Assembly (NCBI GenBank): GCA_921293015.1
Contig: OV121097.1
Span: forward strand, 29,361,429 to 29,425,428
Direction: 5' to 3'
From: Phorcus lineatus
Taxonomy: Eukaryota; Mollusca; Gastropoda; Trochida; Trochidae
DNA length: 64,000 nt
In this document: piece after piece, positions 1 to 64,000 of the stretch
How the letters are laid out: each line of letters opens with the position of its first letter
How positions within the stretch are numbered: the stretch's first letter is position 1
The notes under the pieces: model-generated
Told to the model about the DNA's origin: nothing
The model's database searches: none
What the model saw: only the letters and a program-made list of their open reading frames with translations
Translations under genes and position numbers: made by a program

Positions 1-2322
1 AGGCTTTTTGATAGATATTTTAAAAAATGAGAACTTAGTTTCCAAGATTTACAAAAGAAGATTATGGTTTAAACATTTTGTTCATTTTTATAAAAAGAAA
101 TTTGATTTGGAGGCAAGCTGGAAGCTTATATTAATGCCGCTCCAATAAAAATTATATTTTGAAACCATCCAACATACAACACAAAGTCAAGTAAATACGA
201 TGTAAAGTTGCAGCACAATACGTTAATATATTCAATATTGCAAAGGCAATTTATTCATGCTAATTTAGAAATGGAATATTTCAACTCATTTCTTATCAAT
301 ACTACAAGAAGATTATAAACGGAGTTTGTTGACTGAGTTTATTAAAAAACTTTGTTTACCTTCACAAGATTTTTTGACACAAACCAGGGTATAGAGTTGA
401 GAAAAATTATTCTACTTTTTTTCTACTTAGCCCGAGGTAACACATGATCAGTATTAATAGGTTATTTTTTCCCCATGAACAAGCGTCTATCTAGGCGTGT
501 TAGAAGCGTTGAAATGAGAGAATTGTTATGTTGTTACTACTAATACGTTAATCAACTGATCCGTACATAAGTCAAATAAGATGAGTAGGCGAGAGGGAAG
601 AACTACATTTGAGCGTGATATTTTTATTTTACAGCTGAAAGTTTACCTAACTAATCTTTAAATATGCTACTTACCATGTCCCCCCGAAAAAAAGGCATTA
701 AGTTTGTAAATACACATCAATGAAGATTCATTGATATATACTTACACTTATCGAGTTATTTTGTGCTGACATACATGTACTAATGTAAAATCTTCAGAGG
801 ACTAAATGATTCATATTGTTATTGCTTATACAAATTTTGATATTGAAACTGTCATTGCTTATTGTAAAATATTCGATATTTCATTGTATGAAAATATGCA
901 ATATGTGTAATCATATAATGGTTAGTAAGTATATTACTATGATTTAAACGGTATTTTATTTCAATAAAACATATGTTAAACAATATTCAGAATATATATA
1001 GAAAAAGGAAAAAGGATTAGCAAACAGGCAGCAAATGCCTATATAATATCTTTTCCTGAAACAAACATAAAACAATTTAGATATCAAGTACATTAGTGGA
1101 AATATACATTTGCAATTATTCTTACTAAACTCAAATTTATATAAGCTTTGTCTACCTTACACTTTTGTAAAATTTTAGGAAAGAGCTTTAAAAATCGATT
1201 GGTATCATTTATGAAATGATTAATATATATTATTAGGAAATCAGTAACACTCTGTGACAAAGATTTGTCGCCGTTAACAAAGATTTTAGTATATTGATAT
1301 GAGTTACGTGGGAATATTCAAACCCTAAGGTTGGCATTAGATGAAAATATCTAAAATGTTGGGGAACCAGACTTCGATAATAGGAACTTTTAATTTCTTT
1401 TACATTTGATACAATCAACCTTACTTACTTAAGTTAAGAGTTTAAAGAGCGCTTTCCAGCGAATGCTGATGTCACGCTCGGGCCGCAGCCTTTATGAACC
1501 AAGTCGCCAAGTAGATAAATAAGATAATAATTTGTTAAAACAACATGGATTATTGGTGTCTCCAAATGTTGTTTTAGCCTAACACTACCTACGGTGGGCA
1601 AATTGGTGCCCATTCATCTGTTCTCTGTCACGCCAAGCTGACACATTAACGTATTCAGTCTATTCAGTGCTGCATTGTAACGATGGAGAGTACCTTAATT
1701 TCTGTATATAGAAGGTTTTTGCATGGACTATTCATTTCTCTGTATCAGGTACGTTTTTTAAATATATAATTTAAAAATGCAATTTATCACTAGTATTGTA
1801 AAACTTGGATCTGAATAACTATATATTTTTGATTGGTAATATTTTATACCACCTTTTTGTAAAGAAACTAAGATACGAAGATGTCTCTGTGATGTCAGCT
1901 GTTCGATCTACGCATGTATTGGTCGTTTGATAAAAATGCTGAAAACTATTATCTAAATATAAATCTATAAATTGATCTGATTTTGTTATGTCGCCTAACA
2001 AATGTGATTCAATCAGTAAAAATATATGACTTTAAATAAATGTTTGAGTAGTGTTGAATCGTTCGTACTCGATAACATATGAAACCGAGTGAATATGTGA
2101 AGTAAATGAACATCAGATCAACTTTTCTTCGTAGGTGTGAAAAGAATATAACAAAACTATCTAAAAACATGTCTTACTGACACAAATCATTATAAAATAT
2201 GATTATTATTAACATGTTTTAGTATCCCCCGTCCCATCTCAAGATGGGACGTCCCAACTTGGAATCCCAAGTTGGGACGCGTCCCATCTTAAGATGGGGC
2301 GGATCCGCAGTTGGGATGATAC
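1..2322 (+). repeat. Family A repeat, copy 1 (left arm of large inverted repeat)
   Basis: This block matches 10545-12757 in reverse complement across almost its whole length and 3893-5315 in direct orientation over its first ~1.85 kb. The copy is open at the window edge. No coding sequence is recognisable: the only ORF-length stretches are short and are not shared in frame between copies. It ends at the palindromic terminus at 2222-2322. I do not recognise the family. Confidence 0.8.
2222..2322. repeat. Multi-palindrome terminus of family A (GTATC...GATAC), copy 1
   Basis: Three hairpin-capable units follow one another. The first is CCCATCTCAAGATGGG, the second is built on CCAACTTGG/CCAAGTTGG, and the third is the perfect palindrome CCCATCTTAAGATGGG. 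The block is bounded by GTATC on the left and GATAC on the right. The left flank (acatgtttta) is shared between copies, whereas the right flank differs, so the right side marks the end of the repeat. Confidence 0.75.
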
Positions 2323-2449
2323 ACATACATGGGCTTGAAAGGCCCGGGACATTGATTGCTAAGATATTTAAATTCAAGATCAAAACAGCCCAAGTACCTA
2401 GCTGACTGCAGTTTCTTGTCACATCAAAATGAGTAAAGGGAGGAACAGC

Positions 2450-3250
2450 CATGATGATTTCAACGGAAAATCGACTACAGATACGCGTATCACAGAACCA
2501 ATAATCTCAGAATATAGTTGATCAGACAGCCATGTTGTTTCGCACAGTTCAAGTGATAACAGATCATCCAGTGATACAGGAAAAGAAAGCAATTGCTGAT
2601 GGTCATGACCATTTACAAGGCTTTATTTTTAGAAAAGATGGCAGATGGTCAACAACCCCATTGCCAACAGCTAAGACTCCTACCCGAAACACTTTACAGG
2701 GTCCGTTTCAAACGGTGGTCAATGCAGATTATGTCCTCTCTGAGAAAGCTTGTTCAATGTTTTTATTGTTAATGAGGTGGGTTGAGTTGACATTTGGTTT
2801 AACGCTGCTGTCAAGAGTATTTCACTTATATCACGGCTCCTAGTATTATTGCAAGGAGAAATCCCGCAACACCATTGTGGCCATGCATTGCGATGAAACA
2901 TGCGAGAATTGGCTTCAACTAACGAACCATGGGTGATCACGCACTGAAATTCAGTGTAATACTGTTGTAGAACAGTAAGACCAAGAGATGCAGAAGCTTT
3001 GATGATACCTACACTGAGCAAGAAAACTACATGTACGATTCCTCGAGGATTACACTGAGGTCTTGGCAGATCCTTTGCCATCTACATCAATTTAGAACCT
3101 GCTAAGAGGCGTCGTTGTTGTATTTGTCCCATCAAGAAGAACAGGAAGTTTAAATAGACATGCTGTAAATGCACAAAGGCAAATGCATCAAACCCAGCAG
3201 CAAAGTCATCATCTGTGATAAATGAAAAGCTAGTTGAATGAAGACATCTA
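2450..3250 (+). pseudogene. Decayed piggyBac-like transposase relic
   Basis: Translated pieces in changing frames resemble a piggyBac-type transposase. A Ser/Asp-rich N-terminal stretch lies near 2480-2570. A fragment like E-S-L-F-N-V-F-I-V-N-E-V at about 2740-2776 matches the usual acidic/Phe motif before the catalytic domain. Near 3090-3200 there is a C-terminal cysteine cluster (P-A-K-R-R-R-C-C-I-C-P-I-K-K, then a stop, then C-C-K-C). Several stops and frameshifts interrupt it and the catalytic middle is missing, partly replaced by a SINE fragment. No intact terminal repeats or TTAA ends were assigned. It is a dead element. Confidence 0.5.
2826..2965 (-). repeat. tRNA-SINE tail fragment
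   Basis: The stretch around gcgatgaaacatgcgagaat and acgaaccatgggtgat matches the 3' body of the SINEs at 21895-22158 (plus) and 26660-26852 (minus). The tRNA-like head with its B box is absent, so it is a fragment. It lies inside the piggyBac relic and so inserted later or joined by rearrangement. Confidence 0.6.
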
Positions 3251-3892
3251 GAAGTGTTCATATTTAATGTGTTCTAAAGTTGTTTTGCAGTTTGTGTTGT
3301 CATTTTACCAGATTTGCACTTTATATGACATACTGGTTGATTTTCAGTAATAATCTTGTGAACCAGATGAGTTAGTCATAACAACAGAGAAAACTGTTTT
3401 GATTTTGTATTGGAGAACTTTTGAAATTAGTACAGGAACTTAAAATGAACAAATGGGTTTGTATTTATACAGCAAGGGCATGTTAAACTTCTTCTGCATC
3501 TCTATAGTGTCCTATTTAGAGAAGGCTGCACACCCTTCAACAAAATGTCTCAGTTGATTCAACAGTGCACTTACTCTAGTAGTTTATTTTCTTGCTACAA
3601 CTTGTACATACATATATTTAGTCAAATATAGAGGATAATTTCAATAAATTTTGAAATTCTTCAAATCAGAGTTTGACTAGTACCTCTTGCAAAGCATTAA
3701 AAAATTTTATCAAAACAGTAACAACATAACTAGCTTTTTAGTGTGGAGGATTCTTCTGAGCTATTTCATGACTTATGCTGATGACTGGCTGGAATATGGG
3801 ACCTTTGATTATTTCAAGAAACAAAAAATATTGTATCCGGGCCCATGTATGCAAGAATAGTAATATTCAGAAGCATACAAGGTAAGGGTTAA
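3250..3892. other. Spacer, no gene seen
   Basis: AT-rich sequence after the piggyBac relic. No splice-flanked exon, RNA gene or recognisable repeat was found. Confidence 0.5.
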
Positions 3893-5315
3893 TAGAATTT
3901 TTAAAAATTTAGAACTTAGTTTCCAAGATTTACAAAAGAAGATGATGGTTTAAACATATTTTATTCATTTCAAGAAAAGAAAATAGATTTGCAAGCAAGA
4001 TGAAAGCTTCTATTAATGCCGCGCCAATAAAAATTATATTTTTAAACTATCAAACATACAACACAAAGTTATGTCAAACCAATACGATGTACAGTTGCAA
4101 CAAAATTCGGTTAAGATATTCAATATTGCAAAGCCAATGTCTTCATGCTAATTTAGAAATACAATATTTCAACTCATTTCTTATCAATACTACAAGAAGA
4201 TTATAAACGGAGTTTGTTTAATCGAGTTCATTAATGCTTTATTTACCTTCACAAGATTTTTTGACACAAACCAGGATACAGAGTTGAGAAAAATTATTTT
4301 TCTACTTAACAAAAGGTAACATATGATTATTTATGATTATGAAAAGGTTTTTTTATATGTACAAGCGTCTATTTAGGCTTGTTAGAAGCGTTGAATTGAG
4401 AGTATTGTTGTGTGGTGTTACTGCTAATAAGTTAATCAACTGATCAACTGAGTCAAATAAGATGAGTAGATGAGAGGAGAGAATTACATTTCAGTGTAAT
4501 ATTGTGGTTTTACAGCTGAATGTTTACTTAACTAATCGTTTTGTTATCTTAAATATGCTACTTAACATGTCCCCCCCCCCCCTGAAAAAAGGCATTAGGT
4601 TTCTAAATACACATCAACGAAGTTTTATTGATATACTAACACTTATATGACATAAATGTACTAATGTAATATCTAAATGATATGACTAAATGATTCATAT
4701 TGTTTTTGTTTATACAAATTTGATATAGAAACTGTCATTTCTTATACAAATTTGATATTGAAACTGTCATTGCTTATTGTAAAATATTATCATATTTCAT
4801 TGTATGAGATTTGTCGCCGTTAAGATAGATTTTAGTATATTGATATGAGTTATTAGGGAATATTCAAGCCCTAAGTTGGCACTAGTGGAAAATAACTAAA
4901 ATGTTGGGGAACCAGACTTTGATAATAGGAACTTTTATTTTTTTTACATTTGATACAATCAACCAAGTCGCCAAATAGATAAACAAGATAATAATTTGTT
5001 AAAACAACATGGGCTGATGGTGTCTCCATATGTTGTTTTAGACTAACACTACCTACGGTGGGCAAATTATTGCCCAATCATTCGTCCTCTGTCATGCCAA
5101 GCTGTCACATTTATATATTCAGTCTATTCAGTGCTGGATTGTAATGATGGAGAGTACCTTAATTTCTGCTTATAGAAGGTTTTTGCATGGATTATTCATT
5201 TCTCTGTATCAGGTACGTTTTTAAATATATATTTTTAAAAAAGAAATTTATCATTAGTGTTGTAAAACTTGGATTTGTATTAGAATAACTTCATATCTTT
5301 GATTGTTAAAAGTTT
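3893..5315 (+). repeat. Family A repeat, truncated copy 2
   Basis: Direct copy of roughly window positions 15-1850: the words gaacttagtttccaagattt, gatgagtag and ggttttttgcatgg recur in order. It has small indels, including loss of several hundred bases matching ~900-1200. It lacks the palindromic terminus: homology stops where the hairpin at 5324 begins. Confidence 0.75.
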
Positions 5316-5323
5316 ATTATAAG

Positions 5324-5463
5324 TTACCATGTGTCCACGAGTTTGATATGGAGATATATCATGTGTCCGAGTTAAATATCAAACGAGAACGATATGGAGA
5401 TATATCATGTGTCACTCGGACACATGATATATCTCCATATCAAACTCGTGGACACATGGTAAC
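5324..5463. repeat. Large hairpin, foldback element
   Basis: Arms of about 45 bp (accatgtgtccacgagtttg and its complement caaactcgtggacacatggt at the two ends) flank a loop that contains a partial third copy of the arm (gatatggagatatatcatgtg). Homology to family A ends exactly at this structure. An 88-codon ORF across it is a by-product of the palindrome. Confidence 0.7.
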
Positions 5464-6789
5464 GTATTTATCTCGACGAGGACCCTTATTTTATGCTTTA
5501 AATATGGCTGAAATATTGGATGGGTCAAAATGGCGGCGAATCTTGTCAATGTTATTATTTTATTTATGATTTTACAAATATGATTTTTGTATCACCATTT
5601 AGAGCACGAAAAGTATAGTCTAGTACATTGCAGCGGTACTAGACAGAAATTTCAGAATAATGAACTTGAATAAATATAACGAATATTGCGGGGCTTTTTA
5701 AGTTTTGATTGTTTGGTCACGTGACCTAATATATACGTTCCACCTTAGAAACGTTCGATTTGAAGCGGCGCTAAAATCACCATAAATTCCTGACTGTCAA
5801 GGCGGACCGGCGTGAAAGATGCAATTGATTATGAACATGTCGGGCACATAGAACATGCAGACATCACCAAATAATGCTTAGGTTGGTTTGAATGTTCGAT
5901 GTGAATGAAAAGTCGGCGATGTCTTCGACTACTATGTGTATAGAGATCGGTTTTCTAGTTTACGATTCCAATCTTCAGCTCACTAATGGTCAACCTCGCT
6001 ACGGGCGTCGAACTGGTAGGCCAATGGAAAGTCTTGTAACTTGTCATGGTATTTTCGCACGAACATTTCCTTTGTACAAGAACTTACTTGTTCCATTAAA
6101 GAAATGCGAATGACTTCAAATAGTGGAACACACACTGAGCTAATAATAGGCTTCAATAAACAAGCGTAGCGTAGCCTTTGTTTACCTTACAGAGGGACAA
6201 GGGAGATAACTCTTCGCAGCACGTCGTCGCACGTTACTAGGGTTGCGTGTGACCCAGTTTAACATAGAAAAATATACCTACGGCACGTGACCGCTATTAG
6301 CCAATGAGTAGCCGACATTGCTGTCCAAGTCGAGATAAACCACCTTAATAATAGTGACGAAAATCCAAAAAATATCCACACAAGTCAAAACCTAACTTTA
6401 AAACATATCGAAAGAAATATTATGAAGTTTGTAGTGTCCAAGCTTACAAGTAAAATGTAAACAACTGCATAATACCAGCTATAGTACCAAAAAATTGTTT
6501 ATCTAATTTTGTAAAAGGTGAGGGAAATCTAATAAAAACTAAAAAAGATTTCATTTTACAAAGATTTATATTTTTTTTTCTCATATCTCATATCTCATAT
6601 GGCAGTTCAGTTGTAGAACGATTTGTTTACAACGACATTCTCACACACGTATCCGGTTGGGTAATTCGCGCGAGTATAGAGTATATCAGTAAAAACACCG
6701 CTGAGTAGAGGCCGCGCTGATTAAGATTTACGACTCTGGCGGGGCCTCGCTAATTAAACACTGGAAGTTAAAAATTAAGGTTGCAGACC
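5464..6789. other. Spacer with mollusc-type GGGAGATAA word, no gene seen
   Basis: GC content is slightly higher than in the flanks. It contains ATGGCGGCG-like words at ~5530 without a following donor, a caagggagataactct word at ~6190, and a GC-rich end near 6710-6770. No exon with both splice sites was found. It may belong to the foldback element at 5324. Confidence 0.4.
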
Positions 6790-6827
6790 CCCTTTAAGAT
6801 GGGGCAGATCCGCAGTTGGGATGATAC
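6790..6827. repeat. Multi-palindrome terminus, 38-bp remnant
   Basis: Ctttaagatgggg...cagttgggatgatac matches the right third of the block at 2222-2322 and ends at the same GATAC. It abuts the first B-family unit. Confidence 0.65.
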
Positions 6828-7052
6828 ATAATATACTCTATAAATGTCTCCCGTTAGTAGTTGCTGTAGCCATGTTTACCCACCACCTTATATTTTCCTT
6901 CTCCATTATATAACATGCTAAAGATGTTCATATTACAAATATGTTTTAAAAAAAGTAAAATTCTATTGAATTATCGTCATCGGTATTCCGTTATTTACAA
7001 GTATATAACCTTTTTACTTTCAAATGAAACAAAAGAATTCTTCTGAACTTAC

Positions 7053-7076
7053 CTCGCGTTCCACTTGAGCCAAATT
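7053..7076 (-). CDS. 24-nt microexon (N-L-A-Q-V-E-R-E)
   Basis: On the minus strand the acceptor tttcctgtgaacag precedes AATTTGGCTCAAGTGGAACG-CGAG, followed by the donor GTAAGTTCAG. The length is a multiple of three. Phase 0 gives an open, charged octapeptide. It occupies the same place in a B unit as the 12-nt exons in the tandem array. That it belongs to the gene starting at 24985 is inferred from strand, order and phase. Confidence 0.5.
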
Positions 7077-8574
7077 CTGTTCACAGGAAACATCGAAAAG
7101 AAATGAAATACAAATGATATTCACATTACACATTGTTTATGAATACAATACAAGTATACTCAAAATTGTACCTTGCTTCAGAATACCGATTTTGTACACA
7201 ATAGTTTACATTTTTCATAAGGTACAAAATGATAACAAATAACAAGTTTTGCAAATTTGCAAGCGGTAAAAATAACATATACGATATATTTACGTGATTA
7301 TTTCTTCACAAAAGGCAATCCATCACTGACATACTTACGTCACCTTTAGCTAATATTACCGTGTATGCAAACATGAGAGCATTAAAAAAATCATGCAGAG
7401 ACTGTAATATTGCGTAAACAGTTTCACGTCAATATAACATTTACATGGTCAACATGTAGTACAAGTTTGCCATAAAAATGAAAGAGTGTGTCCACCGTTT
7501 AATGTGAAAATAAGGTTAAGTTTGATTATGCTCAGCGATATCATAGTAGATAAAATTATGAAAAGAAATATTCAAAATGTTCTGATAAGCAAGATTTTAG
7601 ACTTAAACAATCAATCACAGTTTTACAATAGGAAATCTGTTAATCTGAACAATCAATGACAGTTTTAGAACAAGAAATCTGTCAATCGTCCAGAAACAAG
7701 GAACTATCACCTCTATAACAAAAAAGCAAAACACTGAAAATTAATAAGAAAAATTTCGGCTAAATAAGCTTATGAAATTCCATTTATAAACGTTGGTCCT
7801 CTATACTGCAGATAGGTTTAAGAAAATTCTGCCCTCAGTTATGTCTGGAAGACAACATTTGGTTGAATTGTTTTGTACACAGAATACAGACAAAGTAGTA
7901 GTCTAGTATTAGACTAGTTGACTTTGCAAAAAGCTTTTGATTCGTTCTCGTAGTCTTTCATATATATGAAACCCTGATTTTTTTGGATTTTAAAAATTAT
8001 CCTGTAAACTGGATCTCCATACTTTATCATTATATAAAGTCAAGTCTAATTTAAGTGGGAATTTGTCTCCTACGATAACATTTGGTCGTTGCTGTAGCCA
8101 AGTTTACCCCTCATCACCTAAAAAAAATTTCTCTGAAATAAAATACTTTCTATTTTTTTTTTGTAAAATCAAGATATTAACGTTTTACATTTGATTGATA
8201 CTTTAACGGTATGAAGATGTTATGAAATTTCTCTTGGCCGGTTCAAATGGATCTTTTGAGGTTACAAAAGCCAGTTTTATTCGATTTTTGGATTAGGAAA
8301 AACAACTTTTATAAATAACAAGTAATTTGGATAGGATCAAATACAAAATGTAACATCAAATTTAGACCAGATATAAGCCTGGTTGGGAGCCCTGAATTCT
8401 TCAGAATTATTGTCAGAATTCTTACACCATGATATAAAATGCTAAAGATCTTTATATCACATTTGTTTTAAAAACAATAAATGCTATTGAATTATCATGC
8501 CTCGGTATTCAATTTTTCAAAAGAATATAACCTCTTTACCTTCAAATGAAACAAAAGAATTCTTCTGAACTTAC

Positions 8575-8598
8575 CTTGCAAAACATTTCAAGTTGAAT
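8575..8598 (-). CDS. 24-nt microexon (I-Q-L-E-M-F-C-K)
   Basis: Minus-strand acceptor tttcctgcaaacag, exon ATTCAACTTGAAATGTTTTG-CAAG, donor GTAAGTTCAG. Its position within the B unit matches that of 7053-7076. Length and phase are kept although the 24-nt exon sequences differ almost completely. Confidence 0.5.
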
Positions 8599-10544
8599 CT
8601 GTTTGCAGGAAACATGCAAAGGAAATGGAGTACATAAAATACAAATAATTGTCACATACACATTTTTTATGAATACAATACATGTATACTCAACATTTTA
8701 CCTTGCTTCAGAGTACCGATTTTGCAAACAATAGTTAACTGTTTTTCACTAGAAACAAAATAATAACAAATAACAAGCTTTGAAGTTTTCAACGGGGTAA
8801 GAATTACATATACGACATAATTACATGATACACTAATTACTTCAAAAAAGGCAAACCAACACTGACATACTTCCATCACCTTTAATCAATATTACGGTTT
8901 ATGCAAACATGAGAGTATTTAAAAAAGCATGCGGAGACTGTAATATTGCAAAAACAGTTCAAATACAAGTTGGCATATATATATTACCCTTTTAGACTCC
9001 ATTTATAAACTTTTATCCTCCAGATCCATTAGTGCAGATATGTTTAAGATAGATTTGAATTAAGTTATCAGTTACTATCAAACTGGGTTCATGTCAGGAG
9101 GACAACATTCGCTTGATTTGTTTGTTTTGCTCTTATCCACATTATATAGACAAAAATAGAAGTCTAGTAGAAGACTATTAGTTTAAACTTTCATTTAAAC
9201 TCTTATGCATTTATTTTGGGGTGTTCAATACTAGCTTCATTTCAAATTTTGACCGCCTTTGGGTAATATTCATTTATATTTGCCTTCGTTTTGGCTACGA
9301 CGCAATTAAGGGGCTGGTATGTTACAGCCAAATTTGGGTTTTTGAATTATATCTTTTTTTAATACTGTTTCTTAGATGCGAAACTAAACTGACCTAACTT
9401 TTGGACACTAAGCTCTACTAAGGGGTCAAGGGAAACAACTCGTTTAGAGGTCATTAGATTTGATAGAGGTGATCTGAGAGCACATGGTCTGTGACAGCAT
9501 GTAGCTGATGTTTTATGATGTGACGTTTGAAGATATGAGGATGTGGAACAAACATATTAATGTCAATCTTTCATATGACATATGAAGAATAAACTACATA
9601 TAGAAGGTATTGTCATCTTGTTCATAAAGTGTTTGACCTGTGACATGATGAAAAGATTGATGAAAGATGCTTATGAAGATTTGGAAACTACAACAGGTAT
9701 GCAAACATGAGATTATAAAAAAAGCATGCAGAGACTGTAATATATATTGCACAAACAGGTTCACGTCAATATTACATTTACATCGTCAACATGTAGTACA
9801 AGTTTGCCATATAATGAAAGAGTATGTACACCGTTTCATGTGAAAATAAGGTTAAGTTTGATTATGCTCAACGATATTATAGTAGATAAAATCATGAAAA
9901 GAAATATTCAAAATGTTCTGATAAGCAAGATTTTAGACTTAAACAATCAATCACAGTTTTACAATAGGAAATCTGTCAATCATCCAGAAACAAGGAATTA
10001 TAACCTCTATAACAAAAAAGCAAAACACTGAAAATTAATAAGAAAAATTTCGGCCAAATAAGCTTATGAAATTCCATTTATAAACGTTGGTCCTCTATGT
10101 TGAACAGTATGAAGATCGTACGAAATTTCTCTTGGCCGGTTTAAAGTGATCTTTTGAATAAAAAAAGCCTCTTTTATTAGATTTTTGGATTAGTATAAAA
10201 AAAAACTTTGATAAATAACAAGATATTTGGATAGGATCAAATAAAAATTGTAACATCAAATTTAGACCCGGTCTAAGCCTGGCTTGAAATCCTGAGTTCT
10301 TCATAATTATTGTCATATTTTCCCAGAATCTTTGTAATGTTTTTTTTAAAGCAAAATCTTTGATATTGAAGAAACTGTTAAGAAAAGGATGGAACGAATT
10401 CTTGCACCATGATATAAAATGTTAAAGATTAACTTGCTTTAGCGTACCCTTTTTAGTTAACTTTTTTCATAAGAAATAAAATGATAACAAATAACAGTTT
10501 TGAAATTTTCAAGGGACTAAGAATTACATTTACGACATATTTAT

Positions 10545-10645
10545 GTATCATCCCAACTGCGGATCCGCCCCATCTTAAGATGGGACGCGTCTCAACTTGG
10601 GATTCCAAGTTGGGACGTCCCATCTTGAGATGGGAGGGGGGATCC
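10545..10645. repeat. Multi-palindrome terminus of family A, inverted copy
   Basis: Reverse complement of 2222-2322 with few changes. It starts GTATCATCCC and ends GGGGGGATCC, where the outermost GATAC has become GATCC. Confidence 0.75.
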
Positions 10646-12757
10646 TAAAACATGTTAATAATATTCATATTTTATAATGATTTGTGTCATTATAACATGT
10701 TTTTAGATAGTTTTGGTACATTCTTTTCACACCTACGAAGAAAATTTGATTTGATGTTCATTTACTTCACTTATTCACTCGGTTTCATATGTTATCGAGT
10801 ATGAACGATTCAACACTTCTCAAACATTTGATTACTGATTGAATTACATTTGTTAAGCGACATAACAAAATCATATCAATGTATAGATTTATATTTAGAT
10901 AATAGTTTTCAGCATTTTTCAAACGACCAATACATGCGTGCGTAGATCGAACAGCTGACATCACAGAGACATCTTTGTATCTTAGTTTCTTTACACAAAT
11001 GTGGTATAAACTATTAGCAATCAAAGATATGAAGTTATTCTAATACAGATCCAAGTTTTACAATACTAGTGATAAATTGCTTTTTTAAAATATATATTTA
11101 AAAAACGTACCTGATGCAGAGAAATTAATAATCCATGCAAAAACCTTCCATAAACGGAAATTAAGGTACTCTCCATCGTTACGATTTAGCACTGAATAGA
11201 CTGAATACGTTGATGTGTCAGCTTGGCGTGACAGAAAACGGACGATTGGGCACCTATTTGCTCACCGTGGGTAGTGTAAGGCTAAAACAACATATGGAGA
11301 CACCAAAAACCCATGTTGTTTTAACAAATTATTATCTTGTTTATCTACTTGGCGACATAGTTGATTGTATCAAATGTAAAAGAAATTAAAAGTTCCTATT
11401 ATCGAAGTCTGGTTCCCCAACATTTTCGATATTTTCAACTAGCCAACCTTAGGGTTTGAATATTCCCTCGTAACTCATATGAATATACTAAAATCTATCT
11501 TAACGGCGACAAATCTTTGTCACAGAGTGTTAACGAATTTCTGCTTTCATAAATGATACCAATTGATTTTAAAGCTCTTTCCTCAAATTTGTACAAAAAA
11601 TGTAAGGTAGACAAAGCTTAATATAAATTTGAGTTTAGTAAGAATAATTGCAAATGTTCTACTAATGTACTTGATATCTAAATCGTTTTATGTTTGTTTC
11701 AGGAAAAGAAGTTATATAGGCAATTGCTGCCTGTTTGCGAATCCTTTTTCCTTTTTGTATATATATTCTGAATTTTGTGTAACACATGTTTTATGGAAAT
11801 AAAATACCGTTTAAATCATAGTATTATGCTTACTAACCATTATATGATTACACATATTGCATATTTGCATACAATGAAATATCGAATATTTTACAATAAG
11901 CTGACAGTTTCAATATCAAATTTGTATAAGCAATAAAAATACGAATCATTTATTCCTCTGAAGGTATTACATTAGTACATGTATGTCAACACAAAATAAC
12001 TCTATAAGTGTTAGTATATCAATAAAACTTCATTGATGTGTATTTACAAACCTAATGCGTTTTTTCGGGGGACAAGTTAAGTAGCATATTTAAAGAAAAC
12101 AAAACGATTAGTTAAGTAAACTTTCAGCTGTAAAATAACAATATTACACTGAAATGTAATTCTTCCCTCTCACCTACTCATCTTATTTGACTTATGTACG
12201 GATCAGTTGAATAACGTATTAGTAGTATGAACACACAAGAATTCTCTCAATTCAACGCTTCTAACAAGCCTAGATAGACGCTTGTACATATCAAAAACAA
12301 CTTTTAAATACTGATCAAAATCATATGTTTCCTCGGGCTAAGTAGAGAAATAGTAGAATATTTTTTCTCAACTCTGTACCCTGGTTTGTGTAAAAAATCT
12401 TGTGAAGGTAAACAAAGTTTTTTTTAATGAACTCAAAGTCAACAAACTCCGTTTATAATCTTCTTGTAGTATTGATAAGAAATGAGTTGAAATATTGCAT
12501 TTCTAAATTAGCATGAAGAAATTGCCTTTGCAATATTGAATATCTTAACGTATTGTGCTGCAACTGTACATCGTATTTGTTTGACTTTGTGTTGTATGTT
12601 GGATGGTTTCAAAATATAAATTTTTTTGGATTTTTTGCATTAATATAAGCTTCCAGCTTGCCTCCAAATCTAAAAAAAATATTTTAAAACCATAAACTTC
12701 TTTTGTAAATCGTGTCAACTAAGTTCTTAATTTTTTAAAAATCTATTAAAAAGCCTG
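10545..12757 (-). repeat. Family A repeat, inverted copy 3 (right arm)
   Basis: Reads in reverse complement as 1-2322, including the terminus at 10545-10645, the gtaggtgtgaaaagaat-like stretch near 10720 and the aggctttttaatagattttt end at ~12757. With copy 1 it forms a ~2.3-kb inverted repeat around an ~8.2-kb centre. Confidence 0.8.
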
Positions 12758-13738
12758 CTATTTCCCCATAAATAATCAATGGATGATGTAAGATTTCATT
12801 TTGGTTACTTTACATGATAATCGTTCTGTTAATGAAAAAGATATTTTGATAATATTTAGTGTGGCAAAACAACTTAATCGAATAACAATACAATAACAAA
12901 AATCATAAAAGTTTGTTGTTGTTTTTGGTTTGGGTTTGATCATGTCTGCTTCCACCTATCAGATATATTGCCGATAAGGGCAAATGCCTTGGTAACTATG
13001 AATGATAATCAATGACTAAAACAACAAACGCTCGGCTTGTACCTTTGGAAGGTGACACACGGGTATTAGTGTCATAACCGAACCGGATGTTTACCGAAAT
13101 CCCTTCTTTCTGACATCCTCCCCCCCCCCCCCTCCACCCACCCCACACCCATCTCTGAACTACCAAGCAGGTATGTTTGCCATTTGCATCACGACACTGA
13201 TCAGATCAGGTTCGATCGGAAATATGAGGAGGCATAACTGGATTTATTTACTGGACATCTTATAAGCATTGACGGAACGCCATTTATAGGTTAGTGTTTG
13301 TGAATTATGTATAAGAAACATAAACTTTTAGATTCGACTATCAAACACAATAAGTACATTGGAATCTTGCTAAACGGAACCGTTGATGTGTAAGAAATTG
13401 AACTGATTAAAAGGCATTAGATTAGCATTCTTGGTATTCACTAAGAGTAGGTTTTGAGTGTATAATTGAATGTAATTTCTTTTTTTTTATTTGCTTAGCA
13501 TGCTGATAAGATGATAAAATAATTTATAAAATTTCGAATAAGAATTACTTTTGAAATCGTATTGGGCCATGATGAAAGACTCGTATGCAATGAGAGATAG
13601 ATATAGCTAATAAGTCATGAAAATCAACATAAAATCATAATATCTTTCGATGTCCTTAAAGCGCTTATATAAATGATACATGTTATCATGTTATTACTAA
13701 ATTCAACATTAGAAAAAGAATATTATGAACATGTTATA
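12758..13738. other. Spacer with poly-C tract, no gene seen
   Basis: Apparently unique AT-rich sequence. A C13-type tract followed by CCACCCACCCC lies at ~13118-13150. The last ~50 bases share acatgtta-gtatc with family A ends. No exon was found. Confidence 0.4.
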
Positions 13739-13840
13739 GTATCTGCCGTCCCATCTCAAGATCAGACGTCCTAACTTGGAATTCCAAGTTGGGACGCGTC
13801 CCATCTTAAGATAAGACGCGATCCCAAGTTGGGATGATAC
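13739..13840. repeat. Multi-palindrome terminus, copy 4
   Basis: Same order of hairpins as 2222-2322 in the same orientation, bounded by GTATC and GATAC. The first palindrome is eroded (CCCATCTCAAGATCAG). Confidence 0.75.
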
Positions 13841-13844
13841 ATTT

Positions 13845-14912
13845 ACATGTAATTTTTTCACAGAAGGCAATGTTGAGACTGTAATATTGTATAAACACTT
13901 TTACATCAATGTCATATTTACATGGTCACATTGTTATACAAGTTTGCCATAAAAAAAAGTAGGTGTTTGCCTACCGTTAAACGTGAAAATAAGGTAAAGT
14001 TTGATTACCATTAGCAATATAATAGGAGAAGAATCATGGAAAGAAATTTAAAAATGTTCTGAACTAATCTTTGAGATTTTAAACTTGAACAATCAAAGAA
14101 ACCTGTTAATCCTCCAGAAACAAGGAATTATTACCTCTATATCAACAAATGCAAAATGCTGACAATTTATAAGGAAAATTACCAATTACCATTTTAGACT
14201 CCATTCAAAAACTTTAAACCTCCATCAGTGCAGATAGGTTTAAGAAAGTCCTGACCTAAGTTATTAGTGAGGACTAAAATTGGATTCATGTCAGGAAGGT
14301 TGAATGGTTTGGTTTGCTCTTATACACAGAATACAGACAGTAGTAGTCTAGTAGTAGACAAGTAGGCTTTGCAAAAAGCTTTTCCTTCTCTTAGTCTTTC
14401 ATATTTAAAACCCTGATTTTTAAGGGATTTTATGAAAGTATCTTAAAATGGATTACTATACTTTATCAAAATATAAGTCAATGTAAATACAAGTGGGAAT
14501 ATGTTTCCTTGGATACCAGTTGCTCGTTGCTGTACGCAAGTTTACCCATCATCACCTTATATTTTTCTTCTCTGGGATAAAATACGCTCTATTCTTGTGA
14601 AATAAAGATATTAAAGGTTTTACATTTAACTATTACTTTAACGCTAAAAGGAAAGTAAAACATTTCTCTTGACCCGAACTCAACGCAGCTTGGAACCCTG
14701 TAACCTTCAGATATATTTGCATATTTTTTCCAGAAACTGTGTAAACATGATTAAGCTCAACTTTGAAAGCTAAATCTTTTATATTGAACAAACTTTTAAG
14801 AGATGGTTGCAATGAATTCTTATACCATTATACAAAATGCTAAAGATCTTTATATTACATATTCATTTTTGAAAACGTTAAATGCTATTGAAAACAAACA
14901 AATTCTTCTTAA
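13845..14912 (-). repeat. Family B units leading into the tandem array
   Basis: Matches 7320-7800 and 8090-8560 in order (gttgagactgtaatattg, aagtttgccat, gctgtacgcaagtttaccca), with many substitutions. No microexon is intact before the one at 14918-14935. Confidence 0.65.
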
Positions 14913-14917
14913 CTTAC

Positions 14918-14935
14918 CTCTAACGTTTTTTTAAA
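14918..14935 (-). CDS. 18-nt microexon (F-K-K-T-L-E)
   Basis: Minus-strand acceptor tttctttcacattcag, exon TTTAAAAAAACGTTAGAG, donor GTAAGTTAAG. It marks the junction between B-type units and the ~400-bp tandem array. Phase 0 is open. Confidence 0.45.
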
Positions 14936-14939
14936 CTGA

Positions 14940-17900
14940 ATGTGAAAGAAATGGAGTACATAAATTACAAATGATTGTCACATTACACATTGTATATGAA
15001 TACGACACATGTATACTCAAAAGTTTCACGTCAATATCACATTTACATGTACATGGTTATGTGTACATGCTATGGCTTTAAACAAACACTGAATTGCATG
15101 TATAAAATGCTTTAGATTTTATAATACATATATGGCTTAAAATACGTTTTACTATTTTGAATTCTTGAGCCTCAGTTTTCCATTATTCAAAAGAAAATAA
15201 CCTTTTTTCCTTCAAATGAAACTATAGAATTCTTCTTAACTTACCTGATCTGGAAGCTGAATGTGAAAGAAATTGAGTACATAAATTACAAACGATTGTC
15301 ACATTACACATTGTTTATGAATACGATACATGTATACTCAAAAGTTTATAACAGGAATTTGTCAATCGCCAAAAAAACCAAGGAATTATCCAAAAAGGCA
15401 AGAGATGTATTATTCCAAAAACTGTTTCACCTCAATATCACATTTACATGGTTATGTGTACATGCTATGGCTTTAAACAAACACTGAATTGCATATATAA
15501 AATGCTTTATATTTTATAATACATATATGGTTTAAAATACGTTTTACTATTTTGAATTCTTGAGCCTCAGTTTTCCATTATTCAAAAGAAAATAACCTTT
15601 TTTCCTTCAAATGAAACTATAGAATTATTCTTAACTTACCTGGTTTAGAAGCTGAATGCGAAAGAAATTGAGTACATAAATTACAAACGATTGTCACATT
15701 ACACATTGTTTATGAATACGATACATGTATACTCAAAAGTTTATAACAGGTATTTGTCAATCGCCAAAAAAAACAAGGGATTATCAAAAAATGCAAGCGA
15801 CATTATCATTCCGTACACTGTTTCACGTCAATATCACATTTACATGGTTATGTGTACATGCTATGCCTTTAAACAAACACTGAATTGCATATATAAAATG
15901 CTTTATATTTTATAATACATATATGGTTTAAAATACGTTTTACTATTTTGAATTCTTGAGCCTCAGTTTTCCCTTATTCAAAAGAAAATAGCCTTTTTTC
16001 CTTCAAATGAAACTATAGAATTCTTCTTAACCTACCTGTTCTCGAAGCTGAATGTGAAAGAAATTGAGTACATAAATTACAAACAATTGTCACATTACAC
16101 ATTGTTTATGAATACGATACATGTATACTCAAAAGTGTATACTCAAAAGTTTATAACAGGAATTTGTCAATCGCCAAAAAAACCAAGGAATTATCCAAAA
16201 AGGCAAGAGAATGTATTATTCCAAAAACTGTTTCACCTCAATATCACATTTACATGGTTATGTGTACATGCTATGGCTTTAAACAAACACTGAATTGCAT
16301 ATATAAAATGCTTTATATTTTATAATACATATATGGTTTAAAATACGTTTTACTATTTTGAATTCTTGAGCCTCAGTTTTCCATTATTCAAAAGAAAATA
16401 GTCTTTTTTCTTTCAAATGAAACTATAGAATCCTTCTTAACCTACCTGTTCTCCAAGCTGAATGTGAAAGAAATTGAGTACATAAATTACAAACGATTGT
16501 CACATTACACATTGTTTATGAATACGATACATGTATACTCAAAAGTTTATAACAGGAATTTGTCAATCGCCAAAAAAACCAAGGAATTATCCAAAAAGGC
16601 AAGAGATGTATTATTCCAAAAACTGTTTCACGTCAATATCACATTTACATGTACATGGTTATGTGTACATGCTATGGCTTTAAACAAACACTGAATTGCA
16701 TATATAAAATGCTTTAGATTTTATAATACATATATAGTTTAAAATACGTTTTACTATTTTGAATTCTTGAGCCTCAGTTTTCCCTTATTTAAAAGGAAAA
16801 TGTCTTTTTTCCTTCAAATGAAACGATAGAATTCTTCTTAACTTACCTGGTTTAGAAGCTGAATGTGAAAGAAATTGAGTACATAAATTACAAACGATTG
16901 TCACATTACACATTGTTTATGAATACGATACATGTATACTCAAAAGTTTATAACAGGAATTTGTCAATCGCCAAAAAAAATAAGGGATTATCAATAAATG
17001 CAAGAGACATTATTATTCCGTAAACTGTTTCACGTCAATATCACATTTGCATGGTTATGTGTACATGCTATGGCTTTAAACAAACACTGAATTGCATATA
17101 TAAAATGCTTTAGATTTTATATTACATTTATAGCTTAAAATACGTTTTACTATTTTGAATTCTTGAGCCTCAGTTTTCCCTTATTCAAAAGAAAATAACC
17201 TTTTTTCCTTCAAATGAAACTATAGAATTCTTCTTAACTTACCTGTTCTCGAAGCTGAATGTGAAAGAAATTGAGTACATAAATTACAAACGATTGTCAC
17301 ATTACACATTGTTTATGAATACGATACATGTATACTCAAAAGTTTATAACAGGAATTTGTCAATCGCCAAAAAAACCAAGGAATTATCCAAAAAGGCAAG
17401 AGAATGTATTATTCCAAAAACTGTTTCACGTCAATATCACATTTACATGTACATGGTTATGTGTACATGCTATGGCTTTAAACAAACACTGAATTGCATG
17501 TATAAAATGCTTTAGATTTTATAATACATATATGGTTTAAAATACGTTTTACTATTTTGAATTCTTGAGCCTCAGTTTTCCCTTAATCAAAAGAAAATAG
17601 TCTTTTTTCCTTCAAATGAAACTATAGAATTCTTCTTAACTTACCTGATCTGGAAGCTGAATGTGAAAGAAATTGAGTACATAAATTACAAACGATTGTC
17701 ACATTACACATTGTTTATGAATACGATACATGTATACTCAAAAGTTTATAACAAGAATTTGTCAATCGCCAAAAAAACCAAGGAATTATCCAAAAAGGCA
17801 AGAGATGTATTATTCCAAAAACTGTTTCACGTCAATATCACATGTACATGGTTATGTGCACATGCTATGGCTTTAAACAAACACTGAATTGCATGTATAA

Positions 17901-19120
17901 AATGCTTTAGATTTTATAATACATATATGGTTTAAAATACGTTTTACTATTTTGAATTCTTGAGCCTCAGTTTTCCATTATTCAAAAGAAAATAGTCTTT
18001 TTTCTTTCAAATGAAACTATAGAATCCTTCTTAACTTACCTTATCTTGAAGCTGAATGTGAAAGAAATTGAGTACATAAATTACAAACGATTGTCACATT
18101 ACACATTGTTTATGAATACGATACATGTATACTCAAAAGTTTATAACAGGAATTTGTCAATCACCAAAAAAACCAAGGAATTATCCAAAAAGGCAAGAGA
18201 ATGTATTATTCCGTAAACTGTTTCACGTCAATATCACATTTACATGGTTATGTGTACATGCTATGGCTTTAAACAAACACTGAATTGCATATATAAAATG
18301 CTTTAGATTTTATAATACATATATGGTTAAAAATACGTTTTACTATTTTGAATTCTTGAGCCTCAGTTTTCTCTTATTCAAAAGAAAATAACCTTTTTTC
18401 CTTCAAATGAAACTATAGAATTCTTCTTAACTTACCTTATCTCGAAGCTGAATGTGAAAGAAATTGAGTACATAAATTACAAACGATTGGCACATTACAC
18501 ATTGTTTATGAATACGATACATGTATACTCAAAAGTTTATAACAGGAATTTGTCAATCGCAAAAAAAACAAGGAATTATCCAAAAATGCAAGAGAATGTA
18601 TTATTCCAAAAACTGTTTCACCTCAATATCACATTTACATGGTTATGTGTACATGCTATGGCTTTAAACAAACACTGAATTGCATATATAAAATGCTCTA
18701 GATTTTATAATACATATATGGTTTAAAATACGTTTTACTATTTTGAATTCTTGAGCGTCAGTTTTCCATTATTCAAAAGAAAATAGTCTTTTTTCCTTCA
18801 AATGAAACTATAGAATTCTTCTTAACTTACCTGGTTTAGAAGCTGAATGCGAAAGAAATTGAGTACATAAATTACAAACGATTGTCACATTACACATTGT
18901 TTATGAATACGATACATGTATACTCAAAAGTTTATAACAGGTATTTGTCAATCGCCAAAAAAAACAAGGAATTATCCAAAAAGGCAAGAGAATGTATTAT
19001 TCCGTAAACTGTTTCACGTCAATATCACAAGTACATGCGTATGTGCTATGGTTTTAAACAAACACTGAATTGCATATATAAATTGCTTTAGATTTTATAA
19101 TACATATATGTTTTAAAATA
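14940..19120 (-). repeat. Tandem array of ten ~400-bp microexon units
   Basis: Unit lengths from the constant word gaaagaaattgagtacat are about 401, 390, 410, 402, 395, 402, 395, 396 and 396. Most of each unit is nearly identical between copies. The exception is a block of about eight bases between the constant donor (cttacct/cctacct on the plus strand) and acceptor (gctgaatg), which changes from unit to unit. That block is the variable part of the 12-nt minus-strand exon. Confidence 0.9.
15245..18842 (-). CDS. Ten 12-nt microexons encoding L-x-(D/E/N)-(Q/K)
   Basis: In order of transcription: 18831-18842 LLNQ, 18436-18447 LRDK, 18040-18051 LQDK, 17645-17656 LPDQ, 17243-17254 LREQ, 16847-16858 LLNQ, 16446-16457 LGEQ, 16036-16047 LREQ, 15640-15651 LLNQ, 15245-15256 LPDQ. 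Each sits between the acceptor tttctttcacattcag (tttctttcgcattcag in two) and the donor GTAAGTTAAG (GTAGGTTAAG in two). Only phase 0 lacks stops in every copy: phase 1 meets TAA in LQDK and LRDK, and phase 2 meets TAA in LLNQ. Codon 2 carries all four bases at its second position (CCA, CTA, CGA, CAA). Codon 3 is always D, E or N and codon 4 always Q or K. Strung together they would give leucine every fourth residue, so a helical stalk whose length depends on how many exons are used is plausible. Membership of the gene at 24985 is inferred. Confidence 0.6.
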
Positions 19121-19849
19121 CTTTTTACTACATTGAATTATCGTGACTCAGTAATTCATTTTTTTTAAACAACATAACGTTTTTTTAAATTATAAATAAA
19201 CAGAACAGCTCTTCTAAACTTACCATAGTATTTTCCATGTGTTCATCGAGCTGGAAACATCAAAAAGGAATGGACAATATAAAATACAAAGAGTTGTCAT
19301 ATTACACATTTTCAAAAAGTTAATTACCGTATACTACACTTTTTACCTTGCTTCAGCGTACGCTATTTTAAAACAATTGTTAACTTTTTTCATAAGAAAT
19401 AAAATAATAACAAATAACAAACTATTAAGAGATGGTTGCAACGAATTCTTACACCATTATATCAAATGCTAAAGATGTTTATATTACTTCCATGTTTTTA
19501 AAAGAAAAAAACCTTTTTTCCTTCAAATGGAACAAAAAATTTCTTCTGAACTTTCTTTTTTAATCAGAGTCGGTTCGCGGGAAACATCCAAGGAAATGGA
19601 GTACATAAAATAAAAATGATTATCACATTACGCATTGTGTATGAATACGTTACATTCTCAACATTTAACCTTGCTTCAGAGTACCGATTTTGTACACAAT
19701 AGATAACCTTTTTTATACGAAATGTAATCAATAACACATAACAAGTTTTGAAATTTTCAAGAGTCTAAGAATAACATTTATTTTATATTCATGTGATACA
19801 CTACTTTCTTAGCAAAATGTTATCTATCACTAACACTCTTCCGTCACCT
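19121..19849 (-). repeat. Degenerate B units beside exon 2, including a dead microexon
   Basis: B homology runs to about 19893, right at the 3' end of the RHIM-like exon. A second microexon position at 19545-19575 is broken: the donor reads GAAAGTTCAG instead of GTAAGTTCAG, and the acceptor AG is lost (cgcgaaccg). Confidence 0.55.
19224..19250 (-). CDS. 27-nt microexon (L-D-E-H-M-E-N-T-M)
   Basis: Minus-strand acceptor ttttgatgtttccag, exon CTCGATGAACACATGG-AAAATACTATG, donor GTAAGTTTAG. It is the first intact microexon after the RHIM-like exon. Phase 0 is open, and the first codon is Leu as in the 12-nt series. Confidence 0.5.
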
Positions 19850-22800
19850 TTAATCAAGATAACCCTGTATGCAAACATGAAAGCAATAAGAAAAACTTTT
19901 AGTGGTTGCCTCATGTGTACAGGAACAAGAACTCTTTTCACTTGAACATTGAGCTTGTGTTGAATTGGTCAAAGCTTGAGGTTTATCTTCTGATTTAAGT
20001 TGATGATATTTAGTTTGTGTTGTATCTTGGGTTGTACTGGTCAGAGCCTGAAATTTATCTGGCGAAAATGGTTCATTGCCATTTTGGTTAATGAAAGAAT
20101 AGTTGTTGGTTATGTTAGTATTCTGGGTAGTTGAACCAACTATGATCTGCGTGTTGCCTTCGCCAACTTGGTTGTTGCCAGACGTGTTGATTTTCTTGGC
20201 AGATAATCCTTTCACATGTTGACCGATTTTTTGTGCTCCGTCCCTGAAATTGATAAAATAACTTTTTTGAAAAGCAGTCATTTCATTGTAAACCATCAAT
20301 TAAGAATCAAACATACAACTAATTGATTATTGCAATATAAATCAAAGACACATCCAAAATTTAGAACTCAACCTACAATTCTAAGGGCAACTAGAATTGA
20401 GTCTGCCATTCGCTATTCGCCATTCTTATTTAAGTTTTCATAAAGGAATTTAATTTGGTTTTCGTCTTTCATATTTTTGTGATATCTGAATAACGAAGAT
20501 ATACCTAAAACGGTATAGAAAACAGGTCTCAAGGACATAGATGATATAATATCGACATTTTATTCTACTTGCATTCCCCAGTCTAAATCATTTTCGAAAA
20601 GGTCAAATCTATCACAATCTTTACAAGTTTGACAACATATAAGTAAAGTTACCGACATAGACATCGGATTTAAGTTCAAGTAACCTTTTCGTACCTGACT
20701 CATAAACGCCGGATGTCGAAAACTATTTTAAACTCTAGCTAATCATTACATCAATCCACATAAAAATTACATGAATTTTGATGATGCAGATAATGCATGT
20801 TTATAGAGGTGATGATGCGAGTGTGTTTTGTAAAAAAAAGCCTGATGACATCACTGAGCGTGCAAATGAACAGCGTACTGATATTCACCGTAAACTGACA
20901 AAAAATCAATCCTCCTTTATTTAGTTCTTAAGGTAACAGAGCTGGTTTTTTGGCATAAGTTTTATTTTTTCAAATTTCGTTCCTATGAAAATCAATATTC
21001 GAACTCGCATATTTTCGCGATCGCCTTAGCGTTTACAAGTGCTCAGGGGTCGAGCGTATCTCACTTAGAAAGAGCTAGAGTTGCTTCCCTTTTCCAAATG
21101 ACAATTTGAGTAAACACAGCGTTACGGATTGATTAACTAAAGTTAGACTTTAAATAGATGTTTGATGTGTGCTTTGCATATGAGTCTGAACCAGATTTAA
21201 TCAATCAACTATACTGTAAACAAATGGATTTACAGTAGCTAAAAAGGTTTCTATTTATAGATCAATCACCTTCGACACTAAATGTGTCACCAAGAAAGCT
21301 TAACCCCAAACACATACGTAAACAACAAGGACAAATACTGTCTATAATTCATTTTAATAGTATAAAGGAATACATTTCAAGTAAATAATTATAGTATAGA
21401 GCGGATCCATCCATTTCCATCGAAACATACTTCCAAAAATATTTTGAAATGCTTCATATCGCTTTGTTTGTACACCAAAACGTAAGGCGGTGATTGTGAA
21501 TTTCTTACGCCATTTTAAGCAGTGTAAACAAACGCGTGAGATAACAACAAGCTGTTACAAAGTATACATTCGCAGGTAGCAATATGTAGTGGGAATGATA
21601 TATAAAACGAACCATGAAATCAGTTGATTTTTTTAATTTAACATGTAAACCAATCAAATTAAAAAAGACAATAACTTAATCTATTCATAAAAATGGAATA
21701 TTTTAAGCCTCGATGTTGCTTTTTATCAGAGCGAGGTGAATTTTAGATTTTTATGAAGTGTTTCACTCATATCAAATTAATATTTGAATCAGTACAGAGT
21801 AAGTTGGTATTCCCGTCTCCCATTTCTGCAATTAACACTTTCTGCTTTAGACAACTGTCCCTCCGCCATCTGCAGTCTGTCACTCGGCCATTACGCTCCT
21901 CCAATGTGGTAAGCGCGTTCGGCTTCGGTTCGGGAGGTCCGTGGTTCGAATCCCGCCAGGGGCTCGGCAACTGTGTCTGCAGTAGAGAACTGTTCTACAT
22001 GCAGTGAGGTTTGGGTGCAATGCTACACTGAAATTCAGCGCAGTACCACCCATGGTTCGCTAGTTCCAGCCGATGCTCGCAGGTTTCACCGCAATGCATA
22101 GCCATAATGGTGAAATACTCTTGAAAGAGGCGTTAAAACACCAACTCACCTCACCTAAACTATACATAAATCGTTTCGATTAAAAGTTTAACCACATCCC
22201 TACTCCATACTAACGGTATCCCATGAGATGCGCATGCGCATTGAGGTCAGTAGCGAGTGTGCTTTTGAGGAAAGTTGACGCTTTGGTTAATTAGGTGACA
22301 AAAGTTGCTTTAAGTGTTCATATTTATTGTGATGAATCTGTGGAATACGGATTAATGTGTATTTGATTCTCTGGATTGGATATATTCAGTGAACTGATTG
22401 TGCCAAGGTTTGTGTTGACTGTATTCTTGGAATTTGTTGTGACTCACTGACCCGTGATCGGGTCAGAGTTCAAGATGGCGGCGGAACAAAAACAACAACA
22501 TGACTCTGGTGACATGGATTCGCACGTGTTGCACGACCGCCCAGGTTTGTTTGAAAATGTTCGGGACATTGTAGCCCAGGCAGCACCTCGAGTGCTATCG
22601 AGAGATGAACACTCTCAAGGTAGATCTAATGGCACATCGAGTCATAGACTAACATATAGTCCCTGAAAAAAATGTTTCACTAAAAATGTATTTTTCAATT
22701 TTTGGTATGAAATAACATAAAAAAGGAGTCCTGTACAATGGCTGAGGCAACTAGACTTGCCAACATTTTCTAGACTTAAGATGGCTCCTTTAATATTTTG

Positions 22801-24985
22801 CCATAGGGTCTGGATGACAGACTAATCGAGTCAGTTTACCTTCGTGCCGATCAGCCAAAACAATGGCGTTTCTAAAAATAGAACCAGCACATCGGCTGCT
22901 AGCACGAGTGCAGTGGGTGACAACAAGCTCACGGCCACAGGTCAGTCGACCGAAAACCAGTCATATACTCTAAATGACATAGGGGAGTTCATGAGAGCTA
23001 TTTTGTACCATCAGAAAAATGACACGGGTAACACAGTAATGCCTCAGGCTGCGTCTTAATTATAAATAAGGTTCTATTTAGTCAGATTTATTTTAAGGGC
23101 ATCCTTATCATTTGCTAGTAAAAGTTGTTAATATTCACGTCGAAACGTCGAATATCTTGAATGAAGAAGTTGCATAATGGTATCCATAAAATTACCTTCA
23201 TCGCTTCTAAAATACTGACCATAGAAAAGCACAAAATGGTTATCCACTTATTTTTGCCCGATTAAGATTCATTAAGTTAACACAAAAATGGTACGTATCT
23301 GTTTCATGTTGCTAAAATGAATGCACTTTAATCTAAATTTATTTGTATCATACTTTATACAATTATGTAAGTCATTTCGACTGATAGTTATGTGTAATGG
23401 TAGCAACCTTATCTTAACGTTATTAAAAACAAGAGACAAAAGACAAAATCAATCACTAAAGCTGCAGCCCTTATTGGCCCAGGCATAGACAGATTTTATA
23501 AGTTCTGGTCATCATGTCATCTTCTTTTTTATGTCTTAATACCTTATTCATTTATGTAACCATCTCACGTACGAAAATGCAACAAAATAAAAAAATTAAA
23601 ATAAAAAAAAATCAATCACCAAGATGTATATGTGTATGATAGATTCATGAGAATGTTCTTGCTTCACAATGAGTACATGTTGCCACATATTGTTCACACT
23701 TTCACTGAGTTTCTTGCATCGTCACTACAGTGATACCGGGTTATACTTTGACAAATGAATCTGCATGTACGTAATGAAAGGTACACCTGTCCTTCAACTA
23801 CTTAAATGTAATGTTTAGCTAGTAAGCCTTCAAAAAACATAGATATGTATTCGGTATAGATTCGGTAAAAAAGTATTTAAAGTGAGTTAACTTAATAATG
23901 ATTATAAACATAAGAAAAACAATCAGTTGGTATTGTGTAGACGTGTTCTTCTTAGAAAGGTTTGAAATGGGTACTTTAAGTTATCGTTAATAACTACCGA
24001 TATTTTAGTGATTAAGTCTACGATTACAACACATTGAGTATTCTTTACAAAGGCGATGTACGTTGTTATTTTTCCCTTTATAAGTCTATGTACATGTAAA
24101 GGCAATACTATGTACCAATTTTTAATACAATGAAGTAAGTTTATGGTTTAAACCGTATTTAGAAGTGTATTGTTTAAATTCTATTGATCTAGTTAGGTCA
24201 AGACGCATATGCATAGAGAAGTATGGAAAGCATTGTTTCGTCAAATATAACTGGTGTGGGGTATAATTACCAGTTATGCAGTGCATGCGCACGCAGGGTA
24301 TCAACTTAAACGTCATCAGCTGAACATATCATCGTATCAGGCAAAGATTGAAATATGTCTATCTGCAATGAGCTATCAGTGCTCCATTCAGTATTAGTCC
24401 ACCCAATCTATGGTTAATATAGCTTTAACTAGACAAAATTGCAAAAGAAATGATAACAATTGTTTCATGTTGTGCGAAATGTCTACTCTGACATACAAAA
24501 ATTCTAAATCAATCTGAATGGGGCAACATTCCCAATTCTGTTTTCATGACAACGTCTCTTTACCTATCGACTTGCCGCCATATTGGATATTTTACTCTGT
24601 GTGTATCTAATTATAGATCCAACGAATGCTTAGGACAGCACTGTGATATTTTATTGACAACTAAACTTAAATAGTAATAAGTTGTTAATAAGAACAAATC
24701 ACTTGAAAGCCGAATAATACATACACTTTTAGTGTCAAAGTTCAGATTAAATAATATGAGGACACCCTGGGTGTTCAGTTATGACTAGCTAATGTCCCAG
24801 AAGTTCCGGCTTGTATACAACAATACTGAACAGTAATGATTCCATTGGTTAGAAATAGCAACGCAACACTTGAATAATATTCCAAATAAAGTTTCTGAAT
24901 AGATCGGTTTATCTTACCCGTCTGGCTCTCCGTTCATTTCGTTTTCTTTTCGGACCAAATGTGTTTCGTTTTGTCCGTCCGCCAT
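19850..24985 (-). CDS. RHIM-like motif protein, exons 1 and 2 of microexon gene
   Basis: Exon 1 is 24985-24918: CAAAATGG start context, 22 codons plus GG, donor GTAAGAT. Exon 2 begins at 20243 after the acceptor ttatcaatttcag, and its first G completes the split Gly codon, so the join is in phase. The peptide starts MADGQNETHLVRKENE and is acidic and polar. Around residues 45-59 it reads GNNQVGEGNTQIIVG, which matches the RHIM core pattern (Q-V-G, then N three residues on, then hydrophobics) known from RIPK1/RIPK3/ZBP1-type necrosome proteins. The first core position is N rather than I/V. Gln/Asn/Thr-rich sequence follows, with two Q-A-L-T repeats and a short Cys cluster. The exon either runs to TAA at 19850 (153 residues; AATAAA at 19777-19782) or ends at 19910 at a phase-0 GC donor (GAG|GCAACC) leading to the microexons. 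The ~4.7-kb intron carries a SINE and a retroelement-like fragment. It is probably an innate immune adaptor; that function is inferred from the motif and the kB site. Confidence 0.6.
20300..21894. other. Intron 1 of the minus-strand gene, nothing recognised
   Basis: AT-rich sequence with no splice-flanked open exon or repeat seen, apart from short homopolymers. Confidence 0.4.
21895..22158 (+). repeat. tRNA-derived SINE
   Basis: A tRNA-like head contains an A-box-like tggtaagcgcg (21907-21917) and a consensus B box ggttcgaatcc (21943-21953). A body follows with gaggtttgggtgc, ccatggttcgctagttccag and aaagaggcgttaaaacacc. The same body occurs inverted at 26660-26852 and as a fragment at 2826-2965. 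Confidence 0.75.
22475..23059 (+). CDS. Two open fragments, probably retroelement-derived
   Basis: The first fragment starts ATGGCGGCGG at 22475 and gives a ~63-residue acidic peptide (MAAEQKQQHDSGDMDSHV...) ending at 22666. The second is open from ~22844 to TAA at 23059, is Ser/Thr/Asn-rich and ends V-M-P-Q-A-A-S. The obvious splice sites (CAAG|GTAGAT at ~22619, acceptor before 22857) do not agree in phase. An A-rich tail lies near 23590-23620. It sits in the intron of the minus-strand gene. A gag-like ORF or retrocopy is possible; I do not recognise it. Confidence 0.25.
23060..24900. other. Intron 1 of the minus-strand gene, nothing recognised
   Basis: It holds an A-rich stretch at ~23585-23620 and otherwise unassigned AT-rich sequence. 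ATGGCGGCAAG on the minus strand near 24583 is followed by an in-frame TAG and was not taken as a start exon. Confidence 0.4.
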
Positions 24986-24998
24986 TTTGCCTCCTTTA

Positions 24999-25009
24999 GG
25001 GGAATTCCC
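24999..25009. promoter_or_regulatory. kB-type site upstream of the minus-strand RHIM-like gene
   Basis: GGGGAATTCCC fits the NF-kB consensus GGGRNNYYCC on both strands and lies 13 bases upstream of the ATG at 24985. Activity is inferred. Confidence 0.5.
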
Positions 25010-25280
25010 TCCGTCTTTGTGCGTTATAGGTTTTATTGAAATTGATATGGTTTCATAACCAGTACATTTTATAGATGGTTTAGACTTTAAACAACTCTGC
25101 GCTCTCTATCATGATTTTTTTCGACTAGTATTTGGACTGTTTTGGATCAATTTAAACGTCGAGATGTTTTGAGTAAGGGAGACAATTATGTGACATAGTT
25201 GTTTACTAGTGATTATTATGTGTGTATTGATACCACAGATATGTGTAATACGAATTACTTTTGAGAACTTGTAAATATAC

Positions 25281-25385
<105 letters not shown>

Positions 25386-26280
25386 ATTGATACCACAGCT
25401 ATATTACCATACCAGTTTTGCAAGAAATCTTCAAAATGAGAAACAATATTATATCAACTATACGTTTTGAATAAGTTAAGACAGCGAATAAGTTAAGAGA
25501 GCGAAAGTTGACATGCACATGCATGTAGAAAAAACCTCGAAATAATCTAACAAATATGTTTTAACAAAACCTATACATTCTAAGTTTGAAAATGCATTTT
25601 GTCAGATGTACAACTGCAAATCCGAAGTTCGTTTACATATATATGCGTATCCTGCTGCAAATAGCATTAACGTTTGGATGTCTTTGAGGCATCGTAGCAT
25701 TGCGAAAAAGAAACCGATAATGTTGAATTTAAACAAAAGTGAAATTCCAAAATAATTTAACGCAATCTTACATCATACCTTAAAGGTAACCAGATTAGAA
25801 AGCTCTATATTTTTTATGTATTTCAGTAAAATCACTTATAATTAATAACAAGTTTAAAGAATAAGTGATATTTGTTCCTTTGCACCTACTCAATGTGATT
25901 GTTTCGAATTTGTGTTAGAGAGTCGATATTTTAACATGCCAAACTATTGATTTTTTTTGCAAGAGAGATAAGACGAAGCCATAATAAGTTAAAAAATGGC
26001 TATTTTACTCATCTACAATGAGTGATTTATTGTCAGTTTTGCTTGATTTATTTCAATGACGTCAAAACAAAACCAAAATTACACGATATTTGCAGCACGA
26101 TACAGCGATAAATGAAAACGACATGCAGTTGTATATTTTTCTAAATGCCTGTCAAGAAAGCCTGGTTAAATTTTAAAAATCAATGTTAAAAATTATTATA
26201 TATGAACGATGAATAAAGGCAATGGCAATCATTTTCGTATGGGTTAATACCCGAGCTACGCCATTAGATGACGGGTGTAC
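25386..26280. other. Intergenic region between divergent first exons
   Basis: AT-rich, with no other exon or repeat recognised. Promoter elements of either gene may lie here; the only clear motifs are the two kB-type sites nearest the start codons. Confidence 0.4.
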
Positions 26281-26286
26281 GTGGAA

Positions 26287-26297
26287 GGGGATTTCCC
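26287..26297. promoter_or_regulatory. kB-type site upstream of the plus-strand start exon
   Basis: GGGGATTTCCC is a canonical kB 11-mer, 23 bases before the ATG at 26321. Confidence 0.5.
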
Positions 26298-26320
26298 TTC
26301 AACTGGTCCAAGCTGTCACA

Positions 26321-27163
26321 ATGGCGGAGGGTCAAATCTATGGACACGAAACAGACACCCTCAACAGAAGAGATCCGGACAAGTAAGACAATAAGTATTG
26401 ATGTCATTGTATTATTAGATTAAATACTATCAATTTATGCTTAGATTAACACTAAGTCTTGTTCGAAGTCATAGGTTCATGAAGCCTAGGAAGGAACTGC
26501 AATATCTTTCAATTATATTCCACCACTGGACTCAACACCTTCTCGTGGTGTGGTGGTTTGCGTGCTATGCCAGCGGGAGCTTACATGCTCCTAGTCGGGG
26601 CACCCACGCTGGACAGGTCGACGGGTAGAAGCCAGACTAAATTTGAGTCCTTCTAAAACCTGCTTCCTATCTCTCACATTGTGGCTACGCATGGCGGTGA
26701 AACCTGCGAGCATCGGCTTGAACTAGCGAACCATGGGTGATACTGCGCTAAAATTCATTTTACCATGGCACCCAAACCTACTGCAGACAAAGTTGCCGAG
26801 CCCCTGGCGGCATTCGAACCAAGGAACAAGCCGAACGCGCTAACGGTTGGTAATAGCAACGAAGCGTATACTCGTTTAAGTGGGTCCCGCTGTAGCGACC
26901 GGTGAGAGTTATCATTGCACGGCAAGCGCCGTGCTCTACTTTTTGTCTATTTTCTGTAGTACCATGGGGAAATTGAGTAATGCTTGAACAGTAATGTAGT
27001 ATCTTGCATATGTATCTTGCATATGAAACGACATTCTTTAAACAGTTTACTAATTTCAATTTTTAAAATTTGTTGTAGGCGAACATTATACAAACAAGTG
27101 TTTAATCAAGTTAAAAGTGTCAACTTTATAGAAACATTTATGAAACATTATTGTTTGAAATGA
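26321..27163 (+). CDS. Divergent gene, first exon and doubtful second exon
   Basis: Exon 1 (26321-26382) starts in a gtcacaATGG context and encodes MAEGQIYGHETDTLNRRDPD plus AA, with donor GTAAGACA. The start MAEGQ and the phase-2 end match exon 1 of the minus-strand gene (MADGQ), suggesting a divergent paralogue pair. A possible next exon opens at 27079 after ttgttgtag; it joins in phase (AA|G) and runs R-T-L-Y-K-Q-V-F-N-Q-V-K to TGA at 27163. That would give a protein of only 48 residues. The second exon is weak: 27 open codons can arise by chance. A RHIM-like exon was looked for downstream and not found. Confidence 0.35.
26529..26660 (+). repeat. SINE of a second type, partial
   Basis: The stretch gtggtttgcgtgctatgcc...gtcgacgggtagaagcc...aaatttgagtc...aaacctgctt is also found inverted at 59840-60125. 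It is directly joined to the inverted SINE at 26660. Confidence 0.5.
26660..26852 (-). repeat. tRNA-derived SINE, inverted
   Basis: Reverse complement of the SINE at 21895-22158, including a mutated B box (ggttcgaatgcc), the A-box region (gttagcgcgttcgg) and the ccatggttcgctagttc body. Confidence 0.7.
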
Positions 27164-27559
27164 CTGCTCCTTTGGTGTCGTGTTCAAGAATGCGAGGTTT
27201 AGCAAGGCGGCCCTATCACTGTAATAAGCACTGTCGTACTTTGGAGCCTTATGCGCCTCGCATAAGCGAAGCGCTCTTGAACGCGCTAGAGAAAATATAG
27301 GTCAGGTCACTAGATAAGCCCCAGGCAGCTAGCTGCCTCTGTCCATCGGAACTGCCTACGTGACTTTTTTCACATGGCTTATCAGTGAAGAGAGGAGCTG
27401 ACCGGAATGTTTTGGTTTGCCGATACGATGTAAACATGGGTGAGTTTTTTAAAACGAAATTGGATTTATTAGTAACACATCAATTACTGTCTTTATGAAT
27501 GTGAATCAATAAGACATTAATTATGATTTATTTATAAATGAAAAACGATTTTACATTAT
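27164..27559. other. Spacer, no gene seen
   Basis: It contains ggcgcctcgcataagc-like GC-richer sequence near 27240-27330 and an ATGGGTGAGT near 27435 that could not be joined to a further exon. Confidence 0.35.
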
Positions 27560-28270
27560 TATTAATATATACTTTCATTCTTTTCTGGCATGAAGAAAAT
27601 CATAATGACACAATTACATTCCGATGTGCCAAAATCACATACATTTTGTTTGTTATTTCCTCCCACATGTGAAATGCAACATGACCAGAGGTAAACTTTG
27701 TGTTGACTTAACAATTTGTTAAACTTGATATTTGTTATTACATCACTCTCTACCTCCATCTTTCCATTTTCTTGTGTTAAATCATTAACTGTCCCATATA
27801 TTGTGTTTGATTTGTGCGTATCTGATGCAACAAGACAATTGAACTTTGTTTGAACAATTTATTACATTACAGACTTCCAATTTCTTTAGTTGTTACTATC
27901 AGCTTCATATTTTCATGTGCTAAATCAGTTTTGGTCCCACATATTTTGCATATTTGATTTGTGCGCATATGATGCAACTAGACATTCATGTTAATACTAC
28001 CTTCAATTTCCATGTGCCAAACCACAAACTCTCCCATAGACTTTACAAACTACTTTTGTGTACATCAGATGCAACTAGACAAAATAACAATTTGTTAATA
28101 CATTAAAAAGTTGTCATAACATCAGTATTTACTGACATCATTCAATTTTCATGTGTCAAACCAGAAACTGTCCCATAGATTCTTTTACTTTTATTTGTGT
28201 ACATAAGAAGTCTGTAACTGTGCAAAAAGTACTTAGTCTCAACAATTTGTTAGTAGATTAGATATGTTAA
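27560..28270. repeat. Degenerate tandem repeat, about five ~130-bp units
   Basis: Units repeat ttttcatgtg-caaa, aaactgtcccata, ttttgtgtacat, gatgcaactagacaa and caatttgtta, with many changes. Read on the minus strand, a C-C-I-(S/R) motif followed by about ten residues and (V/I)-(C/W)-D recurs in two or three units. The reading frame is broken in most units, so it may derive from a repeated coding unit that has decayed. Confidence 0.5.
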
Positions 28271-30440
28271 AACTGTTAACTTTGGAGTAAAAAATGGAAG
28301 AAGCATTTAATTGACCATTGAGCCTTAAAAACTGTTACATAAAATCATATACGTTACAACTTACCTTGTTTCTTCTGCCTAACAAAGTAAAGTATCGATC
28401 CAGTATGTTATGCTTGAATGATCTTCCAATAAATGGTAAAAAAATTAAATTATGAGTTTTTCCTTTTTTAACAGGTTAAGATGATGCTTTCGTCAAAAAC
28501 AACCATCATCTTAAGGGGACATTTCCCTTGTTAATATTTGTGGAAACGACTTTTAAGGAGTACGTTCCATTCCAGAAATATACCTCATTAATGCATGCTT
28601 AATTATGTTAAGGTACATGTTTCGTATTATTATAATTATTATTATTAAGTTTATTTCTACTATACAAAACTTTTATATCTGCCCCTTTAAATATACCATT
28701 GCAATTGATAGTTCCGAAAAATGATACACCATATCTCATGTTTCCAGTTCAAAAATGTTTTCAAGGCGCCGTGTTGATCTGTAACATCAATGTTTTCTTG
28801 TAGCAACTCTTTCGTTGATATTACACAGCATAGACATGATTGGGTCATACACTTAAACTCCCCACTGTGCTGTTTCATATCTAAGCGTTTCGTGCCTTTA
28901 TCAATACTTCATGTAGATCCGTGAGCTCTAACTAGAGCAAGCTGACCCAGCCTTAAAATGAGGCACAGGATACTATCAAAATATCTCGCTCGTAGATAAG
29001 CTGGCTATGTAATCATACCATTTTGTCATTTTCATCTAAGGTAAGCTGTGCACAAAACGGATAGATTATAGACAGTTGAAAGCGGCTGAACTATTATTAT
29101 GTGCAGCTGTTGCATTTACCTAAACTCTGAACTGAGAACAACGATATCGTAGTACATGCCGATTAATTGTAACGTAACATTAAATACCTCCGGTCTTTAA
29201 AAATCTACTTTACTACCTGAATACGTAAATATTCATGAAATTACATTCCATTAATTTACTACTAGGTATCCGCGAACCAAAAGAGGTACGCACATCCTTA
29301 CCTCATAGATTTGTGCTTCGGGACTGTATATAGAGTTACAAAATAATTTTATTTTCAATATTTAAACATTTTGATGGTCCTGGATTACTTTAACAGCTTT
29401 TATCCCTTGGGACGAGATTGTTTTGCATCAGGTGAAGTTGTTTTATAAGTGCGTTGTATGAGCCTTTATAAGATTGAGGAACATGTACATATACCCCAGA
29501 TAATCGAAGATGCATAAAAGCATAGGTAAAGTGATTATTTATTATTTGCGTTGCAACGCTATAGCTCCCCCCAACGAGCTGTCTCGCAATCGCTTATTCC
29601 TCATTTCGTAACCTAAATACATATGTTAATTGTTATGCACAGTTGCTTTGATATCATCGTTCAAAAACACACTATTTTCACAAATAAAGGCGAAACATTA
29701 TACAACTATAGATAAATTCGGAAATAAACGTTTTTGTTATCGAAATAATATCAGAAGAAACGAAAAACTCTTTTTTAATCACCTATACCGACGAAACTAG
29801 ACTTATGTGACCCGTTAGGGGTAAAAATCCCAACACATACTATTGCATACTAAAAGGAAGCACTTATCTTTTAAGGTGTTCACTGTGTTTATCAGCGTGA
29901 GTTTTATTGTGTGCTTGAGACGCAGGGTGTGGTGGCATGTTTACACGTATCAATTACCTTGAAGAATTGGATTGGTAAACAAGTTATTTTTAATATCATT
30001 TCAACCATTAGCGGTTTGTATAGTGTATGAAAGAAGGTCTAGCATAAACATTATACGCCTCTACTCAGGTAATTAATATATCGGGTTATATGTTTGAAGT
30101 ACTTAAGATAATTTAATCTTAAAACAGTTTCGATTTGATGCTGAATAAATGCCATTCGTTTTCAAATGAATATGAGAATAGAGTTTAATACGATGACATA
30201 CAGATTGATTCCATGATATTGCAATTTCGCTTTTGAATGACCATTATGATTTAAAAGAGCTCTAACATTTACAGGCAGACATTTTATTCAGTAAAAGGCC
30301 ACTGGCCAATAATACAGTCATAAGCAGGTAAATATTGCATGAGCGCTATAGAAAATCACTAGAATTTCTTATTTCCTAACGTGACATAAGAATATATATA
30401 AAGTGTTAATTACATCTTTATCTGTTGATGACATAAGATT
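28271..30440. other. Spacer, nothing recognised
   Basis: AT-rich sequence with a short ATT run near 28630. No splice-flanked exon, RNA gene or terminal repeats were seen. Confidence 0.4.
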
Positions 30441-30449
30441 AACAAAAGT

Positions 30450-30946
30450 TTATTGTGAAATTTGATGTTTAAGATATTTTTCAAAAAATATTTTCCTTAT
30501 ATCCGAATAGGCTTTACAGTAGAGTATCGCATGTATTTCATCTTCAATTAAATTAAGATTAGACTTATCACAAATAGGGCAAAATCTTAAATCATAGGGG
30601 ACACTGTTATATCTACCAGTCTCTGAAGCAAGCTTAAAATTCCACACCTAAAATTTGACAAACAATTTCTTAAATGAGAAGGGATATCTAATCTTAGATA
30701 TGTTTCAACATTCAGGAGAGACCTGAAGAGTTTATAATTAAAACACATAGTTGTATTTTGGAGAGATGAATGCCAAACCTGTGAGAGATTTTTAGAAAAC
30801 CTTTGTTTAAAGACAGAAATAAACCCATTAATATCTCCAATATACTGGGAAATCCAAACAAAACCAAACCCAAATTTAGATAAAACAATTTTGATATGAG
30901 ATGCCCATGTAATGCGACTAGATTCATCCAGAGACTTTATAATCAA
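30450..30946 (-). pseudogene. LINE ORF2 C-terminal fragment, frameshifted
   Basis: The upstream part (30946 to ~30640) reads G-F-G-F-V-W-I-S-Q-Y-I-G-D-I-N-G-F, an L-N-V-E-T-Y-L segment, then L-S-N-F-R-C-G. A frame change near 30640 leads to E-T-G-R-Y-N, then R-F-C-P-I-C-D, E-D-E-I-H-A-I-L-Y-C and Y-S-D-I-R-K. This order is the usual C-terminal end of lophotrochozoan non-LTR reverse transcriptases. No RT or endonuclease domain is present, so it is a 5'-truncated dead copy. Confidence 0.75.
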
Positions 30947-31134
30947 ATCAAAAATGATGAGATAAGCTATGGCTTGGAAGAGTTAAATAAAATGAATAAT
31001 ATGAATAAAATGTCTGTTTGTCTAAAATTTAAGAAATTCAAACATGTCAATGCTCAATATCTAAGAATGAGTACTTTTGTTCTTCCTTATAACATTGGTA
31101 TATTGGGGATCGCACTATCTACAAAATAAAAATT

Positions 31135-31215
31135 CAATGTACTGTTTTGGGATTCGAACCCACACCGTCAGAGTTAGGCAACACCACCAGGTCTGTCTGT
31201 ACCAGCAGCATAACA
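31135..31215 (-). repeat. tRNA-like fragment (B box), SINE remnant
   Basis: On the minus strand gtgggttcgaatccc is a perfect B box, preceded by ctggtggtgttgcctaactctg as a weak A box. No cloverleaf with a paired acceptor stem could be drawn, so it is called a SINE remnant rather than a tRNA. Confidence 0.4.
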
Positions 31216-33130
31216 ACTCACCAAGCACGCCTCGCTTTTTAAAAACATGTGGTAAATTTAAGGTTGTACATTACTGAAACATGTACAACGGTGCTCTTCG
31301 AATATGAAGTATATAAGTATAGAATATAGAATGATATTGAATATAGATAAAAAGAGGAATTTTCAACATACGATCAATAATGATGTCATCTTTAAAATAA
31401 TCTCACCAATAGATGTTCAAAATGTTGCTCCACTAAGTAAAGGATAATGCAACACATTTTTATATTATCTTAAAGAGATTTTCTTTTTCACTTAAATTTT
31501 ATTTTCAGATTGAGATGTTTGAAAGCATCTTGCATACGACACACCTGAAAAACCAATCCCTTAAACATTTCTAGAATATGATTATGACAGAAGGCATAAC
31601 CATGAGATGAAAAGTCAATTATTTATTTGATTCAGTCTGAGCTACAAAATTGTACATTTTTTTTGTCAATTAAGAATTTAAACAAAAAATGAATTATACG
31701 TTTATTTTTTTTATACATTTGAAAGCCATCATATATGCAGTAAGAGTAAACAAGTTCGAAACTGAACCATATGCAGATCTTTAATGTTATTGCACAGCTT
31801 AAGTTCATCTATGCATTCTCTGAACTATGTCACAAAATATTTATTCGTAAGAACCATTAAAGAATGACATAAATCACATTTTACCTCTGCGTCGCTAACG
31901 GTTATCTATTCTTGGAAATTTGAAAAGTTCCACCCGACACGTGATGTCGAAAGACTCATTTGGAACGCATTTTCCGGTTTTTAGACATTTATATAAATAA
32001 TGAAACGGTTATGGTATCATAGTACACGGAATTTGTCCAACTTTAATGCAATAGATTAGAAAGAAAACTATTAGTGCACAAAGGTTATGATAACTGGTAT
32101 CCAAATTAAGTTAACTATTTACATTATAACATCACGAGTTATGATTAGAGACTTTTAGACAGTCTATGAATAAGCTAGGTCACGTGACATCCGTGTGACC
32201 TTTGAGTGCAGTATAAGGTCATCTGTCGCTGTTCCCTTGTAAATAATGTCTCGCAAGTAATACGCATTTCCGATTTGTTCACGTAAGCAGGAGACGAGCT
32301 AGTGCAATCACGAAACGCGGATGTTATTTTGAAATTGGATATAGTTATGATGTCACAAATAAACAGATCCTATTTCATAAACAAGTAAACACTTGAAAAG
32401 ATATTTACTAAACAAAATTGAATCAAAAAGAATGACTCCGATTTCACTATGTACGCTTTATGAAGAAATGATTCAGTTGCGGATCCAAGGACCCCCCCCC
32501 CCCCTTTTGAAAAATCAATTATAGATTTAAGTCAATGAAATTCATATAAAACGGAAACGGAACAATACCCCCCGGCCCCCCCCCCCCCCCCCTTTAAAAA
32601 AAGATACACCTCATAGGGAGAATGATACACAAGTATAAAATATACCATATACCATACACCATCATTTCAGTGTACAAGACATAAAGCCATTATTATTAAA
32701 GCAAAGTATGTCTGTGGTGTCTAAGCAAAAAGAACAATCAGATCATGCAATTTATTTTCAGGCATATATTAATTTAGTGTCATTTTTATGATGACTTAGT
32801 GTCACTCACAGTAATAAGTATGATGTGACAACAATAAAAGGAAATCGACATTAAACATAAACACAATTGGCTTTATTTTGGTTAACAATATATTCATATG
32901 CAATTGGTAACACAATTCAAACAACATAAAAGAAAATGATTAAAGCGATTATTAATAGAATAACTTTTTTAATGATTACACAACAAACAACACAACATTA
33001 GTCTGATCACAGAAACAGGGATGATTGTCTTCAATGGAAATATTTAAATGAGTGTCGCAATCCAGGATGTAGCCAATCAGAACGCTCCCTGCTGAGTTGA
33101 AAGGTAACGTCACAACCCGGATCATCATAG
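31216..33130. other. Upstream region of the cysteine-rich gene, poly-C tracts
   Basis: Mostly AT-rich and unassigned. Two long C tracts occur at about 32490-32504 and 32566-32592. No exon was found on either strand. Confidence 0.4.
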
Positions 33131-33138
33131 CTATATAG
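33131..33138 (+). promoter_or_regulatory. Possible TATA box of the cysteine-rich gene
   Basis: CTATATAG lies ~50 bases upstream of the first ATG (33183). The transcription start is not known, so the 5'UTR would have to be very short. Confidence 0.3.
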
Positions 33139-33182
33139 ATACCAGGTGAATTGAGATAATTATATCTAGTTTGACACTGTTT

Positions 33183-50375
<17,193 letters not shown>

Positions 50376-50885
50376 CTGATATTCTTCTACTGATGATCTC
50401 ATTTACAATTCCACTTTGATGCATTTTATGGTGCTATTACTGATGTATCTATTTAGGTGCGAGTTCTCATACGTTTTTGTCTTTTTTAATTTGTATTTTG
50501 CCCTTTCTACTTTCTAGTTTAAATTTCATTGATTGTAAAATTAGCCAGCTTTATGAATTGATTATTCAAGAAAACTAAGTTTTCAACGTTGATTTAAATT
50601 TTGCTTAGGATTCAAACAATGTTGTTTTCCAATTGAGAATATTTGACGTTAACATGTTTGGTATTATACAGTATTATTATCAAAGCTGCATGTATATGTT
50701 GTATGTGATGTATACAAGTTTATTTAGATTTCTATATATGTATGTTAAAATTACATGTTTTGATCTTAATATTGTTCCAAAATCAATGTTGCTCAAGTGC
50801 CTTTTACTGCCTTTACACAGTATTAATGGACAAAGTGATAGCATGAAGGATAAGATTAATTTACAAATAATTTTATTTGCGCCAT

Positions 50886-50939
50886 AATAAACTTTATTTC
50901 CATGTTTTATTTGTTCCTGTACGGAATAATTTCAATAAA
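50886..50939 (+). terminator. Polyadenylation signals of the cysteine-rich gene
   Basis: AATAAA at 50886-50891 and again at 50934-50939, about 510-560 bases after the stop. Confidence 0.5.
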
Positions 50940-51017
50940 ATCATCAAAAACGTATTTGCAAGAGTTGTTATCATTAAGAGAAGATTTAAATCATGAATAG
51001 ATTGGTGTCTTAAAAAC

Positions 51018-51230
51018 TCCACGGTGGTGTAATGGTCAGCGTGCTTGCCTCCACGCCTAATTACCGGGTTCTATAGCTAATCCCGATGGAGACATCAACG
51101 TGTCTGTCCAGGGTCTCAAGCAGTGTTGTCTTTGCAAGGCACTTTATTTCCATTGCACTCAGTTCATTCAGCTGGAAGCAGTAGTAACGGATGTTGATGA
51201 CTTCATATAGCGCTTAAAAGTTGTATTACC
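51018..51230 (+). repeat. tRNA-derived SINE of a third type
   Basis: Head: ccacggtggtgtaatggtcagcg (A box), then ccgggttctatagctaatcc, a B box interrupted by an insertion. The body contains ccagggtctcaagcag and gcaaggcactttatttc, a motif common in SINEs of marine invertebrates. Confidence 0.65.
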
Positions 51231-52920
51231 TTCAAGGTAAAATAGGTAAAGCTTTGAGCATGTGCATGCTTGGTAGATGGATATATGCCTGTTGTAAGCA
51301 ACTTGATATTGTTATTACCGGACACACAATCACCGGACTACGTCATAGAAATCAACAATGGGTCAACGATGCAATAGTTTATTTTATTGTTCAATTTATA
51401 CAGATCTGCTAAAAGTAAATACAATGTATGTAATCAGCATTTAGTAATAATTACATCAAACAATATTCTATAACCATATGAAAACAAGTTCATAATAATC
51501 GAATAGACAATTTATATACTCAATGAGACACAATGCATGTAAGTACGAATCACAAGTATTAAGTCCTCCATTGGGACGATCACGAGAGTACTCCTATCAT
51601 GAGAGAACTACGATCATGAGAGAAAAACGGTTAGATGGTAGTCAGGACAAAATGGGACTCATATTTTGCAGTATTAGTCTCTATAATTAATTTGATTAAT
51701 ATCTTTTCAGTGAAATAAACTAGAAAAAAAACTATAGTGATGACATTTTATTTTTTCAATGTCACCAGTGGAGATAAAATATATTTTCCTCACCCAAACC
51801 GGAATGACCTTCCACTATGTCAACATTCAGTGTTACATGTAATCAATGTAATGATCACGGATAAATGTAATACTTGATGGATTTCTTATAACAGTTTTAT
51901 TTCATCCTGTTTTTATTGTCTTTCGACGCTTTCTACATGTTAAGCCTGTTACATACAAAAAACATCGTAAACATAGGAACATATATTCTTTTTAAACTCT
52001 GTGTTGCTTTAAGTTTACATCGCTGATGATGATTTTTATTTTAAGTTCAACTAATAAACACCACTTTGCATCACGTATCGCTTAATAGAAGTACTTTCTC
52101 TTAACATCTAAAGATTATATAACATTTTCAATAAAGAAACGTTTAAATTTATTGGTGAAAAAATACTCTTTTTATTTTAAGGGTTTATCATATTCCTTTG
52201 TGGTCAATGTATAAAAAATGCATAAACGTCTTTGCTCAAAAGTTGCATTCGATTTGTTGGAGTCATGTTTGAGCGTGAAAAAACTTTCATTAAAATGACT
52301 TACCAAATCCTAAATTGTCAATGGATGTTTTTTCTTAATGGAAGAAGAGTAAAACATGATTTATACGAATGAATGGTTCAATATAATTCGAATATGATAG
52401 TTAAATCTTTAGGAAAACTCGAATCATTTGGCACTGATTCAGACTTTCAAAAGGAAACGTTCGAGTCCTTTGGTACTTTCTAACGGTACCAGATTCAAAC
52501 TCAGAATTATATCAACCAAAAGCTGTCCATTAAAAAGGTTAAGCAAAAAAGTAATGTCAAAAGCAAATTTATGACGACACAAACAGTAATGATTACAAGA
52601 AAATGAATAGCATAGTAAAACGATAATAAAGCTTTTAGTTCAAAGAAACACTTTGATTTGCACGTCTTGATGTTATACCATTTCCACCATTTGGCACTCT
52701 GTTTGTTGATTTTACTATTCAATCCTTTCGAAACTGTCGGTTCAATTTTGTTCACTATAAACTTATATATATATATATATACTCTTGTACATAACATACT
52801 TGAAAAAATTATGTGGAATTCCAGTGAAGACACTTGAAATAAGATATCCTTGTGCAAACGAACAGTTTAGTTTCCTGTCTGTACATTTGCAGTATAAGAC
52901 ACTTTATAAACCATAATTTC
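51231..52920. other. Intergenic spacer between convergent genes
   Basis: AT-rich. A short TA run lies at ~52768-52783. No exon was found; the minus-strand ORF at 52507-52857 has no splice or protein-family support. Confidence 0.4.
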
Positions 52921-52923
52921 TGT

Positions 52924-52929
52924 TTTATT
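52924..52929 (-). terminator. Polyadenylation signal of the FAM234-like gene
   Basis: AATAAA on the minus strand, 75 bases after the stop codon at 53004. Confidence 0.5.
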
Positions 52930-53003
52930 CGTGTATACATAAATAATGACATGTTTCATATTTCACGAATAATTAAAGAATACTAAGTATCAGAACGCAA
53001 CGT

Positions 53004-55928
53004 TCAGTTTCGTGTGTACACACTCGATTTTTCTGATCCAAGGTATTGAAGCCAAGGTTGGGATTCCAAGGGAGAGAACTCTGGGTTGTCACGAGAACTT
53101 CCTGTTCCGATACCCTTAATGGTGGTTCTCGATATGATTGTGGTGAACTTCATGGTCACATAGTCATATCGAGTGTCTCTCAGTCTTCCCTCAAGAACTC
53201 CCACGTTTATCAGGTCAAGAATGCCATCGTTGTCAACGTCAGTAACTGCATCTGAAATAGTAGATTATAATTGATGAATTTGAAAAAAATTTGAATGTGG
53301 CAAAACAAGTTTCAACTTTGAAAAGGACACAGAAGTAGCTAATATCATTAAATCCTACGCTAACTTCTGTTTTAATCCAGGAATTTCTCGAGCTTAATTC
53401 CGGCATATTCCGCTATCGGCCAAAAATTGTAACAGAAATTTTCTGCACAATTTCCGCAAATGAAATATGCAATCGAATAAATAGTAGCTTCCCTGAAGCA
53501 AAGGGATATGACTGTGGTTATGCGTTTATCTTTATTGATAGCACAAGCGATACATTAAGTCATGCTTGCCATTTCTTGTCCGAAATAGAACAGAAAATGT
53601 ACAAAACCAAAAATAATGAAAGCCCTTTGAAGCACATTCTCAACCCACAGTCATTGACTTGGAGTTAATGTTTGCTAAATAGTTCATTTCTGTCCGAAAC
53701 CCGGGAAATGTTCGTATTTGGACACATGTTGGTAAAAGAATTTATGACGGCGCTACCTCTGTGGGGAAGGAATGTTTGCAGCGTTCATTGGTTATTCCTT
53801 CTTTGCAGTATTTCCTGGAATTGTATCCCTGCATCAGCTTCAAGTTCCTAAACCATAACACCAACTGGGCTTTTCAACATAAACCTCAAAATTGATATTT
53901 CTTTTTGATATAGTAGTGTGATCCACAAGCGCCCGTATAAATTTTATGTGTCACTATAATACCCATATGTAGGTCTGTTAAGAACTTTATAACAGATCGC
54001 ACTGGTAAAAAAGGCGAGGGCCGTAATGAGAACTTCGTCCGTTCTAAACAGACAGATTTGCTGTCTTCAACGGAAGTATTAACAGCCGACTCACCTTTAT
54101 TCCTTATACATATGAGTCGTATATTGAGTCCACAAATTGAAATGAATACGCTTGTGGTATGACTGGACTCTTACCTGTAGCTCTCGACTCCGGCACCATC
54201 GTCGAACACATCTTCCCCATCCCGGTCCGAGCGTTGATTGGGATACAGCTGTTGCCAGATGCACTTTGAGTCACCTCTGAAAGAATCGGATAATCGCGCA
54301 GTTGTGACTGGGGCAGCGGTATGACAAAAGTTCAGCTAAAGTCATTCCTTAATAGATTTCGATACAAGAGAAAGGTCAAGATTTTAGCCAATGGGTAAAG
54401 ATAATAAATGAATTCATTCAGGTAATGCCGTATTTCCCTTTCTTCAAAAGTTGCTTTTCAGGGGTGCTTAGTCCTTAAACAGAGCGAATTGGAATGATTT
54501 GCATGGTTGTTTGATCACCTGGCGGATCATCCTATCATTGTAGTGATTTGTTAGGTCATGGACTACAGGGAGAGTGTTTTGATTTCTTGTGCTCCTTATT
54601 CGATGTTGACACCTACCATACTCAAACGTCTCCACTGATGTCCGATGCAGTGCTGTAAGGTTTTGTGCACTGTCTCTGTTAAGAATGTACACCTGTTCCC
54701 GAAAGTTCGACAGATCCTTCTCACAGGTCACGTGATCCATCTTGTACTCATTTTCCAGGAACTCACCTACATTACAACACAGTTGTCATTAGGCGCAGAA
54801 GCTTATGATAAAAAAAGTATTAAATACTGCTATTAACTAAGGAAGAAATTTTGAACGTTTTCCCAAAATTCATCCTGATACATCAGCGTATTTGTCATCG
54901 CCTAGCTCCATTATATACCCTGATATCCTTCGGCCTAAAAAGCTCGTTTAGCTAAATATAGCAAGGCAATGAAATGACTCGCATTCAGCAATAGCGGAAC
55001 CACCCGGATGAGAATTAAAACAAATGTCAATGTAGGCTATAAATAGCCATTAGTAACCAGCCGTAAGCGATACGAGCGTTTTAGGCCGAAGGATATCAGG
55101 GTATAATGATGGCGCTAAGCGGAGACAAATACGCTGATGTAGCAGGATGCCCAAGAGTTAACATAAATTAGACTTTACATAGTTAATCCACATTAGTTAA
55201 CTGTCTTTATTAACTTTATATAGGAGTGAAGCGTATCGAGGACCTTGTTTTCTGATAGTTCGCAATGAATAGCGTACTGAACAAATTTTCCATTGTCTGA
55301 CTGGTTACATTTTCATGATTGCTGTAGAAAGGCAATTCATAATCGGAGTGTGATCATTAGAAGACATAAGCTCGATTTTACCTTGAAAATCCATCAAGAC
55401 AGACTAAATTTATAATTATTTAAAACTGCGAGGAACAGGTGATATATTTGAAATGTTAACAATAATATTATACTATAGTAATGTAATGTAATTAAATGTA
55501 ATGGAAAGAAATGTAATGGAAAGCATTTCCTGCACTGACCGTAAATAAACTGATACTCACAAGATGCCTGGTTTTCTGGTTCGCTTGTTGCGTCTCGTTT
55601 GGAAATCTGGGAATTATAAAAATCAATTTTGTATATTTTAATATAATTATAACAATGTATTCGTATTGAGCTTTGAATGAAATCAAGGAAAACCTCTTGC
55701 CAAGAGGTTACAATATGGTTAATACGTGTTTTCAAGGGAGTGACTGATTAAATATTTTTCAGAGCGTGTCGTAGATACATGATCAGAATTACAACTACAA
55801 CACGGTACCACAAGCCCTCGGATCATTAAAAAAAAATAAAAAAATAAATTAAAAAATTTTAATTTAAACTTTTAATTTTTCTACATTGCTGTACCATTTT
55901 TCATTTCACTCAAAGACAAACAATAATG

Positions 55929-56018
<90 letters not shown>

Positions 56019-56061
56019 TAATGATGATGATGATGATGATAATAATAATAATAATAATAAC

Positions 56062-56102
<41 letters not shown>

Positions 56103-59100
56103 TAATAATAATGATAATAATAATGATAATAATAGCTTTCTTGTACGCGCATATATCCATGACAGAGCATGCTTTAAGCGCACAAATTGTATCGAGTATG
56201 TTTTAGAATCAAGAATATTTTTGACAAGCTTGTTTCAAATAACTTTTGTCTTAAATAACCTAATAGCTATATTATTAAGGTTTATATATTATGAATCTTT
56301 ATTCACAGTTTAACACAGTTATCCCATTATGATCCACGTTGTTCAAATGACAAACAACAAATTACACATATAGCTGGCTTCTGTAATGCTTAGAACAGCG
56401 TTGTCCAAATATGTATAGGAATTTAACCTGCGTCTCATATGACTTTTACGAAATGAGTGTGATTTTTTGTATTACCCGAGCGAGAGCGAGGATAATATAC
56501 AAATTCGCACAATTTTTCGTAAAGATCATTTGATACAATTCCAAGGGAAATAATTTCGTGATTACCGATTCTATTCAACATATATAACATAGGAATATTC
56601 AGAAACGGCCTTCTCTTGCGACGGCCGGCTAATAATGGTTTTACGAAGTCAAAGAAGACGAAATACGGTGGCTCTAGCTACAACAATCGTTGCTAGGCAA
56701 AAGTGATATGAACATATGTATTCATGTTGAAAACATGTCTCCACTTATGATTAACCATATATGTAATGAATTATATTACGTATTACGAAATGCAAATAAC
56801 ACAATATCAACTCAAAACTTGTGTCGAACTAAGGACCGAATTATCAAAAGGAAAGGCTGTCAAAACCGAACCGAATCACACTGACAGAAACAGGTATTGA
56901 TTTAAGTTCTATTGACTCACATTCCTCTGAACTCCGACCCCATGAACCTCTGACCTCATGACGCTCCCGACCCCGGTCTGATGTCCTCGCATCTTCACTA
57001 TGAAGTAGTCCTTGTGGTCCTCCTCTGATCTGATCACGAGGTCCGAGGACATCACGTACAGAGGACGCCTGTCCTCCCACAGTATACTGCCGTTCTTACC
57101 GCTTATTATGTACACCTGGGCATGACGAAAGGTAACTGCAAATAATATTACTAGAGTCCAGATCGCCGACTTGTAAATTCACTTCGCTTTTGCAGGAAAT
57201 ATATTTCAGAATATATCTGTTTCACTCATGGCAGGATTTAATTTTTTATCGGTATTCTTTGTTTTGCAAAAGACTGTGATTATCATGTATCTAAGAATGA
57301 ACAGCAACGTACCGTGGACTCGTTATAAGTGGGCCACGCACCTACACTGAAGTGAACCATGAAGTCGAGATATTTATCATCGTCATAGTACCCGGGGGCG
57401 GGGGTGCTGCAACAGAGATATCGTAAAGATCGTCGCTTACCGAAGATTAGGATCTACACTACTATTTCAGAGGCAGTTAAAGGTAAGCAAAGCAAAGTTT
57501 CCTGAATCTGTGTCGTAAAAATCGATGTGTATTTTCACAATACAAATGTAAATCCCGAAAAGATGTCTTTTCTTAGGTTTGGCACCTCTAAATGCTCTTC
57601 AAAGCCTAAGGCGAGGTAGTAATTATAAGTCAGATGACATTTTTTACAGCCGATATTGCAACTTTATAGTGACATTTCAGAAGAGTTCACATTCAGAAAA
57701 CAAGTTTGGTTATTATGATTTTTACCTGTAAGATTCCATATCCGGGAAGTCGGCCGTCCACCTAGGGAACAGTGTGCTGCCATCTAACATGATGACTTTC
57801 CCCTCGAACGCCGAGACAATAATATCCTTTACGCCGTCGTTGTCAACATCAACGATAACTGGAGGCACCATCACGCCTTTTATTTTGCCTCTAAATCAAA
57901 TTATTATCAATAATTACAAATTATAAAACGAATGTATGCAAGTAAAAATATGTATATATTTATGTAAATGTCCGAATAACTTCCGCTCCTTTAGAATAAT
58001 GCAGATGAAGTCTATTTATTTCAAGAAATTGAGTGAAATTGATGATACATATCTACTTAAATAAGACTCGATGTATTACCCTTTTGACAAAATAACTAAA
58101 AACACTAAAATTATTAGATTTCAAATGATAACTTTGATGTCCTGTATAACACTTACAGAAAACTAATGGAGAGTAAAACAAATATAACGACGTCACAAGT
58201 GTAATTAAATCAAGATATTTAATTAGAATAATATCACATGTTGAGCAATAATTGTGTACACTAGCATCGTATTTGTGGCTGATATGCTATCTTCCATTTA
58301 ATTCCATTTTTCTTATATCCTGCATGCAATGTTAAATTTTATCTCTCAAAAGGAACCATTTATATAGATTTAAATCGTGATTACTTTCATTGTAAAAAAA
58401 TAATAGTATATGCATATAATGTAGCAATAGTAATCCATTAATGGCACTTACTCATACAAAACCATTATATTATCATCGAAAATTTCTTTCCAGTTATGTT
58501 TGCCTTGAAACGGCAATGTGTGACTTTGCCCCGTTGCTTCTAAGAGGTCTGGTAAGGTCATTGCCATCAGGTCACCTAGAATGTACATGTCATTTTATTT
58601 TGTAAGTCAGATATATCGACGCCAGTTTCCAACGATCGAATATCGATACGATATTTGGACCGGGGTAACAATTTATCAAGAATCTCAAATCATTCTTGAT
58701 AAAGACTCAATATAAACTGAAATAAAGCTTTTTAAAAAGTGATCTTTGTGAGGTCATAGAATTCTGACGTCATGAGCTTAGATTTCCTCGCATCTTCAGC
58801 TGTGTTGACAGCATGTTGTCTCTTTGAGGAAAATATATTACCATCTTCAACTTTGATGTTTCTAAACTCAAACGGTTTCAACTCGGATAGCACGTTCAGA
58901 TTTTATAATGTATGTTCCAAAGTTGAATATGTGTTTATAAAATGATTTATACATACATTTATTATATAAATATTTCAGTTTATACCAATTTATAATACCA
59001 TTGCAGATGAAATAACAGGCTCTATCCATTTAAATTCACCTTATTGTCAGTCCTTATCAGTCCTTGGTTCAAATAATATGGTATAACGTGTTATCAATCA

Positions 59101-62100
59101 CCCGTGACTGAGACATGACGTCATCGAACAATTTTGATTGACATGTTGGCGCCGAGGCGATTGGCGAGAGGCCAACTCAACGTTAATGCCGTCAGTTTAC
59201 GGTAAAAACACGAATTGTTCATACTATGGAGAGAATTGTTTTTAGATTTTCACTTTTTCTATGATTACATTATATATCTATAAAATGAGCTACTGTCTCT
59301 TTAAGATGTCCACATAGCGTACCAGAAACTGTTTCTCCGCCGCTTCCAAAAAGTATATACTGGGACCCATCCATGGCTGTGTATGTAACCGTGCTCATGT
59401 AGGTTTCACGATCGTTTGGCATCTCAAGGTAGGTTCCAAGGGGACGACCAGTTGCCCCTGACAACACGATTAGTCGCCCAGCAACGCGGGTATGATTCTG
59501 GAATTCAAATGGTTGAAACAAATGAAGTGATATTGACAGAAAAAACGCAAGAAAAAAAAATTGAAATTCCGTGTTTAATGTTTAATAAGCTTCATTCCAT
59601 GTGTGGTTTAATTATGGAGGTGTTGCTGCCTTGCTTCACGCGAAGCGATAGAATATTGCTTGGAAGAGCGCTGCACTACGGGTACACAGCCAATGGAAGG
59701 CAAAGAATTTCCATGTTTACGATGTAATGGGGGCAATAAAGAATTATAATTATCATGTTATGAAATATTATGATATCATACTATTCTATACAGTCATTTA
59801 AAAGCTTCCCATTAGGTTTTTTCTTTTGACCATTGCCTTACGCAAGTGAGTGAGTGAGTAGGGATTTAATGTATTTTCTTACTCTTACTTATTCAACACA
59901 TGGATATTAACTTTACAAGGGAGGGTAGAGAGTTCAGAGAGATGGGATGGAGATAATGAGGGAACAGACGGACAGGACGACACAATGACAGGTAGAGAGC
60001 AGGTTTCAGATCGACTCAAATTTGGTCTGAATATTATCCGTCGACCCACCGGGGGCATTTCAGCTCAGTGTGGCTTAGCTCTCGGGTTCTGTGAAGACCG
60101 CAAACCAACACAACTCCAGTCGAGTGTGATGTGATTAACTTCAGTCAGTTTTCTTTTTGCTTCGTTTTGGTTAATAACAAATCAATTTTTTCGACATTGA
60201 TAAGTTTTACTTTCACTTCATTCTTAATAATTCAAAATCAATTTCACTTTGTCCACTAGTTCGATAACAATGAAGTTCTATGAATATATTTATGAATATT
60301 GATTATTAAAAGTATCTAAGTAGACACAGTAAGCAGTTTAGTTTGACTTATAAATAAATAACTACAAACAAGATACCATTTGACCTTTATGTGGCAAACA
60401 AATTAGTTAATTTTATTTATTACACCAAATTAGGGCATCATCAAGCAAGTCTGCGTCCATATTATAAATGATACTCGTTTTCGACTCGGGCTAATTAACT
60501 TTCCCGCTAACGATCCCGGGTCGAACAACGATGAGCCTCACTTCTATTATGGACGCAGTGTCGCTTAAAGTTGATTCCCGTTTCTTAGCATTGCATTAAA
60601 GTAATATTAGTGACTTACGATCACCTTAAAGTTTTGAAAGGGGGCTTAGTTTCACTTATGATCTTCAGATAACTTCGTATTATAATCGGTTTTGCGTCTT
60701 CTTTTTAATCTAGAGAGAATATGTGTGTCCTCGGAAAGCATTTTGTAGTTTGTAAGATAAAGAAGAGGCAGCCGACAGAGCTTGTAATTTCTATATTTCT
60801 CGAGTTGTAAAAATGCAGTCAATCATAATTAATAAAACGTTGTGAACAATTGTCATTTCTACCTTTGCATCTATGTTGGGATCCCCGCCATGGGGAACCA
60901 AGACATCCGGGACATTATCTCCGTCAACGTCAGGAAGGGGCGTGGCCTGGTATACGTTCCATGTTTGTTTAAAGGAGTCTGGGTATTCACTGCCGTCAGC
61001 ATACCATAGCGTTTTGCCTGTCAGGTGATTGATGAACGTACACATATTTCTATATAAGTTTAAAGAGGCAATAGGATTTTTTGGAAAGATTTGGGGTTTT
61101 TTCAAATCTACTCCAATAAACATTAGTTAATGCCCAAATGTATTATCTTTGGAGGGTCAAAACGTCTCAATACTTAACTCGATTATCCGTAGAGGAAGTT
61201 ATCAAGAAAGAATCATTTGAAGTAGAAAAATCGATTCATATACCTACTAAATATGGTAGCTTCGTTTTAAAATTGCATCTTATGGTTAAAACACATTGTC
61301 ATGTAATTGGGAACATTTATATTTTTTATATATATTAGTTTTTTGTTATTTATCATTAAAGTGTTTTAACACAAACGTTTATTAAACAGATCTTAAGGAT
61401 AAAGCAAAGAATCAAAACAATTTTGAAAACGTATTACACAATTACATTTGCTGGTTTGGATTAAGACTTATGAATAACATATATTATCGCATTGGAGAAC
61501 AGAATACCATTTTCATGACGAGGAATTTTCCACACATCTTACCTTGTCTCAAATCCACTGCTTGTACAGTGGATTGACGGCCTGTACCAATGCAGTCCTT
61601 GACCCCATCAGAATTAAGGTCAAGGTCACACATCAAAAACATAACCTCAGACCGCGTTGGTACTCTCCATAGCTCCTTCCCGTCATAACCCCTCAGGGCA
61701 AGCAAGAAGCCAATACATGGATAGGGTAAATCTGAAAGAAATCATTTTATGATGTTTTGTAGTAAAACAAAACTTGACTTAATGTAATAATAAAAAAACA
61801 ACACATTTGAGAGATGGTACCCAGAAATTGAACTTATAAACTATATGTTTTGGTGCAAAGCTCAGCTGAACAGAAACGAAACAGTTCAGCAAATTTTGGT
61901 TTCAGTTGACATTGTACAGGTGACCTACTTTATCTGTTATTGCTTGATAATACGATAGCTGAAGAGTCGATATTCAAACAGTTGTTGTGTAACCGTAGCA
62001 AAAAAGACTAGCGTCATATCTTAGTTTCTGTAAAATTAAATTGGTCCGTGTGAATGTGACCCTTATGTGCTGCCATACTTCACAGTCATGTAGATGACGT

Positions 62101-63664
62101 TCTATGGGGAAAAAACCAACCATATGATATTCAAAAGAGTTAAAGGGGCAAAAGTATGCTAGTGGATTCAAATATATCAAAACTTCATAAATAGCGTCAT
62201 TTGATCAAGAAGTGATCGTTTCTGGAAAAAAGAACAATTATGCTTATCAGTACAGTATAGTTATAATAAACAGGAACAAAGTCGAGGTTTTTATCGAAAA
62301 CTCGACAATGGCGCGGCCAGTAACTCTCAAACGTAATTTTTGAAAACTTATTTACAGTAGACCCAACGACCGCAATAGATTGGTAGTGCTAAGTAGGTAC
62401 TCTAACCAATTAAATTTGCTGACAACGCTGCAGTTGTAGGCCTAATTAGAGAGTCAGAACTTGTCTATAGATCCGAGCTCTCTAGATTTTTGAATTGCTG
62501 TAAATCTAATTTTATATTTGAACGTTCAAAAAACTAAAGAAATGATAACTGATTTTAGAACAAAGTCAACAGTACACTCTGTGTGTTTTTATAGAAATGA
62601 TATAGAAAGAGTAAATGAATATAAATACTTAGGTAATATCATTGATTCTAAACTTGGAGTTTGGAATGAGAATAATGAGAAAATCATTCATTCCGTGCAG
62701 CATTAGAGAAATACATTCTGTCTAATGTTGCATCACGTTTTTCATGTAAACGTAAATTATCTATCCAAGTCTATGTTGACTGATTTGACATGAATTGTTT
62801 TTTAATATTATGTTCTAAGTTGTCATCACATTTCTGGAGAATTTTTAATTATACAAAACAAATTTCCCTTTTGGGACAATAAAGATTGACCTATCTTATC
62901 TTATCTTAACTATAACACATGCAATTGGAGGCAGAGAGGCGACAACTCTGTGGCCTTTTTATATTACAATCGAAAATTAGAAAATAACATAAAAATGTAA
63001 CTTTCGAAGACATATGGTATTTTCACCCTAATGACCAAAAACTTACCTATTTTCCCCTTAAACATTAGAGATAACTTTTATAAAAAAATTAAGCAAAATT
63101 TGAGAGCAAACATAAAGACAACAAAAATTAGAACATTTTTAATATCTACTTCTAACAACTCAATATCTTAATATGCAGTAACGAATTTTATAACCATCGA
63201 GAACCATTATGTTTTTTTGAATTTATCTTTCATTCGTTGTCGTGACGGCATGTCAAAAACAATGTTGTTACGTCACAGTGCGGCTATATATGACGGTACC
63301 GACTGTGACTGTGGGCAATCGGCCTATGATTAATGTTGATTTTGATAATGTTCCTTGAGTTTGCCACTTCGGTAACTATATTTAACAATTTTTAAGAAAC
63401 CCGTCCCTGAATAACAGCATATCCCTCGCTGTCGCTCGGGATATACTAATATTTAGTTACTAGTTTTGTATGTCTTGGACACTCATATAATTTCCTCTAT
63501 TTGCTATTTTGTCAACTCACTTTTCTCTTCACAGTATTCCTTAATTCCTTTGAGTTCGTCAAGTGTATTTGCTACAGCAAGATCAACCCCATGGGCCATA
63601 CCATACAACACGTCCGGCAACCCATCTCCATCTATATCCGGGGTTCTTATAGACGCTTCCGCAC
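53004..63664 (-). CDS. FAM234 (ITFG3)-like protein, last 12 exons
   Basis: Exons in order of transcription: 63664-63521, 61731-61543, 61017-60863, 59497-59323, 58575-58452, 57890-57726, 57406-57313, 57115-56921, 55606-55561, 54766-54617, 54276-54175, 53251-53004. All junctions are AG/GT and joins are in phase, giving 594 residues plus stop; the N-terminus is outside the window. FAM234A/B hallmarks are present: G-R-L-I-V-L-S-G-A-T-G, Y-I-L-F-G-S-G-G-E-T, G-V-M-V-P-P-V-I-V-D-V-D, P-G-Y-Y-D-D-D-K-Y-L-D-F. Asp-rich FG-GAP/VCBS-like calcium-loop motifs occur five times (D-I-D-G-D-G, D-L-N-S-D-G, D-V-D-G-D-N, and D-V-D-N-D-G twice, in the 57.8-kb and last exons), as expected for a beta-propeller ectodomain. 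The family are type II membrane proteins of largely unknown role; the transmembrane segment should be upstream. The last exon ends S-S-V-Y-T-R-N. Confidence 0.85.
55922..56133. repeat. (AAT)n/(GAT)n microsatellite in a FAM234-like intron
   Basis: About 210 bases of AAT repeats with a GAT block in the middle and at the end. It generates Ile/Asn/Leu-run ORFs in several frames that are not genes. Confidence 0.95.
56425..56780. repeat. Foldback element family 1, copy 2
   Basis: Matches 35349-35735: catatgacttttacgaaatg, tattacccgagcgagagcga, ttaccgattctattc, caatcgttgctaggcaaaag. It lies between the 56921 and 55561 exons. Confidence 0.7.
57891..58451. other. FAM234-like intron, nothing recognised
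   Basis: AT-rich intron with no repeat or regulatory motif seen. The introns at 53252-54174, 58576-59322, 59498-59839, 61018-61542 and 61732-62139 are likewise unassigned. Confidence 0.4.
59840..60125 (-). repeat. SINE of the second type, inverted
   Basis: Reverse complement of the 26529-26660 type in its core (gtcgacgga-ta, ccaaatttgagtcgatctga, aacctgct). It adds a long pyrimidine-rich tail and a (GTGA)n run at ~59846. Confidence 0.55.
60126..60862. other. FAM234-like intron, nothing recognised
   Basis: It holds a GC-richer stretch near 60480-60550 and otherwise AT-rich sequence. Confidence 0.35.
62140..63060. repeat. MITE of the 38614 family, copy 3, split by a LINE end
   Basis: The left part 62140-62412 (tggattcaaatatatcaaaa, aatggcgcggc, ctcaaacgtaatttttgaaa, gattggtagtgctaagtagg) and the right part from ~62930 (atcgaaaattagaaaataac) match copy 2 (43497-43960) in order. 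They are separated by the LINE fragment. Confidence 0.55.
62518..62905 (+). pseudogene. 5'-truncated LINE 3' end with (TATCT)n tail
   Basis: The reading frame 62518-62706 gives N-V-Q-K-T-K-E-M-I, D-F-R-T-K, then E-Y-K-Y-L-G-N-I-I-D-S-K-L, the common C-terminal RT segment (K-T-K-E-M, Y-K-Y-L-G). It then breaks. A 3' tail follows with tttcccttttgggacaataa and cttatcttatctt microsatellite, typical of 3' ends of such LINEs. Confidence 0.7.
63190..63500. repeat. Foldback element family 2, copy 2
   Basis: Matches 46100-46400: gttacgtcacag, ttgattttgataatg, catatccctcgctgtcgctc, ggacactcatataatttcct. The left hairpin arm is eroded. Confidence 0.65.
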
Positions 63665-64000
63665 CTGGTTATGATAATATATCTATCATAAATGATAATA
63701 AATCAAAATGAATCATTATATTTTGAATAAAGTATATGAATTATATCAATTGTGTATAAGATATAGTCAGTTGTGCTTGGGTGATTTTGTTTTCCCAATG
63801 TGAGAAAATGTATCTCTTCACAGGTTCTTACGATGGCTGTACCTCTTTCGTTTCAATGGAATGCATGGCCTAAGCAAGACTCATTCAATCATTTGGTACT
63901 GTTAGTGACAGAAAAGCACTTTGCAGATGAACATTTTTAAAAAAATTGTAAATCTTTTAAAAGTGTTCGACATCTCTCTCGTCTTTGAATTATGTGTTAT
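63665..64000. other. Upstream intron of the FAM234-like gene
   Basis: No further exon with a phase-1 donor was found to the window end. Confidence 0.4.

Follow-up and report, generated by a model that had tools for sequence, protein, structure and literature searches.

Tandem exon duplicates open to exon choice, with mutually exclusive use of one exon per cluster, are a feature of Dscam-type clusters, in which the exons encode far larger parts of domains than the exons considered here. Tandemly repeated 81-base exons are reportedly the subject, judging by its title, of a 1988 study of Schistosoma mansoni. According to PMC10526429, schistosome micro-exon genes (MEGs) have long introns and a variable protein, and most of their coding part lies in many tiny exons (6-81 bp) whose lengths are usually divisible by three. 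Exon skipping in alternative splicing is a further MEG feature. Aphid bicycle genes, as described in PMC9168663, possess many small internal exons of a single phase (phase 2) and encode proteins that change fast.

Copy A of the locus described here lies in a window of 64,000 nucleotides of Phorcus lineatus (contig OV121097.1, positions 29,361,429 to 29,425,428), and the host genome is that of a mollusc, with two clusters of eight haemocyanin domains of molluscan type. The locus is closest in gene form to schistosome MEGs, although it is not classed as a MEG, and the resemblance noted in an earlier, sequence-only reading holds at that level, as do its symmetric phase-0 coding microexons and its diversity focused on exons. 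Both have tiny multiple-of-three exons, represented here by 20 live exons of 12-27 nt, predicted to be used and confined to the 3′ part (exon 2 exceeds this size range), and both have tandemly repeated exons, on the MEG side according to the 1988 title. In contrast, MEGs have an N-terminal signal peptide, while none is evident by eye in exon 1 of this locus; the host is a mollusc and not a trematode; and the locus has a conserved motif exon (433 nt in block B), recent near-identical introns and predicted splicing. Bicycle genes are alike in their numerous small same-phase internal exons and rapid protein change, a likeness at the level of description; their exons are in phase 2, whereas no phase other than 0 is open throughout the exons here, and salivary secretion is a trait of the aphid proteins. 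In Dscam-type clusters, as potentially here, tandem exon duplicates can be chosen among, but the exons of this locus comprise 4-9 codons. The claim that the arrangement is new stands in part: literature searches on microexons in molluscs, bivalves and gastropods, on schistosome micro-exon genes and on exon duplication gave neither this locus nor a recognizable molluscan tandem microexon array among the matches listed, as far as these sources were available, but repeated exons in tandem have reportedly been in print for S. mansoni since 1988.

The largest array belongs to copy A, the copy in the window, and spans positions 15045-19139 with a period of 396, 10.3 copies and 93% matches. As the sequence-only reading had proposed, it comprises ten tandem units of ~396 bp on the minus strand, each with an acceptor, a 12-nt exon and a donor. 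The exons, numbered 1 to 10, encode LLNQ in three units (exon 1, 18842-18831; exon 6, 16858-16847; exon 9, 15651-15640), LPDQ in two (exon 4, 17656-17645; exon 10, 15256-15245), LREQ in two (exon 5, 17254-17243; exon 8, 16047-16036), and LRDK (exon 2, 18447-18436), LQDK (exon 3, 18051-18040) and LGEQ (exon 7, 16457-16446) once each. Five of the twelve exon columns are indeed variable, and all four bases (T, G, A, C) occur at the second position of codon 2. All ten exons are preceded by CAG and followed by GTAAGT (eight units) or GTAGGT (two units); as few mutations are expected in near-identical units, intact sites in these ten carry little information.

Longer microexons are found on the same strand, namely a 27-nt exon (19250-19224, LDEHMENTM; RVEQMENTM in block B), an 18-nt exon (14935-14918, FKKTLE) and two 24-nt exons (8598-8575, IQLEMFCK; 7076-7053, NLAQVERE). 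Further 21- and 24-nt microexons, beyond the set of copy A, occur near the arrays, among them a 21-nt paralog of the NLAQVERE exon that encodes FELKLEK (C39:29346963-29346943). The paralogous block B, ~80 kb from copy A, contains one 27-nt and three 12-nt microexons. The 20 live exons fall into seven classes of 27, 12, 18, 24, 24, 21 and 24 nt. Other units have decayed: a dead 15-nt microexon (19556..19570, minus strand, TLIKK) has CCG as acceptor and GAAAGT as donor and is dead in block B too, and a unit without an exon, apparently deleted, retains an upstream intron piece (10429..10543, minus strand), with alignments that stop near 10429 and pick up there again with the downstream flank. Live units were chosen with splice sites present; the dead 15-nt units, the exon-less unit and an acceptor-less unit near 29348300 were kept out of the live-exon counts and the splice-column test, and the dead 15-nt pair served as a control for exon versus flank change. 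In other family members, gene C carries plain in-exon repeats (63 nt, three times) and C25 acidic in-exon repeats of ~54 nt; microexon units are absent from the 40 kb around the C25 paralog, where the best blastn match (E 0.009) was taken as none.

The lengths of all 20 live exons are divisible by three, including, as had been claimed, the longer ones of 27, 18 and 24 nt, each of which is open in phase 0. By simple arithmetic the chance of such lengths is (1/3)^7 if the classes are independent, and ~0.01 if the count is limited to changes between the five different lengths. No phase but 0 is free of stops throughout: it is open in 15/15 exons (a set that takes in one dead unit) with phases 1 and 2 stopped in 5/15 and 6/15; among distinct live exons the counts are 14/14 open, and 3/14 and 7/14 stopped. 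Shuffled exons of all seven classes are open in one given phase with P = 0.0035, to be multiplied by three for free choice of phase. Across the seven unit classes, eight splice columns together need a single step, against a background of 1.01 per column (p = 0.0014).

The introns flanking the 12-nt exons are near-identical between units, as previously stated, with a pairwise diversity of 0.027 over the 159 nearest intron columns versus 0.211 in the exons of the ten units. Variable columns number 5/12 in the exon and 15/159 in the near intron (Fisher p = 0.006); comparison with all 405 intron columns gives p = 0.016, and a permutation test on the full set of columns p = 4e-4. Variation is not confined to the exon, another non-overlapping 12-column window reaching 0.194. 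With 13 units, three of them from block B, faster change of the exon is upheld by column permutations (p = 0.004 and 0.006) but is qualified by one intron window that comes close to it in steps (12 versus 14) and exceeds it in alleles (10 versus 9). The minimum tree of the seven distinct 12-nt exons contains 10 nonsynonymous and no synonymous changes.

Of 12 pairs of units compared, four show more change in the exon than in the flanks at P < 0.05, and three of these share exons 24a, 24b and 21. Two pairs are borderline (M27A/M27B, 0.07; M27A/U01, 0.06), and the excess is not significant in six (three with M24E, two with M18A, and the dead pair). Exon 24b and the 21-nt exon differ by 11/24 edits, with flanks at 0.14 and 0.05 per site (P = 3e-5), and none of 264 flank windows is equally different. 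In the dead 15-nt control all 15 bases are alike in copy A and block B (0/15 changes). In some pairs, the tiny exons have changed faster than the introns duplicated with them.

Upstream of the arrays, exon 1A (24918..24985, minus strand) starts with ATG, reads MADGQNETHLVRKENEMNGEPD and ends in phase 2 at the donor GG/GTAAGA; relative to its block B paralog, Ka/Ks is 0.2 (2 synonymous and 2 nonsynonymous changes). Exon 1 reads MADGQNETHLVRKENEMNG (A) or MADRQNETHLVRKENEMNG (B), which by eye is hydrophilic and has no signal-peptide-like stretch; the absence of a signal peptide holds provided that exon 1 is the first coding exon. Exon 2A (19853..20243, minus strand) carries the conserved motif INTSGNNQVGEGNTQIIVGSTTQNTNITNNY. 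Relative to blocks B and C it has lost both the donor and the CPKCGH-bearing 3′ portion, and its frame runs into former intron up to a stop at 19852-19850. Before this stop there is no good donor, the best GT scoring 0.3 and the best phase-0 site, a GC, 2.1, on a scale of donor-site frequencies in which six microexon-type donors score 6.2-8.7; the exon 2 donor of block B (ATA/GTAAGG) is also weak (2.2). Between the less closely related copies, Ka/Ks values of 0.18 (A/C) and 0.31 (B/C) indicate constraint on the motif exon, with Ks of 1.0-1.5 near saturation. For exon 2 of A and B, Ka/Ks is 0.60, and because the other frames of that stretch give similar values (0.53 and 0.57), this pair is no proof of coding.

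In block B, exon 1, exon 2, the 27-nt exon, the three exons of 12 nt and finally a candidate terminal exon can be joined into a predicted in-frame product of 189 aa from ATG to stop, with the exon 2 donor in phase 0 and a terminal exon reading GGC TGA. The choice of this last exon is a conjecture based on conservation, its start being common to three blocks in the A/B/E alignment. A second candidate acceptor, CCAATGCAG, lies further downstream in A and is less favoured, and the downstream ORFs common to A and B include no clear coding exon. In copy A, direct splicing from exon 2A to the microexons was rejected for want of a good in-phase donor, and joining exon 1A straight to them was rejected since a passage from phase 2 to phase 0 breaks the frame. 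As its motif exon is without 3′ end and donor, copy A's array, the largest, may be rewired or a relic.

The core of exon 2, NQ[IV]G[ED][GR]N, recalls the RHIM-type amyloid motif, whose pattern is [IV]Q[IVL]GxxN. However, it starts with N in 4/4 aligned motif copies, so that [IV]Q[IVL]G is not present, and no RHIM match for exon 2 was obtained in PDB or Pfam searches. Exon 2A has no match in the PDB; a motif profile, weak as it comprises only four sequences, gave one PDB match at E 0.34, which is not RHIM. In Pfam, neither the exon 2 copies nor the joined microexon peptide exceeded the cut-off, the nearest family for the latter being DUF668 (21 bits versus 24). For the joined exon 1-2 peptide, six word-sharing candidates contained no protein homolog at E <= 1, and Rfam and viral contig searches gave no match. 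These missing homologs say little because the mollusc protein content of the libraries is not visible.

With moderate confidence, copies A and B are best explained as members of a family in which a conserved motif exon is followed by 3′ coding microexons in phase 0, generated through successive exon-plus-intron duplications. Duplication would have built the 3′ part from symmetric exons, and recent copying, perhaps with gene conversion, would have kept the introns alike while the tiny exons changed, so that the encoded tail would differ between copies in sequence and length. Block B can be read as one gene, and copy A holds the largest array next to an altered motif exon. The microexons would be spliced together, all or only some of them entering the transcript, their product would form the C-terminus, and selection on the protein would drive exon change. 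Such a gene may vary one end of its protein through microexons. It is quite unlikely that the tail varies by choice among tandem four-codon exons kept diverse by selection and attached to a conserved motif, a combinatorial system at four-residue steps serving, for example, immune or self recognition. An unlikely variant is a working but constitutive gene, in which every microexon is joined in all transcripts into a fixed repetitive tail, as the likeness of the ten units, their strong splice sites and the plain in-exon repeats of gene C and C25 would allow.

That copy A is a relic is doubtful but conceivable: the family would once have used microexons, as B may still do, and A would be a decayed duplicate whose 396-bp array grew as a neutral tandem repeat after the loss of the exon 2 donor, and its exon variety would in part be inherited, with shuffling through unequal exchange. 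The truncation of exon 2A and its missing donor, the dead and exon-less units within copy A and a 3.3-kb transposon present in A and missing from B agree with decay, as do LREQ, and ILNQ (one base off LLNQ), already found in block B. However, four of the six 12-nt peptide types (LRDK, LQDK, LPDQ and LGEQ, counting LLNQ with ILNQ) are restricted to A, exon diversity is above that of the near intron, and beyond the break, on its downstream side, exon 24b and the 21-nt exon have diverged much more strongly than the introns around them. A non-coding repeat with splice-like motifs by chance is very improbable. Loose acceptor-microexon-donor cassettes number 32 on the minus strand (16 in family units) and 19 on the plus strand of 224 kb, and ten shuffles give a mean of 25.6, so a single cassette is not rare and the evidence is the homologous set as a whole; its multiple-of-three lengths, single open phase and conserved splice columns argue against chance.

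If the microexons of the favoured coding family are spliced, a micro-exon gene design exists outside flatworms and aphids, and recent exon-plus-intron duplicates, live and dead, adjoin in one locus, where the origin of microexons, their spread and their diversification can be tested directly. It then becomes a question what benefit steps of four residues bring to a protein. A helical or coiled-coil tail was considered and dropped, the hydrophobic moment of the B tail giving p = 0.55 at 100 degrees; the only angle at which the array of copy A scores is 90 degrees (p 4e-4), which is expected of a four-residue repeat.

The minus strand of the window carries a tandem array (19139-15045; period 396, 10.3 copies) whose ten units all consist of CAG, a 12-nt block and then GTAAGT or GTAGGT. 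The sequence-only reading of these blocks is borne out in its details: five of the twelve exon columns vary among the ten units, the second base of codon 2 takes all four values (T, G, A and C), phase 0 is the sole phase free of stops in every unit, and the longer microexons (27, 18, 24 and 24 nt) keep the same multiple-of-three rule and the same phase. Live exons number 20, 14 within the window and six outside. The strand also bears a dead 15-nt unit (19570-19556) with non-functional acceptor and donor and, near 10430, a unit whose exon seems lost.

Searching the 958-Mb genome with one 12-nt unit as DNA query gives at least 28 matches, all inside C39:29273119-29380981, on the window's own contig, of which the window occupies 29361429-29425428. 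The sequence examined around the window (120 kb on the left, 40 kb on the right) contains live exons of 21 nt (C39:29346963-29346943) and 24 nt (C39:29273098-29273075), a unit without acceptor near C39:29348300, and block B, a paralog of the window's gene copy, A. Block B comprises exon 1 (C39:29328545-29328478), exon 2 (C39:29298934-29298502), one 27-nt microexon, three 12-nt microexons (LREQ, LREQ and ILNQ) and a dead 15-nt unit. A 128-bp tandem repeat, with several frames 65-98% alike, occupies C39:29263801-29264878.

All 20 live exons are multiples of three in length; they form seven classes with five distinct lengths, and because the classes share ancestry the chance of this outcome is a range, from (1/3)^7 to about 0.01. 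After within-exon shuffling, a given phase is stop-free throughout the seven classes with P = 0.0035 (threefold higher if the phase is freely chosen), and among seven class representatives the eight splice columns need one step, versus 1.01 each in 141 background columns (p = 0.0014); some ascertainment remains in both tests because they use live units only, omitting both dead 15-nt units (one in A, one in B), the unit that lacks its exon and the acceptor-less unit near 29348300. Loose single acceptor-microexon-donor cassettes are equally common in shuffled DNA.

Exons 1 and 2 lie upstream of the microexons in both A and B. The conserved motif of exon 2 is common to gene C (C39:29334979-29334346, minus strand), whose motif exon includes CPKCGH and three 63-nt in-exon repeats; to broken copy D (region of C39:29286851), with stops; and to a 703-aa frame on another contig (G000:C25:21324424-21322316, minus strand), where long acidic tandem repeats follow the motif and microexon units were not found in the surrounding 40 kb. 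Ka/Ks for exon 2 is 0.18 (A/C) and 0.31 (B/C), both at high Ks, and these distant pairs speak for a coding exon; the near pair A/B is indecisive (0.60, with 0.53 and 0.57 in the other frames). Gene C and the C25 gene keep the motif and vary in the repetitive part after it, and in A and B the microexons would take the place of that repeated part.

Duplication of an exon together with its intron would add symmetric cassettes, so that the frame could not break. Introns would be kept alike by recent copying, while exons would diverge either because the protein is under selection or because constraint is relaxed. The suggested likeness to schistosome micro-exon genes (MEGs) holds for the gene form, which works like a MEG; these genes (PMC10526429) and the aphid bicycle genes (PMC9168663) are known parallels. 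Unlike schistosome MEGs, the locus belongs to a mollusc and has no evident signal peptide, and for these reasons it is not classed as a MEG.

Diversity is indeed focused on exons in the ten-unit array (0.211, versus 0.027 in nearby intron; Fisher p = 0.006). Across 13 units, with steps mapped on a tree built from introns, the proposed excess in the 12-nt blocks stands overall (14 steps in 12 exon columns versus 63 in 200; permutation p = 0.004) but not against every stretch of intron, one window nearly matching the exons by steps and exceeding them by alleles. All ten changes on the minimum tree of 12-nt exon types are nonsynonymous, which is only suggestive of protein-level change because synonymous sites are so few. 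Among the longer classes, labelled by length with or without a letter, 11 edits in 24 separate 24b from the 21-nt exon, versus 0.14 and 0.05 edits per site in the introns (P = 3e-5); 24a against 24b or the 21-nt exon gives P = 0.007 and 0.014, the comparisons not being independent, and the exon excess over flank for 27A against 24a has P = 0.033. The 27-nt pair of A and B shows 4 changes in 27 (P = 0.07), with 24 of 250 flank windows equally different, and the dead 15-nt unit has zero changes between A and B. A significant exon excess is absent in six of the 12 compared pairs, including five deep pairs with 24E or 18. Faster exon change is therefore visible in recent pairs and undetectable in old ones.

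Exon 2 of block B ends ATA|GTAAGG in phase 0, and the predicted joining of exon 1, exon 2, the 27-nt exon, the three 12-nt exons and a candidate terminal exon (GGC TGA) stays in frame for 189 aa. What suggests this terminal exon is the homology among A, B and a further block, E, which begins approximately at its acceptor and extends beyond a common AATAAA. Copy A, bearer of the great array, has lost both the exon 2 donor and the 3′ part of that exon, where B and C each retain CPKCGH, so A is the changed copy. The best surviving in-phase donor of exon 2A is a poor GC site by frequency-based scoring. Judged from its sequence, copy A either draws on a different upstream exon, has come to end at exon 2A, or survives only as a relic. 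A 3.3-kb element with inverted ends TATCATCCCAACT is inserted in copy A (13841-10543, minus strand), the corresponding site in block B being empty; similar end sequences occur near 6840 and 2340.

Elsewhere in the window, frames at 59270-61126 (minus strand) weakly resemble the FAM234 beta-propeller, under the Pfam cut-off. Quiver/Ly-6-like exons at 49648-50375 (plus strand) reach 27.7 bits for PF17064 as a joined pair (cut-off 27.3) and resemble, by reading, minus-strand frames near C39:29434500 and 29446200, which match one another. The haemocyanin beta-sandwich family of molluscs has 16 matches, in two clusters of eight on contig C12; a pair of eight-unit genes of this kind points to a gastropod. 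When one such domain is compared with three long PDB haemocyanins (3j32, 6r83 and 8trz), eight matching stretches are seen in every one of them.
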